A stretch of DNA of 64,000 nt, taken from assembly GCA_025936825.1 (NCBI GenBank), contig JAICSO010000009.1, forward strand, positions 124,001-188,000. The letters are read 5' to 3'. The position numbers and the translations under genes are program-made. Source of the stretch: Terriglobales bacterium (GTDB taxonomy: Bacteria > Acidobacteriota > Terriglobia > Terriglobales > Acidobacteriaceae). The notes below the pieces were generated by a model, which searched no databases, was not told the origin of the DNA, and saw only the letters and a program-made list of their open reading frames with translations. Below are positions 1-64,000 of this stretch, piece after piece. Position 1 is the stretch's first letter. Each line of letters starts with the position of its first letter.

Positions 1-2
1 AC

Positions 3-347
3 TTGCTTCGCATACGTGTAGACCGAGACACATGCGATCCAATATTTCTGAGCCATCAGCTACACTACAGCCGCAACGTGGAACGACAGCTCCTGCTGAT
101 AAGTGGCGGCGCGGTTATGCCTGGAATTAACGTTACTAAGCTGAAGAGTCTGACGGTGCTCGTACCTCCTCTGCAGCTCCAGCGCAAGTTCGCGCACCAG
201 GTTCGGGCTTTAGAGAAACTGAAATCGGTGCAGTATGCCTCGTCGCGCGAACTAGACATTCTCTTCGAATCTCTTCAGCACCGCGCCTTTCGAGGAGAGC
301 TGTTTACTGGGACGCGCGAATGCAGCGTGATCGGAACAACAGCTTAG
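3..347 (+). CDS. hsdS: Type I restriction-modification specificity subunit (HsdS), C-terminal part, truncated by window edge
   Basis: Translation has HsdS-like end of a target-recognition domain (INVTKLKSLTVLVPPLQLQRKFA) followed by coiled-coil and LFESLQHRAFRGEL; directly upstream of hsdR. Confidence 0.8.
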   Translation: MLRIRVDRDTCDPIFLSHQLHYSRNVERQLLLISGGAVMPGINVTKLKSLTVLVPPLQLQRKFAHQVRALEKLKSVQYASSRELDILFESLQHRAFRGELFTGTRECSVIGTTA

Positions 348-356
348 GGTGAGAGA

Positions 357-3300
357 GTGACGACTAACTTCGGTTTCCTTCAACCCGAATGGGCGCAGCT
401 CTGTGCAGATGCGACAAAAGCCGAAGAGCTGGTTATCCCTGACCCACGCACTGCTTGCTTCTACGCCCGTCGGGCGCTCGAGTCCGTAATTGCCTGGCTG
501 TACAGAAGCGATGCCGCACTCAAGCTCCCCTACCAGGACAATCTCAGCGCTCTGATCCATGAGCCGACGTTCAAGCAAGCTGTTGGGCCGAAGATCTTTG
601 TTAAGGCTAAGCTGATTAAGGATCTCGGCAACCTAGCCGAGCACAGCCATAAGCCATTGCAGCAGCTGGACTCGATGACTGCGATGCGTGAGCTGTTCCA
701 CATCTGCTTCTGGCTCGCACGCACTTACGGCAAGTCTGCACAGCTGGCGGACAGTCTAGCCTTTGATCCGACACTGCTGCCCAAAACCTCTCCGGTCCCG
801 CCCCAGACGCTCGCTCAGATCCAGCAGCTCGAGTCGCAGCTTGCCGAAAAAGACACTCGATTAACTGAACTATTGACCGGCAAGGCCGCTCTGGACGCCG
901 ACCTCGAGCGTCTGCGCCTGGAGATCGCCGCGACCAAGAAGCAAAACGAGGCTACACCGGACACACACAACTACTCCGAGGCGGAAACGCGGGACTACTT
1001 CATCGACCTGCTATTGAAGGAAGCTGGCTGGGCGCTCGATAAACCGCAGGATCGTGAGTATCCGGTGACTGGCATGCCCAACGAAAAGGGCGAAGGCTTC
1101 GTTGACTACGTGCTCTGGGGTGATGACGGCAAGCCGCTCGGCCTTGTCGAGGCGAAGCGCACAAAACGAGATGCGCGCGTCGGGCAGCGGCAAGCCGAAC
1201 TCTACGCTGACTGTCTGGAGAAGAAGTTCGGGCAGCGGCCGATCATTTCCTACAGCAACGGATACGAGCACTGGATCTGGGATGACCGCAACTATCCACC
1301 GCGCTCTATGCAGGGTTTCTACACGAAAGATGAGTTGGAGCGGTTGATTCAGCGGCGGAGCACCCGCACCAGCCTCGCTGATACGGATATCGACACCGCT
1401 ATCGTTGAGCGTTTCTATCAGCAGCGCGCAATCCGGCGCATTGGTGAAGCGTTTGACAAGGATCACGAGCGCAAAGCGCTGGTCGTAATGGCTACAGGCG
1501 CCGGCAAGACGCGGACTGTGATTGCGTTATGCGACCTGATGATGCGGTGCAATTGGGTAAAGCGCGTCCTATTCCTCGCCGATCGGATCGCGCTGGTTAA
1601 ACAGACCACAAACGCGTTCAAACGGCACCTGCCGTCGGCCGGTGCAGTGAATGCGCTCGACCACGCCGAACAAATTGGAGATGCGCGGGTTCTGGTTTCC
1701 ACCTACCCGACGATGCTCCGCCTGATCGATGAAACCAAAGACGGCAGGCGGCAATTTGGTCCAGGCCACTTCGATCTAGTGATCATCGACGAGGCCCACC
1801 GCTCCGTTTATCAGAAGTATCGAGCAATCTTCGAGTACTTCGATTCGTTCCTTGTTGGCCTGACAGCCACGCCCAAAGACGAAGTCGATCACAACACGTA
1901 CAGCTTGTTCGAATTGGAAGACGGCGTACCGACTGACGCTTACGGTCTTGACGAGGCGGTCAGAGACAAGTTTCTGGTTCCTCCGAAAGCAGTGTCTGTC
2001 CCGCTGAAATTTCAGCGCCAAGGCATGAAGTACGACGAATTGCCCGATGAAGAGAAAGAGCAGTGGGATGCGATTGAGTGGGACGAGGACGGCAACATAC
2101 CGCGCACTGTGGAACCGGAAGCGCTCAATCGCTGGCTGTTCAACGAGGATACGATCGACAAAGTCTTAGAGCACCTGATGACGCGTGGAATGAAGGTGGC
2201 AGACGGTGATCGGCTTGGTAAGACGATTGTCTTCGCCAAGAATCACGATCACGCGCAGTTCATCGCCGATCGCTTCGACAAGAATTATCCACACTACAAG
2301 GGCAGCTTCGCCCGAGTGATTGATTTCCAGGTGGAGTACGTGCAATCGCTCATTGACGACTTCTCAAATCCCGCGCGCGCGCCTCACCTTGCGATCTCGG
2401 TGGACATGCTCGACACTGGCATCGACATTCCGGAGATCGTGAACTTGGTGTTCTTCAAGATGGTGAGGTCGAAGACCAAGTTCTGGCAGATGGTGGGCCG
2501 TGGCACGCGCCTTCGCCCCGATCTCTTTGGAATAGGCCTGAACAAGCAATGTTTCTACGTCTTCGACTATTGTCAAAACCTCGAATTCTTCAGCGAAAAT
2601 CCGGAAACAGTCAGCGGCTCAGGAAATGAATCGTTGGGCAAGAAGCTCTTCGCCAGCCGCGTGGAACTGATTGCAGAGCTGGATAAGCAGAAGGATGCTG
2701 ACGTCAAGCAAGGATTGCGAAGTGATGTTGCCGAACGTCTCAGGCAGGAAGTCGAGCAGATGAACGTCAACAACTTCATCGTGCGGCCGAAGCGGAAGCT
2801 GGTCGAGAAATATGCGGACGCGAAGGCGTGGGAGACGCTCGGGATCGAACAGCGCGGTGAACTCGTCGACTGCGTGGCCGGTCTTCCATCCGAACTGATG
2901 GACGAAGATCGGGAAGCGAAGCAGTTCGACATGCTGATTTTGCGCCTGCAGCTTGGACTACTTCGCCACGAGAAGTCGTTCGCTCGCTGGAGCGAAGATG
3001 TGCGGGAAATCGCGGGTGCGCTCGAGGAAAAGGCGGCGATCCCGATGGTGCGAGCGGAACTCGAGCTCATCATCGAAGTGCAAACCGATGAGTATTGGCA
3101 GGACATCACGGTTGGCATGTTGGAGGACGCTCGCAAGCGGCTCCGTAGCCTCGTGAAATTTATCGAAAAGACGAAGCGTCCTACGATCTACACGGATTTC
3201 ACCGACTCGATGGGCGAGGAGCAAGAGATCGAGCTGCCAGGATTCGATTCTGGTCACGATGTGGAGCGCTTTCGAGATAAGACGCAGCAATTCCTGAAAG

Positions 3301-3725
3301 CGCACGAGAACGATCCAGTGATTCAGAAGTTGCGCTTCAATGAGCGCCTCACGGAAGAGGATCTAGACACCCTGGAGCGCGTGCTCGCCGAGGTTGGCAC
3401 CGATACGCGGGAAAAGCTGCACAGGATGCGCGTAGGTGGCGAGCTTGGCTTGTTTGTGCGCGAGCTGATCGGTCTGGACCGCGAGGCTGCGAAACGCTCC
3501 TTCGGCGGTTTTCTAGCCGGAAAAAGTCTTACGGCAAATCAGATTGAATTCGTGAACCTGATCGTCGACTGCCTCACCCAGAGCGGCTGGATGCGCGTGT
3601 CCCAACTCTACGATGCGCCGTTCACGGAATACAGCCCGAGAGGCATAGATGGTCTATTCAACCCAGAGCACGTTGGGCAACTGGTTGCAGTTTTGGATGA
3701 AATTAGAGCTAGAGCTGGCGGCTAA
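357..3725 (+). CDS. hsdR: Type I restriction endonuclease subunit R with N-terminal DUF4145-like domain
   Basis: 1122 aa; nuclease motif region (FVDYVLWGDDGKPLGLVEAKR), Walker A MATGAGKT, DEAH box IIDEAHRS, helicase motif VGRGTRLRPDLFG; GTG start. Confidence 0.93.
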   Translation: MTTNFGFLQPEWAQLCADATKAEELVIPDPRTACFYARRALESVIAWLYRSDAALKLPYQDNLSALIHEPTFKQAVGPKIFVKAKLIKDLGNLAEHSHKPLQQLDSMTAMRELFHICFWLARTYGKSAQLADSLAFDPTLLPKTSPVPPQTLAQIQQLESQLAEKDTRLTELLTGKAALDADLERLRLEIAATKKQNEATPDTHNYSEAETRDYFIDLLLKEAGWALDKPQDREYPVTGMPNEKGEGFVDYVLWGDDGKPLGLVEAKRTKRDARVGQRQAELYADCLEKKFGQRPIISYSNGYEHWIWDDRNYPPRSMQGFYTKDELERLIQRRSTRTSLADTDIDTAIVERFYQQRAIRRIGEAFDKDHERKALVVMATGAGKTRTVIALCDLMMRCNWVKRVLFLADRIALVKQTTNAFKRHLPSAGAVNALDHAEQIGDARVLVSTYPTMLRLIDETKDGRRQFGPGHFDLVIIDEAHRSVYQKYRAIFEYFDSFLVGLTATPKDEVDHNTYSLFELEDGVPTDAYGLDEAVRDKFLVPPKAVSVPLKFQRQGMKYDELPDEEKEQWDAIEWDEDGNIPRTVEPEALNRWLFNEDTIDKVLEHLMTRGMKVADGDRLGKTIVFAKNHDHAQFIADRFDKNYPHYKGSFARVIDFQVEYVQSLIDDFSNPARAPHLAISVDMLDTGIDIPEIVNLVFFKMVRSKTKFWQMVGRGTRLRPDLFGIGLNKQCFYVFDYCQNLEFFSENPETVSGSGNESLGKKLFASRVELIAELDKQKDADVKQGLRSDVAERLRQEVEQMNVNNFIVRPKRKLVEKYADAKAWETLGIEQRGELVDCVAGLPSELMDEDREAKQFDMLILRLQLGLLRHEKSFARWSEDVREIAGALEEKAAIPMVRAELELIIEVQTDEYWQDITVGMLEDARKRLRSLVKFIEKTKRPTIYTDFTDSMGEEQEIELPGFDSGHDVERFRDKTQQFLKAHENDPVIQKLRFNERLTEEDLDTLERVLAEVGTDTREKLHRMRVGGELGLFVRELIGLDREAAKRSFGGFLAGKSLTANQIEFVNLIVDCLTQSGWMRVSQLYDAPFTEYSPRGIDGLFNPEHVGQLVAVLDEIRARAGG

Positions 3726-3778
3726 GCCGGAGTTTGCAGACCGTTTCGCTGCACAGCGACGTCTCACAGGGAGGAGAG

Positions 3779-4813
3779 ATGGCTATTTGGCTAGTCCGCG
3801 CTGGGTCGCATGGAGAGTACGAACAGAAGTTCATACAGGAGTCACGCATATATGTGACCTGGGATCACCTGTCGACCAACCTCAAGCAATTGAATGCGCG
3901 AGAGGACATCGCAGAGTTCTTGACGCTGCTGTACCCCAACGCGAAGCCCAGAACTGTTCAAAACTGGAGTTCTCAAATCTGGCCGTTCGCTCACGAGATG
4001 AAGAAGGGTGACATGGTTGTCGTCCCACTGAAGAGCCAGCCGGCGATTTACGTGGGAGAGCTGACGAGCGATTATCACTTCGAGTCGAACGGACCTGCTC
4101 CCTTCTACCACTGGCGTGCCATCAAATGGGTCGGTGAGGCGATTCCGCGTGCTCACTTTGGCAAGGACCTGCTGTTTTCTCTCGGAGCTTTCCTGACGAT
4201 ATGCCGTGTGCAAAGGAACAATGCCGAGGCACGGATTACCGCAATGCGCGCTAGCGGATGGAAACCCGAAACCATTGCAATCGCGGCTGCGGCCACACTG
4301 GTGGAAGGCACTGTATCGGGCGACGATGCTGACCTGGAGGAACTCGCGCATGATCAGATCGCTCAACTCATTTCCGCTCGATTCAAAGGCCACGGTCTTG
4401 CACGACTAGTCGAGGCGATTTTGCAGGCTCAGGGATACACAACCTACCGTAGCCCTGAGGGCTCTGATGGAGGCGCTGATATTTTGGCCGGTAACGGGCC
4501 TCTTGGGTTCGGTACGCCACGCCTCTGCGTCGAGGTAAAGTCAGAGGCGTCACCGATTGATCGGCCCACGGTTGATAAGCTGCTCGGTGCCGTTGGTAAA
4601 TTCAACGCTCAGGAAGGCTTGTTCATCTCTTGGAGCGGGTTCAAAAGCAACGTGCAGAAGGAACTGGCAGCCAGCTTTTTTCGAGTGCGGCTGTGGAGCC
4701 AAAAAGAGCTCTTGGAACAGCTCTTCGTGTATTACGAACGGCTTGACGAGGACATCAAAGCCGAACTGCCGCTGAAACGAATCTGGACAGTGGCAGCACA
4801 AGAGAAGGAATAG
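3779..4813 (+). CDS. Mrr-type restriction endonuclease with N-terminal EVE/PUA-like domain
   Basis: ATG 3779 preceded by GGGAGGAGA RBS. C-terminal Mrr_cat-like sequence (GHGLARLVEAILQAQGYTTYRSPEGSDGGADILAGNG...LCVEVKSEASPID). N-terminus WLVRAGSHGEYEQ...GDMVVVPLKSQPAIYVGELTSDYHF...HWRAIKWV resembles EVE/PUA-like readers. Confidence 0.8.
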   Translation: MAIWLVRAGSHGEYEQKFIQESRIYVTWDHLSTNLKQLNAREDIAEFLTLLYPNAKPRTVQNWSSQIWPFAHEMKKGDMVVVPLKSQPAIYVGELTSDYHFESNGPAPFYHWRAIKWVGEAIPRAHFGKDLLFSLGAFLTICRVQRNNAEARITAMRASGWKPETIAIAAAATLVEGTVSGDDADLEELAHDQIAQLISARFKGHGLARLVEAILQAQGYTTYRSPEGSDGGADILAGNGPLGFGTPRLCVEVKSEASPIDRPTVDKLLGAVGKFNAQEGLFISWSGFKSNVQKELAASFFRVRLWSQKELLEQLFVYYERLDEDIKAELPLKRIWTVAAQEKE

Positions 4814-5083
4814 CGCGTTGCGCGCCGTGCTTGATTTCAAAAGACCTGCGAAATTCCATTTGCGCGACGTGCTGATGTTCCAAAGCTCTTCCTACTCCGG
4901 TGGTTCTGGCCCTCCCCCTGGGTGTCTCCTCCAGCAGCTGTGCAGAAGTTTTCACGGACAGCCGCGCGGAAATGTCCACATTACTTCGGGCGTGTGGTAG
5001 TTATTGCCGTCGTCGCTATGTCGGCGCTCGCGCTAACGCTCGTCCACAGTACGGCGCAAATGTAGACAGAATCGGAATCGAGT

Positions 5084-5099
5084 TGGCACGCAAGTTGCA
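5084..5099 (+). promoter_or_regulatory. Candidate sigma-54 (RpoN) -24/-12 promoter
   Basis: TGGCACG-CAAG-TTGCA matches consensus TGGCACG-N4-TTGCW; 109 nt upstream of the RBS-preceded ATG of the HTH gene. Confidence 0.6.
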
Positions 5100-5207
5100 G
5101 CTGTTTTAGTGTCACGCATCACGAGAGCCCGTAACGGGCCAGCAAACGGCGTAGGAGACGCGCGTTGCTATAGAGCGAAAAGCTCGATGCGGCCTGAAGG
5201 AGGCAAA

Positions 5208-5549
5208 ATGATCTCCGCTAACCCAGCAGCTGTTCCGAGATTCAATCGTGGTCCGATAACCGTTTCCGAGTGGGAATGGAATCAACATGATCCAGACTCG
5301 CTGCGGAAAGCTCGCGCCCAGAGTACTCCGGACTCTTCTAAAGCACAGCAGCCGAGGGATCCAAAATATTTTTCGATGACTCAGCTGGCAAATCGGTGGC
5401 AGTGTTCTCGAGGCTCCGTTTACAACAGGTTGCGACGGGCCGGTGCTGAGGTGCTAGATTTCGCGCCTCGTGGCAAGCGTGGACGAAAAGCGATTTCGCT
5501 CCAAGTAGTTCAGCAAATCGAAAGTCGATACACAAAACGCCTATGGTAA
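5208..5549 (+). CDS. Small HTH protein, possible excisionase/recombination directionality factor
   Basis: ATG 5208 with AAGGAGGCAAAATG; C-terminal HTH-like FSMTQLANRWQCSRGSVYNRLRRAG; overlaps start of integrase. Confidence 0.55.
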   Translation: MISANPAAVPRFNRGPITVSEWEWNQHDPDSLRKARAQSTPDSSKAQQPRDPKYFSMTQLANRWQCSRGSVYNRLRRAGAEVLDFAPRGKRGRKAISLQVVQQIESRYTKRLW

Positions 5550-6736
5550 ACATCCGCAAGCGCGGTCGAAGTTTTCACGTCGATTTCGTGATGGGCGAAG
5601 TGCGCCTGCGCGGCTCCCTCGCAACTCACAACAAAGAAGCAGCGCGCCGTGTGGCGAATAAGTTGGAGACGGCCATTTCCGAAGGCCCGTCGTCTGCCGG
5701 CTGGAACGAGCTTCGCACCGTTCTCCCGATGGGGACATTGAGCCGGTTCGCACAGTTCGTCGGCGCGAAAGAGACATATCAACCGACATGGAACGAACTC
5801 GACCACTCATTCAATGTCCACATGGGGCAGCGTATCAAGATCGGCAAACTCCAGAACTCCACGGCAGAGCGCTACAGAGTGACTCTCCGAGAATTCCAGG
5901 CGTTCCTATCGGAGCAGCAGATCACGCTTTTGTCAGAGATCACCAAGCCAGTGGTCGAGAAATTCAAGGTGTGGCGAGTTGAGCGAATCAACAAGCGAAA
6001 GTTCTCACGCGGAGCGACCAGCCTCGCTTTGGACGCCGCAATTTTGCATCGAGTGTTCGCACATGGTGTTGATGCCGAAATGATCGCCAAGAATCCAGTT
6101 CGCATGGAAGGACGACCTGGAGAAAACCCGCAGGGCGGTGCTGAGCCGTTTACGGCAAAGGCTCTTTCGCTAATGCGAGACAAAGCTGCGGAGGACGTAA
6201 TTGCATTCCTTTTGCTTCGATGGACGGGACTTCGCGGATCTGATGCCGTGGCGCTGACGTGGGCTGAAATCCACTTTGACCGAAGAGAGATTGAGAGGAT
6301 AACTCAGAAGCGTAGGAAGAAAGTGATTCTCCCGATACATCCCGAGTTGCTGTTCGTACTGGAGACGGATTTTGCAGAACGTCAACCGAAACCAGCCGAT
6401 CGGGTTTTGCTTAACCCAACCACCCGCACTCCGCTCACACGTCCGAGGCTCTACCATCGGATCCTGGCGCTTGGGAAACGTGCGGGTGTTGTCGACGCCC
6501 ATCCGCATCGATTCAGAGACACTCTAGCCGTGGATATGCTCACTCGCGGCGCAAGTCCGTACGACGTCGCAAAAATGCTAGGCGACACGATTGAAACTGT
6601 TGAAAAACATTACACACCGTTCGTGAAGGAGCTACGTGAACGAGTGCGTTCAATTCTCGAAACCGGCGTTGGTCTAGAAGAACTTGCCCAAAAGGCGTCC
6701 GAAAGATCTCAGTTCCCGATCAAGAAGCCCAATTAG
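5543..6736 (+). CDS. Tyrosine recombinase/integrase
   Basis: Catalytic motifs: RWTGLRGSDAVAL (Arg), ITQKRRKKV (Lys), HPHRFRDTLAVDML (HxxR), LGDTIETVEKHYTPF (Tyr). Confidence 0.92.
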   Translation: MVNIRKRGRSFHVDFVMGEVRLRGSLATHNKEAARRVANKLETAISEGPSSAGWNELRTVLPMGTLSRFAQFVGAKETYQPTWNELDHSFNVHMGQRIKIGKLQNSTAERYRVTLREFQAFLSEQQITLLSEITKPVVEKFKVWRVERINKRKFSRGATSLALDAAILHRVFAHGVDAEMIAKNPVRMEGRPGENPQGGAEPFTAKALSLMRDKAAEDVIAFLLLRWTGLRGSDAVALTWAEIHFDRREIERITQKRRKKVILPIHPELLFVLETDFAERQPKPADRVLLNPTTRTPLTRPRLYHRILALGKRAGVVDAHPHRFRDTLAVDMLTRGASPYDVAKMLGDTIETVEKHYTPFVKELRERVRSILETGVGLEELAQKASERSQFPIKKPN

Positions 6737-6848
6737 CCATTCTGCACAGGTTCGACGCGCTTCGAGAGGGCCTTCCTCGGTTTCTCTGTCACACCCGCGT
6801 CACAACTTGACGTGCGAATTCACAGGTTTGTTGAAAATAAAGAGCTTG

Positions 6849-7243
6849 AGGCAGCTGGACCTGTAAGCCGAATTCTGTCCACCTTGCGGTGGGACGGCCA
6901 TTCCTCTGGGCCGCGCATCACTGCGCGGCTCTAGCGACCTACCCGGAGGTTTGGCGCACCGAGCCGGCACGCGTCCCGCCGAAGCGGGACTTCCTCCCTA
7001 TTTGGTCTTGCTCCGTGTGGGGTTTGCCCTGCCCGCGACATTACTGCCGCGGCGGTGCGCTCTTACCGCACCTTTTCACCCTTACCTCGCCGAAGCGGGG
7101 CGGTATGTTTTCTGTGGCACTTTCCGTCAACCAGCCTTGACGCTGGCTTCCCGGACGTTATCCGGCACACCGCTCTGTGGAGTTCGGACTTTCCTCCCCC
7201 GCCACTTGACGCGACGGGAGCGACCGTCCGGTCCAGCTGCCTA
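6849..7243 (-). ncRNA. rnpB: RNase P RNA, bacterial type A
   Basis: Minus strand carries GAGGAAAGTCCGAACTCC (5' core) and ACAGAATTCGGCTTACAGG (3' core); P1 helix arms GTAGGCAGCTGGACC and GGTCCAGCTGCCTC are perfectly complementary over ~13 bp. Confidence 0.95.
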
Positions 7244-7298
7244 CATATCGATTATAGAATTTGCAGAACAAGAACGGAGACCGCTCACATCAAGTCTT

Positions 7299-8315
7299 TC
7301 AATTCCTGAATTCGGCCGCCAATCTCGTCAGTTGGTGATCATCGACCTCTACAGGGTACGGCTGATAAAGCGAAATCCGGTCAAGCAATCCCGTGTATTT
7401 CTCACGAAGCTTCTTGCCGATGTTTTCGTAGGTTCCACACACGGCGACTTCATCCAGCATCTCGTCTGGAATGAGGCGCGCCATGCCTTTCCAGTCGCCA
7501 TCGAGTGAACGTTGGTGGAGTTCCGGGCTGAGTGATTCCCATCCGTGTGCTGCCAGAACCGGCGCATAGGTTCGAGTCGATGCGTAGAACGCAATCTGCT
7601 GGCGTACTGCCTCGGCGTTTTGGCTACGCTCTTGCTCTGTTTCGCCAACAACTACGAAGCATGCAGTTGCGTAGGCGAAGTCTTCGCGCGACCTGCCCGC
7701 GCCTTTCATCCCGTCCTGCACTGCCGGGTGCACGAATTCGCGCAGATACTTCGTTGTGTGAAACGGATGCACATGCAATCCATCGCAAACTTCCCCTGCC
7801 ATCCGGCACATGTACTCATTCACACCGGCGATGTAGATCGGGATTTTCGGATATTCAATCGGACCTGGATTAAAGAACGGTGTCATCAAACCGAAGTTGT
7901 AGAATTTGCCCTCGAATTTGAGCGCTGTTCCGTTCTGCCAGCAATCCCAGATGGTGCGTAGTGCGAGCACTACCTCGCGCAATTTTGGCCCCGGCGATTC
8001 AAATTTCACCGAAAACCGCCGCTGGATGTGCGCTCTCACCTGCGAGCCGAGCCCCAGAATGAATCGCCCTTTCGAAGCCTTCTGCAAGTCCCAGGCGGTT
8101 TGCGCGATGGTCATCGGGCTGCGCGCAAACGCCACCGCAATCGATGTCCCCAGTTTGATTGTCGTAGTTGCATTCGCAGCCACCGCCAACGGGAGAAAGG
8201 GATCATGCTGCGTCTCAGAGGTCCACAGACAATCGTAGCCACTACCTTCCGCTTGCCACGCCTGCTCCGGGATGGCACTCAAATCGTAATTGCGAAGAGC
8301 GACATCGAGTTTCAC
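7299..8315 (-). CDS. LLM-class F420-dependent oxidoreductase (luciferase-like)
   Basis: 338 aa, luciferase-like TIM barrel motifs (LGTSIAVAFARSPMTIAQTAWDLQKASKGRFILGLGSQV). Confidence 0.87.
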   Translation of the reverse strand: MKLDVALRNYDLSAIPEQAWQAEGSGYDCLWTSETQHDPFLPLAVAANATTTIKLGTSIAVAFARSPMTIAQTAWDLQKASKGRFILGLGSQVRAHIQRRFSVKFESPGPKLREVVLALRTIWDCWQNGTALKFEGKFYNFGLMTPFFNPGPIEYPKIPIYIAGVNEYMCRMAGEVCDGLHVHPFHTTKYLREFVHPAVQDGMKGAGRSREDFAYATACFVVVGETEQERSQNAEAVRQQIAFYASTRTYAPVLAAHGWESLSPELHQRSLDGDWKGMARLIPDEMLDEVAVCGTYENIGKKLREKYTGLLDRISLYQPYPVEVDDHQLTRLAAEFRN

Positions 8316-8370
8316 TGAAGTTTCTCGCCTGAATTGTACGTGGAGACCCGCGTTTCAGCAGGAGTATAAA

Positions 8371-9054
8371 ATGTCAACCTCAGCTTCGGAGGATGCAATG
8401 GCAAATCAGGCAGAAATGATTTCGGCAGTTCACACGGGCGATATCGAGAAAGTGAAAGCGCTACTGCAAGGCGATCCATCGCTCTCTTCATCGAAGGACG
8501 AGCGCGGTGTCTCCGCGCTGATGCACGCCTACTACCGCGGACGCCGGGACATCGCCGACGTCATTCTGAACTCCCATCCTGACCTCGATATTTTCGAAGC
8601 CACAGCGTCCGGCCGCGCGCAACTCGTCTCCGAAATTCTCGACCGCGATCCCGCTCAAGCGAAGGACTGGTCGGCAGACGGCTTTACCGCTCTCCATTTC
8701 GCTTCCTTCTTTAACCAGCCGACGATCGCGCGCGAACTCGTCAGACGCGGCGCCGACGTGGCCGCCGTCTCCATGAACCCGATGGAAGTGACTCCGCTCC
8801 ACAGCGCCGCCGCAGCTCACGCCACTGAAATTGTCCGCATGCTGGTAGAAAGCGACGCTCCGGTGAATGCGAAGCAGCACGGAGGTTGGACCGCCTTGCA
8901 TGCTGCTGCTGACAATGGCGATGAGGAGATGATCAAAATCCTGCTGCAACACGGAGCCGATCCGCTCGCCCAGAATGATGACGGCAAAACTCCCGCGCAG
9001 ATCGCGCAACTCAAAGGCCGCGATAAAGCCCTTCAGATCCTGTCAGCCGCGTAG
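8371..9054 (+). CDS. Ankyrin-repeat protein
   Basis: Repeats DGFTALHFASFFNQPTIARELVRRGADV, GGWTALHAAADNGDEEMIKILLQHGADP; AGGAGTATAAAATG start. Confidence 0.9.
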   Translation: MSTSASEDAMANQAEMISAVHTGDIEKVKALLQGDPSLSSSKDERGVSALMHAYYRGRRDIADVILNSHPDLDIFEATASGRAQLVSEILDRDPAQAKDWSADGFTALHFASFFNQPTIARELVRRGADVAAVSMNPMEVTPLHSAAAAHATEIVRMLVESDAPVNAKQHGGWTALHAAADNGDEEMIKILLQHGADPLAQNDDGKTPAQIAQLKGRDKALQILSAA

Positions 9055-9098
9055 AGCTTTGCTATCATCGAATTTCATCACGAACTCGGAGAACTCTC

Positions 9099-9314
9099 AT
9101 GCAAGAAGTACCCAGCATTACCGCGGGATCGCGCCGCGACGAAGATATCGCCCTCGACCTGATGAAGTTCGTTGCCATGACAACCGGCTACGGCCGCACA
9201 GCCAGCGGCGGCGTCGGATTTCAAGGCGGTGGCACAGTGGCGAAGCCGGAGGAATACGCCGCGCATTTGCTCGAACTCTACGGCAAGTGTCTCAGCGCGG
9301 TGGAGAAGAAGTAG
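9099..9314 (+). CDS. Small conserved-looking hypothetical protein (71 aa)
   Basis: Compact ORF MQEVPSITAGSRRDEDIALDLMKFVAMTTGYGR... with AGAACTCTC spacing upstream; no family recognised. Confidence 0.55.
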   Translation: MQEVPSITAGSRRDEDIALDLMKFVAMTTGYGRTASGGVGFQGGGTVAKPEEYAAHLLELYGKCLSAVEKK

Positions 9315-9372
9315 GCATCAGACGTCAGGCTCCAGACTGGCGACGATCAAAGACCGACAATCGACGACAGTT

Positions 9373-10668
9373 TTACGCGGCCTGCAGATCGCTAGCCTCG
9401 TCTGTCGCAGCTTTCGGAGTCACTGGTGCACTCGACAGCAATGGCCAGCCTCGCCGCAAGACGTATTCCAGCCATGCGCCCGCGATCTGTGAGGTAATTA
9501 CCGCGGCGACGACGAGTGTGGTGTAGAACTTCGGACTGATGATCCCCGCATCAAAGGCCACGCTGGCCAGCACAATCCCCGGCCCGCCACGTGCATTCGT
9601 CGTAATCGCCAGGTTCAGCAGATCAAGTCCGCGGAATCCCGCAAATCGCCCGGCTAGTGACACCGACAGAATCTTCACCACGCACGTGCCTACCAGGAAC
9701 GCCACCATCATCCACAGCGACACGCCGCGTACCAGGTCCAGCTTCAACCCGACGATCGCGAAATAAACCGGAATAAAGAATGCGAATGCCACTTTGCCGA
9801 TGGCGTCGAGGGCGTCGGCGAACAGCCTGCGCTTCTTGTGCACCACCGCGAATCCCGCCAGGAACGCCGCAAATACGAGGCTTACCTTCAAGGCTCCGGC
9901 AACCGCGCAATAGGCAAGTAGCACAGCGATGGCGTATCCCACTGGCGAATTCTTGGCGACGACATTGAAGCGGGCCTTATTAATCCGCTTCACGATCCGC
10001 GGCACGATGGTCAGTCCGAGCACAAAGAAAGCGACGGTCGCCAGCAGGTGATACGACATGGCCTTGGGATCGAGCGCGGCTTTGCCGGCTGTGGTCGTCG
10101 CGACCGCCAGCGCCAGCCAAAGAACAATGTCTTCGAGCACCGCCACTCCCAAAATCAGCCGGGCGAATCGCGTGTGCAGAATTTTCAGGTCTGCGAAAAT
10201 CTTTGAGACGACCGGAACTGACGTTACCGCCACGCCCACGGCAAGAATGATGATCAGGGAAATGCGGTTCGCGTTAGGACCGGCCAATGCGGGACGAATC
10301 AGCCAAGGGCCCAAGACGAGGCCTAGCGCGAATGGGAGTCCAGTTCCTACGATCACCAGCCATCCAACTTCACGCCGCTCCTCGCGCGTAAACAACTGCT
10401 GGGTCTCTGCGCCTGAGAGGAACATCAGCAACAGCAGTCCCATCCAGTACACAAAATCGAGGATGTTTCCCTGGTGCCTGGTGCTCTCGACCAGGTGTGA
10501 GAAGAACGGGAACCGGCCCAGCAATGCGGGACCAAGGAGAATGCCTGCCGCGATTTCCCCGACAACCTTTGGCTGACGCAGCTTGACGAAGAGATAACCC
10601 AGGAGCTGCGCGAATCCCACGAGGAGCAGGAGAATTAAGAGCAGGGACGACAAAGAGGATTCGGACAT
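9373..10668 (-). CDS. Cation:proton antiporter (CPA2/KefB-like)
   Basis: Multi-TM Na+/H+ exchanger family sequence (QPKVVGEIAAGILLGPALLG; ARGGPGIVLASVAFDAGII). Likely start is internal Met MSESSLSSLLL. Confidence 0.88.
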   Translation of the reverse strand: MSESSLSSLLLILLLLVGFAQLLGYLFVKLRQPKVVGEIAAGILLGPALLGRFPFFSHLVESTRHQGNILDFVYWMGLLLLMFLSGAETQQLFTREERREVGWLVIVGTGLPFALGLVLGPWLIRPALAGPNANRISLIIILAVGVAVTSVPVVSKIFADLKILHTRFARLILGVAVLEDIVLWLALAVATTTAGKAALDPKAMSYHLLATVAFFVLGLTIVPRIVKRINKARFNVVAKNSPVGYAIAVLLAYCAVAGALKVSLVFAAFLAGFAVVHKKRRLFADALDAIGKVAFAFFIPVYFAIVGLKLDLVRGVSLWMMVAFLVGTCVVKILSVSLAGRFAGFRGLDLLNLAITTNARGGPGIVLASVAFDAGIISPKFYTTLVVAAVITSQIAGAWLEYVLRRGWPLLSSAPVTPKAATDEASDLQAA

Positions 10669-10725
10669 AGCGGCTGAGGCGTAAGATGCCGCGCAATCAC
10701 CCTGGTTTGCTTTGGGATTGCGTGC

Positions 10726-10745
10726 GTCGGACATTCCTGTCCGAC
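10726..10745. repeat. REP-like palindrome GTCGGACATTCCTGTCCGAC
   Basis: Perfect 8-bp stem with TTCC loop; near-identical copy at 30522-30541. Confidence 0.7.
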
Positions 10746-10746
10746 A

Positions 10747-11339
10747 CTAGCTCTTTGGGAATTTGACCTCTATTTTACGCAACCCTCGCCATGCCAGCCA
10801 TGCTACAACGCTGACCATTCCCACCCACCCGACAATCCGCACCATCGAAGCGATCTGTGTGTCATGCTGCAGCACCCCGAGGCTGCTGAACATCGCAAAC
10901 CAATCGTGCTCGACGAATTCCGGACTGCCAACCGTGATTAACGGCAACTCCTGCGCACGCGCATCTGCCATGTAGGTCGCAATGGGCAGAAACTGTTCGA
11001 AGAAACAGAACATGCAAAATGCAACCCCGGCAATTTGTCGCTGGAAGCAGAAGTACGTCGCCAGCGCGAGCGGAACCAATAATTGCAGCAATGTCCCGCC
11101 GGCCACCGTGAATCCGTGCCCCAGATACCCGAACAGCAGGTGCCCGCCTTCATGGATCGGGACGAACACAAGGTCAATCATGGGCAGAAATCCCGAGCCG
11201 CGCGCCAACTCGAACAGGAACAAGCCGTAAAAGCGAGCCAAGCACCTGCAGCCCAGCGCGGTAATGGACGCCAAGGCTCCGTCAGGCTTTCGAGCACCGG
11301 AAGGCGTTCAATCCACGATTGCGGAATGCGTCCATTCAT
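10747..11339 (-). pseudogene. Multi-TM protein with HEGGH (HExxH) motif, apparently frameshifted near 11230
   Basis: Main ORF 10747-11274 (…FVPIHEGGHLLFGYLG…); N-terminal coding continues in another frame (MNGRIPQSWIERLPVLESLTEPWRPLPRWAAGAWLA). One extra T in a T4 run would fuse them as WLAFYGLFLFELARG. Confidence 0.6.
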
Positions 11340-11498
11340 GGTGGCCTTACCTATGGTAAAAGCTCGCTGCTGGACGGCTGTATATCGCAAAGAGGAAGCG
11401 GAATCAGCATCGACATCAGTCGCAATGAGATTCAGATACCTTCACCACAGAGGACACGAAGGGACACAAAGGAACGCCGAGAGGAAGATTGCAGGGTC

Positions 11499-12584
11499 TC
11501 ATTGTGCGTTCGTAGTAGCCAGCTGCCGTTCCTGCGGAGACATCTGGCGCCACAGAACTTGCAGGTCAGCCGAAATGCGCGAGTTCTGCGGATCTTGATG
11601 CAGAGCGCGAGCGAACCAGCGATACGCCGTTGGAAGATCGCGGCCTACGCAATGTCCAGTGGCGTACATCGTCCCAAGAACCGTCTGCGCCTTGGAATTC
11701 CCGCGCGTCGCAGCGGTCTGCAGGCTGCTCTGGGCTTTCGCGCAGTTCTGCGGTGTGCCTTTAGCGCCGTAAAGGTAGCGTTCGCCCGCCGCCTCGAGAT
11801 CAGCGTCTGGCAAAATCTTCGTGGCGAGAGATGCCGACTCAGTTTTGGGCGCGGGCTTCGCCGCTGGAGTGCGGGTTGCTTTCTTTGGACGCGCCGGCGT
11901 CACGCTTGGCGGAGGTGTTGCTTTCGCTTCTTCTGCGGGTTTCTCCGGCGGAGGTTCGGTTGAAGCAGGTTGCTGGGCCGGAGTCGCATTGTTCGAAGTT
12001 GCGGCACCAGCAGCAGAGGAAGTTTGTTCTCCCTGTGGCGTGAAATCGGAAGTTTTGCCGGTATCGGCAGGCTTGTTCTCGTTTGCTTGCGCGGGTTGCG
12101 TGTCGCCAGCGCCAGTCATTGGCTTATCGATGTGGGTCTGCTGATCTTGGTTCTGCGCGGGAGCAACCTCAGATGGGGACGCTGACTGCTGCGCCGACGT
12201 AGCTCCGAATCGATTAAAGGGAAATCCGTGGTGTTTCCACTGCCAGTAGCCGGCGCCGCTGACGACAGCCAACAGAAGGATGAAGAAGATCAGTCCCGCG
12301 TAGCTGCGAGGCGGCTCGTCTTCATAAAGGTAGTGGAACTCGGTTTTCGGATCTTCCGCCAGTCCCAGGAACGACGGCCCATGAACGCTCTCCACCGAAG
12401 GGCCGGGTTTCTCATGATCCCCATTTCCGCTCGCGGGTTTTGCCGCAGGTGTGACGTCTCTCAAAGGCGTCTTGGTCTGAACTGGCGGGTGCGCGAGCGC
12501 AGCTCCGCACATTCCACAGAAGCGGTACTCTGGGCTGTTGTCGTACCCGCAATGCGTGCAGCGGACGTACATGGTCTCTAGCAT
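11499..12584 (-). CDS. Zinc-ribbon protein with TM segment and Sel1/TPR-like repeats
   Basis: N-term CTHCGYDNSPEYRFCGMCG zinc ribbon; TM; Pro/Ala-rich linker; C-term GNSKAQTVLGTMYATGHCVGRDLPTAYRWFARALHQ Sel1-like. Confidence 0.8.
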   Translation of the reverse strand: MLETMYVRCTHCGYDNSPEYRFCGMCGAALAHPPVQTKTPLRDVTPAAKPASGNGDHEKPGPSVESVHGPSFLGLAEDPKTEFHYLYEDEPPRSYAGLIFFILLLAVVSGAGYWQWKHHGFPFNRFGATSAQQSASPSEVAPAQNQDQQTHIDKPMTGAGDTQPAQANENKPADTGKTSDFTPQGEQTSSAAGAATSNNATPAQQPASTEPPPEKPAEEAKATPPPSVTPARPKKATRTPAAKPAPKTESASLATKILPDADLEAAGERYLYGAKGTPQNCAKAQSSLQTAATRGNSKAQTVLGTMYATGHCVGRDLPTAYRWFARALHQDPQNSRISADLQVLWRQMSPQERQLATTNAQ

Positions 12585-12779
12585 ATTGTATCTGTTAGAT
12601 GGCAGAACGGCTGCTGCTGTTGGAAGCTGCCCAGAGCCGGTGGTCCAACGCTAAGTCTCTGGCCAGTAAGGGCCTACCGCCGCAGATATTTCGAAACCAG
12701 AGTTGTGGATCGCCGAGATTGCCCCTGAATGTAGAATAGGCGCCGTAATTCGTGGAAGTTTCCATCGGGGGTGGCAAGC

Positions 12780-13714
12780 ATGGCTTCGACAGAAGTGGTG
12801 TCAGTTCGTCCGCAACAGCAACATGCGGAACGCGTGTTTCAACTCGGGACTGGGTTCATCTTCACGGCGGCGCTGCAACCTGTCGTGCGCATCGGGATAC
12901 CTGATCTCCTCGCAAAAGGTCCTGCTTCAGTTTCTGAATTGGCTGCTCAGGCTGACGTCAATGCAGACGGGCTTTACCGGGTTCTGCGGCTGCTCGCGTC
13001 GGTTGACGTGGTTGAAGAATTGCCGGGAAAAAAATTCGCGGCCACACCTGTTTCAGAGTTGCTCCGCTCTGATGTGCCGGGTTCAATGCGCGACATGGTC
13101 CTGTGGATGGGCAATCCGTTCCACTTCAAGGTGTGGGGAGAACTCGGGTATTCCATTCAAACCGGCAAGCCAGCCGTCGAACACGTTTATGGGAAATCGT
13201 GTTTTGACGCGATCTTTGGCGATCCTGAAGTTGCCAGCGACTGTTGTGCGAAGTGCTCAGCCGATATCCCAAGATGAAGGGAATCTTGTTCGATATACCC
13301 AACGTGATTCAGGAGGCGACCTGCCACATCTGCAATCTGAAGATGGACGACCGCTGCCGGACCATCTCCGGAAGTTTCTTCGAGCAGGTCCCTGCGGGTG
13401 GAGATGCCTATTACATGCAGCACATCATTCACGACTGGGATGACGAACCGGCGCTGAAGATTCTCGGCAACTGCCGCCGCGCGCTTGAAGGCAATCCAAG
13501 CGGCGTGCTCCTACTTGTCGATGCCGTAGTTCCGCAGAATTCAGAGCCGCATACGAGCAAATGGCTCGATCTTGAGATGCTGCTCATGCCCGGCGGCCGC
13601 GAGCGCACCGAACCCGAATGGCATGCGCTGATGAACAAAGCTGGATTCGAGATCACCCGCATCATCCCTATGAGAGCGTCAGAGAGCGTTATCGAGGCGA
13701 GGGTCAAGCGCTAG
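12780..13714 (+). pseudogene. O-methyltransferase remnant (hydroxyneurosporene methyltransferase-like), internal out-of-frame deletion
   Basis: ORF 12771-13277 holds the N-terminal dimerisation part up to FDAIFGDPEVAS. ORF 13244-13714 resumes at LCEVLSRYPKMKGILFDIPNVI to the C-terminus. The intervening SAM-binding motif I (typically VDVGGGxG) is absent. Confidence 0.8.
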
Positions 13715-13747
13715 CGGGCAGTGCGGTGGAAGTGCCGCACACGTCCT

Positions 13748-14485
13748 TTAATGCAGAAGGAACTCGAACTTGCGAATTACGACTGACTGGTCCTGCGCGG
13801 GTGTTTGGCGGAAGCACCAAAGATTGATGCCCACCGGTGCAGCGACCTGGGGAATGTTGGTTGCGTTCGAAGTGTAGGTCTCGGTCTTGATCACGTCGGC
13901 CACGGTTCCGAGCGGCTGAGCCCCGTTCATGATCGTGAACACGATGTGATCCGGGAACCACTCCATCCTCGCCGTGGTCAGGGTGCCACCGCTGACGCGA
14001 AAGTTATCTTCCCACGCGGAAACTCCCTTGGGCTTGCGATGTCCGGTGGCGGGATAAACGGTAAAGTCGGCATTGCATCCGTGGCATGTTTTATTCCATT
14101 GGGAAAACTCGATGTCGATTTCGTCTTCTGCGTCCGTGCCGATGTGATGCGTGGGCCCATAGGTGAACAGTCCGAGCACAGTCGTCGGATCCATGGCGTA
14201 CACATTGCCCTCAACGATCCATTGATAAGTTCCGAAACCCAGATTTTCGGTGGTAAATAGTTCGCCGGCTGTCCATTTGCCATTCTGCCGGACAATGCGC
14301 AAATGCAAGTATCCGTGTTCATCAATGCTGACGTTCGCAGGATTTCCAGGCGCGACCCCAGCCATGCGCCCGTTGGTCAATTTCCACGAGTGCCCAGACC
14401 AGGTGATCGTCTGGGCGTAGATCGACGGCAGGGTACAGAGCGGCACGCAGATAAGCATCACCGAGATTATGAGCAGTTTCGACAT
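13748..14485 (-). CDS. Secreted glycoside hydrolase family 16-like protein
   Basis: Signal peptide; FGTYQWIVEGN...DEIDIEFSQWNK resembles the GH16 fold and catalytic strand (E-I-D-I-E). Confidence 0.72.
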   Translation of the reverse strand: MSKLLIISVMLICVPLCTLPSIYAQTITWSGHSWKLTNGRMAGVAPGNPANVSIDEHGYLHLRIVRQNGKWTAGELFTTENLGFGTYQWIVEGNVYAMDPTTVLGLFTYGPTHHIGTDAEDEIDIEFSQWNKTCHGCNADFTVYPATGHRKPKGVSAWEDNFRVSGGTLTTARMEWFPDHIVFTIMNGAQPLGTVADVIKTETYTSNATNIPQVAAPVGINLWCFRQTPAQDQSVVIRKFEFLLH

Positions 14486-14641
14486 TCTCCCCTCGCCGTG
14501 GTGGGCCGCACTTTGGCTAGGTCCTTAAAATTATCACTATTCTCCTGAGCGTAGGCAGATGATTCCCTTTGCGAATGAACTGCCGAGTCTAATGACCTGC
14601 CTTCTTGCCTGCAGTGTCACTGAGTACTGAGAAATTCTCAC

Positions 14642-14682
14642 TGTGGGGTGCCCCATGTCTCGCGGTGTTCGAGACATGGGCG
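14642..14682. repeat. Hairpin element CCCATGTCTCG-CGGTGTT-CGAGACATGGG flanked by GGGGTGCCCC
   Basis: Perfect 11-bp stem, 7-nt loop; the minus strand reads stem then GGGGCACCCC. Confidence 0.75.
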
Positions 14683-14819
14683 CGACAACTTAAGCGTGGA
14701 AGAAAACGGAAAGCCCCGCCTAAGCATTGATCCTGCTTGCTTTACAGCTTTTGCAGGGGCATGTTAGCCTATCTGCATACCATAAACGGTTGAAAATATA
14801 GAAGGAGTGCATCAGGTTA

Positions 14820-15086
14820 GTGCTAGCCAGAGAGCAAAAGAAATCCCTCATTGACCAGTACGGCACGCATCCAACCGATACGGGCAGTCCAGAAGTCCAA
14901 ATCGCTCTGTTGAGCGAACGCATTGGTCAACTGACGGAGCACTTCAAATCGCACCAGAAAGACCACGGCTCGCGCCGCGGTCTTCTCATGCTGGTCAGCA
15001 AGCGTCGCAGCTTGCTCGACTACCTCAAAAAATACGACTCCGAGCGCTACAAAACGGTTGTTCAGAGACTCGGCCTCCGCAAGTAG
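14820..15086 (+). CDS. rpsO: 30S ribosomal protein S15
   Basis: 88 aa canonical S15 ([55 protein letters not shown]); GTG start. Confidence 0.97.
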
Positions 15087-15096
15087 GAGGCTTTTT
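15073..15096 (+). terminator. Rho-independent terminator overlapping the rpsO stop
   Basis: GCCTCC-GCAAGTA-GGAGGC followed by TTTTT; stem overlaps TAG stop codon. Confidence 0.7.
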
Positions 15097-15199
15097 CTCT
15101 TTGGGCTGTTTGTTCCAGGCTTTCGGGACAGCGCAGAAGTGTGTTTGCTGGATTGAGGTTTGAAGGACAATCCATCCTCTCCGTGCCAGTACAAAATTC

Positions 15200-15271
15200 G
15201 TTTCGAGTTTCAAGTTTCCAGTTTCAAAACCCAGGTGCCTTTCTCGAGACTTGAAACCTGAAACTCGAAAC
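15200..15271. repeat. Quasi-palindromic intergenic repeat
   Basis: GTTTCGAGTTTCAAGTTTCC... and inverted TTGAAACCTGAAACTCGAAAC; internally built of GTTTC near-repeats. Confidence 0.65.
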
Positions 15272-15310
15272 TTATCCTCGTGATCCTCCTCCACAATTTA
15301 AGGAAAAACC

Positions 15311-17752
15311 ATGAAACAAGAACTCTCCATCGATCTCGCAGGCGGCAAGCGGATCTCTTTTGAAACAGGAAAACTGGCCAAGCAGGCTCACGGCTCCGTC
15401 GTCGTTCGCATGGGCGATAACGTCGTTCTCGCCACTGCCACCTCGAACGCGGACCCGCGCGAGGGAATTGACTTCTTTCCGCTGACGGTTGACTACCGCG
15501 AATACACCTACGCCGGCGGACGCATCCCCGGCGGTTTCATCAAGCGCGAAGGGCGTCCGAGCGAGCGCGAGATTCTCACCAGCCGCCAGATCGATCGTCC
15601 CATTCGCCCGCTGTTCCCCGACGGCTTCAAGTGCGAAACCCAGGTGATTGCATTCGTCCTTTCGGCCGACACCGAGAACGACCCTGACGTCGCAGGCATC
15701 AACGGCGCCTCTGCTGCACTCACGATTTCTGACATCCCGTTCAATGGCCCGGTTGGCGCGGTGCGAGTGGGCTTGATCGATGGCCAGTTCGTCATCAATC
15801 CCACCTACAGCGAGATGCGCGACAGCCTCGTAAACATCATGGTGGTCGGGACCTCCGAAGGCATCGTGATGATCGAGTCGGGCGCAAAAGAAGTGAAAGA
15901 AGAGACCGTCGTGGACGCGATCGAGTTCGCGCACGCCGAAATCAAGAAGATTTGTGCGGGTATCAACGAGCTGCGCGAGAAGGCCGGCAAGCCGAAGCGC
16001 ACGGTGACGCCGCCGGAGTTCGATCAGGCTTATTACGACGATCTGAAGAAAAAGATCGGGAGCGACCTTGCCGATCGCCTGGATACGCAGAAGCACCCGA
16101 AAGCCGAGAGCTACACCCTCGTCCGGGAACTGAAGAAGAGCTTGCAAGCAGCCCTTCCGGAAGATGACGAAGAAGGGCAGGCGAAGCTCAAGACCTACTA
16201 CGAGATTCTGCGCGAGCGGCTGTTCCGTGAAGCGGTGATCAACCAGAAACGACGTCCGGATGGTCGCGCCTTCGACCAGATTCGCGACATTTGGATCGAA
16301 GTTGGCGTGCTGCCGCGTACGCACGGTTCCGCGATCTTCACCCGCGGCGAAACGCAAGCCTTGGTCACAACAACTCTCGGCACCAGCGACGACATGCAGC
16401 GCCTTGAAGTTTTCGAAGGCGAAGCCAAAAAGCGCTTCATGCTGCACTACAACTTCCCGCCGTTCTCGGTTGGCGAAGTGGCCTTCCTTCGTGGCGCAGG
16501 ACGCCGCGAGATCGGCCACGGTGCGCTGGCAGAGCGCGCAGTTTCTGCCGTTCTTCCCACGGAAGAGAACTGGCCCTACGCGATGCGCGTCGTGTCCGAC
16601 ATTCTCGAATCGAACGGTTCGTCGTCAATGGCCACCGTTTGCGGCGCAGCGCTCTCGCTGATGGACGCGGGCGTTCCGCTTAAGGCTCCAGTAGCGGGTA
16701 TTGCGATGGGGTTGGTGAAAGAAGGCAATGATTACGCAATTCTCACCGACATCGCAGGCGCCGAAGATCATTACGGCGACATGGATTTCAAAGTTGCCGG
16801 TACGAAGGATGGCATCACCGCTCTCCAGATGGACATCAAGGTCGGCGGCATCACGGCGCAGATCATGCGCGAAGCGCTGACTCAGGCACAGCGCGGACGA
16901 CTATTCATCCTCGGCAAGATGGATGAAGTGATCTCGACCCATCGCGAGAAGGTCTCGGCGTACGCGCCGCGTATTTACACCCTGCAGATTCCTGTCGACA
17001 AGATTCGCGACGTGATTGGGCCCGGAGGCAAGATGATTCGTTCGATCATTGAGCAGACCGGCGTGAAGATCGACGTCGAAGACACCGGCAAGGTCAACGT
17101 CGCTTCGAACGACGAAGCGTCGGCCAACAAGGCCATTCAGATCATTCGCGACCTGACCGCGACCGCCGAAGTAGGGAAGACCTATCTCGGCAAAGTCACG
17201 CGTCTGGCTGATTTCGGAGCATTCGTCGAAATCATCCCTGGAACCGAAGGTCTGCTGCACATCAGCGAAGTCGCAGAGCATCGCATTAAAGATGTTCGCG
17301 ACGAGTTGAAGGAAGGCGATCAGGTCCTGGTGAAAGTGCTCGCCGTCGAAGGCAACCGCATTCGTCTTTCGCGCAAAGCGATTCTCAAAGAGCAGCGCGC
17401 GAAAATGGGCGGCAGCGCTCCGGCGCCGGCTGCTCCGGTTGAGGGCGAGGCGGAGTCAGAAGCGCAGACGGTTCCGGCGGGCGCTCCGGCATTGACGCTC
17501 GAAGGCGGCGCGGAGTTCGAGGAAGGCGACGAACCAAATTTCAACCGCATCGACGCGCCGACGTCGGGAGACCGTGGCGGTGACCGCGGTGGAGACCGAG
17601 GCGGAGATCGTGGTGGCGACCGCGGGGGACGCGGTGGTCGTCCGGGTGGAGGCGGTGGTGGACGTGGTCGTCGTCGCCGCGGCGGACACGGCGGAGGTCA
17701 TGGCGGTCACGGTGGCCATGGCGGCCACGGTGGTGGCGGCGGACGCCGCTAG
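15311..17752 (+). CDS. pnp: Polyribonucleotide nucleotidyltransferase with RGG/HGG-rich C-terminal tail
   Basis: 813 aa with RNase PH domains, KH (IGPGGKMIRSIIEQTGVKIDVEDTG) and S1 (GKTYLGKVTRLADFGAFVEIIPGTEGLLHISE) domains. Confidence 0.98.
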   Translation: MKQELSIDLAGGKRISFETGKLAKQAHGSVVVRMGDNVVLATATSNADPREGIDFFPLTVDYREYTYAGGRIPGGFIKREGRPSEREILTSRQIDRPIRPLFPDGFKCETQVIAFVLSADTENDPDVAGINGASAALTISDIPFNGPVGAVRVGLIDGQFVINPTYSEMRDSLVNIMVVGTSEGIVMIESGAKEVKEETVVDAIEFAHAEIKKICAGINELREKAGKPKRTVTPPEFDQAYYDDLKKKIGSDLADRLDTQKHPKAESYTLVRELKKSLQAALPEDDEEGQAKLKTYYEILRERLFREAVINQKRRPDGRAFDQIRDIWIEVGVLPRTHGSAIFTRGETQALVTTTLGTSDDMQRLEVFEGEAKKRFMLHYNFPPFSVGEVAFLRGAGRREIGHGALAERAVSAVLPTEENWPYAMRVVSDILESNGSSSMATVCGAALSLMDAGVPLKAPVAGIAMGLVKEGNDYAILTDIAGAEDHYGDMDFKVAGTKDGITALQMDIKVGGITAQIMREALTQAQRGRLFILGKMDEVISTHREKVSAYAPRIYTLQIPVDKIRDVIGPGGKMIRSIIEQTGVKIDVEDTGKVNVASNDEASANKAIQIIRDLTATAEVGKTYLGKVTRLADFGAFVEIIPGTEGLLHISEVAEHRIKDVRDELKEGDQVLVKVLAVEGNRIRLSRKAILKEQRAKMGGSAPAPAAPVEGEAESEAQTVPAGAPALTLEGGAEFEEGDEPNFNRIDAPTSGDRGGDRGGDRGGDRGGDRGGRGGRPGGGGGGRGRRRRGGHGGGHGGHGGHGGHGGGGGRR

Positions 17753-17790
17753 GACCATTCACCACACAGGCACAGAATTCAAATTCGTGC

Positions 17791-17826
17791 GACAAGGCCG
17801 CGAGTAATCGCGGCCTTGTCATTTCC
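17791..17826 (+). terminator. Rho-independent terminator after pnp
   Basis: GACAAGGCCGCGA-GTAA-TCGCGGCCTTGTC, perfect 13-bp stem, GNRA-like tetraloop, then ATTTCC. Confidence 0.75.
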
Positions 17827-17866
17827 GGAGTCATCCAATCCAGCAAGGTCTCCGAGGAGAAGGCGA

Positions 17867-18225
17867 ATGTACGAGGTCATACTGAAGAGATTTGAAATCC
17901 CGACGAAGTTCGCACCTTTGATAAGGGCAAATTCGAAATTGTGCATTTGGGCGGAATGACGATTGGACGTGCAACCTATGAGCCTGGTTGGAAATGGTCG
18001 GTACACGTCGGCAAAGCGGCAGGGCAGAAAAGTTGCTCCGTCGAGCACGTGGGCATGGTCGTCTCCGGCCGCGCTACCGCTGCCATGGACGACGGCCGCA
18101 TTATCGAAATGCGCGCGGGCGATGTTTTCTACATTGCGCCTGGGCACGATAGCTGGGTGTTGGGCGAGGAACCGTACGTCTCTTTGCATTTCATGGGAGC
18201 AGGGGAATACGCCAAACATAAGTAA
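17867..18225 (+). pseudogene. Cupin-domain protein with apparent N-terminal frameshift
   Basis: ORF 17941-18225 is a cupin (GGMTIGRATYEPGWKWSVHVG...MRAGDVFYIAPGHDSWVLGEEPYVSLHF). An N-terminus MYEVILKRFEIP in another frame joins IPDEVRTFDKGKFEIVHL if one C is restored at ~17899-17901. Confidence 0.65.
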
Positions 18226-18299
18226 GAGCTAATTGCCTCAGGTGACAGGCTCACGCGGCGCGCGAGTTTTGCTATCTTCAATGAGGATCTCTAAAGCAC

Positions 18300-18397
18300 G
18301 GAAGCGCATGCGGTCCGGTGATCGTCCCGGTCTTCAAAACCGGCGGGTGGCATCTAGCGGTGTCACCGGTGGGTTCGACCCCCACTCGCTTCCGCCA
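18300..18397 (+). tRNA. selC: tRNA-Sec (UCA anticodon)
   Basis: 98 nt GGAAGCGCATGCGGTCCGGTGATCGTCCCGGTCTTCAAAACCGG...GGTGGGTTCGACCCCCACTCGCTTCCGCCA; long acceptor and variable arms, CTTCAAA anticodon loop, encoded CCA; aligns with the E. coli selC layout. Confidence 0.93.
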
Positions 18398-18413
18398 TTG
18401 CCCACACAATTCC

Positions 18414-19658
18414 ATGAGCACTCGTCGGCAGTTCGTTAAATCGGCCGTAGTTGCGACGAGCGTTATCGCTGGTTCAGACAGTCCTGCAAAGGTAACTACG
18501 CTTCAGTCATCGCCCTCGCCTTTGGGGGCAGAGGACCGCAAATACTGGGTAGGAATTGCGGCTCGCCTTGCGTCGCCCGTTCTCGACGCACTCGCACATC
18601 GTAGGCTGAAAGCTGAGATGCCCGTCGAACAGCGTCGTGGCGCTGAACGAACTTCTTATACGTATCTCGAGGCGTTTGCGAGATTACTGTGCGGCATCGC
18701 ACCGTGGCTCGAAAATTCCGCGCATGTGACGGACGATGAGGGCGCACAACGGTTTGCGGAACTGGCGCGCGAGGGATTGAACGCTGCTAGCGATTTTTCA
18801 TCTCCTGATCGGATGAACTTCTCAGAGGGCGCACAGCCACTCGTCGACGCCGCTTTCCTTGCAGAAGCCATTCTGCGTGCTCCTGTTGAGCTATGGCACA
18901 AAGTTGCCGCACGTGTTCAGCGAAATCTGATAGAGGCGATAAAGCAGACTCGCAGCATTCAACCGCCGGAAAGCAATTGGCAGTTGTTTGCCACCATGAT
19001 CGAAATGTTCTTTCAATTCGCCGGCGAACAGGTTGACCGCACGCGGCTTGAGACTGGCCTTCAAAAGTATCGCAATTGGTATCTCGGAGATGGTGTATAC
19101 GGGGACGGTCCCGAGTTTCACTGGGACTACTACAACTCCTTCGTGATCCATCCCATGTTGGTCGACGCGCTGAGCGCTCTCAGCGAGAGTCAATGGACTG
19201 AGTTTCGCGAACGAGAGCTATTGCGGCTAACCCGCTGGGCTGCAATTCAAGAACGCTTGATTGCGCCGGATGGCAGCTACCCGGCAATTGGGCGGTCCAT
19301 CACTTATCGTTGTGGAGCGTTTCATGGCCTCGCGCTTGCCGCGCTGAAACACGCTCTTCCGGCGGAAGTGAAGCCTGGCCAGGCAAGAAGGGCCTTGACC
19401 GCCGTCATTCGCCGCACTCTGGAGTCTCCGAATACCTGGGATGCGAAAGGATGGTTGCTGACGGGTCTAGCTGGTCATCAACCTTCTCTCGGCGAGCGTT
19501 ATATCTCGACTGGCAACTTGTACCTTTGCAGCGCCGCATTGCTGCCGCTAGGGCTACCCTCGACCGATGCCTTCTGGAGCGAATCGAGCGGCGTAACAAC
19601 TTGGGAAACAGCATGGAGCGGACGAGATCTTCCCGCAGACCACGCCCTTGATACCTAG
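18414..19658 (+). CDS. DUF2264 domain-containing protein, putative Tat signal
   Basis: MSTRRQFVKSAVVATSVIAG N-terminus; YLEAFARLLCGIAPWLE, YGDGPEFHWDYYNSFVIHPMLVD, ITYRCGAFHGLALAAL. Confidence 0.82.
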   Translation: MSTRRQFVKSAVVATSVIAGSDSPAKVTTLQSSPSPLGAEDRKYWVGIAARLASPVLDALAHRRLKAEMPVEQRRGAERTSYTYLEAFARLLCGIAPWLENSAHVTDDEGAQRFAELAREGLNAASDFSSPDRMNFSEGAQPLVDAAFLAEAILRAPVELWHKVAARVQRNLIEAIKQTRSIQPPESNWQLFATMIEMFFQFAGEQVDRTRLETGLQKYRNWYLGDGVYGDGPEFHWDYYNSFVIHPMLVDALSALSESQWTEFRERELLRLTRWAAIQERLIAPDGSYPAIGRSITYRCGAFHGLALAALKHALPAEVKPGQARRALTAVIRRTLESPNTWDAKGWLLTGLAGHQPSLGERYISTGNLYLCSAALLPLGLPSTDAFWSESSGVTTWETAWSGRDLPADHALDT

Positions 19659-19663
19659 TAGAT

Positions 19664-20782
19664 TTACCGCGCGAATGCAGACAGCGTCTGTTTGCGCTTT
19701 GGGATTCCCCGTTGATGGCAGTCGAGGCACTTCACGGAATGAATGTTGTGCTTGCTAGCGTTGTCCTTGAAGGTGGTGTCCATCTTCTCGACATCAAGCC
19801 TGCAGTCGAGATGCTGGGTATGGCAGTTGTCGCAGGAGGCGCGAGTTTGCTGGCCGTGTTGTTGATGGCACGAGAAGCAACTCAGGCCTTCGTGGACGCC
19901 GATGGGCGTGCGGTCATCGCCTGAGTACACTTCGCGTGTGGCCACCGGTGCGTGGCATTGATAGCAGAGTGCCTGCCGCTGGTCGTGACTCATCGCTACG
20001 ATACGAGAACGATCAAGCATTACGGGGAGCGGCAAGTCGGCAACCGCGATGTAGTCAAACTCTCGGCGATCGAGGAAGGCCAGCGATGGGCGTGTGATCT
20101 CCTGCTGCGGGCCAGTTGACGCTCCGTTTGGTTCAGATTTCTGCAGTGGCACGCCTTCGTGGTGGAGTTGATGGCAGGCGAGGCAGGGCACCACGGCCTG
20201 TTGTGTGAGTTCAGCGTTCTTCAGCCGCCAAGGGCCGTGAATATCAACAGGCGTGACAAGGTCGCGAATGCCTCCCTCGAAGTGCATCGCGTGGCAGCGC
20301 AGGCAGTCGTCGTTTATTTGCTGCTTCTGGTTTTGCGCGGTGTTGAGGAAGATGTCGGAATAAGTCGTGCTGTGGCGACTGGAGCGCCACGCTGCGAACT
20401 CCTGCTGGTGACAACTTTGGCATCGCGTAGTCATAGCGAGTACGTCAGCGTTTTTGAGTTTCGGCTTCTCCGGGGTTTTGCCGCGCAGGTGCGTTATCAC
20501 CCGACCCATGTTCTTCAGGTGGAAGCCTGCGTTCAACGTGAGCACATCGCCATGGCAGCTTGAGCAGGCAACGTTGCGGTGTGTCGAGGAGTGCCAGTCT
20601 GTGTAGGGCTGCCAGATCTCGTGACAACTGGCGCAAGCATGGCCAGATCGTTCGTAATAAATGCTGGGTGTCGCAAAAGCCACGGCGATGATCACGAGTA
20701 CTGTCGCTGTTCCAGCCAGCCAACTGCCGAACAGACGCCTAGTGATGCGCTTACGCAACGGCCTGTTGGGCTCGTGCGTCAT
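19664..20782 (-). CDS. Membrane-anchored multiheme c-type cytochrome (nine CxxCH)
   Basis: N-terminal TM anchor then CASCH, CSSCH, CQSCH, CLRCH, CLACH, CYQCH, CFSCH, CDNCH, CLDCH. Confidence 0.9.
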   Translation of the reverse strand: MTHEPNRPLRKRITRRLFGSWLAGTATVLVIIAVAFATPSIYYERSGHACASCHEIWQPYTDWHSSTHRNVACSSCHGDVLTLNAGFHLKNMGRVITHLRGKTPEKPKLKNADVLAMTTRCQSCHQQEFAAWRSSRHSTTYSDIFLNTAQNQKQQINDDCLRCHAMHFEGGIRDLVTPVDIHGPWRLKNAELTQQAVVPCLACHQLHHEGVPLQKSEPNGASTGPQQEITRPSLAFLDRREFDYIAVADLPLPVMLDRSRIVAMSHDQRQALCYQCHAPVATREVYSGDDRTPIGVHEGLSCFSCHQQHGQQTRASCDNCHTQHLDCRLDVEKMDTTFKDNASKHNIHSVKCLDCHQRGIPKRKQTLSAFAR

Positions 20783-22417
20783 ACGGATTTCCAGTTCTGC
20801 GCGATGTGCTCGCCCACGCGGTACGCATTTGCCATGATTGTCAGTACAGGATTAAATCCGCCGTTGGTCACATGTACGCTTCCATCCGCGATGAAAAGAT
20901 TTTCGACATCGTGAACGCGGCAGTTGCGGTCCACAACTGAGGTATGCGGATCGTTTCCCATGCGGCAAGTGCCCGCTTGATGCTGACCGCCGCTTAACTC
21001 GGAGCCGGGAAGACGCGGCCACGTTCGAATCGCTCCTGCTTCTTTGAGCCACCGCTCGGCCTTGTCAGCAATGTATTTCGCGGTGACGATGTCGGAAGGA
21101 TGACGATGGCCGGAAAGGCGCGCCACCGGAATGCCCCAGAAATCCCCCACTGTGGGATCAACCTGCACACGCGCCTCGAATACTGGCAATTCCTGCACCG
21201 GCCCCATCACAACGCTGGAGCGCCGGTAGTACTTGCGCATGTAATCCTTGTGCTCGTTGCCCCAACGCGGCAGTCCCGGTGGACTCATGCCGGCGAAATG
21301 AATTGGAAGGCGAATAAATTCATTGCACAGCAGCGCACCGCCAACCAATCCCGGATTGCCGTGGTTATAGTCGCAGATCGCAATCGAAGCTCCGGGCCCG
21401 AGATCGTCGAAGACTTCGAAGTTGAACAGACCCATCGCTCCGGTATAGGCATGCCCTTGCAGATTGCGCCCGACCCAGTCATAGCGATTGCCGATGCCGT
21501 TCGGAAACAAGAGGCTCCTGGAATTCAGCAACAGGCGAGCCGATTCGACGGCAGATCCTGCAATGACGACAACATCGGCAGGTTGCTCCCGCAGATGATT
21601 ATGCTGATCAAAATACGCAACTCCAGTAGCACGACCTTTTCCATTGGTCAGGACTTCTTTAACTACGCAGTTGGTGCGCAGTTCGCAGTTGCCGGTAGCG
21701 AGAGCTCTGGGGATGACGGTGTTGTGCGTGCCATTCTTGGCATCCACCTCGCATGCGAAACCAACACACCAACGGCAACGCATGCATCCGCCGCGGCCGT
21801 TGTAGGGAACGCTGTTACGCAACATGGGAATGTGAAACGGATGCAGGCCGAGGCGCTTAGCGGCGGCACCGAGCAGTACGTGCTCTTTGCTGTCGGGCAA
21901 AGGCGGCATTGGTAGAGGCTTCTTGCGCGGCGGCTTTTGCGGTGGTTCGGGGCCCCCTGAAACTCCGATTTCCCATTCCGCTTTTTCATAATATGGTTCG
22001 AGGTCCTCGTAGCTGATCGGCCAGTCGTCGAGCGTGCTAGCCTCGACTGTTCCGTAAGTCGAGCGCATGCGGAAATCCTGCGGCATGAAGCGCCACGCCA
22101 TTTGCGCCGTAGCTGAATGTGCCGCCGCCAACACAGGCCGCATTGTTGGAGTAGGCCCAGTGATTGGGCTTTATGACACGCGGCCGTCCATCGTCGCTGA
22201 TTGCGACTCGGGGATTACGTTCATCAGGGCCGAAGCCGCAACCGAGAAATGATGTTCGCTGATTCCGCAGGTCGTCTTTACGGCAATCGAAAGCGGTGTG
22301 CCATTTGCCCCGCTCCAGCAGCACAACGCTCATGCCGGCGCAGGCAAGTTCCTTGGCGACGACACCGCCGCCAGCGCCTGCCCCCACCACAACCGCGTTG
22401 AGCTTCTTCAGTGGCAT
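20779..22417 (-). pseudogene. GMC-family oxidoreductase, split by a +1 frameshift near 22098
   Basis: 22037-22417 has FAD-binding VVVGAGAGGGVVAKELACAGMSVVLLERG. 20779-22143 has the remainder (AWRFMPQDFRMRSTYG...HQAGTCRMGNDPHTSVVDRNCRVHDVENLFIADGSVHVTNGGFNPVLTIMANA). Removing one G in AATGGCGTGG restores YGANAWRFMPQ. Confidence 0.85.
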
Positions 22418-22433
22418 TGCAATGCTTGTGCCG

Positions 22434-22994
22434 TCACGTGGCGCGCGGGTCGTATTTCAAGCGGCCGCGTACCTGAGGATAAGCGAGTCCGACCATCTTC
22501 CAACTTACGCGTGCTCGGTTGCCGCCGTGTCGCGGATCTCCGTAGAAGCCCTGCATCGTATGCGACAGCACCGTCTCAAAGAACTGTCGTGAGTCGACGG
22601 TTTCCCAGATGTTCTTCGAAACCGTACCTCGCTCGGTAGCGTCGAGAATTTCGACTTGTTGTTTTCCATCTAGTTCGGCGAAACGCTTCCCGAACCAGGA
22701 GCGGGCGGTCGCATCGGTGTAGCCGAGGCCGTCGCGGTACAAATCCTGCGCATCGGCAAATGGACCACACAGCTGAATGTCGATGAAGTTGACGGCCTGG
22801 GCCCACTCGGCGCCGGGATCCTGATCTGGCGGAACAAGTTGGCCGCAAATGGCCGCGAGAACGCGGGCTTCACACAGGCGGAGAAAGCGCCAGGGGGTTG
22901 GTGATCCGGAGCACGTCGTCATTCCGCTAGCCGCCGCTGCTGCGGCAGCAAGCTCAATGAATTCGCGACGGGTGAGGTTCTTGTACCAGCTCAC
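22434..22994 (-). CDS. Gluconate 2-dehydrogenase subunit 3 family protein
   Basis: Tat-like N-term TRREFIELAAAAAAASGM; VLAAICGQLVPPDQDPGAEWAQAVNFIDIQL; HTMQGFYGDPRHGGNR. Confidence 0.85.
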   Translation of the reverse strand: MSWYKNLTRREFIELAAAAAAASGMTTCSGSPTPWRFLRLCEARVLAAICGQLVPPDQDPGAEWAQAVNFIDIQLCGPFADAQDLYRDGLGYTDATARSWFGKRFAELDGKQQVEILDATERGTVSKNIWETVDSRQFFETVLSHTMQGFYGDPRHGGNRARVSWKMVGLAYPQVRGRLKYDPRAT

Positions 22995-23110
22995 AGCAAT
23001 GCGCAGACCTAGTGGGCCTGCTTAACGCATTGTGAAATAAGCAAGAACGCGGGGAAGTGATGGAGGTCACAGACCCTGGTATCCGGGTACACCGGGCACT
23101 TGCGACAGAA

Positions 23111-25018
23111 CTACTCGCCCCGCACCAGGCGCAGCGTGTCAGCGACAGCATCCTCGCGCGACTTCGGCTTTCCGTTGCCGTTGGGCGGCACATCCTCAGT
23201 CGTGTCACCCTCGCCGGGAGCGAGGAACAGGTTGTTTACCAGTCCTTGCTGCTTGGTATAGAGCTCGTAATAGCGACCTTGGGCCGCATAGAGTTTATCG
23301 TGGTTGCCACGCTCAACAATGCGCCCTTGCTCAACCACGAGAATCTGATCGGCACGCCGGATAGTGGAGAGGCGATGGGCGATCACGAAGGTAGTGCGCC
23401 CGCGCATGAGATAAGAGAGGCCTTCCTGGATCATCTGCTCCGATTCGGAGTCGAGGCTGGAGGTGGCTTCGTCGAGAATCAGAATGCGAGGTTCCGCAAG
23501 GATTGCACGAGCGATAGAGATGCGCTGGCGCTGGCCTCCGGAAAGCTTAACGCCGCGTTCGCCCACAATGGTGTCGTACTTATCCGCAAAGCTCTCGGCG
23601 AATTCGTCGACGCGAGCGATGCGGCAGGCGCGCAATACCTCTGCCGCGCTCGCATCAGGACGCGAGAAAGCGACATTCTCGCGAATGCTCCCATCGAACA
23701 GAAAAGAATCCTGCAGCACAACCCCGAGCTGGGTACGGTAGGAGTCGAGCCGGACGGTGCTGAGGTCAACTCCATCGACCAGCACTGCGCCTTGTTTTGG
23801 AGTGTAGAAGGCGGAGATCAGGCCGATGATGGTGGACTTGCCTGAACCAGACGATCCGACCAACGCAGTGACTGTGCCTGGGGCGGCATGAAACGAAATG
23901 CCGTCAATTACGGTACGCACACCGTCATAGCTGAAGCTGACGTGGTCGAAATCGACATTGCCGTCAATTTCGGGTAGAGCTATGGTTCGGCGAGGATCAC
24001 GATCTTCGGCAGATTCTTTCAGGATCTCGTGAGTGCGTTCCAAGCCGGCGACGGCCTCAGTAAGCTGCGTACCGATTTGGACAATCTGCATCACCGGAGC
24101 GATCAGGAACCCCATAAAGAGCGTGTAGGTGAAGAAGCCGCCGATGGTCAGCGAGCCCGCTAGGATCTGTCGTGCACCGACGTACATAATGACCGCACCG
24201 ACAACACCGAGCAGCATGCTGGCGGAAAGGCCCATGATCGAAGTTGCGGTGAGAGTCTTGAGCACATTATCGAGCAGCCGCTTCACGCCTGCGGAGAAGA
24301 CATTTTCTTCTCGGGTCTCGGCATGATAACCCTTTACGACGCGAATTCCGCCCAGTGATTCCGCGAGACGTCCCGTGACTTCGGCATTAATTTTGCCGCG
24401 CTCGCGGAAGATTGGCCTGATTGTCTGAAAGGCTTTTTTCAGAGCAAGAGCGAAGGCCGCCAGAAATCCGAAGGCCAGCAGCGTCATGACGCTGCTGATC
24501 CGGAAAAGCACCACCAGCGCAATGCTGGCGGTCAGCAGGCCGCCAACAAGGTCCACCAGGCCGGTTCCAATCAGGTTTCGAACGCCTTCCACGTCGCTCA
24601 TGATGCGCGAGACAAGAACGCCGCTCTTTGTTGAGTCGTGAAACGAAACCGGAAGTCGGCCGACATGCGCCTGCACTTTTTGCCGAAGTTCATTGATTAG
24701 CCGCTGAGCAGCTTTCGACAGCAACTGGGTCAGCGAAAACGACGTGACGCCTTGGACGAAGGTTGCGGCCAGAACGCCGAAAACGATCGGCTTCAATAAG
24801 CCGATCTGGTGCTTGGTGATGACATTATCGATCAGAAATCGCGTCGAGTATGGGAGAACGAGCGAAGCGACGCGATTGATGGCCATCAACACGAAGCCAA
24901 AGGCGAGCAGTCCTCGGCGCGGGCGGACGAGTTCCCAAACCAGCGGGAGCACCGCTCGTAACTTGGGGCGGGATGCTCCGGCGCCAGATGCACGAAAGTG
25001 ATGGGGAACTGTTTGCAT
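23111..25018 (-). CDS. ABC exporter, fused permease/ATPase
   Basis: TM domain plus Walker A GSSGSGKST, signature LSGGQRQRISIARAIL, Walker B ILILDEATSSLD, H-loop VIAHRLSTI. Confidence 0.95.
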   Translation of the reverse strand: MQTVPHHFRASGAGASRPKLRAVLPLVWELVRPRRGLLAFGFVLMAINRVASLVLPYSTRFLIDNVITKHQIGLLKPIVFGVLAATFVQGVTSFSLTQLLSKAAQRLINELRQKVQAHVGRLPVSFHDSTKSGVLVSRIMSDVEGVRNLIGTGLVDLVGGLLTASIALVVLFRISSVMTLLAFGFLAAFALALKKAFQTIRPIFRERGKINAEVTGRLAESLGGIRVVKGYHAETREENVFSAGVKRLLDNVLKTLTATSIMGLSASMLLGVVGAVIMYVGARQILAGSLTIGGFFTYTLFMGFLIAPVMQIVQIGTQLTEAVAGLERTHEILKESAEDRDPRRTIALPEIDGNVDFDHVSFSYDGVRTVIDGISFHAAPGTVTALVGSSGSGKSTIIGLISAFYTPKQGAVLVDGVDLSTVRLDSYRTQLGVVLQDSFLFDGSIRENVAFSRPDASAAEVLRACRIARVDEFAESFADKYDTIVGERGVKLSGGQRQRISIARAILAEPRILILDEATSSLDSESEQMIQEGLSYLMRGRTTFVIAHRLSTIRRADQILVVEQGRIVERGNHDKLYAAQGRYYELYTKQQGLVNNLFLAPGEGDTTEDVPPNGNGKPKSREDAVADTLRLVRGE

Positions 25019-25086
25019 TGTTGATTGGATACCTTTTACTTGCTAGCTGCTTCAAAATGTGAGCGAAACGTCTTTGCTGAGCTCTT

Positions 25087-25641
25087 TTATGCGGACGGAT
25101 CCAGCCGCAGACGGTATAGGACATGCTTGCGCAACGGGTGCCCAGGAGGGAGCTGGGGATGATCGAAGTCGTCGGCCGCATCGTGCGACATTCCGAGTTT
25201 CTCCATCACCCGGCGAGACCGCACATTGGCAGGGACCGTGAAGCTTACGAGCTCGTGCAGTCCCAGAACGTCGCGGGAATACTGCAAGACCGCCAATGCT
25301 CCCTCGGTTGCCAAGCCCCGTCCCCACACGCCTGGTGAAAGACGCCAGCCGATTTCTACGCACGGGGTGAAATGGGCCCGGAGCGAGGGGACGTTCAGCC
25401 CGATGAAGCCGATGAAGGTGTGGTTCGACTTAAGCTCCGCCGCATACATGCCAAATCCGTGTTTGCGGAAATGCGTTTCGATCATCGCAACCAGTGCATC
25501 ACTTTGAGCACGCGTGAGATGAGCCGGGAAGAACTCCATCACCTTAGCATCGCAGTTGATGCGCGCGAACTGCTTCTTGTCCGCCTGTTTCCACTGACGA
25601 AGGATCAGGCGAGGCGTCTCAATCACTGCTTGTCCGTGCAT
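25087..25641 (-). CDS. GNAT N-acetyltransferase (RimJ/RimL type)
   Basis: IETPRLILRQWKQAD...EIGWRLSPGVWGRGLATEGALAVLQYSRDVLGLHELVSFTVPANVRSRRVMEKLGM. Confidence 0.92.
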   Translation of the reverse strand: MHGQAVIETPRLILRQWKQADKKQFARINCDAKVMEFFPAHLTRAQSDALVAMIETHFRKHGFGMYAAELKSNHTFIGFIGLNVPSLRAHFTPCVEIGWRLSPGVWGRGLATEGALAVLQYSRDVLGLHELVSFTVPANVRSRRVMEKLGMSHDAADDFDHPQLPPGHPLRKHVLYRLRLDPSA

Positions 25642-25665
25642 GCAAGTTACGCAACTTGGTGCCCT

Positions 25666-26733
25666 TTACTTGCCTGTCGCAGCAGAATATTTCTTCGTCT
25701 GCTTGGTTCGCGAATTAAAGACATCGAAGCTGCCGTCTTTATGCGCGGTCAGTAAGAGGTAGTGGCCAGCATCCGGCCCTTGCGGATTAGCGATGAACTC
25801 CGCAGCCACATTGTGCGTGCTTCCGCCTTCCTCCGAGTAGTGCAATTGCCAGAGGGTCTCTAATCGCGGAGATTTTTCAATGACCTCCCACGGACCAGGC
25901 GAACCGCCCTTCTTGGCACCATTGTCCATGATCGCCACTCGTGGAGCGAGGCCATCTACGAGTTGCGGACTCCCGCTTTGCTCCCATCCGTGATGCGAGA
26001 CGACGTAAATATCAACCTTGCCAAGTTTGTTCTCCGGACACATCAGACCCCACTCCTTGTCTTTCGTAAGATCGCCGAGATCCAGGATGCGAAGTTTACC
26101 GAAGGTTGCCAGGAAACCGAGTGAACGGGAATTCTCGGTGGTATCGGCAGTGGATTGTTCTGCCCCCTTGCATGAAGGATTTTCTCCACCGGCACCGGGC
26201 AGCGGCTTCGATATCAAGTTGCCGTCGGCACTAACGACAACGGCATCAATTCCGGTGATAGGCAGTTTGTCTCCCGGTTTGGCAACGATGTGCTTGTACT
26301 TTCCACTTTGCAGCAGTTTCTGGTACGCCTGCCAGACCTGCATGGTGGGCTGATCGGTAGTCTCGCGGTTCTCGCCATGATCGATGAATGTGCCGATCGG
26401 GAAGCGCTCGGCAAGTTGGGGCACACCACCGACGTGATCCATATGGAAATGGGTGATCAACACATAATCGATCTTGCTGAGGCCGGCATCCTTCGCTGCA
26501 GCAACAATGCGATCGGCGTCGCGGCCGTTGAACCCCGGCCAGCCAGTGTCCACCAGCAGCGATTGCCCAGTAGGTGTCACAAACAACGTTGATTGACCGC
26601 CTTCGACATCGACGAAGTAGATCTTCAAAGGTGTTGAAGATGCAGCAGTGGCCCAAGGCAAACACAAAAACGGCACTAATAAAGAGGTCGCCATCCATAG
26701 GAACCCACGATTCATTCTTATCCTCCAAGCCAC
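25666..26733 (-). CDS. Secreted metallo-beta-lactamase-fold hydrolase (ComEC C-terminal-like)
   Basis: Signal peptide; LITHFHMDHVGG (HxHxDH); GQSTLFVTPTGQSLLVDTG. Confidence 0.9.
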   Translation of the reverse strand: MAWRIRMNRGFLWMATSLLVPFLCLPWATAASSTPLKIYFVDVEGGQSTLFVTPTGQSLLVDTGWPGFNGRDADRIVAAAKDAGLSKIDYVLITHFHMDHVGGVPQLAERFPIGTFIDHGENRETTDQPTMQVWQAYQKLLQSGKYKHIVAKPGDKLPITGIDAVVVSADGNLISKPLPGAGGENPSCKGAEQSTADTTENSRSLGFLATFGKLRILDLGDLTKDKEWGLMCPENKLGKVDIYVVSHHGWEQSGSPQLVDGLAPRVAIMDNGAKKGGSPGPWEVIEKSPRLETLWQLHYSEEGGSTHNVAAEFIANPQGPDAGHYLLLTAHKDGSFDVFNSRTKQTKKYSAATGK

Positions 26734-26768
26734 AATTTGCGATTACGAGATGATCAAGACGATGTGAA

Positions 26769-27482
26769 TCACAGGGGTGAAAGTTCGTCTTCATGGTCGT
26801 GCTGCTCTTCTGCAGGTTCACTTCCAAAGCGCTTCTCTAAGTATCGTCGTGCCAAGTCTTTCCCGCCAAGTCCGAACGCCAGCGCCAGACCAAACATCAA
26901 GGCGCCGAAGGTCATGCCAAAAGCCACGACCACCGTCCGTGAGCTGATGCTCAACTCCTCGAATGCCATCGACACCACGAAAAGAATAATCATCGTCCGC
27001 ACGGCCCAGCTGATGATCCTTGGCGATGACAAATTCGCATTCACTGCGCCGAGCAACACCGCGCGGGAAAAAAAGCTTGCGGCGAGGAGGCCAAAAAACA
27101 GAATGAAGAGCGAGACCACCAGTCGCGGCAGGAATTCGATGAAAGTTGCGACGTGTTCGTCGAACCCGGCTACCCCAAGCACGCTGATGCCGAGCAGGAT
27201 GAACCCGAGCCACGCGATCCAGAAGACAAATCGGCTCGTGAGCTCGGTCAGCGAAGGTAGCGCAGCGCCGCGCAGAAGTTGAGTGGCGCCTGTGTGCTCC
27301 GACAGCTTGTCGAATCGGGCAATCTTCAGGATGCTGCGGGCGATCGCACGAAGCAGGATCGCGATCACCCAGCCCACGAGCACAATCACCAGCATTTCGA
27401 GAATACGAGGAAGAAATCGCGCGAAACCTTTCAGGATTTCATCCGCCGCTCGTGTCATTTCGCCTACAAAATTACTCCACAT
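26769..27482 (-). CDS. MscS-related conserved TM-helix protein
   Basis: Multiple TM segments; LVGWVIAILLRAIARSILK and GLALAFGLGGKDLARRYLEK. Confidence 0.75.
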   Translation of the reverse strand: MWSNFVGEMTRAADEILKGFARFLPRILEMLVIVLVGWVIAILLRAIARSILKIARFDKLSEHTGATQLLRGAALPSLTELTSRFVFWIAWLGFILLGISVLGVAGFDEHVATFIEFLPRLVVSLFILFFGLLAASFFSRAVLLGAVNANLSSPRIISWAVRTMIILFVVSMAFEELSISSRTVVVAFGMTFGALMFGLALAFGLGGKDLARRYLEKRFGSEPAEEQHDHEDELSPL

Positions 27483-27488
27483 AGGACC

Positions 27489-28754
27489 TCACTTCCCGCC
27501 GTCCCAGACTTGCAGCAGGTACGGCTTTTCGGCCTCAAACGCGTGGCAGACCTTATCAATGTTGCTTTCGATCTCCGATTCTTTGGCTTCACGGTTTTCC
27601 GTCAGAAATGTAAGTGCGCGTCCGCGGAATAACGGCACCAGCGCCTGGACTACATGATCACGCCCGATTACCGCACGATGGTAGGCCGCGGCGAATTCGT
27701 ATACAGTTCGCGCCCAAAGCGGTTCCGGCAGCTCAAATTCATTCTCGGGCAAGGTTGCGAGCCGTTTCAATTCCTCGTGAGTTGGAGTCGATAGGATGGA
27801 TGAGAACACCGGCTCCAGTTGTGAGATTCCGAACGTGAACATCTGATGCAGCCGCTTGCGGTTCACGCGCATGGGCTCGAGACTGACCGCAGGTTGACAC
27901 CCGCCGCATGGCGCCGGCAAAGGCTCTCGCGAGTCCTTCCATGCTGCGGGATAACAGTCCATTGAGCAGAAGAGTAGGCCCGCAGTTTCGCGCATGGCCT
28001 TCACCAGATCAGATGGTGGCGACTCCAATCGGCCTCGAGTTCCTAAGAAAGACTGGTAAATCCTGTAGCGTCCAATGATTGCCGCCAGCGTCAACCACAA
28101 TTCTGTCCCGTGACGTCCTTGCTCCTGCGTCCACAGATCCTGGTTGAGAAAGTTGCTGCCTAGATTGCTTGAAAAAGCGTAATCCGACGGATAGGGTTCC
28201 TGCACTGTGCAACCATAGACCGCGCGCGTCACCGGATAAACCAAATTGCGGATCAACATGCCATCGAACTTGTGGCGACGGTAAACCGGGAGAACAAGGT
28301 CAACCCCCTCGCGAATCACTGGACGCAAAAGGCGTTCGACCCACTCCGGTTCCAGGCTGGTCGACTCCGGCGAAATGACAGCGCACGCTTTGGCTTGCAG
28401 AAGATCGGCGGCCGCAAGAATGGTGTGAAGCGCGGTTCCGCTAGCAGGCGGTCCTTCATACTGTGTGCTGATGCTGTGCAGCGTGCGCAAGGCCGGCAGA
28501 TTTGACCCAACTGTATCGTTGATTGATGCGGCACACACCAGATCACGTGTGCCGTCGCGGGAGCCGCCGTCAGCGTTGATGATCACGGACCTGGCGCGTG
28601 GGAAATACTTCAGCAGGCCAGCGCGAACAGCTTGGACGACCTGGCCGACCGTGCGCGCATCATTGTGCGTTGGCACGCCGACAAGGATGTCCACTTCGCC
28701 AACATTTATCAGTTCGCGAATGAACTCGTCCGAAAGTATGCTCTCGTCGGGCAA
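27489..28754 (-). CDS. Glycosyltransferase (GT81/GT2-like, mannosyl/glucosylglycerate-synthase type)
   Basis: ILVGVPTHNDARTVGQVVQAVRAGL, NADGGSRDGT, YPSDYAFSSNLGSNFL, GTELWLTLAAI. Confidence 0.75.
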   Translation of the reverse strand: MPDESILSDEFIRELINVGEVDILVGVPTHNDARTVGQVVQAVRAGLLKYFPRARSVIINADGGSRDGTRDLVCAASINDTVGSNLPALRTLHSISTQYEGPPASGTALHTILAAADLLQAKACAVISPESTSLEPEWVERLLRPVIREGVDLVLPVYRRHKFDGMLIRNLVYPVTRAVYGCTVQEPYPSDYAFSSNLGSNFLNQDLWTQEQGRHGTELWLTLAAIIGRYRIYQSFLGTRGRLESPPSDLVKAMRETAGLLFCSMDCYPAAWKDSREPLPAPCGGCQPAVSLEPMRVNRKRLHQMFTFGISQLEPVFSSILSTPTHEELKRLATLPENEFELPEPLWARTVYEFAAAYHRAVIGRDHVVQALVPLFRGRALTFLTENREAKESEIESNIDKVCHAFEAEKPYLLQVWDGGK

Positions 28755-28775
28755 GAAAGCTCCTAGCGTCTGGCT

Positions 28776-28858
28776 GTGAGCGGCGAGCCGGGAGTCGCGA
28801 GCAAACCAGCGCCCTCGGACTCTGGCTCACAGCTTATGGCTCACTGCTCTGGCTACAC
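28776..28858. repeat. Quasi-palindromic intergenic element (GAGCC/GGCTC words)
   Basis: CTGTGAGCGGCGAGCCGGGAGTCGCGAG ... CTCGGACTCTGGCTCACAGCTTATGGCTCAC; arms imperfectly complementary. Confidence 0.5.
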
Positions 28859-30493
28859 TCTTCTAATCTTGAACCAATAAAACTGATACGGCCCCATGGT
28901 CAACAGGTATGGTAAGTCTCCAATGCGCGGGAACACGTTTCGTCCGAACATCTCAACGAGAATATTCCCCTTGTAAGGCTTCAAATCGAGTTCCACCGCC
29001 TGCGCCGAACTCGAAAGATTGTTGACCACAAGAATCGTCTCGTTTCCCAGTTTTCTGACGTAGGCCAGCACTCTGTGATTTGCTGGATACAAGAACTGAA
29101 TGGAACCGCGTCCGAACACCGCTGTCGATTTGCGAATCTTGATTAGCCGCTTCATCCAGGCTAGAAGTGAGTGATCGAAGCGCTTTTGCGATTGCACATT
29201 GACTGCCTGGAATCCATACACCGGATTCAGCATCAGCGGAGAATAGAGCGTCTCGGGATCTGCGGTCGAGAATCCTCCATTCCACCCGCCATCCCACTGC
29301 ATGGGAGTGCGAACCCCGTTCCGGTCACCCAGATTGATGTTGTCACCCATGCCAATCTCATCGCCGTAGTAAACAATCGGGGTACCAGGCATAGACATCA
29401 GCATGCCGTTCATCAACTCAATGCGGCGGCGATCATTGTCGAGCAGCGGGGCAAGGCGCCGGCGTATGCCTAAATTCAGCCGCATCGCCTTCTCTTTCGC
29501 GTACTCGTCGTACATGTAGTCGCGCTCCAGGTCGGTGACCATTTCGAGCGTAAGCTCGTCGTGGTTGCGCAGGAACAGGCACCACTGACAGGTCTCAGGA
29601 ATTTCCGGGGTCTGTTTCAAAATCTCGGTAATGGGCTTCCGGTCTTCCAGCTTCACGCCCATGAACATGCGGGGCATGAGCGGGAAATGAAATGCCATGT
29701 GGAACTCGTCACCGGTGGAGAAATACGCCCGCAGGTCCGAAGGCCACTGGTTGGCTTCCGCCAGCAACATGCGACCGGGATACTCGCGATCCAGGCGGGT
29801 ACGCAGATCTTTGATTACACCATGAGTCTCCGGCAGGTTCTCGCAGTTCGTGCCTTCCCGCTCGACCAGGTAAGGCACTGCATCCAAGCGGAAGGCATCT
29901 ACGCCCATATCCAGCCAGAACCTCATCACGTCCCACATCTCTTCGCGCACCGCTGGATTGTCCCAGTTCAAGTCTGGCTGATGACTGAAGAAGCGATGCC
30001 AGTAGTACTGCTTGGAAACTGGGTCCCAAGCCCAGTTCGAAAGCTCCGTGTCGAGGAAGATGATTCGTGTGCCTTTGTACTTGGTGTCGGTGTCGCTCCA
30101 CACGTACCAGTCGCGACGCGGATTGCTGCGCGAGCTGCGTGATTCCTGGAACCACGGGTGCTGGTCCGAAGTATGGTTCAGCACCATCTCGATGATCACG
30201 CGAATGCCCCGCTTGTGCGCGACTTCGAGGAAATTCTTGAAGTCGTCGAGCGTGCCGTAAAGAGGATTAACAGTACGGTAGTCGGAGATGTCGTAGCCAT
30301 CGTCGCGCAAGGGCGACGGAAAGAACGGCATCAGCCATAGTGTGTTGATGCCGAGGTCTTGCAAGTAGTCCAGCTTTTGTGCCAGACCACGAAAGTCGCC
30401 GTTTCCGTCCCCGCTGCTGTCGAGAAACGAGCGGACGTGGACCTGGTAGATTACGGCGTCCTTGTACCAAAGCGCGTCTTGCTGGACTGGCAA
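28853..30493 (-). CDS. treS: Maltose alpha-D-glucosyltransferase / trehalose synthase (GH13)
   Basis: LWYKDAVIYQVHVRSFLDSSGDGNGDFRGLAQKLDYLQDLG; VDAFRLDAVPYL; FLRNHDELTLEMV; PGTPIVYYGDEIGMGDN. Confidence 0.93.
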   Translation of the reverse strand: MPVQQDALWYKDAVIYQVHVRSFLDSSGDGNGDFRGLAQKLDYLQDLGINTLWLMPFFPSPLRDDGYDISDYRTVNPLYGTLDDFKNFLEVAHKRGIRVIIEMVLNHTSDQHPWFQESRSSRSNPRRDWYVWSDTDTKYKGTRIIFLDTELSNWAWDPVSKQYYWHRFFSHQPDLNWDNPAVREEMWDVMRFWLDMGVDAFRLDAVPYLVEREGTNCENLPETHGVIKDLRTRLDREYPGRMLLAEANQWPSDLRAYFSTGDEFHMAFHFPLMPRMFMGVKLEDRKPITEILKQTPEIPETCQWCLFLRNHDELTLEMVTDLERDYMYDEYAKEKAMRLNLGIRRRLAPLLDNDRRRIELMNGMLMSMPGTPIVYYGDEIGMGDNINLGDRNGVRTPMQWDGGWNGGFSTADPETLYSPLMLNPVYGFQAVNVQSQKRFDHSLLAWMKRLIKIRKSTAVFGRGSIQFLYPANHRVLAYVRKLGNETILVVNNLSSSAQAVELDLKPYKGNILVEMFGRNVFPRIGDLPYLLTMGPYQFYWFKIRRV

Positions 30494-30521
30494 CTGTCGT
30501 TCCCCGAATTCTTTTGTGTGG

Positions 30522-30541
30522 GGCGGACATTCCTGTCCGCC
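30522..30541. repeat. REP-like palindrome GGCGGACATTCCTGTCCGCC
   Basis: Perfect 8-bp stem, TTCC loop; second copy of the 10726-10745 element. Confidence 0.7.
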
Positions 30542-30755
30542 AAATGTTCTGAGAAGCTGTGTGACTGACCTTGAAAGCTACGGCAGACCAGCTTGGATGC
30601 GAATCACACCCCATCGGTCGGCCAACTCAAATCCTAAGCTAGCTCGCTGAGGAAATCCTGCAACGGCAGTTCCGGCCGTAGCCGAGCGCCCACACTGTGT
30701 CCTGCCGACCACAAGAGTCTCTCACATAAGCAGCTTATTTTCAGCAATATGCATT

Positions 30756-30771
30756 TGGATCGAGCCTTGCA
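30756..30771 (+). promoter_or_regulatory. Candidate sigma-54 promoter
   Basis: TGGATCG-AGCC-TTGCA: GG and GC elements with correct 11-nt phasing; upstream of ORF 30802. Confidence 0.4.
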
Positions 30772-30801
30772 CTTTTCCTGTCCGAACGTGGGAGAACGCA
30801 T

Positions 30802-30981
30802 ATGCAACTGGTAATCACATTCATGTCGGTAGTCGCAGGGTTGGCCTTCTCAATCGCGGTAGCGCTAGTGGTCGAGGAATGGATCTTCGGCCAAGTCTTC
30901 CGGGTCTTCTTCACCCACCCGGCCAAAGTGCCTACTGGTCTGGCCCTTCAACCTGTACGGGTGAAGTCACAGCAACGCTGA
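30802..30981 (+). CDS. Small membrane protein (59 aa), below the supplied ORF-track cut-off
   Basis: ATG..TGA: MQLVITFMSVVAGLAFSIAVALVVEEWIFGQVFRVFFTHPAKVPTGLALQPVRVKSQQR; one predicted TM helix; ends 17 nt before the SPFH gene. Confidence 0.55.
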   Translation: MQLVITFMSVVAGLAFSIAVALVVEEWIFGQVFRVFFTHPAKVPTGLALQPVRVKSQQR

Positions 30982-30998
30982 AGAACGGAGAAATCCCA

Positions 30999-32348
30999 AT
31001 GGTTCTTTTCAAATATTTGATGCTACTTGGCGGAGCGGGAATGATCGCAGCAGCCATCGCCCTGCTCTCGCGCGACGTCTACTTCCTCTCACAACATAAA
31101 CGCTCGTCGGCGAACTCGGATACTCCGGCTCAACCTGCCCCGACAACGCACTGGCGCGGTGCCTTTGCACTTGCTCTTCTCGCCTGGGGTCCAATGTTGA
31201 TAGCGATGGGGATTGTCGTGGTCCCAAGCGGCATGGCAGGTGTTCGCGTCAGTCAGACCAGCGGCACGGAGCCTGGGACTTTGTATCCCGGCGCGCACTT
31301 TGTCACGCCTGTTGCGGAAAGCGTCGTTCTCTTCGACACGCGCGACCAACTCTTCACAACCGGTGCTGTCGAGGATGGCAAGGCAGCTTCCACCAAGCCG
31401 TCCACGAAAAATGAACTTTTAAACGTGCAGTCGAAAGAAGGCCTTTCGCTCGGCCTGGCAATCACCATCCGCTATCGTCTGGATGCCAAACATCTCGCCT
31501 ACATTCAGGCTAACCTGCCGCAACCGATCGAGCGTGAAATTGTTCCGCCGGTCGTCGCTAGCGCCTGGCGCGAACTGGTGCCGAACTATACCGTCCGCGA
31601 AGTTTTTGCGACGCGTCGTGAAGAGATACGTCAGAAGGCGGCCAACGTCATCACGCAGAAGCTTGCCGCGGACGGAATCATCGTGAAGGAAGTCATGCTG
31701 CGCGACATTCAGCTTCCTCCCGAGTACGCGAAAGGCTTGGAAGACCTGCTGTTGAAGGAGCAGCAGAATGACCAAATGAGCGTAGACACGGAGATCCAGC
31801 AAAAACAGGTTCGCATTGCCGAACTGCAAGCCGAAGCAACCAAGGCTCAGCAGGTAAAGCAGGCGGAGGGCGAGGCGCAGGTGCGCGTCCTGCAAGCAAA
31901 GGGCGAGGCCGATGCCATGCAATACACGTTGCCCCTGAAGCAAAAGCAGATTGAGGAAACCAAGCTAGAAGCTGAGGCCCGCAAAGAAGCCACAGTGCAG
32001 AGTGCCGAAGCGAATGCGACCGCTACGGTCAAAAATGCGGAGGCTATGGCGCAGGCCAAGGTCATCGACAGCAAGGCAGAGATGGAAAGGCGCAAACTGC
32101 TGGCTGAGGCCGAGGCTGAGCGTATCCGTCTGACCTCAGCCGCGGATGCAGAGCGCATGCGCAACGAGGGCGCGATTCTGAAACAGAATCCGCTGCTCAT
32201 CAACAAAATTGTCGCGGAGAAGCTTTCCGACAAACTGCAGATCATGATGGTTCCGGCCGACGGCAAGTTCTTCTTCGCCAATGACGTGCTCAAAAGCATG
32301 AACATGGCGAACCGCGGGAGTGAAGCGGAGCAGGCAGAGGAGAAGTAG
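30999..32348 (+). CDS. SPFH/Band 7 (flotillin-like) membrane protein
   Basis: N-terminal TM segments; IPSGMAGVRVSQ-type SPFH start; Ala/Glu/Lys/Gln-rich coiled coil (KAEMERRKLLAEAEAERIRLTSAADAERMRNEG). Confidence 0.9.
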   Translation: MVLFKYLMLLGGAGMIAAAIALLSRDVYFLSQHKRSSANSDTPAQPAPTTHWRGAFALALLAWGPMLIAMGIVVVPSGMAGVRVSQTSGTEPGTLYPGAHFVTPVAESVVLFDTRDQLFTTGAVEDGKAASTKPSTKNELLNVQSKEGLSLGLAITIRYRLDAKHLAYIQANLPQPIEREIVPPVVASAWRELVPNYTVREVFATRREEIRQKAANVITQKLAADGIIVKEVMLRDIQLPPEYAKGLEDLLLKEQQNDQMSVDTEIQQKQVRIAELQAEATKAQQVKQAEGEAQVRVLQAKGEADAMQYTLPLKQKQIEETKLEAEARKEATVQSAEANATATVKNAEAMAQAKVIDSKAEMERRKLLAEAEAERIRLTSAADAERMRNEGAILKQNPLLINKIVAEKLSDKLQIMMVPADGKFFFANDVLKSMNMANRGSEAEQAEEK

Positions 32349-32359
32349 GGAGATGCGAG

Positions 32360-32432
32360 CACTCGGCATTCAACAGTCAGCATTCAGTCCATGAGCGCAA
32401 CCGCAGATTTCCTGTCGGGCTGAATGCTGAGG
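32360..32432. repeat. Quasi-palindromic intergenic element
   Basis: GGCATTCAACAGTCAGCATTCAG ... CTGAATGCTGAGGGC; perfect 10-bp inverted arms CAGCATTCAG/CTGAATGCTG. Confidence 0.55.
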
Positions 32433-32510
32433 GCTTTGGAGCACACGATGCGTGACCACAGTCATCAATACGAGCGAGTCCGCGCGAGTTATAATTCGCG
32501 CATCCTTCCA

Positions 32511-33713
32511 ATGCTCCCTTCGCGCGCGCGCTGGCTTGGTTGTGCCCTTCTGTTGATTGGCCAGCTCTGTTTTGCTTCCGACTGGCATTCTCCCGCGGCT
32601 CAACTCGCAGGCAAGATTTCAGCCGCTACTGGCCCCGGTGTTATTGCTCTGGAGATCAACAATCGCTCGTCGATCTCTGCCGCGGATGTTGAGCAGATTC
32701 GGGGCTTCTTCATCTCGGAGCTTGCTACCGGCGGTGTCCGCGTCTGGCAACCCGATCAAGCTGCGGCAGTTGCGAAGGTCACCCTTTCCGAAAACTTGAA
32801 CAGCTATATCTGGATCGCTGAGGTTCAGCAGGGCACTGGCGAACCGAAGATCGCCATGATCTCCATGGACCGCCCTCCTTCATCGCTCTCGGCGCAAAAT
32901 GCGCCGTTGCTCACTTTGCATGCAACGCAGCTGATTTCTCAATCGCAGCCAATTCTCGACCTAGCCGTGCTGGAAGGAAATCCTCGCCGCGCTGTGGTGT
33001 TATCTGATTCCGCCGTCTCCGTCTTCGACTTTAAGGACGGTCACTGGCTCCAAACCCAGTCGCTGCCGATTGCTCATGCCACGTCTTTCCCTCGAGATAT
33101 ACGCGGCCGGCTTGTACTCCGCAAAGATCATCTGTTCGATGCCTACTTGCCCGGCGTCATCTGCCACAGCTCCGAAGCGGGATCGCTTAGCCTCAACTGC
33201 TCACGTAGCGATGATCCGTGGCCGCTAGCCATCGCAGAGTTCGGTGTCTCCGGATTCTTTGCGCCTGCGCGTAACTTCTTCACCGGAGTGCTTACTCCCG
33301 GCATCGGAAAACAGAGATCAGCGCCGGCGTTTTATTCCGCCTCTGCCATTCCAAAAGACAAATATGTGCTCTGGATCTTCGGAGGCGTCGACGGCCAGGT
33401 GCATCTGCTCGACGGCATTAATCAGCAGACCTCAAGCCGGCTTCGTTGGGGCAGCGACATCGCCGGAATTCGCGCTGCCTGCCGGCCTGACTGGCTTGTG
33501 CTCGCAACTGCGCAGGGCGATGAAGAGGATTCAATACAAGCGTTTGAGATCCCGGATCGTGAGCCGGTGGCTGCCAGCCAGAAATTGCCAATCCATGGCC
33601 GGGTTACCGCGCTTTGGACGCAGCAGAATGGCGAGGCTGCGACGGCGGTGTATCGAAATGCTGACACAGGAAACTATGAGGCGCTTCAACTTACTCTTGC
33701 TTGTGGCCAGTAG
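32511..33713 (+). CDS. Secreted protein of unknown function, first gene of SBP-HK-RR operon
   Basis: Signal peptide MLPSRARWLGCALLLIGQLCFA; no recognised family; 3' end overlaps the SBP gene. Confidence 0.7.
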   Translation: MLPSRARWLGCALLLIGQLCFASDWHSPAAQLAGKISAATGPGVIALEINNRSSISAADVEQIRGFFISELATGGVRVWQPDQAAAVAKVTLSENLNSYIWIAEVQQGTGEPKIAMISMDRPPSSLSAQNAPLLTLHATQLISQSQPILDLAVLEGNPRRAVVLSDSAVSVFDFKDGHWLQTQSLPIAHATSFPRDIRGRLVLRKDHLFDAYLPGVICHSSEAGSLSLNCSRSDDPWPLAIAEFGVSGFFAPARNFFTGVLTPGIGKQRSAPAFYSASAIPKDKYVLWIFGGVDGQVHLLDGINQQTSSRLRWGSDIAGIRAACRPDWLVLATAQGDEEDSIQAFEIPDREPVAASQKLPIHGRVTALWTQQNGEAATAVYRNADTGNYEALQLTLACGQ

Positions 33714-35031
33714 CGTGATCTGGTCGGTTCCGGCCAATGCTGCAACTCGCCCGCACTATGGCGGCACTGTGCGCGTCGCCATGCATGAGACCCCGCAGTC
33801 TCTCGATCCGCTCAGCCTGGCTCAAGTCGGCGTTCCGAATATTTCTCGTCTCTTATTTGATACGTTGGTCGTCCTTGATGATCGCGGGTTTGCTCAACCT
33901 GCTTTGGCCACGACATGGCAGGCTGAGCCTGGAAATCAGCGCTGGCGCCTCACACTGCGCAGCGGTGTCTCATTTAATGACGGTGCAAACCTGGAGCCGA
34001 CAGCGGTTGCTGCGTCCCTGCGCGCCGCAAACCCAGATTGGAAAGTGCTGCCCGTCAGCGACATGATTATTGTGCAAACTGGAGAACCGCATCCGAACCT
34101 TCCCGCCGAGTTGGCGCTGCCGCGCAACGGAATTGTGCACGGAAATCCGCAAGTGAGCGGGACCGGTCCATTCGCAGTGTCGCAGTACGTTGCGGGCAAG
34201 CACCTGAGCCTCGTCGCGAACGATCAGTATTGGGGTGGGCGTCCGTTCGTGGATTCAATGGAAATAGATTTCGGCCAAACCGGTCAAGACCAAATGACTT
34301 CGCTAGATCTCGGCAGGATCGATCTCGCCGAGGTAGCTCCGGAGAACATACGCCGCGCTCGCGCCGAGGGGCATACTGTTCAAAGTTCGAGCCCCGCAGA
34401 ACTCATGGCGCTGGCTTTTGCCATGCCTCCGCGAAACGACGAAGAAATTCACCTGCGAAATGCCCTGGCCCTGAGCATCGACATGCCCGCGATCAACAAC
34501 GTTGTTTTGCAAGGTGGCGGTGAAGCGACCGGGGCTCTTTTGCCAAACTGGCTCTCAGGTTACGGATTTCTTTTTGCCCGGGTGCAAAATACCGAATTCG
34601 CACGCACAGAGCGGACGTTAGGGAAGCAGAGCGGTCCACTGGTGCTCGCTTACGATTCTCAGGATCTCGTTGCGCGCACAGTTGCAGAGCGCGTTATGTT
34701 GAATGCTCGTGACGCCGGCATCACCGTGCAACTCACAACCAACGGGCATGGCGATATGGCTCTCACGCGAGTTCCGCTTCCATCTTTGAACACTCAGACT
34801 GCCCTAACCGGGGTCGCGCTGGCGCTGCAACTCCCGATGCCGAGTTTCGGTAATGGATCTGCAAATGATCTTTACTCGGCTGAGAAGACTCTGCTGCAAT
34901 CTCACCGAGTCATACCTCTGGGTTACCTGCGGAGCGGTGTCGCACTGCAACCGGGGATTCGCAATTTCAACATGTCTCCTGATGGTGCCTGGCAGATGAG
35001 CAATGTCTGGTTGGGGTCAGACAAGCCATGA
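33676..35031 (+). CDS. Extracellular solute-binding protein family 5 (peptide/nickel type)
   Basis: HYGGTVRVAMHETPQSLDPL, RWRLTLRSGVSFNDGANLEPTAVAASL, GTGPFAVSQYVAGKHLSLVANDQYWGGRP. Signal peptide. Start 33676 or 33658. Confidence 0.88.
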   Translation: MRRFNLLLLVASSVIWSVPANAATRPHYGGTVRVAMHETPQSLDPLSLAQVGVPNISRLLFDTLVVLDDRGFAQPALATTWQAEPGNQRWRLTLRSGVSFNDGANLEPTAVAASLRAANPDWKVLPVSDMIIVQTGEPHPNLPAELALPRNGIVHGNPQVSGTGPFAVSQYVAGKHLSLVANDQYWGGRPFVDSMEIDFGQTGQDQMTSLDLGRIDLAEVAPENIRRARAEGHTVQSSSPAELMALAFAMPPRNDEEIHLRNALALSIDMPAINNVVLQGGGEATGALLPNWLSGYGFLFARVQNTEFARTERTLGKQSGPLVLAYDSQDLVARTVAERVMLNARDAGITVQLTTNGHGDMALTRVPLPSLNTQTALTGVALALQLPMPSFGNGSANDLYSAEKTLLQSHRVIPLGYLRSGVALQPGIRNFNMSPDGAWQMSNVWLGSDKP

Positions 35032-36809
35032 GCTTCCGGCGCAGACTGCTCCTGCTGTTTGCGCTGACAGTGCTTGTGTCGGTTGCGGCAGTAACCGGAA
35101 TTGTTTCGGCCATGGCGCGCCGCGCCTTCGATCGCGCCAACGATGAACGCACCGCCGCGCTGGTCTCTCAGTTCCGCCGCGAGTTTACGCGTAGAGGCGA
35201 CGATGTCCGCCGCAGAGTGCAAGCCGCATCCGCCAGTGCTGCAGCTGGCCAAATTGCTGTTGCTGCCGCGCAGAGCTCTCCGGATTACAGCAGCTTCCTT
35301 GACGCGGCGCAAACGCTTGCAGAAGCGCAACGGCTCGACTTTCTGGAGTTTGCCGACGACCGCGGCACGATCATTTCGTCAGCCCAGTGGCCAGCTAAGT
35401 TCGGATACCAGGAGCGACTTGCCAAAACCACGCTACCCGCCTATGCGTTTCTTCGAGACGAAGAGACGCCATCCGGCACGGTTCTCGGTTTGTTCGCGGT
35501 TCATGCTATTTCTGCTGGAGATCACAAGGTATACGCGATCGGTGGCACGCGTCTCGATCGCACCTTCCTCTCCTCGCTCGATCTTCCCGCAGGAATGCGT
35601 GTCATGCTGTACCCGAACCTGGCCGGTCCCATTGCACCTGAACGGCTGCTCACCACCGGTGATCCGATTGCGAACCCGCAAGCTCTAGCGCAACTCGTTC
35701 AGAAGGTCCATATAACCGATCACGATGAAAGCGCCGTCATTCATTGGGATTCCGGCAATGACGAGACTGTGAACGCGTTTCCGCTTATGGGAGCGAACGA
35801 CAAGACTTTGGCCATCCTTCTGGTGGGCAGTTCACGGCAGATTTACACCGAGCTGCGCAGCGAGATCCGTTCTGCCGCCTTGTTTGCCTCGGGTGCGGGG
35901 CTTCTGCTGGCAGTGCTTCTTAGCAGCATCGCTGCTGTTCGTGTAACGAAGCCTGTTGAAGAACTGGCGAACGCCGCACGCGAAGTTGCCGCGGGGAACC
36001 TCGACGCCCAGGTCACCGCGCATACGAATGACGAGCTTGGCGTTCTCGCCGACGCCTTCAATCGCATGACACGCGATCTGATTGAACACCGCGAGCGTCT
36101 CGTCCAGGCTGAGCGCGTTGCGGCGTGGCGCGAACTGGCTCGGCGTTTGGCGCATGAATTGAAGAATCCCCTCTTCCCTCTTCAGCTCACGGTTGAAAAC
36201 CTGATGCGATCGCGTGAACAAAGTCCGCAAGACTTCGAGGATACATTTCGCGAGAGCGCATCCACCTTACTTTCCGAAATTGCGAACCTCAAGTCCATCA
36301 TCAACCGTTTTAGCGAGTTCTCAAAGATGCCGCAGCCGCATTTGCAAGAGGTCTTGCTGCGCGACCTGGTCGCGGGTGTCATCCACGTTTATGAGGCACA
36401 GTTTGAGAAGATGAAGATCCGTAATGAGACGGAGTTCACAGATTCACAGCCTGTTTCTGCTGATCCAGACCTGCTTCACCGCGCAATATCAAATCTGGTG
36501 TTGAATGCGATCGATGCCATGCCGGAAGGCGGGAAGCTTGTGCTCCGGACATCGAGAAATGGCAATACGGCGATCATCGAAGTCGGCGACACTGGCACCG
36601 GCCTCACGTCTGAAGAGTGTGCACGGCTGTTCACGCCGTATTACACCAGCAAATCGCATGGGACAGGCTTGGGACTGGCAATTGTGCAGTCGATTGTCAG
36701 CGACCACGGTGGCCGTATCAGCGTGAAAAGTCAGCCAGGGAAAGGGACCACGTTTATTATCGAACTACCGGTGGCGCGGCAGATACTCGCGGATGGCACG
36801 TCCGCTTAG
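35028..36809 (+). CDS. Membrane sensor histidine kinase (NtrY-like; HAMP, HisKA, HATPase)
   Basis: TM segments, HAMP, H-box RRLAHELKNPLFPLQLTVENL, N-box LVLNAIDAMPEGG, G-box GTGLGLAIVQSIV. ATGA overlap with preceding gene. Confidence 0.94.
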   Translation: MSFRRRLLLLFALTVLVSVAAVTGIVSAMARRAFDRANDERTAALVSQFRREFTRRGDDVRRRVQAASASAAAGQIAVAAAQSSPDYSSFLDAAQTLAEAQRLDFLEFADDRGTIISSAQWPAKFGYQERLAKTTLPAYAFLRDEETPSGTVLGLFAVHAISAGDHKVYAIGGTRLDRTFLSSLDLPAGMRVMLYPNLAGPIAPERLLTTGDPIANPQALAQLVQKVHITDHDESAVIHWDSGNDETVNAFPLMGANDKTLAILLVGSSRQIYTELRSEIRSAALFASGAGLLLAVLLSSIAAVRVTKPVEELANAAREVAAGNLDAQVTAHTNDELGVLADAFNRMTRDLIEHRERLVQAERVAAWRELARRLAHELKNPLFPLQLTVENLMRSREQSPQDFEDTFRESASTLLSEIANLKSIINRFSEFSKMPQPHLQEVLLRDLVAGVIHVYEAQFEKMKIRNETEFTDSQPVSADPDLLHRAISNLVLNAIDAMPEGGKLVLRTSRNGNTAIIEVGDTGTGLTSEECARLFTPYYTSKSHGTGLGLAIVQSIVSDHGGRISVKSQPGKGTTFIIELPVARQILADGTSA

Positions 36810-36818
36810 GAGAATGTT

Positions 36819-38204
36819 TTGGCAAGAAAAGCCAACCTGTTGATCCTTGATGACGAGCCCAGCACTCTCGCCTCGCTCTCGCGCGCTTTCCGCCTCGCCG
36901 GTCACGATGCGACGGTTTGCGACAATGCGAACAAGGCGCTCGAAATCGCGAAAGCCGACGGCTTCGACCTGATCTTCTCGGATGTTGTGATGCCCGGAAA
37001 GGACGGGCTCGCATTCCTGGAGGAACTGCGCGGGAGTGGCGTCGTGACACCGGTTGTAATGATGTCGGGTCAGGCACACATCGAGATGGCAGTGCGGGCC
37101 ACGAAGCTCGGTGCCCTGGACTTTCTGGAGAAACCAATTTCGACAGAGAAGCTTCTGCTTACGGTCGAGAATGCCCTTCGCCTGCAGCGGCTCGAATCGG
37201 AAAACAAGCAACTGCGTCAACGCCTCGGCGATCATGAGATCGTCTTCACCGGCGAGGCCATGAAAAAGGTGATGGCGCAGGTCGATCGGGTTGCGCCAAC
37301 CGAAACCAGGGTGTGCATTCTCGGCGAAACGGGCACGGGCAAGGAACTCGTGGCGCGCGCTTTGCATGAAAAAAGCCCGAGAAAATCCGGGCCATTCGTA
37401 GCAATCAATTGTGCAGCGGTACCAGCTGAGCTGATCGAGTCAGAACTGTTTGGACACGAAAAAGGATCGTTCACCGGCGCGACCGCTCGTCACGTCGGAA
37501 AATTCGAGCAGGCGGACCATGGGACCCTGGTCCTCGACGAGATCGGAGACATGCCGCTGGCTATGCAAGCCAAACTCCTCCGCGTACTGGAAGAAGGCGA
37601 GATCGAACGAATCGGTACGAGCAAACCTACCCCGGTCGATGTCCGGGTTGTTGTGGCTACACATCGCAACCTCGAGGCCCAAGTTCACGATGGCAAGTTC
37701 CGCCAGGATCTTTTCCATCGCATTTATGTTTTTCCAATCATTCTGTCGCCGTTGCGGGAGCGCCGCGAAGACATTCCTGCGTTGATAACGCACTTCGCCG
37801 CTCAGGTGTGCGCTCAGAATGCCTGGAAGCCGGTGGCGTTCACTCCGACCGCGGTGGAATGCCTGCAGCAGTACTCTTGGCCAGGCAACGTGCGCGAATT
37901 ACGCAACATGGTCGAGCGAATCATGTTGTTGGCTTCCAGCAATGAGGTTGACGCCGGTACTGTCGAGTCGGTGCTGACACCTTCGACTACGCAGACGAGG
38001 ACCTCCGTGGGCTCAGGTCCCTTGGCAAACCGGGTGGAGAATTTCGAACGAGAAGTGATTCTGGCGGAACTGAGGCGGGCGAACTACCACATCACTAACG
38101 CGGCGAAGTCACTCGGCCTGGAGCGCAGTCACCTCTACAAAAAGGCTGAGCAACTTGGAATTGATATTCGCCAGAAAAGACGGGAAGAGGAGAGTCTGGA
38201 ATAA
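36819..38204 (+). CDS. Sigma-54-dependent response regulator (NtrC family)
   Basis: Receiver (ILDDEPSTLASL...FDLIFSDVVMPGKDG), AAA+ GETGTGKELVARALHEKS and GAFTGA-type ESELFGHEKGSFTGAT, Fis-type HTH ITNAAKSLGLERSHLYKKAEQLGI. Confidence 0.96.
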   Translation: MARKANLLILDDEPSTLASLSRAFRLAGHDATVCDNANKALEIAKADGFDLIFSDVVMPGKDGLAFLEELRGSGVVTPVVMMSGQAHIEMAVRATKLGALDFLEKPISTEKLLLTVENALRLQRLESENKQLRQRLGDHEIVFTGEAMKKVMAQVDRVAPTETRVCILGETGTGKELVARALHEKSPRKSGPFVAINCAAVPAELIESELFGHEKGSFTGATARHVGKFEQADHGTLVLDEIGDMPLAMQAKLLRVLEEGEIERIGTSKPTPVDVRVVVATHRNLEAQVHDGKFRQDLFHRIYVFPIILSPLRERREDIPALITHFAAQVCAQNAWKPVAFTPTAVECLQQYSWPGNVRELRNMVERIMLLASSNEVDAGTVESVLTPSTTQTRTSVGSGPLANRVENFEREVILAELRRANYHITNAAKSLGLERSHLYKKAEQLGIDIRQKRREEESLE

Positions 38205-38207
38205 CGC

Positions 38208-39188
38208 TCAGGCGGCTGCGACCACCTGCCCTCGCTTCCATTCCCACGCGCTTTGGACGATGCCCCTCAAATCTGACGAGCTTGGCTGCCAGCCAAGCTC
38301 CCGTTTCAACTTTTCTGGACTTGCGCAGAGAATCGCTGGGTCGCCCGGCCTTCTGCTGGCTATTCGCGGGCGAATCTTCTGTCCCGTGATCTCCTCGACC
38401 GCGCCGATCACTTGGCGCACTGAGTACGCGGTGCCCGTTCCAATGTTGTAGGCCTGCATGCCCGCTGCTTCAGGCATCTCTAGCGCCAGCAGATGCGCCG
38501 CTGCGATGTCGGAGACGTGCACGTAGTCGCGGACGCAGGTTCCATCGATGGTTTCGTAGTCATCGCCGTAAATTTCAAAATGTTCCCGCTCTCCAGCCGC
38601 GACTTCGAGCAGTAAGGGGATAACGTGGGTCTCGGGCCGATGGCTTTCTCCCGCTTCTGTGGTCGCTCCGGATGCATTGAAATACCGGAATGTGGCCACA
38701 GTCCAACCATACGCCAATGCGTACCAGCGAAGCACTCGCTCGAACATCAGTTTGGTTTCACCGTAAGAGTTCACCGGCTCTTTGGGATCGTCCTCTTTGA
38801 TCGGCAGCGATCGGGGATTGCCGTACACGGCTGCCGATGACGAAAACACGAATCGCTTAACTCCAAAATCCCGTAACGTTTCGAGGAATCCGATACCCGA
38901 CGCGACGTTCACGTCGAAGAACCATCCCGGATTCGAGACCGACTCTGGTATCAACGCCTTCGCTGCGAAATGAAAAACCGCATCGATCCGGTGCTGCCGG
39001 AGCACACACGCCACCGCCGCTCGATCGCCGTAGTCGATCTGATGGAACTCTGCCCTGCTGGGAACAGCTTCGGGATGTCCAGTCGACAGATCATCAATGA
39101 TTACTACCGCGTGCCCTGAATCCAGCAGTTGTCGGCTACAAACCGATCCCACATATCCCGCCCCACCCGTGACCAACACTCTCGCCAT
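38208..39188 (-). CDS. galE: UDP-glucose 4-epimerase
   Basis: MARVLVTGGAGYVGSVCSRQLLDSGHAVVIIDDLSTGHPEAV; SSSAAVYGNP; YGETKLMFERVL; TCVRDYVHVSDIAAAHLLAL. Confidence 0.93.
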   Translation of the reverse strand: MARVLVTGGAGYVGSVCSRQLLDSGHAVVIIDDLSTGHPEAVPSRAEFHQIDYGDRAAVACVLRQHRIDAVFHFAAKALIPESVSNPGWFFDVNVASGIGFLETLRDFGVKRFVFSSSAAVYGNPRSLPIKEDDPKEPVNSYGETKLMFERVLRWYALAYGWTVATFRYFNASGATTEAGESHRPETHVIPLLLEVAAGEREHFEIYGDDYETIDGTCVRDYVHVSDIAAAHLLALEMPEAAGMQAYNIGTGTAYSVRQVIGAVEEITGQKIRPRIASRRPGDPAILCASPEKLKRELGWQPSSSDLRGIVQSAWEWKRGQVVAAA

Positions 39189-39799
39189 CAATACGCTCCC
39201 ACGCCGCGCAGCACTGCCAGCGGTGTACGCACCAAAATGTTGCAGTCCAGCCCTAGTGACCAGTTCTGCACGTAAAACAGATCCATTTGGATTCGCTTTT
39301 CGAAAGAGACTTCCTGACGGCCCTGGACCTGCCAGACTCCTGTGATTCCGGGCTTTGTCACGCGAAAGATCCACCCGGCATCGCCGTAGCGTTTGAGTTC
39401 CTCTGGCGTAATCATCCGGGGGCCGACCAGGCTCATCTCGCCGCGAAGGACATTCCACAGTTGCGGCAATTCGTCCAAACTCAATTTGCGCAACAGCGCT
39501 CCCACCGGAGTCACCCGCGGATCCGTCCTCAACTTTGAATTTCGCTCGAACTCGCGGCGCAAGCCAGGATTCTGCTCCAAAATCGCATCGGCATTCGGAC
39601 ACATGCTGCGCAATTTGAATGCGTCAAATTCACCTGAGGGCCCGACAACTCGGCGACGGTGAAATACGGGACCGCGATCCTGTAATTTGATAAGCAGGGC
39701 GCACAGCAAAATCACCGGCGCGAACAGCACCAGCAGCACAGAAGCGCCCGCTATATCGAACAGTCTCTTGATCCTCGCCGCGGTCATGCTTGTAGGCAA
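39188..39799 (-). CDS. Undecaprenyl-phosphate sugar phosphotransferase (bacterial sugar transferase)
   Basis: KRLFDIAGASVLLVLFAPVILLCALLIKLQDRGPVFHRRRVVGPSGEFDAFKLRSM...LPQLWNVLRGEMSLVGPRM. Confidence 0.93.
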   Translation of the reverse strand: MPTSMTAARIKRLFDIAGASVLLVLFAPVILLCALLIKLQDRGPVFHRRRVVGPSGEFDAFKLRSMCPNADAILEQNPGLRREFERNSKLRTDPRVTPVGALLRKLSLDELPQLWNVLRGEMSLVGPRMITPEELKRYGDAGWIFRVTKPGITGVWQVQGRQEVSFEKRIQMDLFYVQNWSLGLDCNILVRTPLAVLRGVGAY

Positions 39800-40917
39800 G
39801 ATTCAGCTTTGGATGCACCGGACGCGTGACATATCCGCCTATAAACGCCCAACGTCTGCTCCGCCGCCCGAGTCCAGGAGAACTGAGCGGCGCGACGAAG
39901 GGCGCATTCACGCCAGTGATTCCGCACCTTTTCACTTTCCAGCAATAATGCGAGTGCCGCACTCATGCCTTCAACATCGAAAACATCCAACACCTGAGCT
40001 CCATCGCCCGCAATTTCGCAAAGCGATCCGCCTTTCGCAGTCACCACAGGGCATCCACACGACATCGCTTCTAGCAGCGGCAATCCAAATCCTTCGTACA
40101 GCGACGTAAGCAGGAACGCATGTGCGTGACGGAATAACATTCCCAGCTCCTCGGCAGAAATGAACCCCGTTCGCAGCAAGCTCCCATTCAAAATATTCGC
40201 CTCAGCAATTGTGTTCAATCCGTCTCCGGGCCCGTAGGCAACAATTTGAAAGCCTTGTTCAACTCGAGTCTGCATGACCGCAAGCGCCTTCAATGCAGTG
40301 GCCAGGTTCTTTGTCCGCCAGTTCCGCGGGGTTGAGATGACAACATAGCGGGACAATATCCCAAACTTTCTCTGGAGGTACCGCAATTCGCTTTGTGTCG
40401 CATGCGAATGGAACTGACTCGGCGAGACTGCGTTATATACCACCGAGATGTTTTCCGGCGGTACATTTAAGACCAGCTGGATGTCCCGCGAGGTCGTTTC
40501 CGACACGGCAATGATGTGGGCCGCCCGTACCGTTGCGGCGCGGTATGCCATTTTGATCAGCAACTGTTTCGGGTAGGAATAGATGCGGAACAAAAACGGG
40601 ATCAGGTCGTGAATTGTAATGACTACTGGGCACGGCGCAGCGTAGGGCGCAACGAAGAACGGACAGTGCAACAGGTCGAGTCTGTCGCGGCTGCAACGTC
40701 GGGCTAGCTCCCATTGTTCGCCAATGGAATATTTTCTCGACTGCACCGGGATTCGAGCCACCGAAAACCCTTCCAGGCCCGGCACGGGATTTTCGGGATT
40801 CTCATATACAACCAACTCGCAGTCCCGACCGCATTCCGCCAGCGCAGCTAACAACCCGGCAACATACGTTCCTACTCCAGAATCGTTGTACCAGCGGGCA
40901 TCGAATCCGATACGCAT
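39784..40917 (-). CDS. Glycosyltransferase family 1/4 (GT-B)
   Basis: MRIGFDARWYNDSGVGTYVAGLL; LTSLYEGFGLPLLEAMSCGCPVVTAKGGSLCEIAGDGA. Confidence 0.92.
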   Translation of the reverse strand: MRIGFDARWYNDSGVGTYVAGLLAALAECGRDCELVVYENPENPVPGLEGFSVARIPVQSRKYSIGEQWELARRCSRDRLDLLHCPFFVAPYAAPCPVVITIHDLIPFLFRIYSYPKQLLIKMAYRAATVRAAHIIAVSETTSRDIQLVLNVPPENISVVYNAVSPSQFHSHATQSELRYLQRKFGILSRYVVISTPRNWRTKNLATALKALAVMQTRVEQGFQIVAYGPGDGLNTIAEANILNGSLLRTGFISAEELGMLFRHAHAFLLTSLYEGFGLPLLEAMSCGCPVVTAKGGSLCEIAGDGAQVLDVFDVEGMSAALALLLESEKVRNHWRECALRRAAQFSWTRAAEQTLGVYRRICHASGASKAESCLQA

Positions 40918-40928
40918 CTGAAGCTCTA

Positions 40929-42113
40929 CTAAGCGGAACGACGACCTTCCGGCATACCTGCGCTTTGCCATGTAACTGCGCGGCTGTCTGCCGCAAGCGG
41001 ATCAAGAACCTGCCGATAGGCTGCGATGGTTTGTTCGGCAGCTTTCCGCCAGGAGAAGTCCGCAGCCCGCGCCAAGGCGCGCTTACGCCAGCGTTCCCGC
41101 TCTTCCGGGTTCGTCAGGAGTAGTGCGATGGCTTGAGACATGCCTCGCGAATCCTTAGGATCGAAGATCAACGCGCCATCACCCGCCACTTCGGCGAGTG
41201 ATCCGCCGCTTGAAGTAATCACCGGGCAGGCGCACGACATGGCTTCCAGGATGGGCAATCCGAATCCTTCATACAACGAAGTCATTAGAAACAGCTCCGC
41301 ATTCCGCAGCAACGCCCCGATGTCCTCGACCGGCATATATCCCAGGTAGCGGACGTCGACCTGCGACAGCACGGCAGGATTCTTGAGATTCTCGATCGCA
41401 GTTCTAGGCCCATAGATGGCGAGTTGAATTCGTCGGCCGAGGGCGCGCGATGCCGAGGCCACAGCTTCTATGGCCGTGTCCAGGTTTTTCGTTCGCCAAT
41501 TGCAGCCCGCACTGCCAACCACGGCGTACGGCGGACACACTCGATAGGTTTGCTCCAACCTTTCCGTTTCGCGCTGCGACCCGTTACTGTGAAACGCGTC
41601 GTGGGATGCAGCGAGGTGAACGGTCGTGATTCTGGTGGCGGGCACACCTAAGATCTTTTCGACGTCATGTGCTGTGTTGAGGGAATCAGTGATGATATGC
41701 CGAGTGCGTAGCGCGGCCACGCGGCACCCCAGCTTTACCCAGGGCACCGCAGCCAGTTGCTTATACCAGTCTCGCGTGCGGAACAGAAAAGGGATCAGGT
41801 CGTGCACTGTGATGACTAAGGGGCACGGCAAGAATAACGGCACTCCATATTGGAAAGGGCTGTGAAACAAATCAATATGTAGGGCCCTGCACAGGGTTCT
41901 TAGTTCGTATTGCGAGCCCAGTGACAATTTGCTTGAGCGTACCGCGACGCGCGAGAGGCGGGCAGCGGGACAAAAGGGAACAGGCTTGCCGGCCTCTTCA
42001 AACACGTACAGCTGCAACTCCGAATCAGCGGCACAGATTGCGTTCAGCAATTGCCTTATATAAGTTCCTACGCCTGACTGGTTATACCAACGGGCGTCGA
42101 ATGCAATGCGCAT
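40929..42113 (-). CDS. Glycosyltransferase family 1/4 (paralog of neighbour)
   Basis: MRIAFDARWYNQSGVGTYIRQLL; MTSLYEGFGLPILEAMSCACPVITSSGGSLAEVAGDGA. Confidence 0.92.
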   Translation of the reverse strand: MRIAFDARWYNQSGVGTYIRQLLNAICAADSELQLYVFEEAGKPVPFCPAARLSRVAVRSSKLSLGSQYELRTLCRALHIDLFHSPFQYGVPLFLPCPLVITVHDLIPFLFRTRDWYKQLAAVPWVKLGCRVAALRTRHIITDSLNTAHDVEKILGVPATRITTVHLAASHDAFHSNGSQRETERLEQTYRVCPPYAVVGSAGCNWRTKNLDTAIEAVASASRALGRRIQLAIYGPRTAIENLKNPAVLSQVDVRYLGYMPVEDIGALLRNAELFLMTSLYEGFGLPILEAMSCACPVITSSGGSLAEVAGDGALIFDPKDSRGMSQAIALLLTNPEERERWRKRALARAADFSWRKAAEQTIAAYRQVLDPLAADSRAVTWQSAGMPEGRRSA

Positions 42114-42133
42114 ATCTGATCCGAGCGGCCGCA

Positions 42134-43513
42134 TCAGACTGCTGTATCAGCCGTGGTGTGCAGCCTTTCCATCCTTGATCGAACGGCCAGCCCTACAGGG
42201 AACCAGAGCCAGCATGCCAGAGGGAAAACGTCGTGCAGCGCAGCAAAGGTCATCACCGCGGAAAACCCAACGACCACTCCAAGAGCCACAAGGTCCAGCT
42301 TTGTCGGCTCGGGCCGTAGATACCGCACCAGGGATACGAGAAATGCTATGAAGCAAATTACGGTGCCGATGCCATATTCGGCGGCGAAAGTCAGATACGT
42401 ATCCTCGACGGAGAAGGCGGTTCCCTCGGTCTTAACCGCAAGTTTGCCCGCGTTTCCCGGACCAACGCCGAAAGGGTGTTGCGCAATGAACTGAATCCCC
42501 TCAATGATCGACTCGCGATGGCCCTGGGCGGAGGGATCTTCGCCGGATTTCGTTGATTTGAGATAGTCTGTCAAGCCCAGCACTGGAATTGCAGCGATAA
42601 ACAAGGCGAGCATCACTGCCCCAGCTTTTAATAGCCGCCGAGTTTCTCCTAATTGGACGGACACAAAACCCAGTGCAACCGCAGTCCCCACCCACGCGGA
42701 ACGCGTTACGGTGCAGATAAGACCGGCCGCGAGCATTAGGCCTGGGATCGTCTTACGGGAATAAATCCACCATATGACCAGCGCCGCCATACACAGAGGT
42801 GCAAACTGAAGGGGACCAAACATCGTCGATGATTCGCGCAGACCTAAGTACCCTTGCGCGTGGAAGGCCGCATCAAGCGCATTTCCGTCAGTACCACCTC
42901 TGCTGACGGCAAGGTACAGAACCGTTCTCGGGCCTTCGCCAATAATGAATACCTCTACCATACCGAGAACTGCCAAAAGCGACACAATCCAAACAGCTCG
43001 GGTCGCCCAGTATTGCTCTCGGTCGCCGTCCAGCGTCGTGAGGCGGCCGGCGGCGTACGCGATCACAAAGTTAAAGTCCGACAGCAGCGCCAGCAGAGAT
43101 CCTCCGAAGATGAAATGTGCCGTCGCCAAACCGAAGCACGCCAGCAAGAGCCAATCCGGTCTCGTAAGGTGAATGCCATTCTTGCACCAGAGACCAAACG
43201 CGATTAACAACAGCGCGCCCCGGTCTGCCCCCTCAAGCGCACCGATGTATGGGGGGCCAAAAAATTTGGCAAGCAGAAAAAGCAAGGTGTACGTGGGAAT
43301 GAAAGCCAAAAACAAACCCAAACCCTGAGTTGGATATTTGAAAGTCGCCCAAAGCACCAATACGCTCGCCGTGGCCACAGTCACCAGCAGCAACGACATG
43401 CCGATCACGCCCAGGAGGGCAATGAACACTACTGCACATCCCGCAGAACTGATTGCCAGCAGCTTGCGCAGGCCGCTTCGCGGCCCTTCAACTGTTTGAA
43501 ACGTCGTCCCCAT
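42134..43513 (-). CDS. O-antigen ligase/polymerase (Wzy-like) membrane protein
   Basis: ~11-12 TM segments; FIAQHPFGVGPGNAGKLAV...DTYLTFAAEYGIGTVICFIAFL. Confidence 0.85.
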   Translation of the reverse strand: MGTTFQTVEGPRSGLRKLLAISSAGCAVVFIALLGVIGMSLLLVTVATASVLVLWATFKYPTQGLGLFLAFIPTYTLLFLLAKFFGPPYIGALEGADRGALLLIAFGLWCKNGIHLTRPDWLLLACFGLATAHFIFGGSLLALLSDFNFVIAYAAGRLTTLDGDREQYWATRAVWIVSLLAVLGMVEVFIIGEGPRTVLYLAVSRGGTDGNALDAAFHAQGYLGLRESSTMFGPLQFAPLCMAALVIWWIYSRKTIPGLMLAAGLICTVTRSAWVGTAVALGFVSVQLGETRRLLKAGAVMLALFIAAIPVLGLTDYLKSTKSGEDPSAQGHRESIIEGIQFIAQHPFGVGPGNAGKLAVKTEGTAFSVEDTYLTFAAEYGIGTVICFIAFLVSLVRYLRPEPTKLDLVALGVVVGFSAVMTFAALHDVFPLACWLWFPVGLAVRSRMERLHTTADTAV

Positions 43514-43545
43514 TAATTATTAATTTAAGAGAGCATTGCTGAGTG

Positions 43546-44754
43546 TCAGCTGGCCGTTGCCGATCGAAGTACCTGGAGTGTTTGTTCCGCGCATCTTTGC
43601 CAACTAAACGTGCTGGCACGCGCCTTGCCGGCGGACGCAAGACGCTGTCGCACATCATCGTGCTCCAGCACTTCCTCGATCCTTGCGGCCATGTCTTCTA
43701 CCGAGTAGGGATCGAAGTACAAAAGTTCGCCACCAGATACTTCAGGCAGGCACGATGAATTGGAGCAGATTACTGGTGCCCCGCACGCCATTGCTTCCAG
43801 CAGGGGCAGGCAGAACCCCTCGTACAAAGAAGGAATAACGACTAGGGTCGCACATTTGAGCAGAATCGCTAGCTCAGGATCACTTAAAGGGCCGGTGAAT
43901 ACCACACGCTCAGGTGGCTGACAGTGGCTCGCGGCTGCAACAATACGCTCGTGTCCCCAGCCGTTTTCCCCTACCAGCACCAAAGCGGTATCTAGATTCT
44001 TGTTGTTGCCGACGAGTGCGCGGTAGGCGTTGATCAGTCGTTCAAGATTCTTTCGCTCCTGGATCCTGCCGTGGTGCAGTATGAATGGTTGCCTGATTCC
44101 CAACTTGTTTAATAGTGGGTCGCGCTCCGAAGGATCTACCGGGTCGTTGTTAAATATTTTGTTGTCACACGCCAGGTACACCACATGCACTTTCGATTCT
44201 GGTAAGCGGAACACGTTAACCAGGTCCTGCTTGGAATGCTGTGAATCCGTGATGACGGCGCGAGACAGTCTGGCGCACATTGCAAACTCGCGCTTCAGTG
44301 CCTGTGCTCTTGGAACATTTGGAAAGACCACCGGGATGATGTCGTGAATCGTGGTGACTGCGGGAATTAGGCCACCGATGGGAATTGTGTTGGCTGACGG
44401 GCAAAACAGCACATCAGCCTTGCTCTTGCGAGCGGACCAGCAGGCGCCTCCATATCTCCAGAGCCGTCCGATGCGCAGCAAAGTTGTGTTGTAAGGCCTA
44501 AATCCGTCAGTAGCTGTGAACTGGTTTGCATCACTAGCTACCGTGGAAGACACCAGCGGCCTGAAATGCATTTCTCCTTCCTGCGCAACCTCCCTGAAAT
44601 ACGAGAGAAGATTTCGAGCATAGACGTAGATGCCGTTATTCCGAAACCGACTTAGCAATGGCCACGTGTCGAAGGCAATGGTGCAGTGACGGCCATTGCC
44701 GTTTCGTGGTTGAACGAGATTGCTGCTGATATGGTTCACTGGCAACTCAGGCAT
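43546..44754 (-). CDS. Glycosyltransferase family 1/4
   Basis: ILHHGRIQERKNLERLINAYRALV; VIPSLYEGFCLPLLEAMACGAPVICSNSSCLPEVSGG. Confidence 0.92.
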   Translation of the reverse strand: MPELPVNHISSNLVQPRNGNGRHCTIAFDTWPLLSRFRNNGIYVYARNLLSYFREVAQEGEMHFRPLVSSTVASDANQFTATDGFRPYNTTLLRIGRLWRYGGACWSARKSKADVLFCPSANTIPIGGLIPAVTTIHDIIPVVFPNVPRAQALKREFAMCARLSRAVITDSQHSKQDLVNVFRLPESKVHVVYLACDNKIFNNDPVDPSERDPLLNKLGIRQPFILHHGRIQERKNLERLINAYRALVGNNKNLDTALVLVGENGWGHERIVAAASHCQPPERVVFTGPLSDPELAILLKCATLVVIPSLYEGFCLPLLEAMACGAPVICSNSSCLPEVSGGELLYFDPYSVEDMAARIEEVLEHDDVRQRLASAGKARASTFSWQRCAEQTLQVLRSATAS

Positions 44755-46270
44755 TTGCCTTGGGCAAGATTGGAACGGCTTTCAGCAAAGTGCGCATCCT
44801 CGTGCGCGACGGAGCGTCGAGTGCCCAGTGCCAGGTGATCGCGGTAAAGAGGCCAACGATGGCGACGAAGAACAAGATTTTCAAACCTAGCCCACTTACG
44901 AGGGTGGCCAGTAACAGTGCTGCTGCTCCCGCGCCCATTGTCATCCACAAGCGCGGTGCAAGCACGGCTCTGAGAAAAAAGAATAGAACAACCGCTTCTG
45001 CGCTCAGTCGAATCGTCCACGCCAGCGCAGCCCCTTCAATACCGCGCATCCGCACTCCCCAGTAGAGCAGCGCCAGATAGCAGGGCACTTCAATCAGGTG
45101 CAGTTTGGCCGTGAGGTCGGGCCGACCAGACGCCTGCAGCAGCGCATATGGCATATTCGCAAGGCTGTTCGTGAACACTCCGATTGCCAATATCTGCAAG
45201 ACGACTGTACTGCGACCTGCGAAATCTGCGCCTAGCCAGAGAGTCAGTCCCTCACGGGCGCCCAACACAATTCCGAGAATGCTTGGGAACAAGATCGCGA
45301 AGGTGCTCGTAAGGCTTCGTTCATAAAGTGATGTGGTGCGCGGATGATCTTCAACTGCGAGCGCCTCCGAGAACGCGGGAAACAAAACTCCCGATAACGC
45401 AGCAGGGACAAGCCATAGCTTTGTGACCGCGTCAAAGGGCGCTGCGTAATAGGCGACCGCGGAAATCGAAACCACTGACCCAATCACAAAGCGGTCGAGA
45501 TATACCATTACCGGCCCGACGATATTGCTCACGGTCAGCCAACTACCGAAGCCGATGAGGGCTCGAAATGCCGCTTTGTCCCATGTGACATCGAACGAGA
45601 ACCCGGTCACGCAACGCCGGCAGACCGCGAAGTGTAGCGCGCAGTTCGCAAGACGCGCGACCGCCAGGGTCAAAACGATGGGGTAAAGGCTGCGTGAGAA
45701 CGGCAGCACCGCGAGGGGCGCAAGATAGCTGATGAATCCGAAGGCTACGCGTAAGGCGTTCACGGCGGCAAAATTCTGCTGCGCCTCCAGCATTCCTCGC
45801 AAACCAGAGGTTAGCGTGACAAACGGCACGGCGACAGCCAGCCATAGCAAGCTGCGCAAAACTTCCGACTGCAATGCGGCCGGGATTTTTAGCGCGGAGT
45901 GCGTGAGCCATGGTGCCAAAGCAAACAGCACCCCGCCGAAGCACACGCCGAGCAAGAGCATGCAGGCTATGGCTGTCCACACCAGGTTTGCCGCGCCTTC
46001 GCTGTCACGTAAGGCAATTTTTTCCGCCAGCAGTTTGGTTACGGCGCGCCCAATTCCAAAATCGAAGAGGCTGAAGTAACCGACCAGAATCCAAACGAGC
46101 GTAAGGACGCCAAATCTATCTACACCCAGGTGGTGTATTAGAACCGGAATTGCGACCGCTGCAAGCGCTAGCGGCAACAATTGTCCGGCAAAATTCCACA
46201 GACTGTTGCGAACAACACTGGGCCGACGAGTACTTGTCGGTGGTGGCGCGACGTTTGCTGGCTGATTCAC
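44747..46270 (-). CDS. Polysaccharide flippase (Wzx-like)
   Basis: RNSLWNFAGQLLPLALAAVAIPVLIHHLGVDRFGVLTLVWILVGYFSLFDFGIGRAVTKLLAE; multiple TM. Confidence 0.9.
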   Translation of the reverse strand: MNQPANVAPPPTSTRRPSVVRNSLWNFAGQLLPLALAAVAIPVLIHHLGVDRFGVLTLVWILVGYFSLFDFGIGRAVTKLLAEKIALRDSEGAANLVWTAIACMLLLGVCFGGVLFALAPWLTHSALKIPAALQSEVLRSLLWLAVAVPFVTLTSGLRGMLEAQQNFAAVNALRVAFGFISYLAPLAVLPFSRSLYPIVLTLAVARLANCALHFAVCRRCVTGFSFDVTWDKAAFRALIGFGSWLTVSNIVGPVMVYLDRFVIGSVVSISAVAYYAAPFDAVTKLWLVPAALSGVLFPAFSEALAVEDHPRTTSLYERSLTSTFAILFPSILGIVLGAREGLTLWLGADFAGRSTVVLQILAIGVFTNSLANMPYALLQASGRPDLTAKLHLIEVPCYLALLYWGVRMRGIEGAALAWTIRLSAEAVVLFFFLRAVLAPRLWMTMGAGAAALLLATLVSGLGLKILFFVAIVGLFTAITWHWALDAPSRTRMRTLLKAVPILPKANA

Positions 46271-47085
46271 TTAGCCAACTCCAGGCAGACGACTGCTTCC
46301 GCCGCCGCCAACTCCGTTAATGAGCCATCCTGTTGCGATGAATCGAAGTATCGTGCTTCGCTGCATTCATCAGCCGAAGCCGTGTTCCATCCAGCCGAGG
46401 TGTATCGGAAATACTGGGTGCGGCACGCCTCGGGACGAAACGCATCCAGCAGCATCTGCACCCGGGTGGCGTCAAATACCTGTAGCCATCCATGATCGGC
46501 CGCCCGACCGAACGGCACCGTCAGATACAGGACTCCTCCAGGTTTCAAAACACGATGTAACTCGGCAAGTGCCTGAAGCTGCGATTCTGGGCTGTGCTCG
46601 TTCTTCGTGGCGTCCGCCGTATAAAACTGGGTATTGTCCATGCCCACGTGCTCCAACGTCGAAATGCAGGCTATCCAGTCGAAGTAGTTGTCGCGGAAAC
46701 AACAGTCGCGAATGTCTCCATAGACGTACGAAATGCCGCGTCGCCAATAGCAATCTGCTTCAGGGGCGAGAGTGAGAATAGAGATTGCCTTGTTCTTCAG
46801 CTTGGGATGAGAGAGTACGAAGTCGTAATTGAGAACGGATCCGGCATCGAGCAATCTGCCCTCAGCAGTCGGCAATCGTGAAAAGAACCAAGGATACTCA
46901 ACTGCGCGCTCATCCAACCACAATCCCCAGCCTTCTGGAAGCACGTCTGGCGGAAGCGAGGCAGTTACGTATTGCGGCAACTGGGTCTGGCGGTAAGAAA
47001 GATATCCGCGTCCAAAAGGTCGTCGCGTGTACCTTTGGAACACGCCCGATTTAAAGCGCCGCATCGAGGAGGACAATTTGCTCAT
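46267..47085 (-). CDS. SAM-dependent methyltransferase (class I)
   Basis: RLLDAGSVLNYDFVL; FDWIACISTLEHVGMDN; LHRVLKPGGVLYLTVPFG. ATGA overlaps with both neighbours. Confidence 0.82.
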   Translation of the reverse strand: MSKLSSSMRRFKSGVFQRYTRRPFGRGYLSYRQTQLPQYVTASLPPDVLPEGWGLWLDERAVEYPWFFSRLPTAEGRLLDAGSVLNYDFVLSHPKLKNKAISILTLAPEADCYWRRGISYVYGDIRDCCFRDNYFDWIACISTLEHVGMDNTQFYTADATKNEHSPESQLQALAELHRVLKPGGVLYLTVPFGRAADHGWLQVFDATRVQMLLDAFRPEACRTQYFRYTSAGWNTASADECSEARYFDSSQQDGSLTELAAAEAVVCLELAK

Positions 47086-48227
47086 CCGAAGTTCGTCGAT
47101 GGGAGCGCGCTTGGAGCCGTACTCGCGAGAACTTGCTCGTATATTTCCGTACAACTTTTTGCAGTTCTCGACCAAGTGAAGCGCAGAAGATTTTCGAAAC
47201 CACGGCGCACCATCTCCTCGCGAAGAGTGTTGTCAGTGAATGCGCGGTACATGGCTTCACCAAAGGCCTGGGCGTTGCGGGCGTCTGCATACAACGCGGC
47301 TTCCCCTCCAACTTCCGGCAGCGATGCGGCATTCGAGGAGACCACCGGCACACCGCAAGCCATGGCTTCGAGAACTGTGAACCCAAATCCTTCGTATAAA
47401 GACGGACAGGCGTAGACTCGCGCACACGAATAGAGTGCCGACAGCTCGGGATCCTCGACGAAGCCCGTGAGCACTAGATGGCTGGAGATGCCCAACTCCA
47501 TGGCAAGATTCCTCAATTCGCGCTCGCCCTCTCCAATCGGGCCTGTAATTACCAGTTGTGCATCCCCGCCCTTCTCCAAAAATGCCTTGAACGAGCGCAA
47601 AAGTCCGGCATGATTCTTTCGCTGCTTATAGATCCCGGTATAGAAGATGTATTCCCCTCGGACGCCGTATTTCGCGAGAACGCGCTCTGCAACCGCAGGT
47701 TCCGCAGCTCTCCCCAGCGTGTTGTCAGCTGCCGGGTACACAACAAACACCTTTTCGGGATCAATGCCTAGGTAGCGCACAATCTCATTTTTCGAAAATA
47801 CCGAGTCGGTAATGATTCTTTTGCTCAGCCGAACGGACGCTCGCATCATCAAGCTGTAATACATTCTTCCCAATCGCGAATCCAGGTCTTCGGGGCACGC
47901 AAGGTAAATCACATCGTGAATAGTAACCACTGACGGACAAACTTGAAAAAGGGGAATCATGAAATGCGGCGAATGCAACAGGTCGACCTTTTCTTCGCGA
48001 AGAATGCGCGGAAGCTCGATCTGCTCGCCAACTGAGTAATAACCTGACCGGGGAACGAGTACCTTCACATTGGAACCTTGCCAGCAGGGAATGCCCTTTG
48101 CGTCAGACGGCAGCAAGAGCACGAACTCGTGATTGCTCTCCTCTTTGAGCATGGTGTCGACCAAGCACTTCATGTATCGTCCGATTCCAGGATTCCCGAT
48201 TCGCCGCAAGTCGAAGGCAATTTTCAT
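47082..48227 (-). CDS. Glycosyltransferase family 1/4
   Basis: MKIAFDLRRIGNPGIGRYMKCLV; YEGFGFTVLEAMACGVPVVSSNAASLPEVGGEAALY. Confidence 0.92.
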   Translation of the reverse strand: MKIAFDLRRIGNPGIGRYMKCLVDTMLKEESNHEFVLLLPSDAKGIPCWQGSNVKVLVPRSGYYSVGEQIELPRILREEKVDLLHSPHFMIPLFQVCPSVVTIHDVIYLACPEDLDSRLGRMYYSLMMRASVRLSKRIITDSVFSKNEIVRYLGIDPEKVFVVYPAADNTLGRAAEPAVAERVLAKYGVRGEYIFYTGIYKQRKNHAGLLRSFKAFLEKGGDAQLVITGPIGEGERELRNLAMELGISSHLVLTGFVEDPELSALYSCARVYACPSLYEGFGFTVLEAMACGVPVVSSNAASLPEVGGEAALYADARNAQAFGEAMYRAFTDNTLREEMVRRGFENLLRFTWSRTAKSCTEIYEQVLASTAPSALPSTNFG

Positions 48228-48254
48228 TGGAGGAGGGTTGATGAGGTGTGGGCG

Positions 48255-49259
48255 CTACTGCTTGGTTTGCGACATCGCGGGAAGTGGATCGGCTTCTATC
48301 GCAGGCTGGCACGACGTGGGTTTGTCTTCCGCGATCTTCTCTCGCCAGTAGTCAAGAAGGTCCTTAAGAGTCTGCCGAAGTGGGATCTTAGGCCTCCAAT
48401 CAATCGTGGAACGGATCTTCTCCGGGCTTCCGCAGACCACTTCCACTTCTCCGGCGCGGCGGCGCGCTTCCTGTGACTCTATTCTTATCTTTAGCCCTGA
48501 AATACTGACGAGTTCGTCGATCAACTCCCGGATCGATTGCGCCCTGCCGCTGCAGACGTTATAGATGTCGCCAGGGGTTCCCTTGATGAGAAGTTCAAAA
48601 TATGCTTCGACAACGTCTCGCACGTCGGTAAAGTCGCGCCGGACGTGAGTGTTCCCTACTATCAGCGTCGGCTCGCGCATGCCGGCTTCCATCTCCGCAA
48701 ACTGTTTCGCGATGGAGGACAGCACGTAGTCCGGTGTTTGTCTTGGTCCCGCATGATTGAACGATCGCGCTGTAATAACTCCACCTTCGGCAGCTTTTCG
48801 ATATTGCACTGCAAGCAATTCGGCCATCGCCTTGCTCGCGGCGTAGGGGTTCTCCGGTCCAAGAGAGCTGGTTTCGCTCAGCGGCTGTGAACTGGCGGCA
48901 TATACCTGCGCAGTGCTGATGTTCAGAACTCTCGCCGGTTGCGGCAGGGTCATGGCCGCTTCAAGCACGTTGAAGGTACCCAGAACATTCACTTCATAGG
49001 CCAGCCGCGGTTGCCGCCACGATTCTGCGACAGACGAAATCGCCGCCAGATGACATACGTGGGTAGGCCGGAACTCCTGGACTGCTGCACGTACCGCTTC
49101 CGAATCCCTGACATCCACCCGATAACCGATGACGTCAGCGCTGCGCGCGAACACGCCAGTTCCAAGTACGGCGACGTTCGCGGAGCGGCCACTGAGGTGC
49201 GCAACCAGATGCGTGCCGACAAAACCCGAGCCGCCGGTGATTAAGAATCGAGGGGACAA
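48255..49259 (-). CDS. NAD-dependent epimerase/reductase (possible GDP-6-deoxy-D-mannose reductase)
   Basis: FLITGGSGFVGTHLVAHLSG; NPYAASKAMAELLAVQYRK; RDFTDVRDVVEAYFELLIKGTPGDIYNVCSG; next to gmd. Confidence 0.85.
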   Translation of the reverse strand: MSPRFLITGGSGFVGTHLVAHLSGRSANVAVLGTGVFARSADVIGYRVDVRDSEAVRAAVQEFRPTHVCHLAAISSVAESWRQPRLAYEVNVLGTFNVLEAAMTLPQPARVLNISTAQVYAASSQPLSETSSLGPENPYAASKAMAELLAVQYRKAAEGGVITARSFNHAGPRQTPDYVLSSIAKQFAEMEAGMREPTLIVGNTHVRRDFTDVRDVVEAYFELLIKGTPGDIYNVCSGRAQSIRELIDELVSISGLKIRIESQEARRRAGEVEVVCGSPEKIRSTIDWRPKIPLRQTLKDLLDYWREKIAEDKPTSCQPAIEADPLPAMSQTKQ

Positions 49260-49282
49260 GAGAACCTTCTTACGGCAGAGTG

Positions 49283-51693
<2,411 letters not shown>

Positions 51694-51945
51694 CTAAGCT
51701 GAATCCGCATTCTTTCGACCGGCGCTAGCGTGCATAGCTTCGCCCTCTCACTTACATCGCGGAGATGCGAGCAAGCCATAAACCAGCTCCCGGACTCAAT
51801 CCCAAAACTCTGGCGACCAGCTGCAGTCGCACATTTCTCCTGGATTGAATGAGTTTGGATGGTTTACGGCGGGAACTCAGTTGTACGGACTTGAGGTAAG
51901 TGCCGTCGATTTCACGCCTTGACCGCAAAACGCAGGGCCACACAG

Positions 51946-53313
51946 CTAGCTGTTGATAGCCTTTGCCTGCTCATCCCAGTACACCGCGCTTTTGCGGAAG
52001 TAAGATTCGTTGGCCATGTGGCAGGCGAGCGCGGCGTGGTGTCCAAATACAGCGTTTTCAACGACGGGCTGGCGACTCTTGACAGATTGGAAGAAGTTCC
52101 AGAGGTGCGGCTTTACATCGTTGTAATTCGCTCCCTTGTAGGTTGTTGCCTCAATCGTTTTTTCGCGTTCGAGTGGCATGTCATGCTCCTCGTGCCACTG
52201 CTTGTAATAGGCGTCGCGCAGCGCCTTTGGGAAGCTGCCTGCATACCAACTCGGAGCTTCGTCTTTTCCCAACTGCGACGTGAACGTGATCTGGTCAGAA
52301 GTGACGTCGAGTATCCCCTTCGACCCCATGAAGCGGTAGCCTTCGGGGATGTCTGTACCAAGGTTCAGCCGCATCACAACGGAGATGTTGGTGCCTTGGG
52401 TAGTCGCATACTCAAAAATGGTGTTGTGAACGTCAGGCATGTTGCGGCCGTCTTTCCAACGCAGAATTCCACCCATCGCCATCGCACGTTTCGGCGGTTC
52501 ATTTACGCCGAGGACGTACAGGGCGCCGCTCATCAGGTGCACTAGCAGATCGCCGGCAACACCGGTGCCGTATTCTTTCCAGCAGCGCCAACGGGCGAAG
52601 ATGTTGGGATTGAAGGGAACCTTAGGCACGGTGCCTTGCCATGTATTCCAATCCAGATTTTCGGGCGAGAGATCCGGTGGTGGAGGGTACTCCCATGCGC
52701 CGTTTGGATCATTACGTCCCAACACGCCTTCGACCATCATCAGATCGCCGAGCGCCCCCTCGTGCACAAGTTCACGGGCTTTTGTGAGCAAGGCCGAACT
52801 GACGCGCTGCGAGCCGACCTGCACGATTCGTCCAGTTTTCTTCTCCGCCGCGACCATGTCCACTCCATCTGCGGGGCTGTGGGACATTGGTTTTTCACAG
52901 TAAACATCTTTTCCGGCGCTCAGGGTGTCCACGACGATCTGCTTGTGCCAGTGATCGGGCACAGCCGCGATAATGCAATCGATGTCCTTGTTGTTCAGCA
53001 AGTCCTGATAGCGGCGAGTCACCGGCAAAGTCGGCGAATTGGCAATTTCGCGCGCCAAGGTGTGCCGCCCGTCATAGAGGTCGCAAGCTGCGGCACATTC
53101 AATGCCGGGGAGCTGAAGGGAATTAGCCATCAAGCCATTGCCTTGCATGCCAATGCCAATAATTCCGAAGCGAACCCGGTCACTGGGCGCGACGGTTTGG
53201 GGGGTTGCCCAAATAGGAGTGGGGTCGAGCACGATGGCCTTGGTTGCGATAGTGGCTCCGGCAGCGGACGCGCTCAGGGAAATAAAATCACGACGGGAAA
53301 CATGGCGGCTCAT
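51946..53313 (-). CDS. Gfo/Idh/MocA-family oxidoreductase, Tat signal
   Basis: SRRDFISLSASAAGATIATKA; RFGIIGIGMQGNGLM; EKPMSHSPADGVDMVAAEKKTGRIVQVGSQR. Confidence 0.92.
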   Translation of the reverse strand: MSRHVSRRDFISLSASAAGATIATKAIVLDPTPIWATPQTVAPSDRVRFGIIGIGMQGNGLMANSLQLPGIECAAACDLYDGRHTLAREIANSPTLPVTRRYQDLLNNKDIDCIIAAVPDHWHKQIVVDTLSAGKDVYCEKPMSHSPADGVDMVAAEKKTGRIVQVGSQRVSSALLTKARELVHEGALGDLMMVEGVLGRNDPNGAWEYPPPPDLSPENLDWNTWQGTVPKVPFNPNIFARWRCWKEYGTGVAGDLLVHLMSGALYVLGVNEPPKRAMAMGGILRWKDGRNMPDVHNTIFEYATTQGTNISVVMRLNLGTDIPEGYRFMGSKGILDVTSDQITFTSQLGKDEAPSWYAGSFPKALRDAYYKQWHEEHDMPLEREKTIEATTYKGANYNDVKPHLWNFFQSVKSRQPVVENAVFGHHAALACHMANESYFRKSAVYWDEQAKAINS

Positions 53314-53346
53314 TAGAGATCCTCCGGTTACAAAAACCAGAGAAGT

Positions 53347-54534
53347 TTATCGCAAGCGGGGCTTAGTAGTTGTGGAGAGTTTGCTGGAAAGGGAAGCGCG
53401 ATCGACGGCGTGACTTAATGCGACATCTTGCGCAAGATTTCCGCTTCGAACTAAGCGCTCGAGCTGGGCGTCGATTTGGACTGAGTTTTTGCGCGTAGAG
53501 CGATGGGTTCTGTTTTCTGGATGGAGCCCAAGTTCTTCGGAGTCTCCGTCCACCAGTTCGAAAATCGCGGTCCGTTCTCCATCCGCACAAGGAATCAATC
53601 GCTGGCAGACGATGAGCCGCAACATTCGGGCGAGGCGCTCCTTTGCGTTGTCTTGCTCCATCGCCGAAAATGCGCCCAGGATCCTTTCAACGGCCTTCGG
53701 TGCAGTCATCGTAGTCAATGTGGACAAGATTAAGTGCCCGGTTTCGGCAGCCTCGAGCGCGAGTTCGATCGTATCGCGATCCTCGAGTTCGCCGACCGCG
53801 ATTACATTTGGTGCCTGCCGCAATGCCGCGCGCATGGCTTGTGCAATGCTCGGAGTATCGCTGTGCAGTTCCCGCTGATGCACGGTCGAGCGTTTATGCA
53901 GATGAAGGAATTCAATCGGATCTTCGATGGTAATGATGTGCGACGCGGTACTTTCATTGATTTCATTGATCAGGGCCGCGAGCGTAGAGGACTTGCCTGA
54001 ACCACGCGGACCAGTCACGAGTAGCAGGCCATCACGGAGCCCCGAAATATCCCGCAATTCCGCAGGCGCGCCCGTCGAGCTCAGCGTCGGGATCACCGTC
54101 GGAATGACTCGCATAACCACTGCGCAACTGCCGCGCTGGATAAAGACATTCACGCGGAATCGAGCGACACCGGGCAGCGCGTACGAAATGTCGCAGTATC
54201 CTTGCTCGCGCAGCATGGTGATGGCTGCTTTGTTGTTGCCAATCAGCTGCGAAGCAATACGGCGGGTATCGTCTGCCGTAAGGTGAGCGATTCCAGGGCC
54301 TTCGAGAGCAATGAGCTGCCCATTCATCTGGACTTGCAGGCAGCGACCCGGAGAAAAGATTAAGTCACTGATACGCGGGTTGGCGCGCAGCATGGCAGTG
54401 AGCAGTTCGTCCGTACCGGCTGCCGCCGATGCGGGATCGAGGAAAACTTGAATTGGTGCGGTGCCAGTCGCAGCCACGTGCGCCTCAATGCGAAGACGTT
54501 CTTCTTCAACTCTAGCCAATCGGGGGCGGGACAT
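53347..54534 (-). CDS. Divergent PilT/GspE-family ATPase
   Basis: VTGPRGSGKSSTLAALINEINESTASHIITIEDPIEFLH; VIAVGELEDRDTIELALEAAETGHLILSTLTTMTAPKAVERI. Start may be Met at 54534 (ORF extends to 54585). Confidence 0.88.
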   Translation of the reverse strand: MSRPRLARVEEERLRIEAHVAATGTAPIQVFLDPASAAAGTDELLTAMLRANPRISDLIFSPGRCLQVQMNGQLIALEGPGIAHLTADDTRRIASQLIGNNKAAITMLREQGYCDISYALPGVARFRVNVFIQRGSCAVVMRVIPTVIPTLSSTGAPAELRDISGLRDGLLLVTGPRGSGKSSTLAALINEINESTASHIITIEDPIEFLHLHKRSTVHQRELHSDTPSIAQAMRAALRQAPNVIAVGELEDRDTIELALEAAETGHLILSTLTTMTAPKAVERILGAFSAMEQDNAKERLARMLRLIVCQRLIPCADGERTAIFELVDGDSEELGLHPENRTHRSTRKNSVQIDAQLERLVRSGNLAQDVALSHAVDRASLSSKLSTTTKPRLR

Positions 54535-54585
54535 TCTAGAAAGAACGACTTGTGCATAGACCTTCGTAACTGCCGGTTTTTCCAA

Positions 54586-54619
54586 AAAAGAAAGGGCGGC
54601 CGAGGCCGCCCTTTCTTTT
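54586..54619 (-). terminator. Rho-independent terminator (downstream of 54632 gene)
   Basis: AAAAGAAAGGGCGGC-CGAG-GCCGCCCTTTCTTTT, 15-bp perfect stem; T-rich on the minus strand. Confidence 0.8.
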
Positions 54620-54631
54620 CAAGCGCCAAGA

Positions 54632-55834
54632 CTACTTCTTCTTTGTCGATGGTTTTGTCGTACCGTAGCTGCTCTCGATCTTCTGGTTGAGAGCTTGCAA
54701 CATGCCCTTGGCTTGCTCGGCATACCCTCCGGTGGGATCGAGCGCTAGATACTTTTGGAGTGACTCGGTAGTGCCTTCGGGCGGGGAGAGTGTTCCGTCA
54801 CTCTTTTGCGTGGACATGGCGAACAACGTGGCGCCCTTCAGGTAATAGGCATCGGCTTTGTTGGGATCAGCCGCGATGACCTTGTCCATAGCGGCAATGG
54901 TCTTCTTCCGGGTGTCTTCATCCCCGGCCATGTTGTACAGAGTGATCCCCTCATGAAGATAGAACTGGCTGGCGGACGGGGGATCGAGTTGCGCAGCTTG
55001 CTCAAAATCAGCCACCGCCTCATCGGTTTTGCCGACGCGAGCGGCTGCGCTGCCCAAATTGTCGTAGTAGGTGGCCAAGTCAGACTTAGCTTTCTGGGCT
55101 GCGGCGGCATCCGGTGCCTGGCCTTGTTTTTCCTGCGCGGCCTTCTTTAGATCGACGGCCTTCTGAAGGTCGTTGTAAGCCTCGGTGTACTGCTGCTTCT
55201 TGTCATTCGGATCGGTTTGAGCTCGCGCCGACTGCAGGTACGCATTACCCAGACGGTACCAGACGACGTCCTGGTCCGGCATCATGTCTTTTGCTTCCTG
55301 GAAGTTCTGGAGAGCGCCCTTGTAGTCAGGAGGAGTGGCTTTCATCATGGCCGCGCCCGCGTTCAACTTGTCGTTTACGGCTTTTACATTCGCGTTGAAT
55401 GCCTGCGCCTTGTTGAGCTCTTCCTGTTGCTTTTGTTGTGCTTCTTTGACCTGTTCCGCGGACATGCCTTGTTTCTTGGCCGTCTGCTGAATACTTTGCT
55501 GTTGCGCCTGCTTCAAATCGATGTTGTAGACGAGTTCGTCTAAACCAACGTGGACGCCCTTAGATTCGTCGACCACTTTCCCATCTTGCGTCACCGTGAC
55601 GGTGTAGTCGCCAGGATCAATGCCGAGGGAGAAGAACTCTCCTTTCTTGTTGGTCTTCAGGTTGTAGGTGCGCCCATTATTCTGGTTCTTCCAGGTAACT
55701 TGCGCGCCCCCGATGGTATTACCTTGCATGTCAACAACTTTGCCGCGCACGCTTCCGTATTGCGCCGCCGCGAGACCGCCCAGCGATACGCAGACGACTG
55801 CTAAGAGAACTACCTTGCTTATTAGTCCTTTCAT
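54632..55834 (-). CDS. Secreted TPR protein with N-terminal carboxypeptidase-regulatory-like domain
   Basis: Signal peptide; GSVRGKVVDMQGNTIGGAQVTWKNQNNGRTYNLKTNKKGEFFSLGIDPGDYTVTV; C-terminal TPR-like helices. Confidence 0.85.
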   Translation of the reverse strand: MKGLISKVVLLAVVCVSLGGLAAAQYGSVRGKVVDMQGNTIGGAQVTWKNQNNGRTYNLKTNKKGEFFSLGIDPGDYTVTVTQDGKVVDESKGVHVGLDELVYNIDLKQAQQQSIQQTAKKQGMSAEQVKEAQQKQQEELNKAQAFNANVKAVNDKLNAGAAMMKATPPDYKGALQNFQEAKDMMPDQDVVWYRLGNAYLQSARAQTDPNDKKQQYTEAYNDLQKAVDLKKAAQEKQGQAPDAAAAQKAKSDLATYYDNLGSAAARVGKTDEAVADFEQAAQLDPPSASQFYLHEGITLYNMAGDEDTRKKTIAAMDKVIAADPNKADAYYLKGATLFAMSTQKSDGTLSPPEGTTESLQKYLALDPTGGYAEQAKGMLQALNQKIESSYGTTKPSTKKK

Positions 55835-55873
55835 TCGACCTCCTGAGTTCCGTCAACAGAGACGGTATAAACC

Positions 55874-56590
55874 CTAGACGACTTGCGGCACCGCGGCATA
55901 GGGAAGCGGGTCGACAGCGCCGGCTTCCTGAAAGGCGCGCAGCCGGAGCACACAGCTGTCACAGACTCCGCAGGCGCGGTCCTCGCGGCTGTAGCATGAC
56001 CACGTTAAATCGAAGGGCGCTCCCAATTCAAGGCCGAGCCGGACGATCTGGGACTTCCGCATCGCGATCAGCGGCGTGACCACTTCGATGCTGCCCTCCT
56101 TGGTTCCGGCTGCAATTACCCGGTTGAAGGCCTCGTAGTACGCGGGCCGACAATCGGGATAACCGGAGCTGTCCTGCTCTACCGCGCCAATCAATATTCT
56201 AGACGCGCCGATAACCTCTGCCCAACTCACGGCTACCGCCAGGAAATGTGCATTGCGAAACGGCACGTAGGTGACTGGAATCTCGTGGCCGATGTTGTGC
56301 GCCTCAGGCACCGAGATGTTTTCATCGGTGAGAGCAGAGCCGCCGATAGCGCGAAGCGCCTCGTTGCGAACCGCCAGCCGGTTCTGGATGCCGAGCCGGT
56401 CGCAGATGGCGAAGAAGGAACGGCGTTCCCGTTCTTCAGTCCGCTGGCCGTAGCTGATATGGAGCGCGGAAGCCTCATAGTCTCGGACCGCTAATGCCGC
56501 GCACACGCTAGAATCCATTCCTCCGCTGAGGAGAACGATGGCACGAGGCTTTGAAAATTGAATCATTGAATCATTGAGACATTGAATCAT
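55874..56590 (-). CDS. queC: 7-cyano-7-deazaguanine synthase
   Basis: AIVLLSGGMDSSVCAALA; HISYGQRTEERE; CYSREDRACGVCDSCVLRLRAFQEAG. Start codon uncertain because it lies in a repeat. Confidence 0.95.
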   Translation of the reverse strand: MIQCLNDSMIQFSKPRAIVLLSGGMDSSVCAALAVRDYEASALHISYGQRTEERERRSFFAICDRLGIQNRLAVRNEALRAIGGSALTDENISVPEAHNIGHEIPVTYVPFRNAHFLAVAVSWAEVIGASRILIGAVEQDSSGYPDCRPAYYEAFNRVIAAGTKEGSIEVVTPLIAMRKSQIVRLGLELGAPFDLTWSCYSREDRACGVCDSCVLRLRAFQEAGAVDPLPYAAVPQVV

Positions 56591-56651
56591 TTAGACGACG
56601 CCGGTGAGCGGTTTGCAATGATTCGATGACTCAATCGCTCAATGATTCAAT
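56557..56651. repeat. Long inverted repeat of ATTGAATC/GATTCAAT words
   Basis: Arms 56557-56591 and 56617-56651 (35 nt each) complementary at 30/35 positions by hand alignment; internally ATTGAATC-ATTGAATC-ATTGAGAC-ATTGAATC. Confidence 0.8.
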
Positions 56652-56653
56652 CC

Positions 56654-57337
56654 CTAAACTCCTTTCAGTGCCGGGTCCCAGATCAGCTTATGAATTTGCA
56701 ACCCAAGCCGGACCCGAAGGTTGTCCTCCAGGATCCATTCTGCCAGCTGCTGAGGATCGAGCAAACAATTGGATGCATTTCGCGCGCCGGCAGCGTCCTT
56801 GCGAAAGGCTGGCGAAAACAGTACCGCATTGACCCGCTCCGGGAGATTGTGCCTACGCGTAAACTCGCGGGCAAACTCGTAGTCCGCGCGGTCGCTGATG
56901 ACGAACTTGACCTCATCTTGATTGGTCAAATTCTCCAGGTTCTCGGGATGGAAGCTATCGCCCTCATCCGACGCGGGGCATTTGATATCGACAATTTTCA
57001 CCACAGCGTGCGGGACCCGGTCCAACTCGCGTTCGCCGCTGGTCTCAAGCAGTACCTTGTAACCTGAGTCTACGAGCCGCTGCATCAGGGGGACGAGTTC
57101 TCGCTCCTGGAGCATGGGTTCGCCACCCGTGATCTCAACCAATCCGCCGTCCGGGCTGAGGTCCACTATCTCCTCGAACACCTGTTCCGGAGACATCTTT
57201 TTTCCGCCGTAAAAGCTGTACTCGGTGTCGCACCAGGAGCACCGCAGGTTGCAGCCCGTCAAACGCACAAATACGCAGGGAAGACCCGCGTAGGTCGATT
57301 CGCCCTGCAGCGATTTGTAGATTTCGGTTATCTGCAT
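56654..57337 (-). CDS. queE: 7-carboxy-7-deazaguanine synthase (radical SAM)
   Basis: EIYKSLQGESTYAGLPCVFVRLTGCNLRCSWCDTEYSFYGG; VEITGGEPMLQ. Confidence 0.95.
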   Translation of the reverse strand: MQITEIYKSLQGESTYAGLPCVFVRLTGCNLRCSWCDTEYSFYGGKKMSPEQVFEEIVDLSPDGGLVEITGGEPMLQERELVPLMQRLVDSGYKVLLETSGERELDRVPHAVVKIVDIKCPASDEGDSFHPENLENLTNQDEVKFVISDRADYEFAREFTRRHNLPERVNAVLFSPAFRKDAAGARNASNCLLDPQQLAEWILEDNLRVRLGLQIHKLIWDPALKGV

Positions 57338-57340
57338 CAG

Positions 57341-57408
57341 CTACTCGCTGCTAGCTTCTAGCAAGCCAAGGATGGCTCGTGGCTAGGAGCTGGTGGCTAG
57401 AAGCTCAC
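57341..57408. repeat. Quasi-palindromic intergenic element (GCTTCTAGC/GCTAGAAGC words)
   Basis: GCTACTCGCTGCTAGCTTCTAGCAAGCC ... GGCTCGTGGCTAGGAGCTGGTGGCTAGAAGCTCAC. Confidence 0.55.
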
Positions 57409-57782
57409 TCCGAGTATTTGGCTGTCGTCGTATCAGTCTCAAACACGGTCACATCCTTTACGTGCACGCGGCCGCTGGTCACGGTTCGGAGGCGCCCGTT
57501 CGTCTCATCGAAGAAATATTTCGCCAGGTTCTCGGCGGAAGGGTTCAGCTCGGTGAAAGGCGCAACATCGTTGATCATCTGGTGGTCCAGTCGCTCAATG
57601 ACGTGCTTCATCACCTCGCGCAAGTCCTTGAAATCGAGCAGCAAGCCTGCCTTATCGAGTTCCTTGCCGGCAAGCGTGACCCGCACCTTGTAGTTGTGGC
57701 CGTGCGGATTCTCACACTTGCCTTTGTAGTTGCGCAGGTAGTGACCTGCGGCAAACGTATCTTCAACTGTGACCTCGTACAT
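57405..57782 (-). CDS. queD: 6-carboxytetrahydropterin synthase
   Basis: MYEVTVEDTFAAGHYLRNYKGKCENPHGHNYKVRVTL; LDHQMINDVAPFTELNPSAENLAKYFFD. Confidence 0.95.
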   Translation of the reverse strand: MYEVTVEDTFAAGHYLRNYKGKCENPHGHNYKVRVTLAGKELDKAGLLLDFKDLREVMKHVIERLDHQMINDVAPFTELNPSAENLAKYFFDETNGRLRTVTSGRVHVKDVTVFETDTTTAKYSE

Positions 57783-57881
57783 GAGCCCCCAAATAGACCG
57801 CAAGCGACACATTTATTGTATCGCTTGAAAGGGGCGGGGCAGGAAAGTGCGAGGACCACTCTGGAGATCAGCCTAGCTCGG

Positions 57882-58577
57882 CTATGCGATAGGTCGCGGC
57901 ATATCGCTAGCGCCGCGATTTTCTCCGCGTATTCTTCCGAGAACAGCGAGAGCCCCCAGGAGCGAGGGAACACCAGGAACAATGGTCCAGGCGAGCAACG
58001 CCAGACCGAAGGGTCGAAGATGGTGAATGACATAGGTATTGCGCTCGATAAAGATCGCAATCGGTAGAACCACGCAAAACACGCCAAGCATGGTCATCGA
58101 CGGGAACAAGCTTGCGAGGATCGAGTTCCATCGCGTGCCGCCTGCACGGCAGGACATGTACGCACCCAATGCCCCGCAGGGCACAAGGGAGAGGAGCCAC
58201 AAGACACCGACCTCAACATTCACTCCATCAACCCAATAAACTCGCGGCCGAGAGAACGTGAACAACTGCATGACCGCTAGGGAAACAGAAGCCAAGGTTA
58301 GAGTGATCAATCCCGGCAACCATAAAGTTCGGCTTCGTTGATTCATAAAATCCTCCCAGATTTGAGACCGACTAGCGGCGGCTGCGATTTGCTGCACATC
58401 ATCTATTTGTTCAAGGCACTGTGCTGAGGCTTCCGGTTCTTCAACGCCGGAAGCAAGAAGTTCGGCGTGGAGGTCGTCGAGGTGGTTTGAGAGTTCAGAA
58501 ATGAGTTCCTCGCGGCGCCTGCGAGACACCGCAGCGCCAGCCAGCTTTTCCCTGACCATCTCTTGCCAATCAGGCAT
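57882..58577 (-). CDS. HAAS/permease-prefix-domain membrane protein
   Basis: RRREELISELSNHLDDLHAELLASGVEEPEASAQCLEQIDD plus four or more TM helices; overlaps PadR gene. Confidence 0.75.
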   Translation of the reverse strand: MPDWQEMVREKLAGAAVSRRRREELISELSNHLDDLHAELLASGVEEPEASAQCLEQIDDVQQIAAAASRSQIWEDFMNQRSRTLWLPGLITLTLASVSLAVMQLFTFSRPRVYWVDGVNVEVGVLWLLSLVPCGALGAYMSCRAGGTRWNSILASLFPSMTMLGVFCVVLPIAIFIERNTYVIHHLRPFGLALLAWTIVPGVPSLLGALAVLGRIRGENRGASDMPRPIA

Positions 58578-58929
58578 GGTTGAACCCCGTCAGCTGATCG
58601 AGGGCAACGAAGAATGCCTTCCACTCGCGGCGCAAAGGCTGGAGTTCTTTGCGTCCCTTCCCCGTGAGCGAATAGTAACGGCGATCTCGGCCCGCTGGAT
58701 TAGCTTCCCATTGTGCTTTCACCGATCCGCGCTTTTCGAGTTCGTAGAGCATCGGATAGAGCGAGGCCATGGTGAAGCGCAGAGAGCCGCCGGTGCGCTC
58801 TTCGATCTGTTTAGCTATTTCGAAGCCGTAAAGGGAACGCTCTTCGAGCAACGCCAGCACAGCTAACTCTGCACTGCCACGTGCGATTTTGGACTGAATA
58901 GTCATGCTATGCAGGAATCCTATATTCAC
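58570..58929 (-). CDS. PadR-family transcriptional regulator
   Basis: AELAVLALLEERSLYGFEIAKQIEERTGGSLRFTMASLYPMLYELEKRGSVKAQWEANPAGRDRRYYSLTGKGRKEL. Confidence 0.95.
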   Translation of the reverse strand: MNIGFLHSMTIQSKIARGSAELAVLALLEERSLYGFEIAKQIEERTGGSLRFTMASLYPMLYELEKRGSVKAQWEANPAGRDRRYYSLTGKGRKELQPLRREWKAFFVALDQLTGFNHA

Positions 58930-59034
58930 GTGGAGTTGAAGTCAACAACACGAAAGTACAGTATGGCAGTCCCGGATTCGTTAGCGTCGCTAGTTGCTTT
59001 TAGTAGACGGAAGCGATAGGTACTCGGACGGCAA

Positions 59035-61131
59035 TTACAGGCCAAACCACTGCTCGACCACGTTCAAATCGGTTGAGCGACGATAATTCGGGAGGCTGTC
59101 GACGAATATCCGGCCGTATTGTTTTTTAAGAATTCTGTTATCGAGTAGGGCGACCAAACCGCGGTCGTGTAGCGAGCGGATGAGCCGACCGAAGCCTTGT
59201 TTCAATGTAATGACTGCCGCCGGCACCTGATAGTCGAAGAAGGCGTTCCCGCCGTTGGAGTCGATTGCCTTAACTCGTGCCGCAACCACGGGGTCAGACG
59301 GCACCGCAAACGGCAGTCGGTCGATGATGACGCAGCTGAGTTGCTCGCCTTGCACGTCCACCCCTTGCCAGAACGATGAAGTCGCAAACAGGACGCAGTG
59401 CGGCGTGGCGCGGAATTCCTCGAGCAGCGCGCTTTTCGGGGCGTCACCCTGGAGGAGCATCGGAAACTCGATCTCGCCGAGCAATCGCTGGTAGATGTCC
59501 CGCATTTGCGCGTAGCTGGTGAACAGGACGAACGCGCGACCACGAGTTATCTCCAGGAGTTTGCGAATGCGTTCTGCAGCCTTCGATGCAAACTGGGGAG
59601 TACGAGGATCGGGAAGGTCTGGCGGAACGTAAAACAGTGCCTGATTTTGATAATCAAAGTGCGAGGGAAGAACTACGTCCCGAGCATGATCCACGCCCAG
59701 CCGGCTGCGGATGTAGTCGAAGGCGCCTCCCACCGCCAGTGTCGCGGAAGTCAGAATGGCGGTATCAAGCTTGGACCACAGAGCCTCGCGCAGTACGGGC
59801 CCAACATCGATCGGCGTAGCTTGCAATGAGACGTGCTGCTTTTCGCGACCTGCACGACGGCGCTCAATCCAGAAAACGGTGTTGGGATCCTCGTGCTCGA
59901 GAACCAAGCCGAGTTGGCCGTGCAATTCCTGGGCGCGGCGCGCGAACGAGAAGGCCTCTTCTGGTTTCGAAGGCATGTTTTCGATCTCTGACGCAATACG
60001 CACCAGCGACTGCTGTACCGCGAGGAACTCGTCTCCGTTTTCTTCCAGGAACTCGTGGCGATTCTCGAAAGCGAAACGACTATCGCCTTCGGGCAGCAGG
60101 GAAAAGAAAAACGCTGAACGCTCGCGCAGAGTCTTAATCGCGCCAGAAAATGAAGCTGTGTAGTTGTGATTTCGCTGAAGGAAGTTTTCGATATCGCGGC
60201 AAAGTTCTTCAAACCGCGCGGCGCTGACCGAAATCCCGAAGTAGCTCCCGGCAACATCTTCGAGTTCATGTGCTTCATCGAAAATTACGACCGCAGCGTC
60301 GGGGAGAATACCGGCATCAGGCGCGCCTTCGGCCTGTTGCTTGATTCCGAGATCGGCAAAGAACAAATGGTGATTGACAATGACGATGTCACTCTCGAGC
60401 GCGCGGCGGCGCATTTCGGTAATGAAGCACTTGTCCCATGAACTGCACTTCTGGCCGGTGCAGGTGTCGGCGCGTGCGTCCAACTTGTGCCAAAGGGCAC
60501 TTGCTTCCGGCAGATCGGCAAGTTCGGCGCGGTCTCCGGTTTGTGTGGTTTGTTCCCAGGCAGCGATAGCACGATACTGCTCAATCTCATCCAGGCCATT
60601 CAGAACTGGCTGCTCCGTGAGTTCGTAAAGTTTCCTGCGGCAGAGATAGTTGTTGCGTCCTTTCATGTAGCAGACGCTGAGAGCGCGATTGCCATCGGGG
60701 AACAGTGCCTTCTCAAGAAAAGGGACATCTTTGTAAAACAGTTGCTCCTGCAGGTTCTTGGTGCCGGTAGAAATGATCACGCGCTTGCCGGAGCGAATCG
60801 CCGGCATCAGATAAGCGAGAGTTTTGCCGGTACCGGTGCCCGCTTCCACGATCAAGTGGCGCCGTTCTTCGATGGCTTGCCCCACCGCCTGCGCCATCTG
60901 CAACTGTCCACGGCGGAATTCGTAGGCGGGATGCGTTTGCGAGAGCAGTCCGCCGGGAGAGAAGAAGTTATAAAGCGAAATCGTGCCACCCGGTGCGGCG
61001 GAACTGGCGGGCTGAAAACTCGAGGACACAGAGTCTCTATAGTAATCTGAGAGGTTGAAGTAGCACAGACCATCGGCGGACGTGCCGCCTTCACCCGTCC
61101 CATCGAGCAAAGCTCGACGTGTAAGATTCAT
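59035..61131 (-). CDS. dinG: DinG-family ATP-dependent DNA helicase
   Basis: VEAGTGTGKTLAYLMPA; CYMKGRNNYLCRRK...CTGQKCSSWDKC (FeS-type Cys); VIFDEAHELEDVAG; GFGRLIRSLHDRGLVALLDNR. Exact start uncertain. Confidence 0.92.
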   Translation of the reverse strand: MNLTRRALLDGTGEGGTSADGLCYFNLSDYYRDSVSSSFQPASSAAPGGTISLYNFFSPGGLLSQTHPAYEFRRGQLQMAQAVGQAIEERRHLIVEAGTGTGKTLAYLMPAIRSGKRVIISTGTKNLQEQLFYKDVPFLEKALFPDGNRALSVCYMKGRNNYLCRRKLYELTEQPVLNGLDEIEQYRAIAAWEQTTQTGDRAELADLPEASALWHKLDARADTCTGQKCSSWDKCFITEMRRRALESDIVIVNHHLFFADLGIKQQAEGAPDAGILPDAAVVIFDEAHELEDVAGSYFGISVSAARFEELCRDIENFLQRNHNYTASFSGAIKTLRERSAFFFSLLPEGDSRFAFENRHEFLEENGDEFLAVQQSLVRIASEIENMPSKPEEAFSFARRAQELHGQLGLVLEHEDPNTVFWIERRRAGREKQHVSLQATPIDVGPVLREALWSKLDTAILTSATLAVGGAFDYIRSRLGVDHARDVVLPSHFDYQNQALFYVPPDLPDPRTPQFASKAAERIRKLLEITRGRAFVLFTSYAQMRDIYQRLLGEIEFPMLLQGDAPKSALLEEFRATPHCVLFATSSFWQGVDVQGEQLSCVIIDRLPFAVPSDPVVAARVKAIDSNGGNAFFDYQVPAAVITLKQGFGRLIRSLHDRGLVALLDNRILKKQYGRIFVDSLPNYRRSTDLNVVEQWFGL

Positions 61132-62728
61132 GCCCAAACTTCCGCTCATCGCAATTGTTGGCCGGCCGAATGTCGGCAAATCCACGCTGTTCAATCGGCT
61201 GGTCGGATCGCGGCGCGCCATTGTGGGCGACGAACCAGGTATCACGCGCGACCGCCTCTACGGTGAGGCGCATTGGGCAGGATACGACTTCCGCGTGGTC
61301 GACACTGGGGGAATCATTCCTGAAGAAAAAGATCTGATTCCCTCTGAAATCTTTCGCCAGGCACGCGTAGCTCTGGATGAGGCCGCGCTTATCGCAATGG
61401 TTGTTGATGGACGGACTGAACTAGCCGGCCCCGATATCGAACTGGCCCGACTGCTGCGGAAGGCAGGGAAGCCGCTGTTCCTGGCCGTGAACAAAGTTGA
61501 TTCCGTGAAACAGGAAGGGATAGCCGACGACTTTCATCGTCTGGGAATTCGCGACATCTTCCCGGTCTCCGCCGAACATGGGCGCGGCGTGGATGAATTA
61601 CTGGACGCGGTGATTGCTGAACTGAAGGCAAGAAAGATTCTCACCACGGAGGCCAGAGGGGCCACAGAGGAACTCGCGACGACTGAGGAGGCGCAGGTCA
61701 ACTCAACATTGAAATCAAAATTTCCACCCTCCCGCAGAGGACGCGGGAAGGGTGGGGCACCCTCAAATTCTTTTTCGACCAACGACCAATCACCAACGGC
61801 GGATGACGATTTTGCGCACGACGCACAACGTGCGACGCACGACGATTTCGCCGACTACGAACCACCAACGACGAACGACGAGGATGTCTCCGAAATCCGA
61901 GTCGCCATCATCGGCCATCCGAATGTGGGGAAGTCGACCCTCTTAAATCAGCTGACCGGCTCCGAGCGCGCAATTGTTTCTCCAATTCCTGGCACGACAC
62001 GCGATGCCGTAGACGAGATCGTCGAGCGTGGCGGCAAAACATTCCGCTTCATCGACACGGCCGGCATTCGGCGCAAGGGCAAGACGCACCTTATGGCGGA
62101 GAAGCTCTCGGTGGTGATGTCGCGCAAGCATCTCGAGTCCGCAGACATCGCGTTGCTGACGATCGACGCCACCGAAGGCGTGAGCGCGCTCGATGCCGCG
62201 ATTGCCGGTTACGCGCACGAGAGCGGAAGGTCGGTCATCATCGTGGTGAACAAGTGGGACCTGGTGATCCGCGGAGAAAAAAGGGCAATCAGCCAGTCCC
62301 GAGCGGCACGAATTCAGGAGTACAAGCGAGCTGGCGATCGGGCTGCTTATGAGCAACGCCTGCGCTATGCGCTCAAGTTTCTGAGTTACGCTCCGGTTGT
62401 TTTTATCTCAGCAGCCACCGGAAAAGGTGTAGAAAAGATATTTCCTTTGTTAGAGGAAGTCGCATCTGAGCGGCGCAAGCGCATCACCACCGGCGAGATG
62501 AACCGTTTCTTGAAGCATGTTGATTTTGATCGCGCAGCGGTACCAGTCCGCCAGCGGGTAAAAATTTTGTATCTGACGCAAGCCGCTGTTGCTCCGCCAA
62601 CGTTCGTGTTGTTCACAGACCGGCAGGTCAAACTGCACTTTTCCTACGAAAGGTTTTTGGAGAATCAGATTCGCCGCGCGTTTGGCTTCGTGGGCACGCC
62701 GATTTGGATTAAGGTGCGGGCAAGGTAA
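61130..62728 (+). CDS. der: Ribosome biogenesis GTPase Der (EngA) with enlarged inter-GTPase linker
   Basis: Two G domains (GRPNVGKSTLFNRL, GHPNVGKSTLLNQL) plus KH-like C-terminus; ~85-aa low-complexity linker between them. Confidence 0.96.
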   Translation: MPKLPLIAIVGRPNVGKSTLFNRLVGSRRAIVGDEPGITRDRLYGEAHWAGYDFRVVDTGGIIPEEKDLIPSEIFRQARVALDEAALIAMVVDGRTELAGPDIELARLLRKAGKPLFLAVNKVDSVKQEGIADDFHRLGIRDIFPVSAEHGRGVDELLDAVIAELKARKILTTEARGATEELATTEEAQVNSTLKSKFPPSRRGRGKGGAPSNSFSTNDQSPTADDDFAHDAQRATHDDFADYEPPTTNDEDVSEIRVAIIGHPNVGKSTLLNQLTGSERAIVSPIPGTTRDAVDEIVERGGKTFRFIDTAGIRRKGKTHLMAEKLSVVMSRKHLESADIALLTIDATEGVSALDAAIAGYAHESGRSVIIVVNKWDLVIRGEKRAISQSRAARIQEYKRAGDRAAYEQRLRYALKFLSYAPVVFISAATGKGVEKIFPLLEEVASERRKRITTGEMNRFLKHVDFDRAAVPVRQRVKILYLTQAAVAPPTFVLFTDRQVKLHFSYERFLENQIRRAFGFVGTPIWIKVRAR

Positions 62729-62788
62729 ATCACCCATATTCAGAACAGAGGGCTTGTTCTTGCATCCAACAGAAATGTAAAAGAGGGT

Positions 62789-63502
62789 ATGTTTTTGCCA
62801 TTCCGCAGCGTTATCAGCAAAGTATTTGTTCTCGTCTTGTTCCTAGGCTACTTAGGTATCTCATGCGCCCAGAATCCCCAGCTTCAACTGAAGACCTCCG
62901 GCCAGTTCCCCACTGTAATTTTTAGCGCGGTACGTTGGAATGCCGATCCGTCGTACTATTCGATTGCTATTGATGCAACCGGAACGGCGACTTACTTGTC
63001 TGCACCTGAAGGCCTCGCCAAGACTGGGATTCCGTACACGACAGAGTTTCAGGTCAGTGATCGAACGCGGCGCATCGTCTTCAATTTGTCGCAAAAACTG
63101 GGTTATTTCGCGGGAAGTTACGGCGAACTGCAAAGCTCGCCAGAAACGCACAACGTCTACACGCTGGCATATCGCTACGGGAGCGTCAATAACCAGTACA
63201 CATACAGCACCTCGTCCGATGCTGATCTCGAGGAGTTGACGTCGGTATTCGAGGAGCTTTCGCAAACCTTCGAGTTTGGGCGCAAGCTCAGCGAATTCGA
63301 ACTTCGCAACCGGAAGGCAATTGGGCCACAGTTGGACGTGATGAAGACCAAAGCTGATCGCCGTGCCTTGCGGGATTTGCCGGCACTGGTCCCGATCCTA
63401 CGCGATTTGGCTGCCGATACGAGCGTTGATGCTGCCGCACGCAAACAGGCGAGTTCGTTGATCAAGCTGGCCCAAAGCAATGCCCAGCTTGCGAGTCCCT
63501 GA
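62789..63502 (+). CDS. Secreted hypothetical protein
   Basis: Signal peptide VFVLVLFLGYLGISCA; no recognised domain. Confidence 0.7.
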   Translation: MFLPFRSVISKVFVLVLFLGYLGISCAQNPQLQLKTSGQFPTVIFSAVRWNADPSYYSIAIDATGTATYLSAPEGLAKTGIPYTTEFQVSDRTRRIVFNLSQKLGYFAGSYGELQSSPETHNVYTLAYRYGSVNNQYTYSTSSDADLEELTSVFEELSQTFEFGRKLSEFELRNRKAIGPQLDVMKTKADRRALRDLPALVPILRDLAADTSVDAAARKQASSLIKLAQSNAQLASP

Positions 63503-63508
63503 GCAGCG

Positions 63509-63937
63509 CTACCGGCTCCCAGCGATACGTGGCAACAAACCAACCCTATCCACGCCTGAACTGCGCGCGATAGAAATCGCATCCGCAATGTACTGATAGT
63601 CAACGCCGTCATCTCCCTGAATAAAGGCAACCCGTTCTGCACGCCATTTGAAAATGTTGAACAGTCGATTCTGTAGATCTCTCCAACTTACTTTTTCGTC
63701 GTTGACCTTGAGCGTGGGAAGTTGCTGCTCCCCAGCCGCACGAACTTGAATGACGATGGTGCGAACCTGCGGACCGGGTTTATCGGTTGGTTGGGGGATT
63801 TCGGTAGCCAAACTCTTTTTCTGAACGGACGAGACCGCGACCATGAAGATGATGATGAGTACAAGGAGTACATCAATCATGGGCGTGAGATTCATTTCAG
63901 CTCTAAACGGACCAGTGCCTGCTGTTGAGAAAGCCAT
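63509..63937 (-). CDS. ExbD/TolR biopolymer transport protein
   Basis: MNLTPMIDVLLVLIIIFMV, single TM, periplasmic domain. Confidence 0.93.
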   Translation of the reverse strand: MAFSTAGTGPFRAEMNLTPMIDVLLVLIIIFMVAVSSVQKKSLATEIPQPTDKPGPQVRTIVIQVRAAGEQQLPTLKVNDEKVSWRDLQNRLFNIFKWRAERVAFIQGDDGVDYQYIADAISIARSSGVDRVGLLPRIAGSR

Positions 63938-64000
63938 AACCCACTCCTCTCAGCACGCGCGTGTCTGTGGGATTGGACAACAGAAACTCAAGACTGGTTC

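Follow-up and report, generated by a model that had tools for sequence, protein, structure and literature searches.

Repeat DNA of three families in frame in the interdomain linker of Der from a Terriglobales bacterium

The interdomain linker of Der (EngA) in this Terriglobales bacterium was found to be composed of three blocks (A, B and C), which are all in frame and all have other copies in the genome. The most likely reading is that mobile or expanding repeats are tolerated in frame in protein linkers and loops and are kept there as disordered protein. The blocks lie in a window of 64,000 nucleotides, the whole stretch of DNA that was analysed; the genome itself comprises 6.54 Mb in 141 contigs, and a search of the linker DNA against it matched 46 places. 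The features of the gene and its linker are given below.

61130..62728, plus strand: der/engA gene, host of the repeats (TIGR03594, Pfam domains, AlphaFold)
61640..61687, plus strand: block A, a single arm from a palindromic, MITE-like repeat (TTCACCACAGAGGACACAGAG... type), encoding LTTEARGATEELATTE (genome matches, local alignment)
61702..61769, plus strand: block B, a REP-like hairpin with a GGGGCACCC tail, encoding about KSKFPPSRRGRGKGGAPSNS (2 Mb sample match, genome copies)
61786..61881, plus strand: block C, a CGACGCA-type array set between CGACCAA-type heptamer arrays, encoding STNDQSPTADDDFAHDAQRATHDDFADYEPPTTNDE (2 Mb sample match, genome copies)
61658..61885, plus strand: predicted disordered part of the linker, residues 176-251 of the model (pLDDT below 50)

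The product of 61130-62728 was identified as Der, an essential GTPase of ribosome assembly, by a profile search (TIGR03594, E 1e-150, 502.6 bits against a cut-off of 306.7, residues 4-529), and the equivalog criterion is met by two tandem GTPase domains (MMR_HSR1 twice) and a C-terminal KH_dom-like domain. When Der is aligned with B. subtilis EngA (2hjg), the alignment of GTPase domain 1 ends at residue 163 (query 164) and resumes with a second segment at residue 167 (query 244); from these breakpoints the linker, which spans ~85-90 aa, is ~75-80 residues longer than in the B. subtilis protein. The AlphaFold model predicts the linker to be disordered, with pLDDT of 34-37 at residues 176-251 where the folded domains are mostly at ~90. 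Its codon score of 0.076, compared with 0.20 and 0.17 for the Der domains, places the linker in the lowest 7% of gene windows. The divergent neighbour of der (59035-61131, minus strand) was observed to be a YoaA-type DNA repair helicase gene (NF053712, E 2e-226), the start of which lies near or overlaps that of der.

Block A belongs to a family of palindromic repeats, a further arm of which lies elsewhere in the window.

11441..11472, plus strand: other A repeat arm, with 1 mismatch to TTCACCACNGAGGNCACNGAGG

Residues 61640-61661 of the DNA are of this same repeat type (two hits in the window against 0.01 expected), and genome-wide the A core ACCACNGAGGNCACNGAGG gave 143 matches at ≤2 mismatches compared with 4 for the reversed pattern. 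A good share of the A copies are arms of a palindrome of ~75-160 bases (AAACCTTCACCACAGAGG...CCTCTGTGGTGAGGTTT), where arms were paired within 250 bp as plus then minus in 19/70 and as minus then plus in 8/42. The family meets the MITE criterion of terminal inverted arms in a short, non-coding, multicopy element; it is termed MITE-like, and no junctions or cognate transposase were examined. Der holds a single, diverged arm of the palindrome (E 1.6e-4 in the 2 Mb sample). This arm was aligned locally with three full A elements: two of them gave a score of 17, where shuffles reached at most 14 and 13, and the third scored within the shuffle range. A local array of seven A-type arms in direct orientation with ~68 bp spacing was also noticed on contig C34 (518349-518787), which differs from the inverted A pairs found elsewhere.

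The hairpin block of Der (61712-61769) matches the B consensus with E 8e-14 in the 2 Mb sample and is 92% identical over 49 bases to the copy at C34:488492. The B hairpins fall into several stem subfamilies, many of them with stems of their own, so that the common part is mainly the GGGGCACCC tail (GGGTGCCCC on the other strand). B fulfils two of the criteria for REPs: one, for which the reversed control gave 0, asks for a short imperfect palindrome (20-40 bp) that is present many times, and the other asks for an association with RAYT/Y1 transposases, as B subfamilies flank three Y1_Tnp genes on both sides. The third, a terminal GTAG or CGTC tag, was not met in the B copies inspected, where the conserved tail is found, and B is therefore named REP-like only; nor was a GTAG-type RAYT subfamily assigned to the Y1_Tnp genes.

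14651..14681 of the window, minus strand: other B-type hairpin, CCCATGTCTCG subfamily with a GGGGCACCC tail (hairpin scan, reversed control 0)
C83:2080-2403 and C65:90264-90542: Y1_Tnp genes with B copies on both sides
C108:30070: third Y1_Tnp gene, flanked by the CCCATGTCTCG subfamily of B

The stem of the hairpin at 14651-14681 is the one that flanks the third of these genes. Inverted B doublets with ~22-29 bp between the copies were observed as well. Movement of B by Y1/RAYT-type transposases is inferred. Because it contains a bulge, the hairpin in Der escapes a search for ungapped hairpins.

Block C matches its family with E 9e-8 in the 2 Mb sample, and 61786-61881 is 80-97% identical to other genome copies over 32-74 bases. 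The heptamer pattern gave 89 matches in the genome against 1 for the control. In one frame the C consensus translates as QRPTTNDDFAHDVRRTT, for which the Der counterpart is SPTADDDFAHDAQRATHDD; the consensus sequences of A, B and C are each open in all three forward frames. The initial annotation had placed three noncoding-like blocks in frame in this linker, had likened the first to the repeat at 11441-11472, had described the others as a hairpin and an ACGAC/CCAAC quasi-tandem sequence, and had called the ~85-aa linker disordered. The positions and frame of the blocks held, as did the resemblance of the first and the nature of the other two, both of which are multicopy in the genome; the disorder held as a prediction.

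The placement of the copies was determined in a sample of 1.98 Mb (~30% of the genome), consisting of contigs C140, C34, part of C65 and the window, with gene calls from a home-made gene caller. Reversed queries of A, B and C gave zero matches in this sample.

A: 42 places, of which 39 intergenic, 2 at gene 3' ends and 1 internal (Der)
B: 18 places, of which 11 intergenic, 6 internal and 1 C-terminal
C: 26 places, of which 19 intergenic, 6 internal and 1 C-terminal

Since the coding share is ~85% and genic copies are few, all three families are clearly scarce in genes, which is the pattern expected if most hits in genes get lost. One rival explanation is that the linker was copied whole from a ready-made intergenic A-B-C composite. 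In its favour, the Der linkers of two genomes, G000 and G004, have the three blocks side by side in a common order. Against it, the 2 Mb sample contains no further case of A with B, A with C or B with C at a distance of up to 200 bp; only in the Der linker do A, B and C come that close there, and hence no uptake of a ready-made composite is indicated. Furthermore, relatives carry A alone (G016 and G018), C alone (G013) or B with C (G002) in their linkers. We regard this rival as very improbable.

In-frame copies were not restricted to Der. In AlaRS, an in-frame B copy occupies residues 762-776 and separates the editing domain from the DHHA1 domain; others lie in GlyRS alpha (residues 248-265), a UbiD-type menaquinone decarboxylase (about residues 214-231), an agmatine-deiminase-like protein and a type I phosphodiesterase. 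Copies of C were found in frame in an ATP-dependent DNA ligase, in a DnaE2-type polymerase and in a protein that resembles cysteine desulfurases. These host proteins are otherwise recognisable and full-length. Outside the sample, repeat-like segments were observed in three further proteins.

L004:831-2810 (contig C97), plus strand: DnaG primase, C-type array in frame at ~residues 209-241 (NHVVGRTWHAANDDSRTTHDVGRTTL region)
L006:1-2001 (contig C68), minus strand: MnmG, C-type array in frame at ~residues 146-170
L160:831-2246 (contig C32), minus strand: RarA-like AAA ATPase with the insert TTDDVRRATAQRTEEGGAPSSSS

The RarA-like insert unites C-like and B-tail-like sequence and is a second case of stacking. 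STQHSALS segments in MnmG resemble a further, AGCACTCAGC-type repeat, and the same was noticed near the DnaG insert. With Der, AlaRS, GlyQ, UbiD, ligase, DnaE2, DnaG, MnmG and RarA, the criterion of in-frame insertion in unrelated conserved genes, as known for Rickettsia palindromic elements (RPEs), is met. According to ortholog alignments, eight genomes have the AlaRS insert (PTLSQKTRKDGAPS type) at a shared position, where G005, G006, G018 and G025 have a short site; they also show related hairpins at one site of GlyQ and of UbiD in several genomes, the B stem in GlyQ of G002 being decayed. Genomic B matches number 1 in G005 and 0 in G006, where no recognisable insert was seen in AlaRS, GlyQ or UbiD.

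The Der linker is hypervariable across the family (20-104 aa). Most members have 20-56 aa, and four members of the genus (G000, G002, G003 and G004) have 67-104 aa with unrelated sequences. The linker of G004 contains A, B and C, that of G002 B and C, and that of G003 a C-like sequence, while an exact A core is present in G016 and G018 and C in G013 and G025. The named relatives are Candidatus Sulfotelmatobacter and Acidobacteriaceae MAGs, several of which also have C (L169, L170, L171 and L180), with A too in L171 and L180. Where linkers match the A and C consensus, they do so in a single orientation. Mapped onto a tree built from the Der domains, A requires ≥5 changes and so does C; both therefore come and go in linkers. 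The occurrence of C in the linker follows its genomic abundance, as it was found in 6/14 C-rich and 0/16 C-poor genomes (Fisher 0.005). Strong A matches (≤2 mismatches, a threshold set post hoc) were found in the linkers of 4/13 A-rich and 0/17 A-poor genomes (one-sided 0.026). The abundance tests, the Fisher value included, carry no correction for relatedness.

A second rival is chance or convergence, where acidic, Pro/Thr/Asp-rich linkers together with codon usage would mimic A and C without shared origin. It is supported by the observation that linkers without clear repeats are acidic too, and by weak A-like matches (3-4 mismatches) in A-poor genomes; a loose test of A in linkers against the genomic A count was not significant (0.62). 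Against it, codon-shuffled linkers never reached the A match in G000, G004, G016 and G018, nor the C match in G000, G002-G004, G013 and G025 (p 0.005 in each case, the lowest value that the test can return). Moreover, amino-acid composition cannot explain the B hairpin and its tail (E about 1e-13), and C in linkers tracks the genomic C content. Block B and the copies across the genome largely refute chance, which can hardly be upheld as a general explanation but stays possible for the weak A-like matches in distant linkers. Chance resemblance and the ready-made composite were both considered and then rejected.

Neither of the two outcomes that the initial annotation named as refuting it was observed: the linker is not conserved as protein across relatives, and none of the blocks lacks other genome copies. 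Its interpretation is supported in that, because the linker is variable and the blocks are multicopy, repeat DNA can be taken to serve in frame as protein sequence. Exaptation in the strict sense would need a gained function, of which there is no demonstration. The data can be explained by a spacer that is merely tolerated, and no function beyond that of a spacer has been shown.

In the tolerance reading, the Der linker would have arisen by three separate in-frame insertions or expansions, of an A palindrome arm, a B REP-like hairpin and a C array, from families that are otherwise mainly intergenic and whose elements would land genome-wide. Copies that break the frame or the fold would be lost, and in-frame, stop-free copies in flexible linkers or surface loops would be tolerated, their translation giving hydrophilic, disordered sequence. 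In this reading, the Der hinge that joins the GTPase domains is very permissive and has gathered all three repeats. The same process would have brought B or C into AlaRS, GlyRS-alpha, DnaG, MnmG, RarA, DNA ligase, DnaE2 and the UbiD-type decarboxylase. The sequences show directly that the blocks are there, in frame and multicopy, that linkers vary and turn over, and that C in linkers accompanies a high genomic C content; near-neutrality and actual translation are inferences, with no transcript or protein evidence. No target-site duplication or exact empty site was found, so that insertion rather than local slippage is unproven for C.

Repeat DNA in frame in genes is already known from the RPEs and from intragenic REPs. 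RPEs (Ogata et al. 2000, 2002; reviewed in PMC10969869) are palindromes in frame in Rickettsia genes, and the common point is that short palindromic repeats lie in frame in unrelated conserved coding genes and are translated as extra segments. The likeness is one of mode only, as no RPE sequences were compared. RPEs are ~150 bp long and occur in Rickettsia, whereas the acidobacterial linker stacks members of three families without relation to each other, namely a REP-like hairpin of 50-60 bp, a MITE-like arm and a heptamer array. Intragenic GTAG/CGTC REPs, including copies in DnaE2, DNA ligase and tRNA synthetases, were described by Di Nocera et al. 2013 (PMC3733652), who suggest linkers and loops as tolerant sites and report transposase association. 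They share with B the REP-type hairpins within ORFs, the overlap with host genes and the transposase association, but B has no GTAG or CGTC tag, and A and C are not REPs. The same paper describes acidobacterial Y1 transposase genes flanked by terminal repeats, and its relevant passages report no intragenic copies in Acidobacteria. As in the REP/RAYT (REPtron) and TIRYT systems, B hairpins flank Y1_Tnp genes, are scattered genome-wide and form inverted doublets; they differ in the tag and in their subfamily-specific stems with mainly the tail in common, and transposition of B remains an inference. The intragenic ERIC/RU elements of enterobacteria (Delihas 2007, PMC2759123) are likewise MITE-like repeats with open frames found within genes, but they belong to a single family and are of greater length (103-168 bp).

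No earlier report for Acidobacteria was found in the open-access literature searched, which covers open papers only and is not proof. What is new is the acidobacterial setting, the stacking of three families in one essential linker and a maintained coding hairpin. The origin of new protein sequence from repeat DNA, known so far mainly from Rickettsia and from scattered intragenic REPs, is seen here in essential genes of a common soil phylum. The family has both filled and short sites, its copies range from near-exact to decayed, and its repeats are of three unrelated types; because of this variety, gain, loss, frame choice and the fate of coding hairpins become testable. For annotation, odd acidobacterial peptides such as LTTEDTEDTEE, PTLSQKTRKDGAPS and QRPTTND can be repeat-derived.

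One observation speaks against pure tolerance, as the shared AlaRS hairpin is better kept than a purely decaying insert would be. Covariation was counted on AlaRS orthologues only, since alignment of the B subfamily sequences fails to align the stems. In the eight AlaRS hairpins 97.9% of cells are paired, with double changes at 4/12 pairs, whereas slid versions of the stem are only 28-55% paired. The covariation score was 0.304 compared with 0.093 for shuffled data and was reached by 0/500 shuffles, which do not preserve relatedness. At one pair, a first-position change in a Ser/Pro/Ala codon is offset by the synonymous third position of an Arg codon in the other arm. RPE copies are reported to lose repeat identity over time in a study of coding palindromes in nematomorph mitochondria (PMC6649704); unlike these, the AlaRS hairpin keeps its pairing.

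A third rival is that intragenic B hairpins are kept for an RNA or DNA role, such as tuning translation or co-translational folding of AlaRS, GlyRS and Der, and are not merely tolerated. The retained AlaRS stem with covariation above the shuffles and the matched Ser/Pro/Ala and Arg positions favour it, as does the finding that genic B copies in the sample are 7/7 in the same orientation to the gene, a further locus (L022) seeming to hold one copy in the opposite orientation. Against it, template-switch correction or renewal by other B copies would yield compensatory pairs without selection, only eight related sequences are available, the AlaRS site is empty in the four genomes named above and some stems are decayed, as in GlyQ of G002. 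Selection on the hairpin, template-switch correction of the quasi-palindrome and renewal from other copies are each possible sources of the compensatory pairs and cannot be separated. We consider the hairpin role unlikely. The same doubt applies to a bolder reading, in which active maintenance of the nucleic acid itself preserves intragenic REP-like hairpins across genera in essential genes of Acidobacteria, most of all in alaS; if it were true, a mobile-element family would be a shared structural or regulatory mark in translation and replication genes while the encoded peptide drifts.

Two further observations concern AlaRS. In G004 (L321) a 54-aa insert between the editing and DHHA1 domains holds two B hairpins, one of which is the shared AlaRS copy. 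In addition, AlaRS alignments break at residue 413-415 in many relatives, with an open frame of up to 1031 aa, and another variable insert site might be present at ~residue 413.
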